64,000 nt of DNA from contig CM057158.1 of the NCBI GenBank assembly GCA_029962745.1, forward strand, positions 6,199,869-6,263,868. Reading direction: 5' to 3'. This document shows, one piece after another, positions 1 through 64,000 of this stretch. Numbering within the stretch: position 1 is the first letter of the stretch; every line of letters starts with the position of its first letter. The stretch comes from Echinometra lucunter. Its lineage: Eukaryota > Echinodermata > Echinoidea > Camarodonta > Echinometridae. The position numbers and the translations under genes were made by a program. The notes beneath the pieces are model-generated. The model worked only from the letters and a program-made list of their open reading frames with translations, made no database searches and was not told the origin of the DNA.

Positions 1-55
1 TTGTAGAAGTGTCTAGTCTGTATTGATGGACTTCAGTAAGAAACTTTACAATTAA

Positions 56-126
56 CCCATTGCCTACTGGAACAGGGTGACTCCTGTACAATGTCTATTG
101 CATTGTAAAATTCAGTATTCAACAGG
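56..126 (-). mobile_element. 71 bp TTAA-flanked miniature element (family F4), copy 1
   Basis: The element lies between TTAA at 52-55 and TTAA at 127-130. It starts CCCATTGCCTACTGGAAC and ends CAGTATTCAACAGG, so its ends form imperfect inverted repeats. It matches, in reverse orientation, the elements at 20065 and 21501, including length. It is a very short non-autonomous element of the TTAA-specific type (piggyBac or Kolobok superfamilies use TTAA); which superfamily is inference. Confidence 0.7.
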
Positions 127-1349
127 TTAAACATGTTTGATAGTTGGTTTTAAAGAGGTTGAAATGTGGATTCATATGTCCATTTTGGCATTACTAATGT
201 CTGTTATTTTCTTGAGCTTTTGATGTGACCTTAAGAAGATCGTGTTTATGAATGGTGACAGTCTTATTTCAGTGCTGTCATGGTCCGTAACTCAATCTTA
301 CGTCTCTATTTAGTTTGAACTCCTACTGGTCCAACTCAGCACATCAAGTTTATACAAGGACATCTGAATAAGAGAACTAGAATACCAAGATGTCAATAGG
401 TTAATAGCATTATGCATTGCTATGTACCAATATCAAACAGAGTTACCTCTTTTTTCCTTTTAAAATTCTAGAGAATGCTGTAAAGTGAAATGAAACTCAG
501 AAAGCCCTGTTGCAAATGAGATCCAGTTGCCAAAATTATTTCCTTTTTTTAGAGTGGTCATTGCAAGTGTATTTAAAGGGTCAAATACCTGTATTTGGAA
601 GATGTAGTCTTTGCCCAAGTATCTTCCACTATACCGCTTTATTTTCATGGGGGTGCATAGGAGGAAAGGCTTTAAAATGTTTAGGAAAAACTTTCTTGGA
701 TCTGAGTTTAGATTATGCATTTCTTAAAGCTTGATATGTTTTGAAAATTGCAGTATAAATTGATTTGCAATTTGAAAGGAATTGTTCATGACTGTATATG
801 TGTGCTTATCTGTTATTTTATGCTAAGTATCCATAATTAGTGTTGTAATTGTAATTGTGATTGCTTTACCCAGTAACGTTAAACTGAGCAGATGCCTATT
901 GTTAAAAGGTATGGTTTGGGAAAATGTAGAGTCACTGTGTCAGTACTACCATGGACGTATAACATTACAACACAACAAGTGCAAATGAGAGCACACATAA
1001 CAATATGAAACTGATTCTCATGGGGTACCTATGATGATGAAGTGGTTATTGAAAGTACTTTGGCTGAGACTTGAATTTATTTTATCCGCACATTTTCAGT
1101 TCTCTGGTCTTTGGAAATGTGGAAAATGATAAAATTGATAATCAAAACAGAATGTTCACAGGTACCATGGTGGAAAAACAACAGAAATGTTGGGTGGCCA
1201 TTTACTGCAAAGTGGTTTGGTGTTTGGGTAGGTCTTTTTGTTATCTAGAGGTGAAAATTAAATAGAAGGCATGATGGAGTGTAAAAAGAAGATAGAGTAA
1301 TTACAGAATCAACAAAATATATAAGTGGAAGGCTTAGAAGAGATGATGT

Positions 1350-1570
1350 GAACAAGAGGAGAGAAAACAAAAGAAAGAGAAAGAGAGGTAGAGCAAGGAC
1401 GGGATGGGAGAGGAAAGAAAGAGTAAAGAGACATGACAGAAAAATAATAGAGGGAGGCCTTAGGGAGAGGGAAAGAGAGATAGAGAGAGAGAGAGAGAGA
1501 CAAGGGGGGGGGGGAGAAGGAGAGAGAAAGAAAAGAGGTTGGAAAAGGGGAAAAGGAAAGAAAAGGAAAT
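1350..1570. repeat. Purine-rich tract with (GA)n and G10 run
   Basis: Almost only A and G on the + strand, including a (GA)n stretch around 1480-1500 and a run of about ten G at 1505. Mirror-like purine tracts of this kind can form triplex or other unusual DNA. The open frames across it (Lys/Arg/Glu-rich on +, Ser/Leu/Phe-rich on -) come from base composition and are not considered genes. Confidence 0.85.
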
Positions 1571-1869
1571 TATGTTCTTTTCAGGATCCATCTCAAAACC
1601 ATATCGAAACAAAGTGAATGCTGGACAATAAGCAGATCGAATGTAGACATTACTCAAATCAGCTCCTACTGTGATTTGTCTGGGTCTTGGCTTGGCCTGT
1701 TTATTGAAAGGAGTTTGGTGAGTGTAACACACAGAATTCTATTTATTTCACCTACCACCAAGTAACTGTGCAGCAGGTGTCAATTTGAGGCACAGGAGAG
1801 ATCTAGTTTGGATGAACAAAAAATGGATTCGTAGAGCAGAGTGGTGGCAGTGGTGAAGGAAGTTAAGTA

Positions 1870-2232
1870 TGGTGGCCCTGAAGTGCGCTCGACAACAGGT
1901 CATGTGCGATGTGAATTTCGCATCCCAGGTCCTGAATTTCACATCGCAGGTCGTGAACTTCGCATTACAGGTCACGAATTTCGCGCCACGGGCTGTGAAT
2001 TTCACGACTGGGATGCAAAGTTTGCACCACGGGTCCTGAATTTCGCATCCCGGGTCGTGAATTTCGCATCACAGGTCATGAATTTCGCATCGCTGTCATG
2101 AAATTCACGACCCGTGGCGCGAAATTCATGACCTGGAATGTGAAGTTCACGACCCGTGATGCGAAATTCAGGACCTGGGATGCGAAATTCATGTCGCACA
2201 TGATCTGTTGTCGAGCGTACTTCGGGCCACCA
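1870..2232. mobile_element. Foldback element built of 21 bp units, at a TA site
   Basis: The element begins TGGTGGCCCTGAAGTGCGCT and ends with its near-exact inverse (AGCGTACTTCGGGCCACCA), with TA on both sides (1868-1869 and 2233-2234). Inside, the left part is a run of about 21 bp units of the form GGTCGTGAATTTCGCATCACA; near 2094-2100 the direction flips and inverted units continue to the end. Because 21 bp is seven codons, it makes open frames on both strands with repeating EFRxTGREFH-like peptides; these are by-products. No transposase is present. A TA duplication fits Tc1/mariner-type or related mobilisation, but this is inference. Confidence 0.8.
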
Positions 2233-2263
2233 TAGTAAAGTGATTGAACTGGTAAAAGAACTA

Positions 2264-2550
2264 CGGTGGCCCTGAAGTACGCTTGACGGCAGGTCATGTT
2301 GCCGTGAATTTTGTGGCCAAGTCGCAAAATTCGCAACCAAAATCGTCAAGTTTGTGACCACAAATCGTAAAGATTGCGTCCAAAGTCATCAACTTTACGG
2401 CCAAGCTGCAAAGTTTGCTTCCACAGTTGTCAACTTTGCGGCCAAGTCGCAGACTTCACGCATTTTGCAACCAAAATCATGAATTTCATGACTTGGCCGC
2501 GACATTCATGGTGCACATGACCTGTCGTTGAGTGTACTTCAGGGCCACCA
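2264..2550. mobile_element. Second, diverged foldback element sharing the same ends
   Basis: It begins CGGTGGCCCTGAAGTACGCT and ends AGTGTACTTCAGGGCCACCA, the same terminal sequence as the element at 1870, again with TA on both sides (2262-2263, 2551-2552). The interior is different: units like AAGTTTGTGACC/GCCAAGTCGCAAA have drifted or were built from another unit. Only about 30 bp separate the two elements, so one may have inserted next to the other or they arose as a pair. Confidence 0.75.
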
Positions 2551-2732
2551 TAATGAACGGTAGAAGAGAATGAGAGATATAGATTTAAGATTGGCACAAG
2601 GAAGTAGGAAAGAGAGAGAGAGAGAGAGACAAGAAAGATGAAAAACGAGAGAGGGGAGATGGAAAGAGTGAGAAAGGAGGAATAGAGGGGGAGGGAGTGA
2701 GAAATCATGGAAGAGAAGGTTTCCAAGATATT

Positions 2733-2804
2733 GACAGACTGATAGACAGACTGATAGACAGACTGATAGACAGACTGATAGACAGACTGATAGACAGACT
2801 GATA
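2733..2804. repeat. 12 bp tandem repeat, six copies
   Basis: Six consecutive, practically identical copies of GACAGACTGATA. The copies are so alike that the array is probably young and likely to vary in number between individuals. Confidence 0.95.
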
Positions 2805-3908
2805 GTCAGATGAGAAAAAGGGAGGAAAATAGAGTCGATGGTGAATAAAGTTTTGAGTGAAGAAAAGAGTGTGAAAACAAGAGATATAAATAAGTCTACA
2901 TCTAATGTAGAGAAGAAACCCTCATGGTATTTGTGCTTCTAAGGCCTTTTTTTCTGGTATTGTAAGTAAAGTCTTAACCAGAACAATCAGTATCTTGCCT
3001 TAAAGCAGTTCATTTCAGGGTTATTTTGTTTTTACTTGGGAAAGAAATCGGCAAAGAAAAATATGGAAATTGAGTGTAAAATATAGCATCTTTTCAGTTG
3101 ACCACACAGGAACTCTGGATTTTAGCAGCTTTCATCAGACTCCATATCATAATCATCCCAGGTTTTTGTTTGCCATAAATAATGAAAGGAATGACTGTTT
3201 TATTGTTGTTTTGGGTGCATACAGCAGTCAGGGTTAGATGCTTTTTTTGTGCTAAAAAGACTTAACCCAAATACAGGGCACCCTTTTTTGTAATGTTTGC
3301 CCACTCCACGACTGCGGTTTAGGTATTGTGTCAGAAGAAAATGGAATGATTCATTTGAGCATAATGAAATAGACTTATGGAACAATTTTGTGGTCTATTT
3401 GGCTTGCTGAATCTACACATAAGACATTGTTGTGTTGATGATATAGCATGTTTGAAAAAAAAAAAAAAAAAAACTACTGCCAGTTTTTATCACAATACAA
3501 GAACATGCTTCTTCACTTAAGCTGGAGAGTTAGTGAAAGTCATTTTTGAAATCATTTCAATTTCTATTCATTTCCTATTTCTTTGTACATCATATAAGGA
3601 CCTTGAAATTCGCTATATCAACAAAATTTCCAATATTAAATTTGATTCATAACACATGTATGATTCATACCCTTCATCACTCTATGCTAAACCATTTCAT
3701 AGCTTAAAATCTGTTCTGCTCTCCCCTTATATCCATTGTATTGGACTAAGAAGATTTTTTTTTCAGAAATTCCAAACTGACTCATGAATTTGTGAAATTG
3801 ATATCAATGAACACTTTTGATATCAATCTTAAAATGTGCCAATCGCCAGAAGACAATTTGCTTTTTATGTTCGCTGTCACTGCACTGTATTTGGAATATA
3901 ATCTTTAA

Positions 3909-4384
3909 AGGAATTGGTTAACATTGTTATAATTTTTTAAAAATCATTTTGCTTCTTGAAAATGGGATAAGCATAAGGGTTATGGTGTAAAAATACCAGT
4001 CTGAAAATTTCAAAGTATAATATCCACAGGAAGTATTTTTAAATATGTGAACCAATATTTGAAAAATATATATGGGTCGGTTGCACAGACTAGACGTAAG
4101 GAGTGCACATACGCGTATGGCTCATCGGACCGTACTGTGTGTATTGACGTATCACGTGGAGGGAGGCAGATAATGGTTTTTTGAACTTGAGCAAAATGGT
4201 CCACTTATTTATTGTCTATGAGACCAAAAATGATAGAATCGTAGTTTACATCTTACTAACAGTTTTTCATTCCAAATTATGGTTGGTTTCAGGGTTTTTG
4301 AGTACAAATACAAGTACTCATACACATGTTTCATCTTAGTATGAGAATTTTTAAATTGGCTGCTCACAAAGTGAGCCATTGCCT
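3909..4384 (+). mobile_element. TTAA-flanked miniature element family F1, copy 1 (476 bp)
   Basis: Flanked by TTAA at 3905-3908 and 4385-4388. It starts AGGAATTGGTTAACATTGTT and ends TGAGCCATTGCCT, imperfect terminal inverted repeats. The interior includes GGGTCGGTTGCACAGACTAG and ATTATGGTTGGTTTCAGGG, which recur in the copies at 34264 (same strand) and 39796 (opposite strand). No coding capacity; a non-autonomous DNA transposon copy. Confidence 0.85.
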
Positions 4385-5233
4385 TTAACTTTACAAATAT
4401 GTGTTAAAATTTTCAATATCCATCAGTGCTGCAGCATGACAAGGTCAATGTTAGATGATCTTGAGAGGTGGTGAAATAAAGCATTTCCTCCAGAACTCAA
4501 GAGCACATTCTATACTTCCTTTTAGAATTTTTTTTTATCGGCAGACCTGTGCAATATTGGTCTATATTTCAATCTGTGAGAACATCATATTTGTAAGATT
4601 TATGTACATACTTGAAGATTGATATCCGTCAAGTCGATAACTATATTTTAGGGCCATATACTTTCACAAATATTTCATCTAGGGTTGTTTTGAAAATATG
4701 GAAATTTAAAAAAATTGGGATTCATTTCTGATTACTTAAAAAAGTGATTGGAGTCACTAGAGACACAAAACTTGTGAATTTATGAATTTTTCAAACAGCA
4801 TGAACTGTTTCATATGTGCTGGTATTAATATTATTTTTAACTTTTTAAGTTTAACCATATTTTTACCTATTGAATTGCAAAGTGATTCTGCAGTTGTTCT
4901 TAGTATTTCCTGAATACAATTATCTTTTTTTTAGGGGAGGGGGAGACTGGGTATTGTAAGAAAAATTGTGATTGTTCATGAAAAATTTGTCATGTTATAA
5001 AATGGGGTTATGTATAAAATATCTGTGAATTGCCTCATATTTCTTTCCATTCTTGATAGGTTCCTTGGCATCCTCAGCATGATTGAAAATGTCCTGAGGA
5101 GAAGCACCTTCATGACACATTTTTCCTTTTCCTGATTATGTGTCTGGCAGAGGTGTGTCATACAGGTGAAGGTCAAGGTGACTGATCCCTTCTGATTATC
5201 ACTGGTGGATTATTTTGAAAAAGGAGGAGGGGA

Positions 5234-5428
5234 GGGGGGGGGGGGGGGGGCTTATCTGGTCCTTGCTCCTTCTTTTGAAACTTGAGTGGTATACATTAAT
5301 TACCCAACACCAAGATTGTACCCCTTTTCAAATTTCAGCTAAAAAGGCAAGTGAATTTTTCTTTTACTGGGAATCTCTTAGCTTTTCCAGCAATTTTTCA
5401 ATTTGGATTTTGCCCCCCCCCCCCCCCC
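5234..5428. repeat. G17 and C16 homopolymer runs facing each other
   Basis: A run of 17 G at 5234-5250 and a run of 16 C at 5413-5428 lie 162 bp apart and could pair as an inverted repeat in single-stranded DNA. Each run alone could form a G-quadruplex on one strand. Lengths in such runs are prone to assembly or sequencing error. Confidence 0.7.
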
Positions 5429-7044
5429 GGCACTTTTACTAATCCTGGACCCTCTCCCCTCCAATCAGGCTTGAATTGGTAAAGGTAGTTTTTAAAATGA
5501 TCCCATGGTTTTTTTTTCCTAATCCAGATTGTGGTTCTAAGAGTTTTGTTCATGTCTTCGTGCAGTCTTACGTAGCACATTTCCATTCATAAAGAACTAT
5601 CCGAAGCAATTTGAAAAGCTCATGTACAGTTTGGTAGCAAAAAGAAAATTGGCCCGAGACTGTATAGGTATTCGTCCTGCACTAGCTCAAGATGTGATTA
5701 ATGTTGCACTGAATGAACGTCAGACACTGCTCATGAACTTTGGTCATTTTGCAATTTACATGATGTAAAATACAGTTTGCATAATGTCTAATGAGGTCCT
5801 GATGGGTATTTGATCATATCATTTTACACCAATTTCACACCTTCCAGGCTTTTTGTGCATCATAGCACCATAATTGTTCTATTTATATCTCATATTTGTT
5901 TAGTCAGTTCAGCCTGTTCAGCTGTAAAAACTATGTCATATTTACATTGAGATTAATCTATTTATTAGTTTACCCAATGAAATTATCAACAATCAAATGC
6001 GAATGACAGACAGGTAGTTACTGAGGCCTCGTAACCTTCATGGCTGCATTCAAAAGAAATCTCTGAATTTGTCTGCTTTTTATGATTTTTTTTCCTTGAA
6101 TTTTATGATTTGTTTAGAAAGTGAGCTCTCCCCCAATCTCAGGGTTGGGTTTTAATGTAAAGAGAATAAACCTAATTTTATTGATTGTAAATTCATGTAA
6201 AATCAGGCACATAATTGCTCATAAATGACAGTCTGTGTTATCATTGTAAAAGAATTTATTTATGGAGAATGAAAGATCAAACACAATATCCGAGGCCAGG
6301 CTTTCATCTTGATACTGGAAAAGGTTATGTGATAATGAAGTCTTGCATGCAAGAAGAAGTGCTATGTTTATCATTTGTGACTGAGATTGGCTCAGAGATG
6401 TTAGTAAAACTTGAAATAAGATGAAAATAGCTGCATTGAGTATAATTTTTAGAAAAACTGTTGGTTGTAAAAAATATGTAGGTATATAGCACAGTGGTGC
6501 TGAGCAAAATGTGGTCCTTTTCTTTCTTTTAAATCTAGTTTTTAAGATATTTTGATTTAAAAAAGCATAAAAGCCAGAATGGCTACTATATCTAGATTTT
6601 ATAGAGCAATATTTATCTCAGTCTTTGTCTCGTAATTGATTTAGCTTTATTTTTATTATTTTTTTTATGTGTCATAGTCCTTCAAGTACTGAGAAGAACC
6701 ACCAAACAGTGCATTTGAATGTCAGGCCTATGCTATGCAGTTACACTGGAAAATAGATATTTCCTCTCTGCTGCTGTTTAGATCTCAAGAATTTGTTGCA
6801 TCTCCAGAGCTTTAGGGGAACTGTGATTGAGATTGGAAGTTGATAAGATCCTACAGTTGATATCTTACTGGTCATAACTGACATCTTCATCTGCCATTCT
6901 GACCCTGCGACATTCGGGGAGAAGGCGGTAGATGAAACGGACAATTTCACCCCGTTGTACGAAGGGCAGACGTTTCAAATCAGCTGTAATTATTGGACAT
7001 GATAAATAGATGTGTCTTGGGAAGATGAAGAAGGCTGACACAGG

Positions 7045-7205
7045 GAGGGAAAAGTTAGATAGACAGAGGTAGAGAGAGAGAGAGGGAGAGAGAGATGAGA
7101 CTGAGGAGGAGGGGGATAGACGGACTGAGGAAGAGAGAGAGATGGATAGACAGACAGACGGGAATGGAAAGGGAGAGCAGGGAGAGAAAGAGGCAGAGGC
7201 AAAGA
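7045..7205. repeat. Purine-rich GA/GGA tract
   Basis: Nearly pure A/G on the + strand with many AGAG and GGGAG steps and GATAGACAGA words. It explains the Ser/Pro/Leu-rich open frames on the opposite strand, which I do not take as genes. Confidence 0.8.
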
Positions 7206-7910
7206 TCAAAATCACGAAGATAAGAGATTAATAGAACTGGTCATAAGAAGTTGGTCGAAAAAAGAAGACATTGAATAATTGTACACTCTTGAGATTGTAG
7301 CCAAATCTACAAAATGGCCTCCTCTACAACAAGTATATATTTTTAAACACATTTTAATTGACTTAGTCCTGTTCTGTGCAGCAGTGTATCTTTTCCACTG
7401 CATACTGTCATTAGTTGAATATCACATTTGCAGTACTCTGCCTTCTTATTTTGACTCTTTCATTTTGTATTCTTTATAGAAGTTAAGTTTGTTTAAGAAA
7501 GAGAACCCAGTAGGAGGGCAGTTGATAATGCAAGACAATATATGTGAGTGATAAATGATATGCATCATACACTGTATGTCCTTTCATGTAGACCTATCCC
7601 AGTCACGCCTGTAAAGTGACATATTCTTTTGTTTGATAAAATATGAACAACTTTGTGTCAAGTAATTTTTCTTCTTGATGCCTTTTCTGTTCCTCCTTTC
7701 TCCTCCTGAGAGAAAAATGTTTGTCATTTCAATCTTCCTATTGTTGAATTTTTTCTTTATATTTTGATAAATGTCATTCGACCTTTTTTTGAGAAGTGAC
7801 ATACTGTCAAAAGAGCAGGTATTGAGGAACTGTCACAACTAACATTTGCCTACTACACTGTGATAAATGTCACCCCCAAGGAGGGGCATTGCTAGACCAT
7901 TTTGAATGAT

Positions 7911-7942
7911 GGGGGGGGGGGGGGAGGGGGGGGTGGGGGGGA
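7911..7942. repeat. G-run cluster
   Basis: About 30 bases consisting of G runs broken only by single A, T or A bases. It has far more than the four G-runs needed for an intramolecular G-quadruplex on the + strand. Confidence 0.8.
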
Positions 7943-9474
7943 GGTATGTTGGTCCAAATTTGCTGACAGGGTAATCAGATTTTGAAGTTTGCCCATAGAC
8001 CTGCATTTCTTTCTTAGGTGGGGGTTGTCGACCCTTCCACCCCTCTCTCGTGTCACTGCTGACACCAAGAATGTACTCCATCATTTTTGTAGGTCAACAT
8101 GAATGGCACAGTAGACATGTGACGCAGTCAGCCTGGTTATACCTGAGCTGTTTATGTGAATGATAGTGTGTGTCGGGGCAATGAAAAGTCAACTTGAATA
8201 TCACACTCAATTAAATACAAGTCAACAACTTGTCAAGTGCGAATAGTTCACTCTATCACATCTCCAGTCAAAACACCAGCCTTTCTCATCTTTCAAGAAT
8301 CCTTCTCCTTATTTTATCAGACGAAATCAAAATGTCTGGAACTCCAAGAATTCTTGGGTCGGCACTTTGTAGTTCATGAACGTTTGCGAATCAGATTCCT
8401 GGCACAGTAGCCCGCGCGACGAAAGCAACACCTTCGAAAATACGATCCGAGTGTTACCCTTGAGTTGTCGCTACCATTGCGTTTCTTCAGGATTTTGGAG
8501 GTGTTGGTTACATTGTTTGGAAACACTAACAATCACTGTGATGTAATGACTTCTCTTTGATGTCTGTTCTGTCCTATTATATTCCTTTCTTTCTGATGAG
8601 TGTAACTGTTTTGGTAGCTGCCATCAAATGTGTCATTTGTTGATCAAACCGAGGAGAGAGAGAGAGAGATGTTGTCCAAGCTCAATGACAGCCCTCTTTG
8701 GTAGAGAGAAAAAAATGTGGAAGGTGAAATTAGGTAATGTTTGATGGAACACCTGCCAAACTTATTCTCTTTGTGACAGGAATACACATGCAACACAACA
8801 GACAAACTCGGCATTCTTGTTCTCGATTCAAATGAAAAAAAAATATACTCCAAGAAAATGCTAAGAAATATTTGAGAGAACAAATATGATCGAGCTAGAG
8901 CTAAAGCTGGGGACTATCCAAAGTCCTTTGGAAGCAAATAGAGAAATGATATGCCCTGTACAAGAATGGCATATTATTATCATCTGCATACGTTTAAAAC
9001 ATTTATAGGTTTCCCTCCTTTCAAAAATACTTCTTTTGTGAGATGCATTTCATGAAAACTCAGTAATTAAAGAATTAGTTTGAAAGAACCATTCAGCGCT
9101 TGGATGTATAAGCATTCGTTCAGTGCTAAGTTACACAAATATTTTTGTCTGGAGCTTCGATTATGAGGATATTTATTGAAGCCATGTTATAATTTGGCCT
9201 AATTTTGTCTATTGCATCTTAATTACAAAACTACCTCCAGATTTCCTGCCTTAAATGGATTTGCTATTGATATTTTATGTTCTACAATAAAAAATCCTGC
9301 TTATATCTTTTAGCGCTTTAACAACCTTCGTGAACATCATGTGTAAGGATTCCAACATTCTTATGCTATTTGCTAGGATTTTAGGATAAATACAAGTTAG
9401 GGTCATCAATTAATAGTGTCTTCAAATTGAGGTCTTGTTATTAACATACACCTTCTCAAGTGAGAGATCATGCT

Positions 9475-9640
9475 GGAAGGAAGGAGAGAAAAAGGAAAGA
9501 AAGAAAAGGAAGAGGAGAAAGAAGAGAAAGGAAGAAAAGGAGGTGGAAGAGAGAAGGAGAGAGAGAGGAGGGAGTGGAAGGGGTAGGGAGGGGAAGGGAG
9601 GGAAGGAAAAAAGAAAAAGAAATATGTAAATGTGACAGGA
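9475..9640. repeat. GGAA-type purine tract
   Basis: A/G-only stretch with repeating GGAAG, AAAGG and GAGGA words. The Lys/Arg/Glu open frame on + and the Ser/Phe/Pro frame on - come from this composition. Confidence 0.85.
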
Positions 9641-10198
9641 AGAGAAAATGGAAGAACTATATGATTAAAATAGGTAAATACAGGCCTATACTGGATTAAA
9701 AGAGATGAAAGACACATAGCAATACAATCTTTCCTTCATTTCCTCTCCACTATTACAAACTTGTCAATGCAATTTATATTTTTGAAATGACGAGTGTTCC
9801 CTTAGTTCCATTCATAAAGAGTCACCCCTGGAAACTTCTAAATATAAAACATTCCCATCCAGTGACTCATATCGTACATGAGGATTAATATTTTCTCATT
9901 GCCATTTTGATTACATGCCACTTGATTAATTCTTTTCAAGTTCACTGTATAATTCAAGATGGAGTTTGATAAAACAGGTTTCATGTAATTGGATCGCCCC
10001 ATTTTAAAGTAGCAAATCAATCGGAGAATTCCATGTATGTTCTTTTCCCTTTTATCCTTTCAAAAAATGGCAGTTTCCATGAAGAAAATCAATATGAATG
10101 ATTTCCAAAGTGGATACAATTTTAGAATATTTTAATGATATAGCTAACCATAGTAACTCTGTTTAACACAATACCCAATATTTTTTTTTAATTTATAT

Positions 10199-10344
10199 GT
10201 CTGTGTGAATTAAGAAATGATTAGATTTTTTTAATTTTTGGATGTCTTTTCGTACTTTGAATGCACACCTGTGTCTGTGTGAAATATGAAATGATTAATT
10301 TTTTTTAATTTTTGGATGTATTTTCGTACTTTGAATGCACACCT
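10199..10344. repeat. 74 bp tandem duplication
   Basis: Two copies of a unit starting GTCTGTGTGAA and ending TTTGAATGCACACC lie head to tail with 74 bp period (10199 and 10273). The copies are very similar, so the duplication is fairly recent. Confidence 0.9.
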
Positions 10345-11618
10345 TTCTCGTAGTTTGAAGAATTTGGCTATCAAAAATAATAATTTCTGTGTAAGAGTAA
10401 TTAGAACTGAAGAGCCAGAAGAATACCTAAAGGAGAGAGATAAAGGTAAACAATTGATGAAAGAAGCAGACCTTCACCCCCTCCCACCTCCCCCAATGTC
10501 ATGCATATATAGACAAATTAGGCAAATCACCACACTACTTCTGATGACTACTTCAGCCTTCAGATATTAATCCCTAGAGTTGTTTCAGTTACTCACTATA
10601 TTTCAGATTTTTGTGACTAAAATCTGTAGTATGTGAAAATCTAATTAACCTAGAATTTGAATTGATTTGATTTTGAATATTAAAGCTATGAAGTATTCAG
10701 AAAAAGTGTTGGTCTTTATTCAGATAATCTAATTGCTCTGAACCTTAAAAAAAGGTGTTCTGAAGTGGCTCTGAAGCCCCCCCCCCATACACTACCATAC
10801 AGTCTCTGTATAAGGCCACAATATCAGTGCATATACATGTACAGGGAAAACAGAAAATGATATTATGCTCTGTATAATAGCTATGAGATAAATTTCCCTA
10901 TTCTGTTTGAGTATTTTACTTTAATGTTTCACTGAAAGAAGAAATGATAAAATTGAAAGTAAGAAAAACCTTTAAAAACCTTTTAAAACCTAAATGATTA
11001 CATTGATTTATTCTGGCAGTTGTGCATTCTGCAGAAACCTCTGCCTCTATAATAATAGTAATATGGATCCATTCATCTCTGCCATTTTTTAGTAAAAGTC
11101 AAGGGCAACTGCTTCTTTGTGAAAACAATGTCTAGATGAAGGTGATATTGTAACACCTAGTAGGGCCTTAACAAATATACACTCAATATACAGATTGAAT
11201 AGGAAAGTAAATACAATTTGAGTAATCTTTCTCCTCATATTGTTTACTCAGGCTTCAGTCTTAACAACCTTGATGTTTGTTTTTCTTTTTTTTTCTTTTC
11301 AAAGTTGATTTTTATTCTATTTCTTTCTTTGTCTCTCTGTTCAAGTAGACTTTGGTATGGCAATGTATTGTAAAGTGATATGGGTTATACAGACCCCATA
11401 ATGTTTCTGGAAACAATTTTGCATCTTCGTCTTTTTTTCATACCAAATGGCAAATAACTTCACTTTTTATTCTGTATTTGTGTTTGAGACAGACAAACTC
11501 ATTATTGTGCCATCTGTGAAATGAATGAATATATAAATAAATGAAAAGGAAAAATGGTATTTTCTGATGACAGTATCTTGATGTTCAATTTTTTATCTGA
11601 AGCTGTAGAGTTGGTAAA

Positions 11619-12012
11619 CCCATTTGTGACAGAGGGTCTGCATTGTGTGGTTTGGCCCATTTCTTTTGATGCAGAGCCCTAAAAAACATACCAAACACAT
11701 GAGCAGAAAGATCAATAAATTCTAATACTGTCCCATTTTGTTGCCCCTGGATTTATTTTTTTATGCTGGAAATTATTTAGAAGAAATAAGCACTGAAATC
11801 TTTAAATTGGCAATGTGATGGAAAGCTTTTAAAACCACCCTTTATCCAATCAAATTAGCAACTTTCAGCTTCTCAACAAACTTTCTGTCAATTTATATTC
11901 ATAACAAGTACATTACAAAATGTAGCAATAAAAGAAAAAAAACTGGTGTGGCCATTTTGAGGAAGAAATGCTGATCAAATTAGGCATTAAAGGATTCCTT
12001 GTCATCAATGGG
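11619..12012 (+). mobile_element. TTAA-type miniature element family F2, copy 1 (394 bp)
   Basis: It starts CCCATTTGTGACAGAGGGTC and ends GTCATCAATGGG, with flanking TAAA and TAAT that look like decayed TTAA. The interior matches the copy at 24280 along its length, for example TTTGATGCAGAGCCCTAAA, GAGCAGAAAGA and CTTTCTGTCAATTTATATT. It is more decayed than copy 2, and has no coding capacity. Confidence 0.8.
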
Positions 12013-12547
12013 TAATATAGATTGCCATGAGAATCACTCTTGCATTACTGTAGAAGCATGAGGATGTCTAATAGAAATGAAATATCTTGTGGAAGTCTTC
12101 TGAATATGTCAGGCACCCCCTCATTTCCATTTTAGTGAGAGTGCTTTTAGAAGATGAAATGGAACGGGAACACCCCTGGGCGCTGGGATACATCCACAGC
12201 AGGAAACTCTTCAATCTGGAAGTAGTCTATAGGCCATTATCTCTGCTACTCATGTGTGCAAATACCACAACATACAGGGACAGTCACCTCAGTCAAGAGA
12301 GTTTCACCCTCACCAGCCCACTTCACCATACTTGTGGAGAGGAAAGTGTATGATCAATCAAAGTTTCCACCTACCAGCAGTGTTGCAGTTGGAGTTAAAT
12401 CTTTATCATGAAGCAGAAAGTTAATGAATGTTTCAAAGAAGAATAGACTCTGTCAACCTTATGTAATTTATGACATTTTTTTGGCTTGCACCATGCAAAT
12501 ACACACAGTTCACCTGCATACCTGGACAATTATATTGACACCCCCCA

Positions 12548-12551
12548 CCCC

Positions 12552-12582
<31 letters not shown>

Positions 12583-12583
12583 C
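12548..12583. repeat. C21 run followed by (CA)n
   Basis: A run of about 21 C at 12548-12568 merges directly into a (CA) dinucleotide repeat to 12583. Such compound tracts are polymorphic in length. Confidence 0.85.
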
Positions 12584-13552
12584 ACCCAAGTACAGCTGCA
12601 AGAATCTTCAGCAGTGAAGGAAGTAGATTATTGCAAAGAAGAAGAAGAAGGAGAAGAAGAACTTAATTTTTTCAAATGCTTGATATCTTATCCCTGAGAT
12701 AACGGTACTGTTTAGGTCAACTTCATAATTACAGTTGAAAAAGAAGAAGCATCTCCTCATCCTTCCTTAGAGATATAACTTTAAAACTCAGCAAACAAAG
12801 GCTTCAATTTTACAGGATAGTGATGGGGCTACATTCGCCAGTTACCCATCCTTTCACCAGGTCTTTCTGATCAGTTCCCCTTTCCTTTACCCTTTACCAC
12901 TATCTGGAAGTAGGGCAACACAAAAAGAACATGATCCCTCTCATCAGATTCATCATTGGATACTGACTGACTTCAGCTGAGATATCCTACATCATTTGTC
13001 AGAATTAACTTTGGTATCCATTATGAGATACACAGCCTCCTTGCCCTCTTGTTGTCTCCTTACCAAGCCCCTTTACAGTAAGGTTATTTTAAAATGTGCC
13101 GTGTCAGGAAGGATTTGAGGTGTACTCCGAGATGTCGTTTATATATCAAGATTTCATATGAATATACCAGACTTTTCCTACATATCTAGGTAGACCTATT
13201 AAGTGAACTTAAGATGTACTTTTAAACATGTACTTTTTAAAATGGGGAGGGGGAGCAGTAGCTACTGATAGCCCATTTATACTAGGCAAAAATGTGAGGT
13301 AATAGTTTCCGCAGCTCGGAGACTGTCACGGCACTACTGCACAGTAGGATTTTCACAAGCATTGCATGAAGCACCATTTATACACCAAGTCCAGGTAACT
13401 TTAGGAGACTAAAAACAGAACATACCACTTTTTCTGATTTTACTCCATTTTGGCACCCTAAACACGTGACATGTTTGCTGTGCCTTAAATGGCAAAAACT
13501 ACTTTTTTCACACATTTTTTCCTGGCGGTGTGTGTACAGCAAGAGTGTTCTC

Positions 13553-13553
<1 letters not shown>

Positions 13554-13584
<31 letters not shown>
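13554..13584. repeat. C31 homopolymer run
   Basis: Thirty-one consecutive C. It could form an i-motif, with a G-quadruplex on the - strand. The exact length may be unreliable in an assembly. Confidence 0.9.
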
Positions 13585-13585
<1 letters not shown>

Positions 13586-14398
13586 CATTAAGATTTAAGA
13601 TACCACCTAGTATATACAAATTTTAACCATGTGTAATATGTAAATTGTATCTAATAGTATTAAGCGGCATTTGAAGATAAAAGACTTTCCAAACTGTTAA
13701 CTTCTGTAAATACAGTTATGCTTCAAATGGAGGCATCATTGTGGTTCTCAAGTGCACATAGAATGTAGCTCATTGTCATACCAGTACTAAACTAATGTTC
13801 AATTGGTTATGGAAACTATATGTCATTACCAGATGTGGAGTCCAAGCTGGCAGCCATTAAACCTCAAGGCTATAAATCCAGTTCATGTTATTTTTCTAAA
13901 CTTGATAATGCGTGTGCTGCATGCCATTTGACTTTTGTATTGTGCACATGTTTTTAGTTAAATTACTTGAGGAGTTCAATGACCTAACCTACCATCAAAC
14001 AGGTTACTCTGATATCCTGTGCAGTCTATGAGTTTTGTATAAGAGCAATATGGGAAATAAAATGCTTGCACTAATTTGATTGGGTTTTTCATAAGAACAT
14101 CTTTCATCTTTGCCCCAAAATATAAGGAAAGAATTAAACTTAATATCATGTAAATTGCTTTAATTAGTTACTTGCAACTAATGTAGCAGTCAGTAGAAAT
14201 AGGTATCCTGATTATTAAAGTTATTGTATTCCCATATTATCAAAATTTGTACGGAATTTATGGGTGGTTTTCTAAACTGATATCAGTTTTATATACCATC
14301 CACAATGTTGAAGCTGTTGATGTGCTGTGGGTTGCACATTTCTGTATCAAGGAGTTTAATGCTATTTCTTCATTTCCCATTTTCTTTTATCTTTGCAG

Positions 14399-14627
14399 CA
14401 TGGCTTGATAAGGACAAAAGATGAAGACTTCATGATCCAGCCCCTCCCGAAGCATTTGGTTCCAGCAGACCACAACTCTCCTTCAGTCCCACATGCAGTA
14501 TACAGGCGTTCAGTAAACTCGTCAAAAATAAGGTTTGCAGAGAAGAAGGGACATCGCAGGGAAAGGCACAGAGAGCGTCATCATTCCAATTCAACCAAAC
14601 AGCACTATTGTGGGAGGAGAAAGAAAT
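14399..14627 (+). CDS. ADAMTS16/18: ADAMTS16/18-like metalloprotease, internal exon: late propeptide
   Basis: This 229 bp exon encodes 76 residues plus one base of a split codon, starting at HGLIRT in phase 0. It runs from an acceptor ending at 14398 to a consensus donor GTAAGT at 628-633 of the 14 kb block. ADAMTS proteins are secreted zinc proteases that cut matrix proteins; the propeptide keeps them inactive in the secretory pathway. Visible features are the conserved GLIRT...PLP.HL block (residues 2-20), the word YRRS, N-glycosylation sequons at N40 and N64, a strongly basic cluster (residues 49-62) and the CGRRKK cysteine motif at 71-76, which resembles the cysteine-switch region of ADAMTS16 and ADAMTS18. 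In the genomic frame the codon after AAA reads TGT, but splicing turns it into TAT (Tyr), matching the family. The exon is internal, so no start codon is expected. ADAMTS16 and ADAMTS18 cannot be told apart here; invertebrates may have one ancestor gene. Confidence 0.9.
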
Positions 14628-16246
14628 GTAAGTGATATCACTTTTATGGAGTTCGAAATTAACCTGATGGTGTCATCAATGAGTACAATCTGATTTTAGT
14701 ATAATGTATGTTTCAGAGACTCCAGCCCGAGATTTCTCAGGCTTGGTACTCAGAGGGCTAAGCTTTGCAAAAAGTACTGAACAGAAATCAAGATTTCTAC
14801 CCAGAGTCCAGTATTTCTGCAACAGGTTGTATTTTTCACTATTTCTGAAGAATATATCCTGACAAGATTGATCTTCATCTGATTAAATTATTGATGTAAG
14901 ACCAAGCATCCTGTTTGATACAGGTACATGATTGATTCCATTGGCCATTGACAATGACTTAGGAATCAAGTGTTCCTCACAGGACAGAATTTGAATCTTC
15001 ACAATTTTCATTTTCCCCACTTGGTCTTTCTGGTTTTGGAAAGAGTTTGTTTTAAAGAGAAGCTTCTTTGTTACCAAATTTATCTGCTCCGTTAGTGGAG
15101 CACAGCTCCTGTGTGACCGTACAAAGGCGGCGGTGGTATTAATCACCAGAAAACAAGGATAGGTCTGAAGAATAAAAAGTGCTCTTGCATGTCGACTTCA
15201 TCCTGAGACAACGGGTCTGGACACTGGTATCATTTGAAAAGAATCATCCATAAATCCGAAGCATTGTTTGAACGGTCTGTTGCTCCTAACAGAGCCTGCT
15301 TGTAACGCCTGCCTTTTTGCCTGCCTACCCGTCCTTCTTCCTACAGGAAAATTTTGTTTTGGATGTTGATGAAAACATAGGAGATGTATAATAGGAGAAT
15401 TGTGGTTTGTCATAGAAGGATGGCTGCAATGGAACCTTTCCTGGGTATTTAGAGATTATTCATGTTCACAGGGGCTTGCCATCATATTGACTGGGATTTA
15501 TGATGTAGATTTACTGTCTAGATACTGGCATTAAAGTAGAGAAAACAAATCAGTTATTATGTCGTTATAATTTTGCACAACCCACCAAGGATTGCTTTTC
15601 TGTCATTGCCTTTAGCAAGCCAAAGTGGATTAAAATATAATTAGTTGTCTCCAACCTCAGACTGAAATTTGAGCAATAAAACATAAAAAATATGGTTTAT
15701 TTTACTTTAAAAAGCAATGAAAAGATGGGAGGTATATATTTCATTTCTGCATACAGACAGGGCTTATTTTTAATGCATGCTCTTTTCATTATTAAAAAGA
15801 TGGAGTTTTTTAGAATATAGATTCAGGCATTTAACAATACATTTAACTTATTTGACAATAAAATAGGCATGTATAGAAGTATCAGTTTCATTATTGTTTT
15901 GATAAGATGTTTGATGAGATATGTTTAAAACAGCTATATTCATAAATCATACTATATATTTGCAATGATGGTTTATGTGATTACTCAGAATGTCTCTCTA
16001 AAAAGTCTTTTTAGTTACATGTACATTTCATATATATGCATGCATATGCTCAATCCAGAGTAATTTACTATTATTTTCACTTTGAAAGTAGAGAGAATAG
16101 AAAATTAGAATATTGAATACTAACTGGGGATATGGTTTTGAGAATGGTTACACTCTTGTAATGCTTACACCCAATGAATAAATGTGATAATAATCTCAAT
16201 TCTTTGGAGAGACGAGGGAATGATGAAAACATAACCAGGGGGTGGA

Positions 16247-16280
16247 GAAGCACCAGTATTGCGGTCACTCATGAGGACAA

Positions 16281-16313
<33 letters not shown>

Positions 16314-16690
16314 TAGATGCGTACATATATCTGCTTGATATTGTATTTAGTAATTTTTTTGTGTAAGCTGGATAACATTAAAATCAAATATATGTAAAAA
16401 GATTGTAGAAATCTAGATTGGACTACCAGGTGGTGTTGAAGCACCTACCTTGTGGTCACTCATGGAGGCAGAGACAGAAATGCTTCGTGTAAGCTAGAGA
16501 ACATTGTATTTCTTAAGCCAAGTGTATGTGACAAGATTTGTAGAAATAGACACCAGGGTTGAAGCACCTGTAGTGTGGTCACTCTTGGAGGGAGAAAGCA
16601 AGGATATTCATTAATGTCAAATGCTTTGTGTAAGCTGGAGAACACTGCCTTTCTTAAGCCAAGTGTATGTAAAAAAATATTGTAGAGATT
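16247..16690. repeat. Diverged tandem repeat, three units
   Basis: Three units start with GAAGCACC at 16247, 16438 and 16561, each followed by a GTGGTCACTC or CGGTCACTC word. The last two also share TGTAAGCTGGAGAACA and TTCTTAAGCCAAGTGTATGT. Spacing differs (191 and 123 bp), so units have gained or lost sequence. A (GA)n-G9 tract at 16280-16312 sits inside the first unit. Confidence 0.75.
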
Positions 16691-17404
16691 GAGATAGGGT
16701 ATTTAGATAAGGTCTTTAGAGTGGTTGGTACATTGTATAATATGAAGCCCAGGAAGTGCAGATTAGAGTGTCGCCAAAATGTTATCCATTTTTAATGATG
16801 ACCCTATTGCGGCTCACTTAAGAATTGTCATTTCTAAAACTTTATTATAGCAGCTTTATTTCAAGGCTCTTGATAGAATGCCCTTATCCAGCTTTGATTA
16901 GCTTTGATAGTATTCCCATACTGCCTTTGATTGGAAGGTTTAAATTGATTATCAACTAATTTGAATATGAGAGTAAATTCACATTCATGAGATGAAACAA
17001 AATTGAGGGGAATATTGACCTCTTCCTGAATTGGAGTTCCAGCAAAGGTTTCCGGTTTACTTTATCCTCCATTCGAAATCGCATACCTCGATATCTCGGC
17101 TATCTGAGGCTTATAGTATGTATGTGTTGATGCTATGTCTTTTAACCAACATGATGTTATCCCATAGCAAAAACTAAGTACAAGCGAGCTGCATACAGTG
17201 TACGATGAACATTGTGAGAGAAGCCCAGTAAGTGACTGGCCAAGACCTTGCATTTTCACCCACCTATCAATCATATAGAAACCTCTTACCATCATTTCAG
17301 TTAATCCCCATGTACAGTTACACACAGATCAGATCAATTGCTAAATAAGCAACAGTCAGTACAGTGAACCAACCCAATATCTATACTTGCAATACTTTGT
17401 TTGT

Positions 17405-18780
17405 GATAACTAACTTTACAATTTGGCTAATTTGAGTTGACCTCGCCATGTCTGTAAGCATGTATTCACACTCCATCACTCATTCTGAATAGCTTTTGAT
17501 AAACCAATATGATTGAAGGATACTCAGGAATACTTTACTCAGAGATTAAACCCAACAGAATAACTTTGAAAGACACACGGTTACATTTTCTCTCACTGCC
17601 CTGGTTGACTAAAGACATTTTATTTTTTGGTTGTATACACACATCTGATAAGTGGCCAGATAAGCTACAATCACTACTGTAAATTCAGTATGTTACACTT
17701 ACACCGCTTTCAGACGTACCAACTTATCGTATATTCATACGTTGTATTGATACGGGACCTTTTAGACGCAACGCCCTGTTATCCGATAATCTCATAGGAG
17801 CATTCAGACGTACCTCGCGCTCAGTCGAACTTTCGTGGGAAGCTCATGAATATGTATGAGTCCCTTGCGCAGTATGAACTTCACGCAGGCTCTGCGCTTC
17901 GTATTTGTGTTGCGCACGTTCTGCTGGACTCATAGTAGAGTAGAGGTTGGGCCCTAAGCGCGCGTTGCAAATAAGTCCCGCCTACTTATACAACGTATGG
18001 ATATGAGAGCATTTAGACGTGAATTTACATTGTATGGATATAGGATAATCGTACGAAACGATGCCCAAATCAACGTTTTGATATACGTCGTATATTGAAA
18101 CGACGTATCAATATAAGAGCATTCAGACGATAAACAACGTCCTATATCCATATGTCGTATATTCATACGTCGTATATCGATACAAGAACTCTCTCGTCTG
18201 AAAGTGGGGTTAATCTGTAATTGTTTGATAAATCTAGCTTAACAGTCTCGGTAATTTAAATTCTTCTCTTGCTATTCACAGTCTGTCACTCAATTGAACA
18301 GCTTTTCATCAACTTTGTTAAAACTCTGAATTGAAAAAAAAACCAAACAAACAAACAAACTTCTAAATGGATACTCAAGATTACTTTACTCAGAGATTAA
18401 ATGCAACAGAATTAATTTTGAAAGACACACAGTTACATTTTCTCTCATTTCCCTATTTGAAATAAGACATTTAATTCTTTTGGTTGCATATATACACATC
18501 TGATTAGTGGCCAGATAAGCTACAGTCACTACAGTAAATTCAAAATGTTACTCTTACTCTGTAATTTTTTGATAAATCTAGATTAACATTCTTGGTAATT
18601 AGAGTTCTCCTCTTACTGTTTGCAGGCATGCAGATCACAGTCACTCAATCTGAACAGCTTTTCATCAACTTTGTTAAAACTCTGAATGGAAAAAAGAAGA
18701 AGAAAACTCTTGAATGGATACTCATGCAAGATTATTTAGTGTTAAAAATCAATAGAATTAACCTTTGAAGACACCTGGTT
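17405..18780. repeat. Tandem duplication of a ~345 bp unit, interrupted by a transposon
   Basis: Units begin near GGATACTC at 17518, 18369 and 18716. Shared words include CTTTACTCAGAGATTAAA, GAAAGACACAC.GTTACATTTTCTCTCA, GGCCAGATAAGCTACA and CTTTTCATCAACTTTGTTAAAACTCTGAA. After removing the 508 bp insertion and its 3 bp duplication, the spacing is about 340 and 347 bp. The third unit is partial. Confidence 0.85.
17702..18209. mobile_element. 508 bp DNA transposon with TTA target duplication (PIF/Harbinger-like)
   Basis: The ends are inverted repeats CACCGCTTTCAGACG and CGTCTGAAAGTGGGG, 13 of 15 positions matching. TTA lies on both sides (17699-17701 and 18210-18212). The neighbouring tandem copy at about 18545-18565 (GTTACTCTTACTCTGTAATT) has a single TTA-like site at the same place and so shows the state before insertion. 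TTA duplication is characteristic of PIF/Harbinger. The interior has several palindromic copies of a CGTCGTATATnnATACG motif and GC-rich words, and no transposase. Confidence 0.8.
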
Positions 18781-20064
18781 AGATCTTCTGTGATTTATTT
18801 CCATGGTAGCACAATTCCTTTTAAAACAGAAGCTGGAGTTCTGGGAAGAGGTGAAAGACAACTTGTGAGCTTTCCCCGTCTTTTTAGATTATTTCAGAAG
18901 AATAGCATAGGAGAAATGTCTCTTGAAAAGAATTCCTTTTCAAATGCCCTCATATTCGAAATATGGCAAGAAACAGCTTGAGTGTTCATGCAGAACACTG
19001 GTATGCAGTTCCATCTACCCATTTCTGTGTGCAGTGCTTGTGCTTTTTAACAAGAATGAGTTGATTTCTTATCATTATAATGATTTAAAGACCCCGGAGT
19101 ATAAATTGATTTTCATTTAATACTTAATCAACCTTTCCCAGCTGCGTTGAAATGATTTCTTTGACATTGCGATGGCATGACCAGAACTCATGTCCATCTT
19201 GTAGCCTGCTGAAATCTGTGGTAGATGTTGAAGTAATCATTCTCCTAGTATTAGTTAACTAACTTTGCTTTCCTATTTATTGAGAACCCCATACAAGACT
19301 TTAAGTTAGAGTTTGTTTGAGTGGTCAGATGTAGTTTTGGCAAATTGATGTTTCAACTGATGGTTGTATGAATAGCTAGCATTCAGTTTCAAAAAATGTA
19401 CTGCTCTAATCATAATTCAATCCTTTCAAAAGGAACTCCTACAGTCTTTCCAGTATCATATATCCTTATTGTTATCTCCTTTTCATGTTGGCTTATGTCT
19501 TCTCAGGGGTGTTCTAATACCTACCTTTAATACCCTTAAAATGAGAAGAGCCTAAGAAGTGATCTGGTGTTAATTTGTTTGACCTCGGCACGTGAGACGT
19601 CATTCATCAAGACAATTGTAGCTACAACAATTCTCCCTGTGCCTTTAGTATGTTGTATTGTGACATTTAATCCAATTCTTTTGATACCTTACTGCCCTCT
19701 CCTTCACTTTTGTAATGGGCAGTCCATCACACCTCTCTTGTTGTCAACCAACGTCGATTAGTTCACTATCCAGACTTCCTTAATTCATATGTATCCCTCT
19801 GAAATGAATCATGTGGCCATACGATAAGTAATCATTGTCCGAATATCACATGGTAAAACATAGTATAAAACTGTACAGGGAATTACGTGTTTGAACATCA
19901 TTTTGAATGAAAACTTGATAACAGCAACAAAAAATTTCAGCATCTCGTTGTTTTTTTGAATGTGGTACTATCAAAATCATATAAAAGCAAGGTTTATGAT
20001 ATATGTGGGCTGATGTGACCAGTTAGTTGAATCTTGTATGCTCCAGCACCACTCATGATGTTAA

Positions 20065-20135
20065 CCGTTGACTACTGAAATCTCTTATTCCCATAGGCTT
20101 AATACGGGGGTCAACCGGTTCCAGTAAGCAATGGG
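20065..20135 (+). mobile_element. 71 bp TTAA-flanked miniature element (family F4), copy 2
   Basis: Sits exactly between TTAA at 20061-20064 and TTAA at 20136-20139. It starts CCGTTGACTACTG and ends CCAGTAAGCAATGGG. It matches the element at 21501 in the same orientation and the one at 56 in reverse. Confidence 0.8.
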
Positions 20136-20666
20136 TTAACTATGCTGTCAGCTGACCTCCCCATAACTACTGTTAAACCAGAAACTTGTGTGACATGAAT
20201 CTTTCATGAAATTTAACGATGGCCATTTTCGCAGCATGAAAATGTTGTGAATTAACCAAATAACTATACTGATTATTGTATTTCACAGCATGAAACTTGC
20301 ATGAATCACAATCCATCACGAAATTCATGACAGTTTCATGCATATGGAAATTTCGGGCTTTACATTATTATCCTGATCCGATGTTTCTTTATACTAGACA
20401 TTTTTTCAAGCATGTATGCTTCTGTGATCTGCCATTGTTTTTTAATGACATGTTTCTTTATATGACTAAGAATTTTGGAAAACTCAAATGTAGCCTGAAC
20501 AGACTGTTGGACTAACTGAAATTTTCTGAAGCCTTAAAATGGTACAGCTTACTATGTTATTAGGGTTTGTACATTCTGCAGGACCATTGTAGCATTATGT
20601 GGTCATCATAATGTAGAGCATTGTTTAGTTTTCTAAGGCTTTGGATCTTTTTGAATGATGATTTTT

Positions 20667-21035
20667 ACAGACCTGTAAAAGCGGATTATGTTTTAAAAAA
20701 AGCTTACACCTAGTAGTCTCTTTCACTAAAACATGCAAAGGACACTGGAGGAGAATATTGGATGCAGAATAAACATTCTGCTAGTGGCTTCACTTGGATC
20801 ATCCTTTTTGAAAGCAAAGCTGAAGAGTTTTCAAAAATAACTGACTAAAGAAGGTGCTTAATGATTTCCTTACAGGCCTATAAAAAAGCAGATTATGTTC
20901 AAAGCTTATACCATTTAACAACCCTATATAATAGCACTAAAATATACAAGGGCACAAAAAATGGATGCAAAGTAAGTATTCCTCCAGTGGGTCTATTAAG
21001 GTCATCATTGTTTTGTATCAAAGACAAGTTGGTAT
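20667..21035. repeat. Diverged ~205 bp tandem duplication
   Basis: Two units start ACAG.CCTrTAAAA (20667 and 20872) and share GC.GATTATGTT, AAGCTTA.ACC and GGATGCAnAnTAA words in the same order. They have drifted considerably, indicating an old duplication. Confidence 0.7.
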
Positions 21036-21500
21036 TATGCAAATTCATTTAAACTCAACTCTATGTCCTATGTCATGTTTAACGAAAGAAAAAACTTAGA
21101 CCTAAGCCTTACTTCCTTGGTTAAGACTTGGCTTTGGACCTAGGGATAGGTTTAACTTTTTACCAGAATATGGACCAAAGAGTTTTTGAATTAAGGTAAG
21201 GGGTAGAATGTTGTCAAATGTGAGCATATGAAATTTAATTCAAAGATACCAAGTTGTCATCTTCATAAGATAGCTTATCACACACTCTCAAAGATTTGCA
21301 GGAAATTAAATTGATGGGATCTTAAGAACCACAGCTACTTGAATGGATTTAGTCTGTTGTTCAGTATATTAGTGACCCACAACTTATTTATGACTTTTCA
21401 GAGAAACCTTGCTAGCACTGATATGTAAAAACTACCCAATAAGAGTTGGCAGTAGTAGGCTTATGCTTGTTTATCATTAGATTTTTTCTTATTTTCTTAA

Positions 21501-21572
21501 CCTGTTGACTACTAAATTCTCAAACTCCCATAGACTTGATACAGGGACCATCTTGTTTCCATAGGCAATGGG
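21501..21572 (+). mobile_element. 72 bp TTAA-flanked miniature element (family F4), copy 3
   Basis: Sits between TTAA at 21497-21500 and TTAA at 21573-21576; starts CCTGTTGACTACTAAATTCTC and ends CCATAGGCAATGGG. Same orientation as the copy at 20065, with which it shares TCCCATAG.CTT.ATAC in the middle. Confidence 0.8.
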
Positions 21573-23510
21573 TTAATATATAATTTTTTTATGTATATTG
21601 CAAAAATTATTACAGCTCTGATTCAAGTAATCTAAACTTATGAATCCCAACTGGCCATCTTTGAAAATTCATTTAACTTTTTTAGAAGTTATTATTACTT
21701 TCGACTTGATTACTTCCTTTATAGGACTGTGTATCTTTGTCTGATTTAATCGTTTTAATGACAAATATCTCTCCATCCTACTCTTGCTCTCTATACACGT
21801 GTGAGTCTTGTTTGAGTGACTGATTTTTAAGATGATTAAAGCTTTATGTAAAATGAAAAGAAGCAGGTCAAACTGAAATGGAGCATATCATTTAGCAGGA
21901 ACTATGTATTGATAGTATTTGACTAGCTGGACAACTATTGAACATCAAAACATATTGGTGTTATAGAGATCTCAGTATATAAAGATAATTTTGATACTGT
22001 TGCATGTTACTTCTTTGATACTGTTGTCAGTAAATCTTCTGTAACATATTGGTGATTTTTTCTTTCCAAATGATATTGAATACAGAAATTGAACTGCTTT
22101 TTAATAGACAGGTTTATCAAAAAAACTAAATTACTTCTGTCATTCTGTGGATTAAAAAAAAAAATTTACCATGACTGTCTTTAACAGCAGCAAGCAAAGC
22201 TATAGGCCTATATATCATTTCATAAATATTTTCTATTTTGACAACCTGAATGGGATCATAGCTTAACACTTGACTAAAAACTATGTCAGCAGCAGAGAAG
22301 TGTTGAAATCTGCCAACTGCATTTTCTTCTTGATAATCTATAAGTTTATAGAAGCAATGATCCCTCATGGATTAATAATCATTCAATGGGTTGTACCTCA
22401 GAGAACAATTGTTTAAAAGTTAGCAGCAGCTGCTAGACATAGAGTAACCTAACATATTTCTTTTCCCTTGGAGACAATATAAAGAAGTCAAAAAACTGTT
22501 AATATTTGATATATTTGATATATTTGGTGTATCCCCAATGTACTTGCACTTCCGCTAAGGCTACTGTTTTTGTTTTTGTTTTATTTTGTAATACATAGAG
22601 TATGAATTTATTGCTACAGGTGTTTGGTTTAGGTGTCCATGAACTGTCTGTATGATCATTATTCAAAGGTTGGAGCTTACGATAAAATCTAGGATGATTG
22701 ATTAAAACCTTGTTTTTACTTGTTTCAACTGAAAATTTTATCTTTTTTTAAAAATAAAATTTAAATGAAGTGTTCTTAGTTGATTTGAAACACATTGAAT
22801 AATGTATGAAGTCAAATATTTGATGAATGTGTTTGCTTTTAAAGATAAAAACTTTTGTTCTATTATAACAAACTCTAACTGGCTTTTAAATGGCATTAGT
22901 AAAGAATTTTGATAATGATTTTGATAGATGTGATCTGTTTTGATTTCAAATAGTTGTCATTTCTAGGTCATGGTTTTCTCTGTACTATATCTCTTTTGTA
23001 TACTCCTTTGCATGGATCTTTGTATTCTTTTTATCATACTTTCATCTGAATCGTCTTTTCTCAGGAAGTATACTGTGATTCTAGGAAGTCACTTTGATTT
23101 GACTGACTATGAGACCTTAGAGAGTACTCCATTTTCCTGGTTTCAAGCTTAGAGGAAATAATTCTGGTTGATGGCTTCTGAAAATTTACTGCACTGAGGT
23201 GAAAGTCTTGAAGAATGACGACGATATCCTCTTTGTGGTCATTCGTTAAAGTTGTTTAAATCGATAAAGAGATCAGCAGCTTTTAGAATAGTTTGGTGTC
23301 TGACCACAATGACAAACATTCACCATTTTTTGTCGGGATACATTAAAATATTCCTAGAAATTTGTCCTTACACAAAGATGGCCAAATTCCACATTTATTT
23401 ATTGCTTAGAAGGAATAATATTTCCTTGAATAAAACCACACACTTAGATGCTTTCAAGCTAAGGGGCTAGGATTTTGTGATGTTTAATTTGTATACAGAG
23501 TTGAAGACCT

Positions 23511-23608
23511 GGGGAGCGTTTCATGAAGAGTTTTGTCAGTGATTTTCACTGACAACTGTTATAAGCTACTGAAAATCCTTGCATCTGATTGGCTGAGAGC
23601 AAATTCCC
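23511..23608. mobile_element. Probable truncated miniature element related to the one at 32533
   Basis: GGGGAGCGTTTCATGAAGAG is followed by GTCAGTGATTTTCACTGAC and by GATTGGCTGAGAG, the same order of words (TTTCATGAA, GTCAGT, C.AATC/GATTGGCTGAGA) as in the complete element at 32533. No matching second end is seen, so it is a fragment at best. Confidence 0.4.
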
Positions 23609-24279
23609 CTGGAATTCATCTATCGTTTGGTTATGAGCACTAGTATACTCTTTTGGGATAAGGTGGTTTGATTATTTGAAAATATTTCTTCACAAACTTG
23701 GCTGTTGCCCAAAGGTGTTTATTAAATGTTTCTAGGTTTTTGAACTTTCGCTCCCTGTTGCACAGATTTGGCAAGGTTTCTGTATCCTTGTATGTTTTCC
23801 CTTCATTGTAGTACATCAAGAGAAAGCCCAAAGAATGTCCTGGTTTTCATCAAAATATTGGCTATTGATCAAATAACAGTTATTGTGCATTAGTTGACAT
23901 TAATGTTACACTGTAGTTAGTGTCATGAAGAATCATTGTGTGTCTGTAAATTTTTGGCAGGTTATAGATTCTTGTGTGTTTGTTTCCTGTTTTCCTGTTG
24001 TGAGAGTAATAATGTCAATGTGTCACTAACATTTTCTACAGCTAAGCACCCTTAAAAAAAGTTTTTCTTCTAAATCTCTAGGATATCATATGTTTAGGTT
24101 TTCAGAAATGTCACCAATTTTGTCACCATTGATTAAATGAAACATACATGGGCTACTAAGAAATAATTTGTGATGTTATGCAAGGAGGCTTATAGATGAT
24201 GACCTATCATGATGTGATGATGCCAGATATCCTTCAAGGGTTGAGACCATCCCATTCTTCTTGTTACTGGGTATCTTAA

Positions 24280-24710
24280 CCCATTCGTGACAGAGGGTCC
24301 ACATTATGTGGTTTGGTCTAATAACTTTTGATGTTTGGTCTAATAACTTTTGATGCAGAGCCCTAAATATCATACCAAATACGTGAGCAGAAAGAGCAAA
24401 AAATTCTACACATACTGTGCCCATTTTCGTTGCATCAATATTTGTTGTTTGATGCTGATATTTTTTTAAAGGAAAATAAGCATTAGAATCCTTAAATTGG
24501 CAATGCGATGAAAATGTTAAAATTTCTGTTTTTCCCTGCAAATTGGCAACTTTATGACTTCTCATCATACATTCTGTCAATTTATATTTATTTCAGATAC
24601 ATGATGTTTTATAAGAAAAATGTAGCAATAAAAGAAAAATGTTGGTGTTGCCAATTTGAAGAATAAAAGCTGATCAAATTAGGCTTTAAATAATTCCTGT
24701 CACGAATGGG
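24280..24710 (+). mobile_element. TTAA-flanked miniature element family F2, copy 2 (431 bp)
   Basis: Perfect ends: CCCATTCGTGACAG at the start and CTGTCACGAATGGG at the end, with TTAA on both sides (24276-24279, 24711-24714). It matches the copy at 11619 along its length. A 22 bp unit (TTTGGTCTAATAACTTTTGATG) is duplicated at 24312-24355. CCC ends with TTAA targets fit the piggyBac superfamily, but no transposase is present to confirm this. Confidence 0.88.
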
Positions 24711-26779
24711 TTAAACATCTGCTGAGAAGCAGAAGGGTGTTAACTCTATGTCCTGTTAGCATTCAGCCTGCATGGGATTTCATGTTTTTCTTCCACTGCT
24801 TCCACTATGCACCTTCTTTTCCCTGTTGCAGAGATGAGAGTCCCTTGATCCTTACCTAACTATGAACCCCATCATGTCAGAAGAGACAGAATTTGGCAGA
24901 TGTACATATTGCCAAGATAACAGTCTCACTGGTATATGATGAAATAAGGACAGGAGTGTGAGATGAGCACTTCACAAGACCCAAATTCAAATGAAGAATT
25001 GTTTGTCCCTTTTCATAAACTGCATTAGTCTAGATGTCTTTTATGTTGTATGTTTACCTTGATCATGATAAAGTGGTAGTTGTTGTTTTTTTTCTTTCCT
25101 TTTTTTCTTTCCTTGTTGTTTGAATTTGTATTAAGATCTTCTTTGGGAAGGGGATATGCTATTTAGTCAAGTGTGGCCTTTTTGGAATTAAATCATGCTT
25201 TTTGATACTCAAGTTATGAACAAAAGAAAAAAATATTGTGATACATGACCATGCATTGCACATTGGTTCATAACAAAATTTCAGTGTTAGTCTTTAGTCA
25301 TGGTAACAAAGTTCACCAAACTTTTTCTCTAGCATTATAGTTGTTCTGATTTGCAGGCGTGTTTGGTTATTCCTGTCATTCATAAATGCCACCAGGTTTG
25401 AAGAGAGATCTAAAGAAGATGTAGAACTCCTGATAATGTCCAACCAAAGAGCCTGATCAGTGATTTCAGAATAAGCTTCCATGACCCACATACTGGTCAA
25501 ATTGAGAACATCGTCAGCTTATTGAAGTTATACGTACCCTCTTGATCTGCTATCAGTCATGCATGGCGCATCAATTAATATGGTCGTCTTGGGTTTATTC
25601 TAGTGAAGGGAGCTGACAAATATTTCAAATGTCTGGTGGAATGATTTGAGCACCAGCCCACTTCTTCTTGCTGGACCCTTCTTGTTGCAGAGTGAAAACA
25701 AGGTTTGCCCTCATTAGCCTCAGTATTTAAGATAGCTTACAAATATATTCTTCATGGAAATTGGAAACTAGATTAGAATCTAGTTTGAGCTGAATTGCTG
25801 TGAGATAGTTGACTATTTCGCAGTTGCAGTTGGGATTTTAGTTTGGGCTATTATCCCAGAGAAACTGGGGGTGGGGGGTGTAAAAGAAACCTGCTGTCTA
25901 GCCACACTAGACTTATCAGCTGATAAAGATGCACTATTGTTTGAATGGATTTCTCAACCGAGTGGGTGTTGATTGACTAGAGCTTATAGAAACTAGTAAT
26001 TTCAACTTAATTTGATTTTTCCAGAGAAGCACGAATTTACCTTTTTATCTCAAGCTTGAGCTTGCTCAGCAATGATAGGGAAGCAACTGTAGCCTTTGGT
26101 ACTTTTAGATGCATCTGTTCTGTGGGCTCTAGATTTAGGAGATAACATTCACTTACATTTGATCAGGAGATGACCTTTCTGTAAACCTTATTGCCTATTG
26201 ACAAGTATGGTAATAGGCAATTAGTCAAAGACTGTTACAGAGGGAGTTATGTGTGGATTCAGATTAAACAGCCAAAGGTCTTTCTTTATTCATTAAAAAA
26301 AAATCATTCCTTGCAGCCCGAAGCTGAATTACAAATGATTTCACAAGGTTGATGCACATAGAAACATTGATAAAACTGTAAAATACTTGATTATACACTA
26401 AAGAAGAAATAGATTAAAAATTGGATCGATATAAGATAAAAGATAAACTTCAACCTTGCAAAGTTAGCAAAAAAAAAAGAGAAAAGATTTAAAATACTAG
26501 TGTGTAATGAAAATGGCATTAGATTGATCAGGGGAACATGGATTATCAATTGAACATAATGTAGTAACAGAAAAAAAAGGGGGGTGTAAACGTAACCATA
26601 GGCAATGGTATTTGGTTTGAAAATTACTGTCAATCGTTAAATTATACATTGTGTGATATAATGGCACAGATAATGATAATGTAGCCATGCAGACACTTTG
26701 CAAGGTTGAATGGAGCACTGAACATTAATATTGAGCATTGGGCATGTATCAAAATTTCAAAATACCCACGAAATAAAAA

Positions 26780-26880
26780 AACAAAATGACGGGAAAGAGG
26801 TAACGAAGAGAGAGGAAGGAGAGAAATGAAGGGCACAAAGATGGAAGGAAAGAAAGAAGAAAGAAGAAAGAGGAAAGATA
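26780..26880. repeat. Purine-rich GAAA/GGAA tract
   Basis: A/G-rich stretch with GAAAGAAGAAAG words. It gives a Leu/Ser/Phe-rich open frame on the other strand that is not taken as a gene. Confidence 0.7.
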
Positions 26881-27559
26881 TAGTACACGAAATATTCAGT
26901 TAAATACGTATTACCACTTTATACAACATTTAAAAACAACATCAACAAAATATTTAAAATAACGCCAAAACGGAACTGTCAATCGGTCTATAAATGCAAA
27001 CAGAAATCTCTGAAAAGATTTCTAACTGGAATGAATGAAGACCACTGATATGATAAACAGACCCAAGAACAGGTGAATATAAACATTGTCTCCTAAATCA
27101 TCCTGCTTTATGATGTAATTCACAAATGCACCTAACAATAACATGTCTCAATCAATTAGTCTCGTCCTCATAAACCAGCTATAAATCGTTTCAAATTACA
27201 TATTACTATTCCAGGATGCAAAGATGACCATTTCATACTCCCTTAGATTTAGAATGGCATGCATGTTGAAGAACTACTCAATTTGTCATTTACCACTGGT
27301 GAGATATGAATAGCAGTAATGTTTCTCACAGAGATCCCCTTTTAGAAATATAAGTTCATTAGGTTTATCCAATTTGCATGATGTTGCAACCATACTTCTG
27401 CAAGAGATCTGTGAAGTCTTTTATCCAATGTCTTTAGGATGTTGTCTGCCTATTTTTTACTGTTTGAACTGCCAAGAATGATTGGCATGGTAATAACTGA
27501 CTTACAAGATTCACAAGTATATATGCTTGTCTCCGTGGTCATGAAGAGGGACTGCCTCA

Positions 27560-27795
27560 ACAAAACCTTTTATTTGTTTGTACTTTGTTTGCAGTTTCCC
27601 ATTTCATGTCCATCATTATATGTACTGTAAATATGAATTGTACACTTTACTCTTTGTCTTTCATCTTTTACTTTTCTTTCTTCTTTTTCCTTTTTCTTTT
27701 TTCCTTTTGTTCATTTTTGTTGGTTCAGTGTATATTTCATATGTTCGATATGTTTTTGATGTACTTTTTAATGGACTTGAATAAATGAATAAATC
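27560..27795 (+). mobile_element. Possible 3' tail of a LINE-type retrotransposon
   Basis: A pyrimidine-rich stretch is followed by GTACTTTTTAATGGACTTGAATAAATGAATAAAT, a layout seen at the 3' ends of some animal non-LTR retrotransposons (short tail repeats of AATAAATG). No reverse transcriptase remnant was recognised upstream. It could also be unrelated AT-rich sequence. Confidence 0.3.
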
Positions 27796-29365
27796 GAATT
27801 GAGCAGAGGAAGGAGAGAAAATGACAAAAACAGTAATAAAAATGAGATTTTAGTATAAAAATGCAGAATGATACAATTGATTTTATTGAAATTATACCAC
27901 TGTATTTTTCCACAATTAGGTAACGAAAATTTCGCATTCCTCTGAATATATTTAGTAATTTAAGAGGAGGTTGGAGCACATCATAAAATGATATGAATGT
28001 ATTATGAATGCATATAAGTTTGAATGTTTAATATTCACTCTCCTTTGCTCTAGTTTGCAATATAATTTGTAACAAATGATTTCACTGTGTATATCAGTAC
28101 ATGGGCTCCTTTAGAAACTCATTATCATGATCATGAGCTATAATCACACATGAAGCTGTAGCTGTGGACCAAATTAAACTGATCAAATTTATTGTTAGCT
28201 TCCATCAGGAACAAAGAAAAATAGGTTGCAAGTAGATCATATACATATCGTAAAGCACTCTGTATGTACTATCAAAACAACTCTGCGACTATGGAGATAT
28301 AGCAAATGAATGTTATCGTGGATGTGTAACATTCAGACAGCTGTATAAGCACTTCAAGGTGGAGCTTATATTTCAAGTATGAATGGGTCTATTGTGATAA
28401 CACTTATGATGGGAAGATAATTGCTTCCATTCGTCATCACTTGTAATTAGAAAGACACACACTTCTTTAAGGTCATCAACTTTCAAATGTGAGTTCTCCA
28501 ACTGGTCAGAGGAAGTCAAGATGCAGTTGAGCCAGGTCAGTGGTGATAGATTTAAAGGTAACACAGAAATATATGATTAGGTCTATGGAAATCAAATTCA
28601 GACAAGATCATTTGAAAAAGAAATGTTGAATTTTTGACGACACTTAAGACAATTTGAAAATATGTCAGGCTTTTGTGAAAAATACTAAAGAATATCTAGT
28701 GGATAATATTGTTGAAATCAAACAACTATTTTATACAGGGCAGTTTTGAAATGTTGTGAGAAATTAATCACTGTGAAAATGGGATGATACACTAGCTGTT
28801 AGCTTATATGAATTAGATTATCAAAGATGCATTATTTAGAAATTATGAAAGCAGACAAAAATAATATCCTGTCCAGACTTGCTCAAAAAAGAAAAATAGA
28901 TCATGCCCATTTCCACTATTTCAGCAATAAGCTATTGTGACAACATACATTATCTTCATACTAATAAATAATTGAGACATGTAACAACAACAACCAAAAC
29001 AAAACAGAAAAGTGAAAACATATGTAGGAAACTCCGTATTTCATTACACCTATTGTGTTACAAACATGTCGCTAGTGCCATCAAAACATAAATGCACCTA
29101 AGTGGTTAATAGGCATCTCCTGCATATTTCTGATAGATTTTAGATGAGTATTTCATGAAGAGAAATAGAAGTTGGAAAATAGTATTCACATCTGGGAATT
29201 GACTACCTATCAGAATTTCCTCTGTAGACCTGGAAGTTGGATGATTGGAACTGTTATAAATTCTGTGGGTTAAAGATGTCTTGTGTGTCTCTTTTGATGA
29301 TGGCATCACTGACATAGCAGAATCAAACAGCGACTCCATACATCTCTACTAACTACAGACACAAC

Positions 29366-29771
29366 GGCTGGAATTCACAAAGGTGGTTTAAATTTAGTCC
29401 ATGGTTTAGGCAAATTTTGGGGTACAAGTGCGCTTGATTTAGCGCGTACACTAAGATAGGTCCAATGATAAACGCGCGCGTTTGGCAAAGGGCGCTAGAT
29501 TTACGCTTGTTGCCATGGTTTAGACCACGGTTTATGTAAATTCATGCTTAGATTAATTTACATAAACCGTGGTCTAAACCATGGCAACAAGCATTATTTT
29601 ACATAAACCGTGGTCTAAACCATGGCATCAAGCGTAAATCTAGCGCCCTTTGCCAAACGCGTGCGTTTATCATTGGACCTATGTTAGTGTACGCGCTGAA
29701 TCAAGCGCACCTACACGACAAATTTTGCCTAAACCATGGACTAATTTAAACCACCTTTGTGAATTCCGGCC
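29366..29771. mobile_element. Long palindromic miniature element (406 bp)
   Basis: Nearly the whole element is one inverted repeat. The ends are GGCTGGAATTCACAAAGGTG and its inverse; the arms contain AGCGCGTACACTAAGATAGG, AAACGCGCGCGTTTGGCAAA and GGGCGCTAGATTTACGCTTG. In the middle TTTACATAAACCGTGGTCTAAACCATGG-type sequence is present three times (one forward, two reversed), so the centre was duplicated. The arms are far richer in CpG than the surroundings. No coding capacity and no clear target duplication. Confidence 0.8.
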
Positions 29772-29917
29772 AGCAAGTTTTTAAAAAGTCTCACAGCAAA
29801 TGTCCGAATCACAGAAGTCTGTTTTATTTGTAAAGTTAATAAAGTTTTGTGAACCACTATTCCATGGCCATGTGTATACTTGATTAATCCCCAGATTGCA
29901 ATATTTGGAGGTGGAGG

Positions 29918-29929
29918 GGGGGGGGGGGA
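29918..29929. repeat. Short G run
   Basis: GGAGG followed by about 12 G. One of many poly-G/poly-C tracts in this window. Confidence 0.6.
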
Positions 29930-32068
29930 GACCACATGAGTAAAGTCAGTTAGTACAGTTTCAATTTCTTATTCTAAGGCAGAAAAAAAAAACATATTGC
30001 ATATCAACAAACTGTGCATTTCATTCTTATTGTCTGTTCTCCTGACTCCCTGTATTTTATTGTGTATGATGGTATGCCAAATAAACAATCAGACAATGAT
30101 AATTCTGTCACTCTTCATTTAATAAAGTGGATACAGTGTACAGATTAAGTGCAGAGTTAATAGCACTATTGAAAATGGAATTATGATGTAATCCTATTTA
30201 GACATTTTCATATTCTGAACTTTGAATCAACCCAGGTTGTAACACTTAGATACCCAAGTGTGAAGCAAACCGCAGCTATTCAAACAAAATTTTTACAACA
30301 ATGCACTAATCGGGTCATATTCTGGATGGCAGCTCAAGGATGATGAGTGCTTTATTTTAGAATGCCAATCTAAATGATTATCATTTATTTCATCTATCAC
30401 CCTCTTATTCCATGGTATGGTTATCTGTGTCTTTAATTATGGTTCAGTGGTTTCTTTGATTGACCAACCATTAACAATTGACTGTGGGCTCAATTTTTTT
30501 TCTGTCAGTATCAAACTTCATTCATGGACAAAGGAGATTCTGTTTGAATTTTCTGTCATTAATTTTCTGAAATAACCAACAGTTAGAATTGTTGATTGAA
30601 TTTGTCTGTTGTTTGTGTACTTCAATCACAGACAAAAGTGTTCTATTTAAAGTTGCCATTGTTTATTTTGTATATGGCTATTGTATGAATAAATCAGAAA
30701 CTTAGTCTTAGTAGAAGTGAAAATGATAACACAAACATACAATGTTTTTCATTGTCTTTCTGTACATGTTGGGAGAGGTGTTAAACCTGTGTCACTTTAG
30801 TAGGCCTACAACCCATGATGTCTGCACATTGTGAGCAAGTGCAGTACCACAGAGTAGATCAGTCATCAATTTCACAATCCTGACTTCAAACTTCTGAATT
30901 CATTTTCTCTACACATATAACTTTTCAATCGGCATTCCTCATCACCATGACTACGTCCACATGAAAACAGGTAAATGGATGTAAACAATATGCCTACCTG
31001 CCAGAGCTCGTAGACACCTTGACTTATTTTCGTCAAAAGAACGGGATATCCTGTACATGCAGGGGGTGTTTTGTTTCCCCTTTTCGGATTTCCCATGTTG
31101 CTGAGAAAGTTTATTCATGTTCCATGAAGGTGTCATGAATTAGCTCTTGACTGTAATGTGAACTGTATGTTAAAGAGTAGAATGCCTACAAAATAAGAGT
31201 GAATCCTTTCACTCCAATATAAAATGAATTTGCAGATTGAACCAATAATCCTCAGAATTTTGAAACAAGGATAATTGATGATGTTTTACCACCGTGAGCC
31301 CAAGTACTGCTGAGTTTCAATACAATGATAGTTCGGCAATGAGAGCTAGGAAGAATTGTCAGACTCCAATCTTATGCATCACTTTAAGAAAGATATCTGA
31401 AATCCCCTTGATTGTGTTTTGTTGGATACTGTGCAAGACAAGTCCCATATATATATGAAAATCCATGAATTGTTTTTAAGTGAAGGGAGATGAAATAAAT
31501 ACAAATGTTGAGATAATAATAAATCTTTCAGGAAGCACGATTTGATTTCATTAAAGCACATAGACCCATAGACACTGATAAAACAGTATGACTATACTTG
31601 GACTTCATATCAACAGGATTGAACTGTGATTGTAAACTGCACTTTTGGTTTAACGACCGTGTTAAGTGATGGTATATAATATTGCGATGGAGCAGTGATT
31701 GTTGGGATTTAGCCATAGATATCATCTCCATGAGATTATGGGGGATTGTTGGGGTTTAATACCAGATAATTAGTTATGATTGAGGTCAATGCTTTGTATT
31801 GGTAAATGCAGTTTCCATCACATCTTCCTCTGAGAACCATAAGGGCATATCTCTGTAAAAGTACATATATGTATGTAAATGTGTCCTTCTGGCTTTAAAG
31901 GGGGTACCCAATGCTGAAACAATCTTAGCTCATTTGAAAGAGCATGATTTTGTGAGCAGAAAATCATCGGCCTAATTTTTTTTTAAAAGTCGTGTTGCCA
32001 AGGAAACCCCCAAATGTGGTAAGATTTCAGGATATTTTTGACCCCTCAGCTGTGACCCAGTTTCAACT

Positions 32069-32216
32069 GGGTACCCACTTTGACGTCAAAATGACGTCAA
32101 AGTGGGTACCTTGTCGCGCACTTATAGCAAAATGCGCGCAAGGTATAATACATATTGTACAGTCTAGCGCGCAGCACAACTGCAATGCGCGAAGCTGGGT
32201 ACCCACTTTGACGTCA
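32069..32216. repeat. Inverted and direct repeats carrying three TGACGTCA sites
   Basis: GGGTACCCACTTTGACGTCA at 32069-32088 is followed at once by its inverse (32092-32111) and by a further direct copy at 32197-32216. Each carries the palindrome TGACGTCA (32081, 32092, 32209), the full cAMP-response element. The interval is GC-rich with GCGCGCA words. It looks like part of a transposable element or repeat that happens to carry these sites; regulatory activity is not shown. Confidence 0.75.
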
Positions 32217-32532
32217 TACCTCATCCTCAATTTTTGGGGGTCAGCTCGTGACTTTTTATGATAAAATTAGCCAAAATGCATTGATTTCGATTGAAAATCA
32301 TCATATTTTTAATGTAATGTTTCTTAGAATTCTATTCATGATCATATATCAAAATATTTTTTACCATTGTGTAATCACTTTAAGCAGATGAGATACTCTC
32401 ATGTTAGAGGAATATTAAACCACCATTCCATTGATTTGAGAGATAAATGTTTACTTGTTCATCTAATCAAGACTTTTTCTCATTCATGGCTATAACAAGG
32501 ATGTTTTATGCACTGTTGTATTCAAATTTTAT

Positions 32533-32688
32533 CTGGGCACCATTTCATGAAAGTTGTCAGTCGCTGAGAGTTACCATAGTAACAGTCAGTGACGAGTACT
32601 TCTCAGCCAATCAAAACCAAGGATTTTACTGAAATTGTCAGAGACTGAAACTTGTCAGTGCTGACAACTTTCATGAAACGGTGCCCAG
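32533..32688. mobile_element. 156 bp miniature inverted-repeat element
   Basis: Terminal inverted repeats CTGGGCACCATTTCATGAAA and TTTCATGAAACGGTGCCCAG extend inward through GTTGTCAG/CTGACAAC, about 28 bp with one mismatch. The middle includes GTTACCATAGTAAC, itself a palindrome. No convincing target duplication was found in the flanks. hAT-like by general look, which is only a guess. Confidence 0.85.
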
Positions 32689-33179
32689 AAGATATAATTA
32701 TTATCGTGTAGACCTGATGAACCTCCGTGTGCAGTTTGGTACTGTTAATAAGTTGTATCAAAGAGTTGGTTGTATTGATATTTCATTGGCAATTTCAATC
32801 CAGTTTCCTTGAAACATTGTTTCATCAGATTGCAAGCAGGCTTAAAATGACATATCTCTTTATCTGTCCTGTAAATAGTGTAATGGTGTAACGTTTCAAT
32901 GATGTGTATCAAAATCACAATACCGCATTCAAGACTTTTTTGGAAGGGGGGGGGGGCCTCCATTTATGCCAAACATATACTGGTTCATGTACAACAAGTG
33001 AGATAGATTAAGAAGGAATGCACTGTCACTGGACTGCTGATAATGTTGCCTGTAGATGGCATCAAGGGAGGCAGAGACTAAGAAAGATGACAACGCCTTG
33101 ACTACGGACATGACTGGGTGATACTTTGGAGGAAACACATAGAACTGTTGATTTCCTTTGCTACAATGGAAAGAGCATT

Positions 33180-33300
33180 TGACCTTGTGGAGAGGGTACT
33201 AGCGAGGAGGGAAATGAGCAGATTGGAAAGATGGAATGATGGGAGGAATGAAGCTAAGGGAGGGGGGGGGGGGAAGAGAGAGAGAGAGAGAGAGAGATGG
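33180..33300. repeat. Purine tract with G run and (GA)n
   Basis: GGGAGG followed by about 12 G and then AAGAGAGAGAGAGAGAGAGAGAGATGG near 33260-33300. Simple sequence; open frames on both strands here are by-products. Confidence 0.7.
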
Positions 33301-33730
33301 ATGTCATGTGGCATGTATTGAGAGCTAGAAAGGCTTCAACTTATTTATTTTACTATTGAATTAATGCCCTTGTGGCATCGGCCCCTCCCCTAATTGATAT
33401 GACATTGTGCATCTCATGTGAAATGAACAGGTTTTGTTTTGAAGGGATGGAATGGGAGAGAAGCAAACTGTGTACACAGGGAAAGTCATAAACCATTAGG
33501 TCTACTTTTTGTGTGTGGGGGGACAAGAAATAATGCATCTTGAGAAATAACCTCTAAATCAAAGATTACCAACATTTTTATGCACAGTCTTCTAAACCCT
33601 CCAGAAAAGGAAAAACTGTTAGAATATGAAATTTGTGATGAATTCCTAATGTTTGAAGAAGAGGACAACAGAATTACTGAACAGACAATGAAATACTAAA
33701 GTATTATGAACACGATCAAGTTTTCTGTAT

Positions 33731-33913
33731 CACAGTAAAAACTACTTTCGAAAAATCAACTTAATACAACTTCAGTAGCCCTGTCTATCACCTTTGGAAA
33801 TGTGCGGACTTTACAACGGCTTATTTCGTAACCCGAACATGATTTGTATGGGCAGTACAGTTGGCTTTTGAAATTGCACTTGAGTTGATTTTTCGAAAGT
33901 AGTTTTTATTGTG
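33731..33913. mobile_element. 183 bp miniature element with ~34 bp inverted repeats
   Basis: It begins CACAGTAAAAACTACTTTCG and ends with the inverse CGAAAGTAGTTTTTATTGTG; the repeat continues inward through AAAAATCAACT on both sides. Only one or two mismatches separate the arms, so the copy is fairly young. The unpaired middle has no open frame. Target duplication is unclear. Confidence 0.85.
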
Positions 33914-34263
33914 TTTATGTTGGAGTAGAGAAATGGAGAGGATGTCAATCAATGTTAGTGTATTATCACCTTCAGAGAAGGCTGCCTCTACTACCAACAT
34001 TTCCTATTTCATGAGATTTCTTTGAATTTGTCTAAATCCCCTGGAATTTCTGTCAAGACTCTTGACTTGTTCAACAATGGGTCAAGGATGCTAGATGCTT
34101 TTGATAGCTTTCCAAACATCAGTGGACTTGACACATATCTTGATTGCCAAAGTCAAAGAGAAAATGTTGCTTTAATCTTGATGTGGGATTAAAGGTGTAC
34201 AAGAAGAGGCTTTTTTCTCTCTCTTTCTGATTGAGGATGAAAGCCCCTATGAAGCAAGGTTAA

Positions 34264-34751
34264 AGACATTGGTTAACATTGTTATGATTTTAAAAAATCT
34301 TGTTTTGTTACTTGAAAATGGGATAAACATAAGGGTTATTGTGTAAAAATACTAGTCTGAAAGTTTCAAAGTATAATATTCACAGGAAGTATTTTCAAAT
34401 ATCAAAAATGTGAACCAATGTTTAAAAAATATACGAGGGTCGGTTGCACAGAATAGACATAAGGAGTGCGCATGCGTGTATGACTCACCTTACCTTACTG
34501 TGTGTATTGGCGTATCACGCTGCGGGAGGCACATAACGGCATTTTCAAATTCAAGCAAAGTGGTCCTCTTAGTGATTGTCTCGTGAGACAAAGGATAATG
34601 AAAATCGTCGTTTGCATCTAACTTACACTTTTTCATTCCAAATTATGGTTGGTTTCAGGGTTTTTGAGTACAAATGCAAGTACTCATACACATGTTTCAT
34701 CTTAGTTTGAGAATTTTTTAAATCAGCTACTCACAAAGTTAGCCAATGCCT
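34264..34751 (+). mobile_element. TTAA-flanked miniature element family F1, copy 2 (488 bp)
   Basis: TTAA at 34260-34263 and 34752-34755. The ends AGACATTGGTTAACATTGTT and AAAGTTAGCCAATGCCT are inverted repeats. It is the closest to intact of the three copies and shares the same interior (GGGTCGGTTGCACAGAATAG, GCATGCGTGTATG, ATTATGGTTGGTTTCAGGG). Confidence 0.88.
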
Positions 34752-37700
34752 TTAAGGAAAACCTAAAGCACTTTAGGCCTATATGATATAGGAAAAAGTG
34801 AAATGTCAGATTATGAGGAATTTTGAGACTGCATGTGGCAGCTGGCTCAATGAAATTTTCCTTTAACTCAAGGATGAATCTGAAAATATAGCAAAAGATA
34901 TTAAAAACCGAAATGGCAGAGAATCATGCATGCATTCATACCATAAACCTTGCAGGATATGAATAAAACCAAATCATTAAATTATATATCAAATTGGTAA
35001 ATGAAAATTGAAAATATTTGGACTTGATTTGCTTTATTTTTCCTAAGCTAGAAGTTGTAAACACCCTATCTCACCCCCTCTCCCCCCCCCCCCCGAATTT
35101 TGTCAGTTCTTCAGTAAATGGTGCATGGTGTGAGATTTGATTTCAAAGTGAGAATTACTACTGCCTTTACTGTACCAACACTTCAAACAGTTCACCTCAA
35201 GAGTCACCGCAGCTCAAAGATCTAGGCCTTGATTACCACTGGAAATTGTCTAAACCAACTTCGCATCAAATGTCATAATATTTACCATTGGAGAGATAAA
35301 GAGTGCATGTATCTAGTATGCCATGTTTACCAGAGCCAACCTAGGGGGTTTGACTTGAAGAGGCTTCATCTTCAAATGCACTTGAAGTAACTTGAAGTCT
35401 CTTCAAGAAGTCTTATCGAGGATTCTTGGATAAGACGATATCATGATAATGAAATTGAAAAGTCTCCTTGGATTAATGGAAGGTGAATTGGTGGATTGAG
35501 AGACTGCTTTTATTGGTATTAAAGAGAGGAACTTGTATTTGCAATCCATGAAAGACGGTGTGTGGTAGACCCATATAATTACATAGGATGTCAGAAAATA
35601 GGACCTACTGCACACATTGATGCTGATCACTTTAGTTTGTGATGTTTTATATCACATGTGAATTCAGTCTCCTAATGTTCTTTATAAGAAAAGTTGTTTA
35701 TTGGTACTTAGGAAACTAAACCATTTCTGGGCTTGTACATAAGTTTTGAATCATTGGCTATTTTGAGGAAAATACAATGTGATTTTATACCTGATTAGTG
35801 GGTTTTTTTTTTTTCATCTTTGGTTCTTATTGGTGATCATCCATGTCGATTAGCCTTTTGATTGCCAGTCCAGATGATTACATTTATTGTGAGGGATTAT
35901 AATGCATAACAGCTGCCATGATTTATGGAATAAAGAAGTAGACACATTCATACAAAATTTCGGCAATCTCTTATCTTGTGTACAGGATGAACAGAGGGCC
36001 TCCTAAAGCATAATTAGAAACATTGTTACTTTGAAGCTAGATTATGGTCTCTTCTTCTTCTTCAAACTTTTCCTTTGTATTGCATCTGTACCATTATTGA
36101 AGGTTCTGTCCAGGGAATTTTTGCTAGGAATGCATCTCCAGGATTTCAAACTGGGCATGAAATTGTCCTGCTAATACAAGCACATTAAGTGATAACATGC
36201 TGTGAAATGTGACAAGATGGTATTATTGTAGAATTACATTCTAAATCCACATCATCAAAGAAAAGAATGACAGTTACAATTCTGCCTAGATTAGATGTAA
36301 TCTTCTTTAGTATCCGAGTTTCGTTGTCTTCTTCCTTATCTTCTTATTGTCTGTTTTATATCTTTTTTTTTCTGGCTCTTTCCTTCTGCTATTTTCTTTT
36401 CTTCATGTTCCATCGCTAGTACCTTTTCTTCCATCTTGTCATTCTTATTCTCCTCCTGCCTTCCTTATCTCTTTTATGTCCTTCAGTGAACATGAAGTGT
36501 GATTGCAGTTGCTCTCAGGAGTCAAGGTATTGATGTTGTTTCTGTTGAATTTATACATCTAGGCCTCTTAATGATGTCCAGAAATATTGGGGAGGAAATT
36601 TGTAGATTTATTCACTTATGGAAAAATGTTTACTTTGTGCAGGCAGACTTTGAATATAGTATATGTATTCTCTTCCAATTTTTGTATGGTGACCAAACTT
36701 TATCATACGAAAAGTAGTGTGCAATGTAAAAATAGGGGGCTTTGACTTTGGGTATAAGATCTAAATTCTTTCCTCCCCCTCCCCCCAAACTGAAACCAAT
36801 CTCCTGACAAAAAAATGGAAGAAAAAAATGTTTTCCAAGTCAGATTTTGGTTTGCACCTCGGCGAATTGCCTGGGTGAGGTGGACCTACTTTGAACAATT
36901 CCCAGAGTGTGTTGGATGACTATTTTTATCCCACACACCCCAGAGAGCAACTCCAAATAAAGCCGATATGTATGGCGCAAGGTGCGAAACGATGTCCAAA
37001 ATTCAGAGAGGTGTTTCAAGGGCCAGGAGAATTAGACCGAAAGTCTTTCACCAATTCTCATGGCTTAGTTTGAAGGAGAGGTGTCAAATTTTGTCTCCCT
37101 CTCCTTTCTCTCTTTCTTCATATATTTTTTCTTATGCCAAGGAATGAGATCATCAAATTATGCTTAGGTTACTTGAGTTATGTAGCAAGATGTTAGAATA
37201 CACTGTGGGAATAACTGCAAAGAGAAGAAAACTTTAGAACAAAGATTTGGAGCAAATAAAGATTGGTGTAAGCTTTCGTCTTGAGGGTAATGCTATAGCT
37301 GGTGGCATTGCTGGAAGGTATCGAATGATATAAAGATCAAATGAAAAAAAAAGTGTTTTGTTCAAAATTTCTATGCCTTTCATGTATTAGGTTGTCATGT
37401 TGCTTTTTATTTAAAAAAAAAAAAAGTAATTGGTGAAATGTGTGAAGTGCTACCAGCGTACCATTTTCTTGGGAGGGGGGGACACTTAGCATCTTAGTTT
37501 GGCTATTATCAAGCTATTTTTCATCTCAAATCTAAGAAATCTGATCGAGAGGTCTTGAGTGCCTACCAAAACTGTACATAACCTGTAATGGTACCTTGTC
37601 CGTGCTCACAGAAAGACATTTACAAGAATTGGCAAGAAAAAATAGGTCTCCCTTTCTTGTGATTCTTTTCTAGGAGTTCTTCAGTTTCCTCCAGAAGACC

Positions 37701-37805
37701 ACAACATGGAGGGATGATTCATTTTCCAAGGTCTTCCCTCCTCCTCAGGTCATGTTAAGGTCATGCTAGACCCCCTGCAGTGTTTAGAGACTAGGCCCTC
37801 CCTAA

Positions 37806-37975
37806 ATGGTTCTCCTTCTTTCTCTTTTCTCTTCTTTTTTTCTCTCCCCTCTCTTTTCCTCCCTCTTTTCCTCTCTCCTCCTTCCTCTCAAGTCCTCTTT
37901 CCTTGTTTCCTGTCTCTATCTTCTTCTTCTCTTCTTCTTCTCTCTCTTTCTCTCTTTCTCTGTTCTCCTGCCAAA
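37806..37975. repeat. Pyrimidine-rich tract
   Basis: Nearly pure C/T on the + strand (CTTTCTCT, CCTCCCTC, CTTCTTCTTCTC words). It accounts for three overlapping Ser/Leu/Phe-rich open frames here, none taken as a gene. Confidence 0.85.
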
Positions 37976-38205
37976 CCAGGGCTCTCCAAATTCCCAGGGT
38001 CCTGCCTATTATCTTAGTCTGTTTATCCAGACATTTTCATTGTTATCAATCCAAGTGGTTCAAACAAGCAGGACAGAATGAGATTGATGTACATTACCAC
38101 TTCATGTCATTCACTCTAAGATAAATCATTCAAACTAAGATTTGTACTCCACTGGACAATACCGCAACTTTCTTAATCTTTACATAACCCCTCAAGTAGA
38201 CTTAT

Positions 38206-38225
38206 CCCCCCCCCCCCCCCCCCCC
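38206..38225. repeat. C20 homopolymer run
   Basis: Twenty consecutive C, followed by ordinary AT-rich sequence. Confidence 0.9.
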
Positions 38226-38849
38226 ATTACTTGGACTGGAGTCTGTGGGAAATATGTATTATGAAGGAAAAAAAAAAAACCAACCTTGTATTTGGTGGAT
38301 AAAAGGTAAGTCAGTGCAATAATTTCATGTGCTCAAAGCACTTTTGCAAATAACAGTTATAGGCCTAAGTAGGCCCTACATAATTTTATTATTCCCAGAT
38401 TTATGTAGAATACTCAAATTTTGAAATAAATGTACATGTAGTGAGTATAACCTGAGATAAGAAAGATTATTTAAATTCAAACAAAATATGTGTGGGTAAT
38501 TTTTTAGACAATTTAAATAAGTTTTTAGCAATGTCTATGCTTTATTCTATATCGTTGATACCTAAATGTGTTTGTTTGGGTATATTCCAGCTGGTTTTGA
38601 TGATGTCATGAGTTTTAGGATGATTTATCTTTGGGATGTAAGGGATTGGTAGTCAGTGAATTATATGTAGTAAGCTTATTAGAATCACACTTTTGTTGAA
38701 ACTAGTCTGTAACTCCCTGCCATATTTTCGTAACTCCACATATCCCTCATACCAAAAAGGTGGGGATAAACTTTCGAGGTAAAGAAAAACTATTTAGTCT
38801 TGCAAGCCATATTCAAATACCCTTGGGAAAGAAAAGAACCCACTTTGAG

Positions 38850-39064
38850 GCGTGTTCACATATGCAGTGGCAACGCTTCGAAAAAACCATGGGAAGTTTT
38901 AAACGTACTATGCGCCACATTTATATGTCTTGTAACGCGCATGTAAGTGAGTATGCATGTAACACCTTTGTTGCGTCAGTCGTAACCACTTGCCGTCCAT
39001 GTGATACATTAAAATACCGCCAAAGGTTTTAAAAGTGGTTTACAGGTGCACATCTGAACGATCC
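38850..39064. mobile_element. Possible decayed miniature element, CpG-richer than surroundings
   Basis: GCGTGTTCACATATGCA near 38850 and TGCACATCTGAACGATC at 39048-39064 are imperfect inverted repeats (about 12 of 17 positions), and similar partly paired sequence continues inward. The interval has words such as AACGCTTCG, TAACGCGCATG and GCGTCAGTCG that stand out from the AT-rich intron. The open frame across it shows no known domain. Confidence 0.35.
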
Positions 39065-39284
39065 CTTTCCTGTTCTCTGGTAGCGCAATCCAATCAGTGT
39101 ACGTAATGAACAGACTTAACATTCTCCAACCTTCGTTGCTACTTGATGTTGATTTTCAATTTTCCAAACCATTGTTGGGGCTCATGTGACCATTTGAAGT
39201 TTCCATTCTGGTTTATATGAGGCTTGATTGAAAACATATTTGCTGGAAATGTTATTCAGAATTGATCATTGTTGCAAATGTACG

Positions 39285-39390
39285 AGGGGAAAAAAGAGAG
39301 AGGGGGTGACAGAGAGAGAAATAAAGAAAGAGATCAAGATAAAAGAAAAAGAAGAGTGAGTGAGGGAGAGAAATAGACAGAGAGAATGTG
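39285..39390. repeat. Purine-rich GA tract
   Basis: A/G-rich simple sequence with AGAGAGAG and GAAAGAGA words. It forms the Ser/Leu/Phe-rich C-terminal third of a 147-residue open frame on the - strand (39266-39709) that is otherwise unrecognised. Confidence 0.7.
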
Positions 39391-39795
39391 ATTTAGGATG
39401 ATATTTGTGTCTCATTCCCGACCTATATAAGCTTAATATAGAGATAACAGTCATGATCGGTCCATAATCAAATTTATTCAAGCAAGATGTCAGAGCCAAA
39501 CAATTTTTTATGTCAACAATATTTTCTTCTAATGTTAACTCTTTTTTATCAGTTTCTGAAAGTGGGGAGGTAGAGGGAACAAAGTTTTGTTCATGGCTTC
39601 CATAAAAGTGAAATAAAATGATCTTATATAATCCATTCTTCAAGAACAGAAGAATAATGATTTGCGCATGATTATTTTTTGTGTCATCAGTTCCATCAGT
39701 ATTATACATCAGTCAAGGCTGCAAAATATGCAGTTATGTTGATGCAGATGTAATAGTCTCTTTATTGGAATCATTATTATGAACGTGTTTATTAA

Positions 39796-40282
39796 AGCTA
39801 TTGGCTAACTTTGTGAGCAGCCGATTTAAAAAATTCTCAACTTAAGATGAAACATGTGTATGAGTACTTGTATTTGTACTCAAAACCCCTGAAACCAACC
39901 ATAATTTGGAATGAAAAACTGTTAGTAAGACGCAAACCGTGATTTTATCATTTTTGGTCTCAGAGACAATAAATAAGAGGACCGTTTTGCTGGAGTTCAA
40001 AAATACAGTTATCTGTCTCCCTCTGCGTGATACGCCAATACACACATTCCGTTACGGTGAGCCATGTGCACATGCACACTCCTTACTTCTAGTCTGTGCA
40101 ACCGACCCGATATATATGTTTCAAACATTGGTTCACATTTCTAATATTTAAAAATACTTCCTGTGGATACTATACTTTGAAACTTTCAGACAGGTATTTT
40201 TACACTATAACCTTTATGTTCATCCTATTTTCAAGTAGCAAAATGAGTTTTAAGAAAATCATAACAATGTTAACCAATACCT
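39796..40282 (-). mobile_element. TTAA-flanked miniature element family F1, copy 3 (487 bp)
   Basis: Flanked by TTAA at 39792-39795 and 40283-40286, in the opposite orientation to the copies at 3909 and 34264. It starts AGCTATTGGCTAACTTTGTG and ends AACAATGTTAACCAATACCT. The shared interior is present in reverse (CCCTGAAACCAACCATAAT, AGTCTGTGCAACCGACCC). Confidence 0.87.
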
Positions 40283-40767
40283 TTAATTTATGCCTGGTAT
40301 GTTTTTGTTAAATTTCCTTTGATGTGTACATCAATGTATTGTTGTGTGGTAGAAAAGTGTTTTTCCCTATATTACTTGAATATCCATAGAGCTTGTCAAG
40401 ATCTCTGAAAGGTATTGAAAGTTATTTCAGCCATTTACAGGAATGTTCTGAAAAAACAGAGGACTACACCGTTGGTTCCCGTCATGATTCAAGTTGAATC
40501 ATTTGAGTTATCTTTGGTGTAACTTTGAACTCTTAAACTGCTGTAGCATATTTGTGGTAACATGGGTTGACCACAATAGCCTGTCATTGTGCAGAAGTTA
40601 ACATCACTGTCAGGTTTTAGTGTGATCAGGTAGGAAAATGTTCGAAGGGTCAGTCACATTATGCCTGTATGTCTCTCAATGTTTTAAACTAGTTCTCTAT
40701 TTGCAATATTTTTAAAGGATCTTGGTTGAATGTACTCAAAATCAAATGGTTCCCAGTTAGCCAGCTT

Positions 40768-40924
40768 GGCCCTGTTGCATAAAACTTGGCATCAATGGTA
40801 ACTTTGCCATCAATGGTAACTTCCATGGGATACTCGAATTTCATTGGCTGTTGAGCAATGTTACCATGGTAGTTACCATTGATATTAGAGTTAGCATTAA
40901 TTGTAAGTTTTATGCAACAGGGCC
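40768..40924. mobile_element. 157 bp miniature element with 21-23 bp inverted repeats
   Basis: The ends are GGCCCTGTTGCATAAAACTT and AAGTTTTATGCAACAGGGCC, perfect inverses for 20 bp. The middle has direct copies of CATCAATGGTAACTT and inverted copies (GTTACCATGG, GTTACCATTGAT), so it can fold into a larger hairpin. No clear target duplication. Confidence 0.88.
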
Positions 40925-41259
40925 CTGTTCTGACACCCGGTCTTCATAATTATAAAGTTAATAATTTGATTCATGAAAGTTAGTTTTGCACATATATGCA
41001 TCACCTTGTGGTTTTTATTCTAGGTAAGAACATTGAAATGTTGAAGCATACGACTGAAGCTTCTTCAAATGCAATGAGGGAAGAGATGGAGCCCCATCCC
41101 TTCCCATGAATCTAGCAAAGAGAAGAGAGAGGTCATTTGTATACCATGATTACAGGAAGTTATGCGATAAATATAATCCTGAATTTCTAACTACCTTTGT
41201 CAGTGATTTGATCTTCAGATCAACTAACAAGCATTTTTCCAAGCTTTCATTCATACTCT

Positions 41260-41800
41260 GCGGCATCTGAGGTATACCCCTGCATGATGACTAATCTCAA
41301 ATGATACGGATTCAGATGTGGTCTGTGGTAGCAAGGAGCTTCAAACAGAAGCTTCCTGGTGGTAGTCTTAAGTCTTTAGGTACCAAATAGTCAAGGCATC
41401 AAGAGTTAAGACCTCCTCCAGCAGTGCTCTTACTCTTGAAATAACCCAATAACAGTCTCTTTTAATATCATTCCCTGCCCATGGTAGCATCTAAAGTATA
41501 ATCCCTACTTCATGACTAATCTTGGAGGATAAAGGATTCACTTTCAAGATTGTTGAGATGTGGTTTGTGGATAGTCCGAAGGCTTGAGGTTCCATTACAA
41601 ATGATTTAGGATGGAGCTATAGAAAATATAGAATAGGCTGCTCCATTGTCTTATGATTTCAACCAAAACTGTCTGGTACAGAGTTCAGCCCTTTCTAGGA
41701 AATAATCATCTGGTCATAGATGTTTATGGAATATGCTTCATGCACTTCAGACTATAACCCCTGGTGAAGCAGCAGAATAAACTAGCAGAATTATCTTAGG
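41260..41800. repeat. Degenerate tandem repeat, about two to three units
   Basis: GTATACCCCTGCATGATGACTAATCT near 41272 and GTATAATCCCTACTTCATGACTAATCTTGG near 41494 are each followed by GGATTCA and GAGATGTGGTnTGTGG. A third similar start (CTATAACCCCTGGTGAAG) is at about 41753. Strongly diverged. Confidence 0.5.
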
Positions 41801-44489
41801 ATGTCTAATAAGACTGCCTGTTAGTGAGTTTGTCCTTTTCTTGGGAAAGGGTACACAAGTATTATCTGTTCACTATAACATGTCTGAAATGTGCTTCATT
41901 CATTAAGTACTGCTCCATTTATAGGCACTTTTGACACCATCATTGTAACCATTCTTTCTTTCTCATGTTTGTATACTTTAGTTTAAGAATGATTACATAA
42001 TGGATGATTGATAAATGAATAGATAATTGAAAAAATTATTCATGGAAGCTAAGCATTAATAAATTTCTTAGTTGATTTTATTGAGTCAATTGTACATGCA
42101 AATGCGACAAGCAGTGTATTTTTAAATGAACATTTTGGATGACAATGAATGTCCACATTTATCAAAATCAAAATGAATATCTATATTGAGTTAGAATCAA
42201 TTGTAATACTATAAAAATGGGGTAAAAGGAAGGGAATTCCACCTGAAAGGTTGCATTCTTTCTCTCTTCCTAGTTCAGAAGGTAAGACAGGTCTCTTCTC
42301 AACCCAATATTCCAAATCAAATGTGCTGCCCGAGTTTTAGATTAAATTAATGTAGGCCTACTGCATTGAAAGAAGAAAGAGAGTAGCGGGTCTCCATCAC
42401 GAACTCCATCATACTGTTATTTGAGTCTTGTATTAATGATGCTATGACAGGTCTGTTCACAACCCAGCTGTTATGATGAGCCAGACACTGAAAGTGTCAT
42501 CCTGGGTCAACTGGGGTCACTGGCTAGACACTAGTCCCTTTCTATGGCTGCGTTCATACAGTATAAGATGTCTTTTGCTGGGTTCACATTGCACCCCTTG
42601 TTTTGCCTGATGGTTTCATCATGGATTGGATGTATATTCTTTGCAGGTAGATGCCTTCATTGTAGCACTAGCATGTAGTCTTTCTTCTTCATGTAATGTG
42701 GTTTTTCATACTGTGCTCCTAGTGATATCAACCACGTGAATAGTATTTTGAAAGACATTAGTCCTGCTTTGCATTGCATGGGCATTCAAGTTGATTCAAT
42801 TGATCCATTTTTATTTCTTTGCATTCTTTTCCAAATTTAGAATACGACATAATGAATAGAAATTTGACTAATGCATTGTCAAAATAGAATAGTCACATTA
42901 TTTTTTAATTTTTGTTTATTTATTGAGTCTTAATTATGCAGAGTGGCTTCATCTGTGGTTGAAACAACTGTTTTTCACAAAGGCCCTGCTTATCAACAAA
43001 TATTATTATACAGATTTAACAAGTATATTTTTTTAGAGAGTATTGTCACATAAGCATTGCTTGATGGTCTTTATTATATTCCTTTTATTTCTCTCATTTC
43101 TAAAGTGAATAATTGATATTCAAAGTTGATAAAGGAAAGTCATCAGACATTGCATTAATTTTATACTCTTGTATCATATAAAATATTACTTGTGTTACTA
43201 ATATTTCACTGTGCCCTTAATACTTTAGATATACTGTTCTTCAGCCCTCATGTTAATTACATTATTGATTAGTCAGTAAAAGACAGTATGTGTCTCAAAT
43301 TGATTCATCAGCCTAATCTTTCCTACTAGAATAGAGTATATGGATATTATCCTACAATGTTAACACAGCCTCAAAACCTGAAAGTACTTGTCTAATTTTA
43401 TGTGATTCATGATGAGAGAATCAATTGGTTTATGGGGACAGGTTATACTACGCCTTTAGCAAGTGTTGTCACTCAGTGAATTTAGGATAGAAGCGAACTA
43501 TCAAAACTTATTGTGAGTAATCCATGAGAACTTTTATCAAATGGTCTGAAATGGTGTTGGGTAAACTTTGCCAAGTTCTATTTCTTTGCTTCTCAAGAAG
43601 AGAAAACTGAGTGAGGTTAAATTGATGATTTAAGGAGCACTGAAAATTGTGCCCAAGTATCTGCACAGACAATAACTTTTGAGAACGATTGCACTGTTTC
43701 TTCATCTTCTTTCTTTTCTTCCTTGTTTTTCTTTTTCGTCTGTTTCTTTTCTCCCTCATTTTTCTTCTATTCATTTTTCTTCTATTCATTTTCATCTCCT
43801 CAAAAAGTCCCTTAGATATACCATCCACCATTTATCTACATTAAAACAGTAGTTAGACTGTATATGACTATTAAGGAGTCAGAATGGTATTACCATTCTC
43901 TGAACTTTGGAATATGATGAAATTTTAACACTTTCATATTAGAAAGTAATAACACTATTGTCAATCACTTAACCTCGTGAATGATTTCTACATCTGTCCA
44001 GCTATTGACCTAGCCTGTCACTGAAGCTTTGTGCTAAAAGAAGACTGGTTGATGTAGTCGCCCACCATAGTAGTAATAGTAGATCCATAGATTCTAATGA
44101 CCTTCATAATTGCTGCTTTACCAAGCAATTCCTTTATCAAAAAAGGAAGAATGCAATTAGTCCACTGACTGTAAGGTTGGGTTATTTTTTCTTTGATATT
44201 CATATTGTAATGGCAATGAGAGTGTTTGCCTTGGTTTAGAACTTTGTATGCATGAAACCACATAATGATATCTTATTCTTCTAATTAAAAGAAATATCAT
44301 TAAATAGTGTTAACTTTCCCACAGCCCATCGCTGCTTAGGTATTGTATTGTAAACAAAAAAAATCATGTTACTGCGCTAGCCTACACTTCAATTCTTTCA
44401 ACTGCATGAAGCCATAAGATTCTTGTCAAGCCATCTTAAATTCTTTGTGATTTGTGGTAAAGTATTGAGACAATTGAAAAACCTTTTTT

Positions 44490-44512
44490 TTGGGGGGGGG
44501 GAGGGGGGAGGG
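44490..44512. repeat. G-run cluster
   Basis: TTTTTTT followed by about nine G, an A, six G, an A and three G. Enough G runs for a quadruplex on the + strand. Confidence 0.65.
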
Positions 44513-45423
44513 TCTTTTTATTGTTATTGCGAACTAAATGGTGATCAGAAAACTTGTTGGAATACAAATACTTATATAAAAATATCAAATGTCTTGCTTT
44601 TTATTTAGTCAAGTTATTGCCTATTTCTCTAGAAGAGAATCATTTTATAGTTGCTATTGAAGAAAGAATTAATTCATAGGTTTTTAAAAAGCTGCAGTAC
44701 CATTAGTCAATTTGATTTGCTACAAGAAATTGACATTGGCATTTTGATATTTTATGTCTTGTCATTTTATCTTATTACATTTTGAGAAAAAATAAAATTA
44801 ATGATGTAATAAATATTGTTTGTCAGATTTATTTCCATTTTTGTTGCCATTTGAAGGTTCTTACTTGAATATGACAGTGTCAGCAGATATATGGCTTTCA
44901 GAAAAAAACCATCTCTCTTGTGAAATTGGAAAAAAAACCACAGTTATAGAATTGTAGAAAATTTGTATCATATTTCTGTTGGCTTTGAATTTGTTCTTGA
45001 CCTCTATTCCCTGAAGTGTTTTATAGCAGTTTTGGTGCCATTTTATTGTGATTAGTGGGTGATGTTTGGCATTCAGAAACACTTGCTACCTGTAGGCAGA
45101 TAATTCATCTTCCAGTCTTGACAAAGGGTTGAAAAGGATGGAACATGAAATAAAATTATGGATGTTCAAATGTATTAAGGTCAGTACCGGTCTCATGTTT
45201 CTAATGATACCCTTTGTCCTGACATTTTAATAGACTTACTGTGAAATAAAAATCAAAGAGCAAGCTTGATAAATAGTTTTCCTCCTTTGTCCTTATATTG
45301 GGAGCACAAGTCTCGAAAACAGCATTGTAGGATCTTGGCTTATTATATAGACTTTGTAATGATCTAACTTTTGCAATGATTATAAGTCTACCAAAAGATA
45401 TATCAGTAATATACCATTTGTCG

Positions 45424-45627
45424 TGCCACTGGCAGAAGGGCGGAAGCATTTACGCGTACGCTATTTTTAACTTCTGTGTGGCTGGCAGAAGGGCGTTAAT
45501 GCGCACCTGCACTGTACACTGTACATTTCGCGTAGCGCGGGCTCAAGCTACCGCCCTTCTGCCAGCCGCACAGGAATTGAAAATTGCACATGTGCATTTG
45601 CTTACGCCCTTCTGCCAGCCGCATGAA
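45424..45627. mobile_element. Nested palindrome with four copies of GGCTGGCAGAAGGGCG
   Basis: The motif occurs in forward orientation at 45431 (shorter) and 45480 and in reverse at 45552 and 45605. Spacers are symmetric, and the sequence between motifs also pairs (ACGCGTACGC...CTTCTGTGTGGC against its reversed counterpart). The region is GC-rich inside AT-rich intron. It is probably a foldback miniature element of about 200 bp. The 113-residue open frame crossing it shows no known domain. Confidence 0.75.
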
Positions 45628-45971
45628 GCATTGCTTTTATGCTCCAAGTCTAGCATTTCATTTCATTTATTTAGGTTGTTTGATTTAATTCACAGTGATG
45701 CATATAAGACCAAGTGACATTGTGATTAACTGTTGCTCAGTCCTGACGAACTTATAGAGAAATGGGGCAGGCTGTGAGGATTAAAATGGGCGATGGTTCA
45801 ACATGAAAGCTAAGAAGATTGATTTGGTTTATGGAGGAAGGATGGGAGACTGCGTGGGTTTCTTTTCGTTCGGACTTGGTCAGGTTCCTTGTGTGTCAAG
45901 GTCTTTGCGACAATGTGGTGTCAAAAACCAGATGAGACTGCTTGTTGTAGTGCATTCAACTTGGTGCAGAT

Positions 45972-46070
45972 GATCATTTGACTGGTAGTTTTTTACTTCA
46001 TATTTGCCGAGGAGGGGAGAGATCACTTGAACTGGTAGTTTTTTACTTCATATTTGCCAAAGAGGGGAGA
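45972..46070. repeat. ~49 bp tandem duplication, then (GA)n
   Basis: GATCA.TTGAACTGGTAGTTTTTTACTTC... occurs at 45972 and again at 46021 and ends each time in AGGGGAGAG. The copies differ at a few bases. A (GA)n tract follows at 46100-46127. Confidence 0.9.
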
Positions 46071-46095
46071 GAACGAGAAAGAGTAACAAAGTGAC

Positions 46096-46126
<31 letters not shown>

Positions 46127-47691
46127 ACAGAGTAAATTTGTTCTTGATTTCTCATTGCACTTGATGCTTGGATTAAATACAGTCTTCATTTCCTGTTTAG
46201 ACTACCTAAATTCATTGTATGGCTAAATGGGAATCATGCACCTATATGATAAGTAGAAAATTGAATTTCCTTAGTCAGACCATTGTATAAAAATGTATAA
46301 CGAAACATCGTATTAAAGTGACACACATAAAACAGGCATCGTTTCAAACAAAAGCATGATCAAGAATTGGCATCCATTGTAGTCTGTGTCATGTATTTGT
46401 ATGGATTATTTGGCACTACAAAGCTCTTCACCAACACATACATAATGATGAAGTCCAAACTGGTATTTTGTGATTCAGGTCAAGACTTTAATTCCGGCAC
46501 CACCGGTAACTAAGCAGCGTCCATCTTGCACCCATGACGTCACAATGCTTTCGCATATTAAACACATATATAATTGATATTTATAATGACATTGATAATG
46601 AACAATAACATAACAGTCTGAACATGGTATCATACAAGAATCATATTACTATGACTCTGCACAAGTTATAAAGGAGGCAAACAACTTCAAATTTGACATA
46701 ATTCTGAAAATTATAACAGACAATCTCTTGATTCATTATTGAGAACTTTTGACTAGAAAATGTGCTTTAGATCATGAAGTGGGTGTGATGAGTGGAGGGC
46801 ATATGTTTCCCACTTACTTTGTTTATCCTTGTGATCCTCAAATCAAATAAGGAATAGAAAATGGATGTGTTAGAGTATGTGGTGTATCTTCATACTTGAA
46901 GGATGAGAACTGTATTGAATAAATAGTATCATATAAAAGTTAATCTTATCTTGATTGCTTCCTTTGTGCATGATTAATCCCATGATTTTGAAATCACTTG
47001 TGGAACAGAAAAGGGAAATGCAGTGTCTTTTATCTTTAGAGATAAATAAAACAGTTTTACTCTAAATGTGATGAATAATCTTGATGTATAAAGTGATAAC
47101 CTGAGAATATTCGGAGCATTATAGCACAGAACCCCAGGAGACACCTTCTCTTCAAATAATACGTCATCCTTACATTTGTAGTGAGTTTTTGGTCCTCAAG
47201 TCAATAGATTAAAATGTCTATATTTCATATTTCACTCAAGGTAAAGTAAGAATCTTGTTTATTTTGTCTCAGGTGCTATGTACTATTATTGATATTTGGG
47301 AGAAAAAAGCAGTGAATTTGTATTACAGCTTTTTCTAAAAATTTCCATAAAACAATCTTGAATTATCATGATTTTTTTTACCTGTTTTCCCCCAACAGAC
47401 CATTTTGTATATTCTGTAGTATCCATTTTAATCATTGATGTCGAGATCACACATGACATGTCTTATGACATTTGAAACTCATCTGAAGATGCAAGGTTGT
47501 AGTTTTGTTGAATATAAAAGAAGTCCAAGTGCCTGCAGTGATACCAAGGGAGCTCAAATAGTATGATACTAATACAAGTAGATTTTAGTTTTAGACCAGG
47601 ACTAATACTTCACTCCCCTGAGGAGGTTTATCTCATGCCTGCATTCTCAGATTTTCGTATACATTTGTTTCCAATTGTCTGAATCAAATCA

Positions 47692-47925
47692 TTTCAGGAA
47701 ATGAATGTGAATGTGAACCCCTTAAAATGATATATACAGTTCTATGTTTTTCCTCTTGTGTAGAAAAAAATTCAAGATGGATTAATGCACTTGCATTGCA
47801 CATCTAAAGATTTCGGGAAATAAATGTGAATACAAACACTTTTGAAAGATATTTAGTTTCGTCATGTTTCCCTTACACAGAGCAAAAGTCAAGTTGGATT
47901 AATTTGTATTGCAGAAGCAATGTTA
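47692..47925. repeat. Diverged ~119 bp tandem duplication
   Basis: Two units start TTTC.GGAAATnAATGTGAAT (47692 and 47811) and end with GTCAAG.TGGATTAAT-like sequence. Differences are frequent, so it is old. Confidence 0.7.
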
Positions 47926-49219
47926 ACACATAGATGGTGTCTTCAGTAGTTTAGTGATAGAGTTTTGTATGACTGTTAAAAAAAAAGTTTTCTTTCTTTA
48001 AAATTTCAGTGGGCACAATGATTTCTTTTTCACTTGTTGTTTTTCTTATGTACCACCAAGAGTCATGCACAAATATCACTTTCATCACACACAAAAAAAT
48101 GAGACTGGAAAGATTGTCAGGAAATACACTAGGGTCATTTCCAGTGCTATGAATGTAAAGATTACGCATATCATTAAATATTAGGCTAGGCTTTCGAATT
48201 TGGCCAAGGTTGGATTTCTTCACATTCTTTGCAGTAGTGTGCAGATTTTTAATTTACCTACATTAGACATTTGTCAGAAGTGGAGGATTTCATTCAATAC
48301 CATTACTTCCTGTCCATTTTCACCATGACACTGCAGAGAGTCATATTTCCCATATGCCTCCATCAACATGAAGACATTGATGGACGGAAATGGTTGGGCT
48401 AGGTGGTTGGGAGGATGGTCTCTATGACATTATGTGCATGGTTCTCGCCAGTACATAACACCCATGGTTCCAATACCGTGCGTAAAGGGTTTCAGACATG
48501 TGTGAAATTGCTGCACCATGCGTGGCAACAAGGGTAAAAAAATATTGGAGTATATATTCCTAACGATAATGATAAATGTCACAGATTGTTTTGCTTTTTG
48601 GCAATGTATTATTACTTTTATGCCATTAGTAGACAACTTCTGCTTACCAAGAAGTATTTTTCATCCTTTTACTATAGCATATGCTGCCGCCACACCTAAC
48701 TTCAGGTGTAATTCCGTAAAACTTCCAAAACTTCCACGCTTTGCGCAGAATGGGAACCGTGTGTGGATTTTTTTCTAGTGAGAACCCTGATTATGTGGCT
48801 GAGAGAGATAAATAACCTCACACTATTCCAAGTATGCCCAGTGATTGAGTTTTTAGAATACTAAAATACAATCTTATCAATTAAAAAACAAAATTAAGGT
48901 ATATCTATTTGATCTATTTCTTGTTTGCTTTATTATCGATTCAAGTCTGTGAATCAAATACATGTATGCATATACTCATGTTAAAGTAGAATCAGTCTGG
49001 GTATGGTTTTGGAGACAACCAACTCTGAAGTCCCCTGGTGAATGTACTTGTATGGGTATTGAAAAAAGTTAAGATTTCTTTAAGGGAGTCTTCACAATAT
49101 TTCTACCTATTGTAGAAGTACACTTACCCTACAGTTATTCATCTCTAACGAAAAATGAATTATTTTCAGTGCTCTTCATGCTATATGAGCAAGTCATTTT
49201 TCAACCCATGAAACCTTAA

Positions 49220-49700
49220 CTCTTACAGTGCTGATGGCACGTATATGTGCCCAAAAGACCTTACATTTTTAATCGACCATTACTCCACTTAGAATAATAG
49301 ATATGATCATGAAAATATGTCAAAGTTTAGAGGATAAATATAGTAGTTAAAATATGTATTAGTCACTATATGCTACCATAGGATATTTTTTTAGAAAACT
49401 GCAGATTTTGGAAAGGATCCACTCTTATTTTAGCATAAAACAATAGCAAACAAATGAGAAATGAAAACGGAAAGGTCAAGAGGAAAGCTCATTTCTATTT
49501 CCAAATAATTTGAATGCAAGACATTGAATTAATTGAAATATTTGGTATCTTTTGAAAGGGTAATAATTTTTCTACAGCTTTTGTGTACAACTTATCTGTA
49601 TAGAAATTACTGTTGAAGACTTACGTATATTTGAAAAGCAAGCGTTGTTCATGATTTGGTAGAATTTGGTAACAAGAAAAACCCCTTGGCACCGTAAGAG
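49220..49700. mobile_element. TTAA-flanked miniature element family F3 (481 bp)
   Basis: TTAA at 49216-49219 and 49701-49704. The ends CTCTTACAGTGC and GCACCGTAAGAG are inverted repeats with one mismatch in 12. Only one copy is present in this window. It lies just 121 bp before the second recognised exon. No coding capacity. Confidence 0.8.
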
Positions 49701-49821
49701 TTAATGATGCTGCTTATAGACTGTGTTGCCATGTGGGGAATGTGTTTGTTCTCAATATGAATGGATTAAATAGATTAATTGAATTCTCATTTTTTATTTC
49801 ATCTTTCTTTCACTTGCACAG

Positions 49822-50033
49822 ATCAACCACACCCTCCTGAAGAACCAGTCTTTTTCCTGGATGAATATCCTAATGTGAATGGAACTTTGTTTGAAACCAG
49901 AAAACGGCGTTCAATAGCAGGGAACGTTCACAGGAATCAGTACGTCGAGACGCTGGTTGTGGTGGATAAACATATGATCAAGAAACATGGGAGTGATAAA
50001 ATCACTGCATATGTTCTCACAATATTCAACATG
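49822..50033 (+). CDS. ADAMTS16/18: ADAMTS16/18-like metalloprotease, internal exon: furin site and start of catalytic domain
   Basis: This 212 bp exon supplies the last two bases of the split Tyr codon and then 70 codons, ending exactly at a codon boundary before donor GTATGT. In the joined 175-residue fragment it covers residues 77-147. It contains a proline-rich linker, an N-glycosylation sequon (N96), the proprotein convertase site RKRR at 103-106, where cleavage before Ser107 would release the mature enzyme, and the opening of the reprolysin (M12B) domain at YVETLVVVDKHMIKKHG (from residue 117), ending at LTIFNM. The VETLVVVDK...HG...T.Y.LT..NM pattern is typical of ADAMTS catalytic domains. 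The protein would be cleaved in the trans-Golgi or at the cell surface and act outside the cell. Nothing in the exon is broken. Confidence 0.93.
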
Positions 50034-52640
50034 GTATGTATGACAAGATTTTAAATTTCTGTAGTATTGCATTTCATCATCGAAAGCAAGGACATAACTC
50101 ATAGTTTTCAGTGTAGATTAATTACTTTTCTGTCTCAGCAGGTGAGTTGTGCATTTGTAATTTTGTCCTGTTTGTTTGTTAATGGTAGTCCTGTTTTAAT
50201 CATTGATGAAGCCGAAGTGGGAGTATGGAGATATAACCCATATTTATTTTGAGACATTTTGGAAAACATTTTGTCAATGAATATGAAAATAAAACAGGCT
50301 TATTTCTGTATGATTCTGTACAATTTGTTAGCAAAGTTGTTTGGCCTGCTCCCTCCCCTATGAAAAAGTAAACTGACATGTTCATAAAGGACAATGTAGA
50401 TCAAAATAAAATTGTGAATGTGAAAAAGGGAATCTGTCAGTTATATTGGAAAGTTTGTTGCAGTGTTTATTTTGATGTTTGCAATCAGTTTTAACAAAGG
50501 CTCATATCACAGTTTTCACTTTTATCACCAACATGAAACCTCAAAGAAAGTCTCTAAACTCTGTTTCTCCATATCTCCTAGCTCATAGGGGTATCCATTT
50601 TGTCCATGCCCCTAATAGTAAAATGTAATAAGGCAGGACTGGGGAAAGCTTTGGTGTCTTGGGAATCATTGGAAACAAGTGGCCTAGTTTCTCTCCAATG
50701 ATCTCATTGGCGTAAATACTATGAACTTTTATTCAAGGGCATTTCTGTTATGAATTTTAGTTCTAGTTCTAGTGTTCTTCCCCCTCCCTCCCCTTTGATG
50801 AGAGAAAGGTAAATAACCGACAGCTATTATTTTTTTCTCTCTTTTGTGATGTGTCATTTTTCTCATGTTGATAAATTTTCATATGCATTAGGGTGCAATT
50901 GAAGCTGCTATTGTGAGGGGATTAGGAATATTAAGGAGAAAGAATGGAAATTCAACGGCTGTCACATTGCATAAAAAAGATATTTTTCACCTCTTGTTGA
51001 AAAGTTGTGTGGGTAAAGGGCAAAGAATTGCTCACAGAATTAGAAAATTGTTTTATAAACTGGGTTTCCTGTGTAGACACAGCATAGAAATGGCTCAATT
51101 GGTCTGGTTGCAAATTCAGAATGGTGATGTGGGAAGGGGATAGGGGAAATGCTAATATTATCGGCATTCTTTTGATGTAATAGTACATTGTTTGGATTTC
51201 ATTCCTTTTAAGCCCATTTTAGGAACAGGGGTAATTTCAGTTTAGCCATTTACTTTTCATTGAGCATTGATGGCCTAGTTTTATGAGGGTGTTGATTAAA
51301 CTGCATGGTACAAAGCATTGGAATACAATATCACCTTTGAAGTGCAAGTTAACAAAATGAGGATACTCAAATTGTCCTTTCCAAAGGTATTGTTTTCTGT
51401 AATAAGGGGAAATGTATTTGAAAGTCGGCCAACACTTTATTAAAAGAAGTAAGATATATTGCTGAAGCTCTGAATGAGAAGATATTGCAAATAGATATAT
51501 GTGTGACAAATTTGTGAAATTGAATACAAGTCCCTCAAGTGAAACCAAGGTTGTTGGTGATTTCCTTTTTACAGCCCTCCTGTAACCAACTTCTATAACC
51601 AACTTCTTTCGTTTGTAACATTACATGTCAACAGCATTCATGGGCTACTTTCATCAAACTGAACCACTCAATCAACAAACTTGAGGAAGAAGAAAAGAAA
51701 GTTGATTAAATCAACTACCAAAAGAAATGCTGGCATATTTCTATTTCATTCACTGGTCAATAGCAATTTAAGAATGGAATGCAGAAGTTTCAAGTTTTTA
51801 TTAACCAGTGGACAAAACTCTTTTGAAAGCTGCCTGGAAAGCGGGCAGTTGTCAATTAACTGGACGTTGAATGACCGCAATATTGCAAATCCACTCCCTC
51901 AACATGTTGAATTGATTGAAGCTAAACTGATATGAATTGCTGGCTTTGATGAAGAGAAGGAAATTGAATGGGCCGTTTTTATTCCACTGGTGTGTCCCCA
52001 TTTGTATCATTGTCATATAAATCAGAGATTTGAGTGAGATTGTTTGTTTCTAAACACGGAATTGGTCCAATATGTGAGTCCTTCAGATTGTGAAGCGGAT
52101 ACTTAAGTGGAAGTAGATTTATAGCACCTGAAATAAGTTGAAAATTGATTTTTATTTTTTTGCTCAAAGTGTTTGTTTTCAACAATTTGCCTCTCCCAAG
52201 ATAATTTGTAAGGTTATAGGTGAAATCTGTTTTTAATTTCAGGAATTGAATTTGCTAGAATTGGCTGAATTTTATTGGATCAAGATCAAAGAGTGATATG
52301 GACATTGTAAATAACTTTGAATATTCTTTACATGTTTGACAATTACAGAAACACACTTCTGATATATTTATGAGCCACATATCAATTTGATTTCATTTTC
52401 AAGTTAGTGTATGTTGGTTTCATAAAAAGCTGACATTTTATATACTTGTATAATTTGATAGCTCTGATAGTTAAAGATATAATTGCATATTTGAAATTTC
52501 AGCTAAAGGATCTTGAAGTATTCTTTGTTTTGTGTGCTTTCTTATGAATCAATTTTAAAGTTTGTTCAGATCAATAACGCATCCTATACATTGTACTGTA
52601 TCGTCCTAAGACATAAGCTCTGTTATTCTTTCTTTTGCAG
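50034..52640 (+). other. 2.6 kb phase-0 intron of the ADAMTS16/18-like gene
   Basis: The donor is GTATGT at 50034; the acceptor follows a clear pyrimidine run (TTATTCTTTCTTTTGCAG) ending at 52640. It falls between two codons. The interior is AT-rich and has no recognised repeat or coding segment; short open frames at 50913-51143 and 51681-51935 show no known domain. Confidence 0.85.
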
Positions 52641-52724
52641 GTTGCGAAATTATTTCGTGATTCATCTCTTGGTCACACCATCAATATGATCCTTGTGAGT
52701 CTTATGCTCCTGGAGGATGATCAG
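52641..52724 (+). CDS. ADAMTS16/18: ADAMTS16/18-like metalloprotease, internal exon: early catalytic domain
   Basis: This short exon of 84 bp gives exactly 28 codons in phase 0, flanked by TTTGCAG and donor GTGAGT. It begins VAKLFRDSSLG and ends SLMLLEDDQ, the expected continuation of the reprolysin domain (family pattern V..LF.D.S.G..IN......L.LLE.), and is directly in frame with the preceding exon, which ends in FNM. It was found by homology and splice sites rather than by length, since it is too short to stand out as an open frame. The catalytic zinc site HExxHxxGxxHD, disintegrin-like, thrombospondin, cysteine-rich and spacer regions must follow in later exons; none was seen before the window ends. 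Confidence 0.9.
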
Positions 52725-53249
52725 GTGAGTACAATCGTTTAACTTTTCCCGTCCTCTGTAGCCTTGGTCCTATATGCCGTTGGTCCTACATGTGCGTCTG
52801 TGTGGACCAGCTTTCCCGTCCTTTGTCACTGGCTTTATGTCCTTCTGTTTGAATGGAACCATTTTTTACACTCAATTTCCTTAGCGTGTACCATTCTTAA
52901 CCCTGTACTATCGTTACTCCCGGACTATTAGTTTTGCTTTTTACATTCAGATTGTTAGCCCGAAGATGCTACACTGTATATTGGTGTACATTTTAATTGG
53001 GCATGGGACTAACAATGGAAAGAAATGTTGCCTGATCCAATGAAAAGTCAGATGAAAATCTGACCAAAGCCTAATGCATAGCAGAGTCATTGGGACCAAC
53101 ATCCATGTAATAAGACCATAATTCAAACTTTGAAGTTCAAACTGAAGTTGACCCCAGGGGATTAAGACCCTATCCTAGGTGTAATACCTGGGGTGAATCT
53201 AGGGGTGCATGGCTGAATCGGCTGCGACCTCCCTTTTGGAACCCAAGGG

Positions 53250-53384
53250 GGGCCGAATTGGCTGTGCCCCTCCCCCCCCCCCCTTTGAAAAGCAGCAAAG
53301 GCAAAATTTTATGGTAAAATACACATGAAAATGCCAAGGACCCCCTTTTTTTGGGTAAAACAGACACCCGAAAAAGCCGACCAG

Positions 53385-53431
<47 letters not shown>

Positions 53432-53450
53432 TTCTGGATCCAGCCCGAAT
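53250..53450. repeat. C-rich repeat region with a C41 run
   Basis: The stretch holds a C run of about 12 at 53270, a T-rich piece, and then 41 consecutive C at 53385-53425 followed by GAAAAATTCTGGATCCAGCCC. Translations are poly-Pro or poly-Gly and meaningless. The sequence right after the run resembles the end of a dispersed repeat, but only one copy is visible here. Confidence 0.85.
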
Positions 53451-55570
53451 ACACATGGCTTAGAGCAAGAGTTGGGCTTATGGATACTACAGGATGGAAG
53501 TGACCAGAAGGATGAAAACTGGGTCTTGGAAAAAGTATTTAACCTCCTTTTGAATTCCAGCAGCAAATATCTTAGTTTTGCCTCCAGTTTCTCTGGCAGT
53601 TCTTTGACACACCTGTTAAATACAAGTTGTACTTTTAGACTTAGTGTTTCAGAATTTCAGTGAAAGTGCATATGTGCTATTATATCATTTGATCATGTCT
53701 GTCTCTCTTCTTTATGGTATACATTTGTTAAATCAAATCTGATTTAAGTCATTTGCACCTTAATACACCTGCCAGCATTCCTGTTAGTTTCACTTTCATT
53801 CATTGGCTCTATCTTTAACTGTTCTTAGTACCAGAATGGAGTTAACTCATACTTTGATAATGAGTTAAAGTCCTTATGGCTCTCAACAGGTGTAATTACC
53901 CTTGTTACCTTTTGAAAGCAATTGGGGTCTCTTATTTAGGAATCTATCAACTCCTCCAATTGAATTTTCTACTCAGAACTCCAAGAAGAATTGAAGGCTT
54001 GTATGATAACCAATTTGTCCAAAATGTTCTCAATTGCTCAAGGCAAGGCAAAATGTTCTCAGTTGCCCAATGCTTGAGGACAGTGGTTTCATGTTCACCT
54101 CATTCAGTACATGTTAAAGGTGATATCAGCTGAAGTTTTAAAGGTAGTGAATTTTATTCAAACTATTATTTTGGAAATGACAGTCCTATTCATTTCTGTG
54201 GTCTACACCAAAACAGTGAAAGCACCAGAAATTAGACTTCGATGAGAACTTTTTTCTCATGCTTTCTTCTTTGTTTTCTTATCTTTTTTTGTGATAGATT
54301 TTCTGCCTTTTGTTAGAATTTGCATTATTTAGTGTTTTTTTTAAAATGATAAATGCTTCTAGATTTTTGCAATTCTAAATATCTAAATATAATTCTAAAT
54401 ATATAATTACTAGATTTTAGCTACTGCAACAGAGAGAAGAGCATGCACAATAAAATTGTAGTCATCCCTCAACTCTTCCAAGATGCACAAAAAGTAATGG
54501 AGTCAGGCTCTTGTCAAGTAATTGCAGATGAGAAAATGTGCAAAATGTGTTTTTGTCATTGTTTGTCATTTAGTGATGCAGGTTTGGGCAAAGCATTTAT
54601 ATAGGGCAGACTGCTACACAGGTAGCACCGGTATTCTCATCAATGTCCTTGAGGTGAGATGAAGGTCACAGACAAGATGGTTCATTCATCTTTGCGGAAT
54701 GGGGGAAAAGTAAGAGTTGAGGGTGGTTCCACAATATCTCCTCCTATCACCTCCCATGAAACAGTGCTTTCCCCTTAACTTAGGATTTATAACATACGAT
54801 TTTTAGCCTGTTGTCCTCTTCAGATTGTGAGCTATCGCAGCCCAGTCGATCATTGCAGCTACTAGTATGTGCTGCTAGTATCAAACTAGAACCAAACTAG
54901 AACCATTTGTGAAATGATTTTTTTTTCTTCTGAACCACCATCTGAAGTAAAATCTGTGAAAGTTTTATGCTCCCTAATACCTCTGTTGTTACATGTTTAT
55001 AAGCAACCAGACAATTCTGCAGACAGTGGGCAGAATTAATGTCAATCCATTTTCCAGTGAAACTTGATGTGACTTGCCCTAATCCTATGGGAGTGATAGA
55101 ATTCAGTGCTGAATGGGTTAAAACTAAGCCCACACAAACACATAAATGCATCAGCCGAATATGAATGGATTTTCAAGGGTTGTACAAGTCATCAGAGTTT
55201 TGACAGCCGGTGATTGTATCAATTAACAAACCATGCGCTTGCTCAGGCAATGCGTTTCACTTTATGCGTGCATTCTGATTGGTTCAGACGATAAAAACAG
55301 CAGTTGAACATGTATTTCCAAATGTAAACACAATGACTGGATAGGAAATGAGAATAAATGGGTGATGTCATTATTTTCAGTATTTCAATTTTCAACCCCA
55401 TTGTTCGTTAATTTCACCTGGGATTTAGGATTATGACAACCATGTGCTTTATTTTCAGAGTATGCCTTTTGATGAAATTGGTGAAAATTTAATAGTATTT
55501 TTGTACTTTGACCCAAAACAATTTTTTTTTGAATATTTGAAACAACCCCAAACAACATTTTATTTGGGGG

Positions 55571-55578
55571 AAATGTGT
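55571..55578. repeat. Target site duplication, left copy (AAATGTGT)
   Basis: These eight bases recur exactly at 59968-59975, directly outside the other end of the large inverted-repeat element. A perfect 8 bp match at exactly these two places defines the insertion boundaries. Confidence 0.88.
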
Positions 55579-55599
55579 ATGGCACGCCATAAGGGAATC

Positions 55600-56000
55600 A
55601 ATACAAAATATATTTCACTTGAACAAATATATGATTCTTTTTCTCTAAACCATTTCACTCTAGCAAATTTATATTTCACTTCTAAAAAAAAAAATTCCAC
55701 TTATCACAAAAATTCATTTCACAGTTTCCACAAAAATATTATTTCACTCTTCACAAAAATATATTTCATTTTCTTCCAAAATACATTCCACTTTTTCACA
55801 GTAATATATTTTACTCTTCACAAATATATATTTCACATTTTTGCAAAATTCGTTCCACTTTTCACAGGAATACATTTTACTCTTCACAAAAATATATTTC
55901 ACTTTTTTTCCAAAATTCGTTCCACTTTTCACAGGAATACATTTCACTTTTCACAAAACATTTCACTTTTTCACAAAATGTCATTCCACTTTTAAGAAAA
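55600..56000. repeat. Left-arm minisatellite, ~22 bp units
   Basis: Repeating TTTCACTTTTCACAAAAATA-like units of 21-24 bp with variants (TTCCAC, TTTTACTC, CACAGGAATAC). They give a Phe/His/Ser/Lys-rich open frame of 183 residues, which is an artefact of the unit. The array is about 90 bp longer than its counterpart in the right arm. Confidence 0.85.
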
Positions 56001-56379
56001 AAAAAATCATTCCTCTTTCTCTCATACTAAAACCTTTTTACTTTCTGCCAAAAATATGTTCCTCTTTTATCTCGGCCTAAAGCGATCTTATCGACCTGGG
56101 TAAGCTTAACGGCCTTGGTGAGCTTATCTTTGGCTTAGCTAGCTAGCTCATCTACGCGCGTTCTATCGATGGTGTACCTAAAATCCATTCCTCTTCTCTC
56201 ACCTAAACCATTTCACTTTCTCTCACGAAATCATTTCACTCTGCCAGAAAAATACGTTCCTCTTTTTTCTCGGCCTGCAGGAGGCGCTATTGGCGAGTTT
56301 TGCTAGCTTGTTAGCTTGGCGCGGGCTATACCTTTTGTCATTTGCTTGTTTAGCATCGGTATTGTTTTGTTATTCAGTT

Positions 56380-56730
56380 TGGTCTGATGGGGCTGAAGGG
56401 GGAGGGGGGCGGCTTTGAGGCTGCTGCACTTGATTTTGAAGTTCATTAATACATCCAATTTATGCCGGGATATATGCAGGGTGAACAAGGGATGCTACCT
56501 CTACAGGCGAACTTTGATTTTGCTTGTTTTGCCTTTTGGGGCTTGGTGGGGGTGTGGAGTCTTCTGCATATGATTTTGAAGTATGTACATTTATCAAGGT
56601 TTATGCAGGGTGAATGATGGATGCTGCTTCTCCCGTTGGTCTGGCAAGGCTATATAGGTGAGGGAGGGGGGTAAGTTTCTGCACATGATTTTGAATATTC
56701 TGCATTAATGTAGCGCCTAAGCTTTCTCTC
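56380..56730. repeat. Inner-arm block with three related subrepeats
   Basis: CTGCACTTGATTTTGAAGT, CTGCATATGATTTTGAAGT and CTGCACATGATTTTGAATA occur at about 110-135 bp spacing, with TATGCAGGGTGAA and GGATGCT words between them. The same three blocks appear inverted in the right arm at about 58970-59240. Confidence 0.75.
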
Positions 56731-57016
56731 TGAAATGTGTCTAAGCGCTTTAGAGAAATATCATTACCCCGGTCATCGGATTCATGCAAGCTTGCCCGCA
56801 CACAATGTATGCACCTTTCTGCACAGCATTAATTCCGGCCAGTCGCACTCACATTGCTAAACAAATCACAATGGCCGTCGCATCTTACCGGTTATACCAC
56901 TTAATGGGTGAAGAGTGGCAAATGTACGTAAATTCATATCTTGCAGAAGGACACCCCGGACATCGTGGCTCAAGTAAGGATACTTATCCACTGGACCACA
57001 GCATCTCTTCTATGCA

Positions 57017-57042
57017 TTTTTTTTTTTTTTTGGGGGGGGGGG
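57017..57042. repeat. T run followed by G run at the inner end of the left arm
   Basis: About 15 T followed directly by about 10 G. The right arm has no such tract at the corresponding place, so the tract grew or was inserted after the arms formed. Confidence 0.75.
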
Positions 57043-58031
57043 CTTGAATTCTCATGAAGTAAAACTCTATGCAAGCCAAATGGAGGAAGAGGCAGGGAGG
57101 GGGTGTCACGGCATATTATTGTTACCAAAATGTGCAGGGTATTGTAATTCCTCGCAAAACTTGCCGCCCGATTCATTAGATGCAACAATATCAGTACCAT
57201 AATTATGATTATATTCATAAATAGAATTGGTTTAACATCAGATGGAGACGCAAGATGTAAACCAATTATTTTGTTTTGTTAAAATGTGTAGGCCTATAAT
57301 AGATAGCATATACAATAAGGCCAACAATGCGAGCGAGCGCTTCCATTTTGTCCTTTCTTACATCTTTCCTTTTCTTTCTCTGTCTTTTCTTTTCTTTCCC
57401 ATTTTTCTTTTTTTTTCCCTGCCAAATATTTCCCCCGACCATGAGTGTTGCAACTTGTCGATTGCTTCCAGTTCTACTCCAGTTCAAATGTCTATTTTTA
57501 TTGTGGCAGTGGCCCAGACGCGGTTCTGTGAATTTTTCTAAATTGGGGTGGGGGAGTACACTGGCAGCTTCAGGGATCGCAATGAATTTAAATTCAAAAT
57601 TTAAATTTAAAATTAAAATTAATTGATTTAAATCCAACCCTTCAGAAACATTCACAATCTAAAAACATAACAGAACATAATAACAAAAAACGGACATAAA
57701 ACATAAACACTGAACAAAACAGAAAATGAGAATGCATTTCTAATTACATTTTACATTCCAAGAATAGCACGAGAGAGAGAGAGAGAGAGAGAAACACCCA
57801 CGACCTGCACGAGCCGATTCAGAATATAATAAAACAAACTGTCTTCGGACTCTTTACACATACATGTATTTATAATGAAGATATGACACAGATCATACAG
57901 ATTGTGATGCATAACAAAACATAATGAATATCTGAGAAATGCATGTACATAACAACCTGTATGAAAATAAAACGCAGAAATTAGGTTAGAATAACTACTG
58001 AAAGTTATCTACTTATATTTCTCCTTATGAC

Positions 58032-58376
58032 TTGCATTCCATGTTGCACACAACCACCCCCTTCTTCCAACTGTACACAAACCAACAAGATAACTTCGAT
58101 CATGCAAAGAGAATTTGTTTATCATACCTCAAACAAAAACATGGCGAACGCTCATTTGCTCATGCTGCATCAGTTTTATGGAATAACCTCCCAAACTCTC
58201 TGAGAAACATCAGCACGATAGAGAAGTTTAAATCTGCACTTAACATTCAAAACATATCTTAGTCTAACAAAGTAACAGTGACCTTTCTTTTAATCATGTC
58301 TTTCCCTTTCTCTCTCTTAGAGCGCATAGGGACCTACTTATGCGCTATAAAATCTGTACATTATTGTTATCATTAT
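58032..58376 (+). mobile_element. 3' end of a LINE (non-LTR) retrotransposon, CR1/L2-like
   Basis: The frame 58032-58261 ends with RSFAHAASVLWNNLPNSLR followed by STIEKFKSALN and a stop. The pattern (R.F..AA..LWN.LP..LR....FK..L) is the typical C-terminus of reverse transcriptase polyproteins of CR1/L2/Rex-like LINEs. About 60 bp after the stop a short hairpin (AGCGCATA ... TATGCGCT, 58321-58346) is followed by a TTATTGTTATCATTAT tail, as found at the 3' ends of such elements. The rest of the reverse transcriptase is missing, which is the usual 5' truncation. It sits within the foldback element. Confidence 0.75.
58321..58346 (+). other. LINE 3' hairpin
   Basis: AGCGCATA pairs with TATGCGCT around a ten-base loop. 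In LINEs of this type the 3' hairpin and the short repeat tail after it serve as recognition sequence for the reverse transcriptase. The role here is inferred from position and shape. Confidence 0.65.
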
Positions 58377-58449
58377 AGCTTGCATAAAGTTTTACTTCAT
58401 GAGAATTCAGCCAACAAAATTTGCATAGTAGAGGTGCTGTGACCCAGCC

Positions 58450-58770
58450 ATATATCAAATTATTATTAATCTTAATTAATTGAAATTAGTATTGATGGCA
58501 GGAAACTCTATTCAGAGCCATTATTCAAATGGCTCTGTTCTTCCTAGAGGTCCAGAGAAAGAAAGAAAAAGTAATGAACAAAAAAAAAACAACAACACAA
58601 AACATGACATTACCACAAATTGAACTGAAAGTAACATAAACAGAATAAAAGAATTCGTGTTAACAAAACCCAGTGACCTTACGCTAATGCGGCCCTATTC
58701 CTAACATTCATATTACATGTATGTCCAACGTACCCTACCCCCCCCCCTCCATTCCTGAGATGCACCAAAA
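58450..58770. other. Right-arm segment without counterpart in the left arm
   Basis: Between the inner matching block (58378-58450) and the rest of the right arm (from about 58770) lies about 320 bp that I cannot match to the left arm; the left arm instead has its own segment around 56900-56990. It includes CAAATGGCTCTG with an inverted copy CAGAGCCATTATT nearby (58510-58540), and a C-rich run (58736-58747). It may be a secondary insertion. Confidence 0.55.
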
Positions 58771-59639
58771 TTTGCCACTCTCCATGGTGATGATTTGTTT
58801 AGCATTGTGAGTTCGACTGGCCGGAATTAATGCTGTGCAGAAGGTGCATACATTGTGTGCGGGCAAGCTTGCATGAATCCGATGACCGGGGTAATGATAT
58901 TTCTCTAAAGCGCTTAGACACAGTTCAGAGAGAAAGCTTAGGCGCTACATTAATGCAGAATATTCAAAATCATGTGCAGAAACTTACCCCCCTCCCTCAC
59001 CTCTATAACCTTGCCAGACCAACGGGAGAAGCAGCATCCATCATTCACCCTGCATAAACCTTGATAAATGTACATACTTCAAAATCATGTGCAGAAGACT
59101 CCAAACCCCCACCAAGCCCCAAGAGGCAAAATAAGCAAAACCAAAGTTCGCCTGTAGAGGTAGCATCCCTTGTTCACCCTGCATATATCCCTGCATAAAT
59201 TGGATGTATTAATGAACTTCAAAATCAAGTGCAGAAGCCTCAAAGCCGCCCCCTTCAGCCCCATCAGACCAAATAGAATAACAAAACATTAATACCGATG
59301 CTAAACAAGCAAATGACAAAAAATATAGCCCGCGCCAAGCTAACAAGCTAGCAAAACTCGCCAATAGCGCCTCCTTTAGGCCGAGAAAAAAGAGGAACAT
59401 ATTTTTTTGGCAGAGTGAAATAAATTATTGAGAGAGAGTGAAATGGTTTCGGTGAGAGAAGAGGAATGGATTTTAGGTACACCGTCGATAGAACGCGCGT
59501 ATATGAGCTAGCTAGCTAAGCCATAGATAAGCTCGCCAAGGCCGTTAAGCTCACCCAGGTCGATAAGATCGCTTTAGGCCGAGATAAAAGAGGAACATAT
59601 TTTTGGCAGAAAGTGAAAAGGTTTTAGTATGAGAGAAAG

Positions 59640-59950
59640 AGGAATGATTTTTTTTTCTTAAAAGTGAAATGTATTCCTGTGAAAAGTGGAACGAATTTTG
59701 GAAAAAAAGTGAAATATATTTTTGTGAAGAGTAAAATATATTTCTGTGAAAAAGTGGAATGTATTTTGGAAGAAAGTGGAATATATTTTTGTGAATAGTG
59801 AAACAATATTTTTGTGGAAACTGTGAAACGAATTTTTGTGAAAAGTGGAATGCTTTTTTTAAAGAAGGGAAATATAAATTTGCTGGAGTGAAATGGTTTA
59901 GTGAAAAAGAAACATATATTTGTTCAAGTGAAATATATTTTAATTTGATT
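59640..59950. repeat. Right-arm minisatellite, ~22 bp units
   Basis: The mirror of the left-arm array: GTGAAATATATTTTTGTGAAAAG-like units in inverted orientation. Fewer units than on the left. A 154-residue open frame on the - strand (59551-60015) arises from it and is not a gene. Confidence 0.85.
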
Positions 59951-59967
59951 CCCTTATGGCGTGCCAT

Positions 59968-59975
59968 AAATGTGT
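59968..59975. repeat. Target site duplication, right copy (AAATGTGT)
   Basis: Exact match to 55571-55578, directly outside the right end of the large element. Confidence 0.88.
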
Positions 59976-62365
59976 GAATGAATACATCTTTCAGTGATTG
60001 TTTCAAATGTATCATTCGGAAAGTATAATACCAGTGATGATATGAATAATATTTAGAGGGAAGGATCCCTTCTTTAAAAGAAAAAAATCCAAAATTTCCT
60101 TTTTTTTTAAAGGAATTGTTTCATTTAGCAGAGCACCTATTGGTTATAGCTGCATTTGCTACATTTTTCCATATAAACTTTAGCAGCGAAAACTGAAGGT
60201 TCTCCTGTGGAATGCCAAAAAGTTCAAACTGTCCCAAACATTTAGCACTCACATTCGTAAGTATTGACCAAAATGCAACTGTAATAATATTAGAAATGAG
60301 AAATCCAGAAACTTATTCTGTAGCGAAACATTCCACCTTCAGAGATGAAACTAAGTGATCAAAGCAGATGTATCACAAAGGATTATTTGTGATTGATGGG
60401 GACAAATTTGTGCCCTTTAAAATCTCTGGGAGGGTATGTTGCCCCCATAGTCCCTTTTGTATCCTTATACAAGAGACCACAAAACCCAGATTGTACAGGT
60501 TGATAAATTAACATAGAATTTATCTTCAGATACTGAGAGATATGACTCCTGCACCCCATAAGGTCGTATCAAAAGGAAAAAATATATATAAGGGCTGAAT
60601 AGGTAATTCGGCAACCCTTTCACAGTACTACCAAATCATAAATCATCATCTTACATTCTTTTTATTTGGGCATATCTGACAGCATGAATGGTATTTTTCA
60701 AATTAGTGAAAAATATGGCTTTTTTTATATTCATAACCTATCGGATACTGACCCTCCGTACTGCCTGGGGTCAGTATTGGTTTGAAATTACTTTTGGTTG
60801 AAAGGTTAACAGAAATGTTATTGTGCACCAGCTACCAATTCTTTTCAGTTATCATACCTAATTTGTAGAGCAATTAGCTATAATATAGCTATAATATACC
60901 CTTTCTTTTTCCATAATTTTATTATTATTAGCTAGATTTAAATGAAGATTTACTTCATCATTATAACAAGTTTTGGAATTGGGATCTCCTGGATCAATAT
61001 GGGATGGTACATTGTATAATGTAAATGATATTATCATGCTCAAAAAGACTGTTTGCAATGTAACACATTAGATAGATAGCAGAGTATAACTGTTCTATTG
61101 CATTCCTTTTAGACATTTACTGTACTAAAATTCACCGGAATGCATGGAGTTTCACACGATCTCACACACATAAGGCAGACTGTGTTTAATCGGTTTGATA
61201 CCAATTCTCTTTTTGCTACCAAAACTGTACACTGGCTTAAGAGAGGACGGATCATTTTGAGGAAGGAACAAAACTAGGTTGATCCAAGTGCAGTGAGAGA
61301 CAAGATAGGAGAGTAACAGGTAGAAGGATAGCAGGATGAAGGAAGCAAATACAGGGATTAAAAAAAAGGAAGGGTACATACAAGACACAGTGATTGTGAC
61401 ATTGAAAGTGTTGCACAGCCTCACATGAAAAGCTGCTTTTGTGTGGAGTCTTGGAATTTCAACCAACCACCTCCTCTTCCTTACCCTCCCCACCCTCACC
61501 AACTCCATAGGTCTCACTCATTGTAGAAGATGACAGACGAATCTATCATCTGGTTCAGTACAGACACAATACACCTTAGTATGTCCTAAGCCACAGTTAA
61601 CAAATTGAATCATCCGTCTAATCTTTTCATTTTCTTCCATACAAAAATCCAGGGTTTTGAGTTTAGCCCATGACCAATAAATCAACCTTTATTGGCTTTA
61701 CTGAAGTTATATACATGTTGTGTGTTGGCTGTAACCTTTCACAATTTTGGGGGGTCCTTCTTTGGGCTTTAAAAGTTTAAATAAGTCATCAAACTTTTTA
61801 TTTTTTTTGGGGGGGGGGACTTGGTAGAGCTGTCATTGAGTACATCATACATAGCCAGTCTACTCAAAAACTCTCGTCAACTTGAATGCTATGATTCAAG
61901 ACTGAACTTGATAAATACCATTTTATGTAGAAAAGAGAATGTGTATCTCCTTCCATGGTCAGTAACTGCAGAATATGTGAGTTTTCTGTTATATGTTGTT
62001 TGACTATTATGACTTCAAAGTCACTTAGAATGCTTGAATTGTAATAAAATCTCATCAGTTTTAAAGAATGTCATGAATTATAGTAAACTGAAGAGTTGAT
62101 ATGGTAAATTTAAGATAATCATGATTAATTGAATTAGAATGGAAAACCCATGTTAAGGATTCATGCTGCAATTAGTGCCTTGTGATAATTGTTTATTAGG
62201 AGATACATGAGCAAACATTGGGACAACAGAGAACTTGCTGTACATTTAAGCTCCTATTTCTGGTAAGGCACATCAAAAGTCCTGATTCTTCAGAAAGGTG
62301 TCGGCTCAACTGCTCACTGGCAAATTGACCATGACAAAGTGATTGGGTGAGACAAGTGATTTAGC

Positions 62366-63010
62366 TTTTCAGGGTATAGTGAATGTGTCTTTGATTGGAT
62401 TTGGCACCAGCCAGGATGCAGTGATGCCATATTGCTTGCCTGTCCAGGATGAAGGTTACAGAAGAATACAGGGGTGTCCCCAAGATTGTATGAGACAGAG
62501 AGAAAGGACTTTGCAGATTTCCAGGGTATAATGAAGGTGTCTTTGATTAGAGTATAGTAGGGAAGCAGGATGCAATGTTGCCAGATTGCCTGTCTGCCTG
62601 CCTTCCCAAGCCAAGGTGTAGGTGACAGCTAGGAGTGCAAAGGGATGTCCCCAAGAGCATACTTATGCCCCAAGACGGAGATTCATTTGTAGGAAAAGAG
62701 AAAGACAGGGATATCCTCAAGAATGTAAGACAAGGAGAAAGTAGTGATGTTAGTTTCTAGGGTATTGTGTGTTTTTGATTGGGATATGTAGTACACAGGA
62801 TGTGGTAATGCCAGCTTGCTTGTCTAATGTTTGGGTGACAGGAGTAAACAAGGAATGTCCTTAAGAACGTACAATAGGGAAAGATGAGGTTTCCAGGGTA
62901 TTGTGAATGTGACTTTTGTGAGAGGGTAGGAAGCAGTATGCAGTGATGTCAGATTGCTTGCCAGTCCAAAGTTTGATTTAACAGGGGTTAACAGCAATGT
63001 CCAAAGGAAT
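62366..63010. repeat. Degenerate tandem array, four units
   Basis: Units begin with TTYCAGGGTATwnTGAATGTG-like sequence near 62369, 62518, 62754 and 62890. Each continues with (TTTGATTGG), AGGATGCAGTGATGCCA, TTGCTTGCCTGTCC, and ATGTCCCCAAGAnnGTA words in the same order. Spacing varies (149, 236, 136 bp). Open frames across it have no known domain. Confidence 0.8.
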
Positions 63011-63182
63011 GTGAACCCAATAACCTGAGACCCAATTTTGGCACAGGATGGGATTCATCCTGATAAATGTCCTGGAAAACAAAGTTTAGAAATGTTTGAA
63101 AATAATTTCTTAGTATTTTGCTATTACAAATAATTTTCAAAGGTATGAATAAATTTGCTACTGTGAGATTGTAGAAGGAACT

Positions 63183-63184
<2 letters not shown>

Positions 63185-63235
<51 letters not shown>
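63185..63235. repeat. (TC)n dinucleotide tract
   Basis: About 25 uninterrupted TC steps, followed by a looser pyrimidine-rich stretch to about 63290. The longest dinucleotide repeat in the window and likely polymorphic. Confidence 0.95.
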
Positions 63236-63241
<6 letters not shown>

Positions 63242-64000
63242 GCCTTTGTCTCTGTCTGTCTTCTTCCTTCTCATGTTCTCTTCCGTTCTGACCCCATTCA
63301 AGAAATCTGCTCCAGGGCCATTTCGAAATCTTATTGTATTTCTGATATAAATTATGTTCTGATTATGTAAGTAATGATTGCCACCCAGGGTTACTCACTG
63401 AAAAGGTGATGTGTTAAGCTGTAGAGGAGATTTGCAATTGTAAGTCTTGTAATTGTGTTTCATCATCTTTCCTTTGAATACAAGAGGGAACAAAATGTTT
63501 GAGATGGATGTTGGTGTGAAAAGAAGAGAAAAGATCACGGATGAGCCAAGATGAGTCACACTCGATGACAAGACACTGAAACCACAACAGACATCTAGGT
63601 GTGATCTTTGTCAAGATTTACTGGCTTGCTGCCCTTCAGAAAGAGCATAGAAAGAATGCAATGTGGGGTGATATGTTCCAGCTTTGATTGGTTCCATGTT
63701 TAAACATTCAGGTTTATATAAATAGATATTCCATTAAAACAGATTCCATTAGAATAGTGTTGATGAGATGACAGCTTTCAAAAGGATGTCTTCATGGTAG
63801 TTTGTGTTGAGTGCTTGAACACTCCATAAAACATGTCACTTAGTTTTGTGTACAGTCGTTACATTTTTGTTCTTTCTTTTATGGATTTACTTTGATACTC
63901 AGTCTTATATTGATATCTGGATTGATTTTAGAAGTGGAGATTTAGGATCGTTTTTTTGTATGTCAACCTGAAATAAAGTGTTGTGATATTAAATTCCTCC

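What the first reader, a model, noticed from the sequence alone, without database searches (positions are those of the whole stretch)
55571..59975. A 4.4 kb foldback transposon with 1.5 kb arms and a perfect 8 bp target duplication
The two ends are exact inverses, the arms match for about 1.5 kb, and AAATGTGT flanks both sides exactly. The first 12 bases of the end (ATGGCACGCCAT) are themselves close to a palindrome. The structure recalls the TU elements reported from sea urchin, yet the outer repeat unit is about 22 bp rather than the shorter unit I remember for TU, so it may be a distinct family. It has no visible transposase and so depends on an unknown source.
Basis: partly seen in the sequence, partly recalled or inferred. 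Interest (0 to 1): 0.85.

Follow-up and report, generated by a model that had tools for sequence, protein, structure and literature searches.

The report
Foldback transposon with six-base duplications

Summary
The foldback element is real, but its boundaries need correcting. It runs from 55578 to 59968 (4391 bp), with termini 5'-TATGGCACGCCATAAGGG...CCCTTATGGCGTGCCATA-3' and a 6-bp target duplication, AATGTG (55572-55577 / 59969-59974). The "perfect 8 bp duplication" is this 6-mer plus two chance matches. In the host genome (743 Mb, unnamed), 34 of 36 end pairs examined carry an exact 6-bp duplication. A paralogous empty site at another copy confirms these boundaries. The terminal 21-mer occurs 168 times exactly; of 57 pairs compiled from the listed ends, 41 span 4.30-4.65 kb.

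No transposase was seen in the window copy (41 of 41 frames without a Pfam match above cut-off) or in other frames that I listed. The TA..TA termini and 6-bp duplication fit published IS3EU/GingerRoot hallmarks, including TAYGG..CCRTA ends. I propose a non-autonomous IS3EU-type foldback family. This rests on ends and duplication only; no transposase sharing these ends was found, and hAT6 is the main rival.

The middle carries a LINE-like fragment, and the window copy looks chimeric. Identity with sea-urchin TU elements could not be tested.

The parts
55578..59968 (.). whole foldback element, 4391 bp, TATGGC...GCCATA
   Evidence: ends shared with other copies and abutted by 6-bp duplications; empty site at another copy, L036
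55572..55577 (+). target site duplication, left copy, AATGTG
   Evidence: 6-bp duplication in 34 of 36 pairs examined
59969..59974 (+). target site duplication, right copy, AATGTG
   Evidence: same calls; the flanking A (55571) and T (59975) match by chance
55578..55591 (+). terminal near-palindrome TATGGCACGCCATA (left end)
   Evidence: sequence; shared by other copies
59955..59968 (-). terminal near-palindrome (right end)
   Evidence: sequence
55578..57076 (+). left arm, about 1.50 kb
   Evidence: self-alignment
58378..59968 (-). right arm, about 1.59 kb
   Evidence: self-alignment
55673..56001 (+). outer domain: about 15 copies of a 22-bp unit (ATTTCACTTTTCACAAAAATAC)
   Evidence: Tandem Repeats Finder; spacing of TTYCAY motifs
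59652..59860 (-). outer domain, right arm, about 9 copies of the 22-bp unit
56002..56868 (+). inner arm domain, pairs with 58791-59651
58791..59651 (-). inner arm domain, right
57077..58377 (.). middle segment, about 1.3 kb, shared by most full-length copies read, no transposase seen
   Evidence: no Pfam match above cut-off in any of the 41 frames of 45 or more codons overlapping the element
58002..58259 (+). LINE-like C-terminal protein fragment inside the middle segment (86 codons)
   Evidence: motif recalled (AHAASVLWNNLPNSLRNI...FKSAL), no Pfam match above cut-off; the piece lies in copies of the family and also in other loci that match mainly residues about 12-83

Best explanation
A non-autonomous foldback DNA transposon of an amplified family. 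It is excised or copied and inserted by a DDE transposase acting in trans on the TATGGC..GCCATA ends. Strand transfer staggered by 6 bp, filled in by repair, gives the 6-bp duplication. The ends and stagger match the IS3EU/GingerRoot superfamily (integrase-like transposase), so an IS3EU-type enzyme is the most likely mover. The 22-bp TTTCAC repeats in the arms may be extra transposase-binding sites. Shown: boundaries, 6-bp duplication, copy family, no recognisable protein in the window copy. Inferred: superfamily, enzyme in trans, role of the 22-bp repeats.
For: 168 exact 21-bp ends against 0 for the reversed control. Exact 6-bp duplication in 34 of 36 pairs: 23 of 25, the split pair L031/L032, and 10 of 10 further pairs. 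A length scan of the fetched sequence gave 6 bp: 23 (all family); 5, 7 and 8 bp: 0; 4 bp: 1 non-family. At L036 the unit of a ~210-bp tandem duplication that lacks the insert holds CACCAG once and matches the joined flanks over 209 columns, 205 identical. [quoted passage not shown] rust-fungus IS3EU '6 bp TSDs', TIRs over 30 bp, ends 'TAYGG..CCRTA' (PMC12730594, passages). The ends here are TATGG..CCATA.
Against: No transposase was found between these ends. The oversized pairs that I read in whole or in part (L029, L030, L031, L033, L034, and 3-kb samples L075 and L076) showed no transposase; L075 has a weak retrotransposon-gag match below cut-off. Integrase profiles (PF13683, 51 matches; NF033577, 67 matches) hit no place inside the 57 compiled pairs. 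In one search, 42 of 67 matches lie in frames of 900 codons or more, as in LTR retroelements; the other 25 were mostly not read, so an IS3EU gene could be among them. hAT6 families also make 6-bp duplications. L034 shows no duplication; L030's right flank is masked.
Confidence: 0.7

Rival explanations
1. hAT6-type foldback: a hAT transposase that makes 6-bp duplications moves it.
For: hAT families with 6-bp duplications are described (PMC12730594, passages).
Against: The TATGG start is not the usual hAT terminus (recalled), whereas it fits the published IS3EU TAYGG..CCRTA. No hAT gene was seen in the copies read, but no transposase of any kind was. No genome search for hAT was run.
Confidence: 0.12
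2. Member of the sea-urchin TU foldback family as first described, with a true 8-bp duplication and an unknown mover.
For: Modular architecture: long arms with an outer tandem domain and an inner domain, and a middle that holds a piece of a dispersed repeat. The TU description itself is recalled.
Against: 8 bp fails in this family: only 3 of the 33 pairs compared (the window copy, L021, L029) match over 8 bp, and the empty site excludes it. The TU unit length (15 bp, recalled) differs from 22 bp.
Confidence: 0.15
3. Foldback of the Mutator/Phantom or P (Galileo-like) type, as for FB, Tm1 and Galileo.
For: Most foldbacks seem to belong to Mutator, with exceptions; Galileo belongs to P (PMC4079207, passages and reference list).
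Against: Duplication is 6 bp in 34 of 36 pairs, not the 9 bp (Mutator) or 7-8 bp (P) recalled as usual for these groups. One passage gives 4-10 bp for the wider MuDR/IS256 group, so length alone does not exclude Mutator.
Confidence: 0.06
4. Not a transposon: an inverted duplication formed by template switching, with a chance flank match.
For: Arms alone could arise so.
Against: Many dispersed copies share both ends, each with its own exact 6-bp duplication, and there is an empty site.
Confidence: 0.01

Closest known systems
IS3EU / GingerRoot DNA transposons
   Same: TA..TA termini, TAYGG..CCRTA in rust-fungus families, 6-bp duplications (PMC10045372 and PMC12730594, passages)
   Different: no transposase gene seen; arms about 1.5 kb with tandem repeats; the literature listings did not show a foldback form
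TU elements of sea urchin (recalled; the 1983 report is cited in PMC4079207)
   Same: long inverted repeats with outer tandem and inner domains, modular middle (recalled)
   Different: 6-bp rather than 8-bp duplication; 22-bp rather than 15-bp unit (TU values recalled); no sequence comparison possible
Tetris and Galileo foldbacks of Drosophila (PMC4079207, passages)
   Same: long arms with internal tandem repeats; autonomous partner of Tetris not found
   Different: different hosts and repeat units (about 220 bp in Tetris); Galileo belongs to P
Dada (PMC3706591, passages)
   Same: 6-7 bp duplications
   Different: no terminal inverted repeats found in Dada, which targets small RNA genes; here the arms are long and the duplications diverse

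Membership tests
foldback transposon (structural class) | long inverted arms that fill most of the element | tested here: met
   arms about 3.1 of 4.4 kb
foldback transposon (structural class) | tandem repeats within the arms | tested here: met
foldback transposon (structural class) | dispersed copies with target duplications | tested here: met
IS3EU/GingerRoot | TA..TA termini | tested here: met
   empty site; definition
IS3EU/GingerRoot | 6-bp duplication | tested here: met
   34 of 36 pairs
IS3EU/GingerRoot | IS3EU-lineage DDE transposase between the same ends | tested here: inconclusive
   none seen in the frames listed or scanned; profile searches hit no compiled pair, 25 shorter-frame matches mostly unread
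TU elements | sequence similarity of ends and outer repeat to TU | not testable with these tools
   no TU sequence at hand; literature searches returned no paper
TU elements | 8-bp duplication (recalled) | tested here: not met
hAT (hAT6) | hAT transposase in an autonomous partner | not tested
   no genome search run for hAT domains
Dada | no terminal inverted repeats, insertion into small RNA genes | tested here: not met
   long arms and diverse duplications; the targets were not screened for small RNA genes beyond the window, where one search found no Rfam match; definition

The most novel reading that the evidence does not exclude
This is a foldback clade of the IS3EU/GingerRoot superfamily, moved by a retroviral-integrase-like transposase. 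The historic sea-urchin TU elements may belong to the same clade, their reported 8-bp duplications (recalled) being 6-bp duplications read with a terminal T and A.
Probability: 0.4. Interest if true: 0.6.

Novelty: new variant of a known kind. Interest (0 to 1): 0.45.

Why it matters
The movers of some foldback elements are unknown, and most seem to belong to Mutator (PMC4079207, passages). A family of dozens of copies with a fixed 6-bp duplication and TA..TA ends makes a specific, testable claim: an integrase-like IS3EU enzyme mobilises foldbacks. It also shows that a single copy can mislead on duplication length, a key for assigning superfamilies.

Tried and rejected
Autonomous partner by size: the larger pairs read are the family element with other insertions and no transposase seen; L075 and L076 are 3-kb samples only. 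Partner by end: patterns that exclude the family arm gave 3 hits (control 2) and 5 hits (control 0). Of those 5, four are family copies and one, at C12:17129492, is followed by unrelated letters. A 3-mismatch pattern gave 116 hits against 19 for the control, many of them from one dispersed sequence, TATGGCAAGCCAAATGGGATTCT, with 247 + 247 exact copies.

Integrase search with PF13683: 51 matches, six fetched (L069-L074). Four (L069, L072, L073, L074) show RNase H or reverse transcriptase features by reading; L070 and L071 I could not assign. NF033577: 67 matches, none above its cut-off. PF13333 was asked twice, never answered, and not asked again. Dada was considered and rejected. The end hairpin is not unusually stable. 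An empty site for the window copy itself was asked three times without answer. L015 against L018 also spans a joint, but only at 70%, and is not used.

Rows left out: of the 41 sequences scanned, 25 hold an inverted pair; L034 (no match) and L030 (right flank masked) are counted as misses; the other 16 lack one end, of which L031 and L032 together make the split pair that I counted. The copies are not a random sample: one search took best matches, size outliers and single ends, ten further listed pairs. The pair list was compiled by hand from the first 100 places and, from C15 on, which lists only ends followed by AAA; at C1:53676033/53676501 it paired the inner of two left ends.
Full report
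OBSERVATION. The inverted structure is real. Within the element (offsets counted from 55579), blastn pairs 92-1290 with 3213-4359 at 88.0%, 1-314 with 4074-4389 at 91.8%, and an inner stretch at window 57045-57076 with 58378-58409 at 97%. A global alignment shows the inner arm domain at 89-99 matches per 100 columns, large gaps in the tandem outer domain, and poor similarity just before the innermost matching stretch. The arms share 20 exact blocks of 20 bp or more, 855 bp in all, the longest 82. The outer domain is a 22-bp tandem repeat, about 15 units on the left and 9 on the right. In the window the terminal 22-mer occurs only at the two ends. Elsewhere in the window the element finds only short hits of 59 bases or fewer, many of them to a simple repeat in the middle segment.

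HOST COPIES. The first 330 bp gave 47 matches from 40 scored of 234 candidates, a lower bound. The 21-mer ATGGCACGCCATAAGGGAATC occurs 83 + 85 times exactly, 0 in the reversed control. From the places listed I compiled 138 ends and 57 inverted pairs. Their median span is 4440 bp; 41 of 57 lie between 4300 and 4650; the extremes are 1580 and 12263. Most of the full-length copies read match the window element along its length, including the middle, in either orientation, at roughly 89-95%.

BOUNDARIES. In the pairs printed the base before ATGGC is T and the base after GCCAT is A, whatever the neighbourhood; one search agrees. With ends TATGGC..GCCATA, 23 of 25 pairs in the fetched loci have an exact 6-bp duplication; the exceptions are L034 (none) and L030 (flank masked). 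The pair split over L031 and L032 has GATGTC twice. Ten further pairs, fetched only as 51-base pieces, have it in 10 of 10. Total 34 of 36. If the duplication were 8 bp, the next base on the left would always be A and on the right T: both hold in 3 of 33 pairs (the window copy, L021, L029), A alone counting 14 and T 7. A scan for TAYGG..CCRTA ends with an exact flank repeat gave 23 hits at 6 bp, all family; none at 5, 7 or 8; one non-family hit at 4. At L036 the insertion sits in one unit of a ~210-bp tandem duplication; the other unit is empty and contains CACCAG once, aligned with the joined flanks over 209 columns with 205 identities and 3 gaps. The base after CACCAG in the empty unit is G, so the T belongs to the element.

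NO TRANSPOSASE SEEN. All 41 frames of 45 or more codons that overlap the window element and pass a complexity filter were scanned against Pfam: 4 and 37. None has a match above its curated cut-off. Frames were listed by eye for L010, L019, L022, L023, L024, L026 and L028; L026 holds a LINE-like endonuclease frame outside the family match. In larger pairs, the extra parts of L029, L030, L031, L033 and L034 show no frame over 144 codons; nine of these frames, sampled from four of the loci, gave no Pfam match above cut-off. L075 (C21) has a frame with a weak gag match below cut-off, L076 (C18) one frame of 95 codons; both are 3-kb samples of larger inserts. Searches for variant ends gave no paired family. 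Integrase profiles found 51 and 67 matches, none inside the 57 compiled pairs. In one search, 42 of 67 lie in frames of 900 codons or more, as in LTR retroelements; the remaining 25 were mostly not read. So absence of a partner is not shown; only that none was seen.

SUPERFAMILY. Passages of PMC10045372 state that complete IS3EU families always have TA..TA termini and usually 6-bp duplications, and that GingerRoot makes 6-bp duplications with mostly TA..TA ends. Passages of PMC12730594 give 6-bp duplications and TAYGG..CCRTA ends for rust-fungus IS3EU, and note hAT6 with 6-bp duplications. The family here has TATGG..CCATA and 6 bp. This is a match of two hallmarks, not a phylogeny. Literature listings: IS3EU with foldback or fold-back returned 45 papers holding at least two of the three terms, and the 15 listed held no IS3EU; IS3EU with sea urchin returned none. 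These cover open-licence papers only.

ARCHITECTURE AND HISTORY. For the 19 copies of at least 3.5 kb used (38 arms; of the 23 with duplications), 36 of 38 arms have at least one arm of another copy nearer than their own mate. The window's left arm is 1.5% from L011's right arm and 5.0% from its own mate; its right arm is 1.8% from L023's right arm. Along the element the left 3.6 kb is 96-100% identical to the L009/L011/L014 group in nearly all 200-base windows, while 59178-59377 is 99% identical to L017 and 93% to L009 and L011; beyond that the difference between groups is small. The window copy thus looks chimeric, by recombination or conversion between copies. The middle carries a LINE-like C-terminal piece (58002-58259; motif recalled). 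The genome search with it had 3696 first-look candidates, 150 scored; many lie inside family copies. Seven others that I checked on C2, C7, C9, C12, C13 and C14, at 75-84% identity over about residues 12-83, lie over 1 Mb from any listed end. The middle therefore holds a piece of a dispersed repeat, as recalled for TU.

MECHANISM. Shown: dispersed family, 6-bp duplication on insertion, no recognisable protein in the window copy. Inferred: mobilisation in trans by an IS3EU-type DDE transposase; 22-bp TTTCAC units as added binding sites, by analogy with Galileo (PMC4079207, passages); exchange between copies by recombination or conversion.

Noticed in passing
49779-50051: A frame resembling the start of an ADAMTS metalloprotease domain (weak match to ADAMTS-1, E 0.077; no Pfam match), perhaps an exon.
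   Followed up: partly
3905-4388; 34260-34755; 39792-40286: Three copies of a dispersed repeat of about 495 bp, 85-87% alike, the third inverted.
   Followed up: no
L036:13-340: Tandem ~210-bp units, one empty and one holding a 1580-bp copy: a natural empty site.
   Followed up: yes
59178-59968: Switch from one subfamily-like sequence to another in the window copy, clear at 59178-59377.
   Followed up: partly
G000: 23-mer TATGGCAAGCCAAATGGGATTCT, resembling the element end, occurs 247 + 247 times with no inverted pair within 12 kb seen among the first 100 listed; nature unresolved.
   Followed up: partly
L022:5545-6268; L023:333-1145; L040:300-1215: Copies with two ends in the same direction 0.4-0.5 kb apart; in L040 the flank is duplicated too, exactly over 136 bp.
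   Followed up: partly
1867-2552: Repetitive region that resembles the right flank of copy L021.
   Followed up: no
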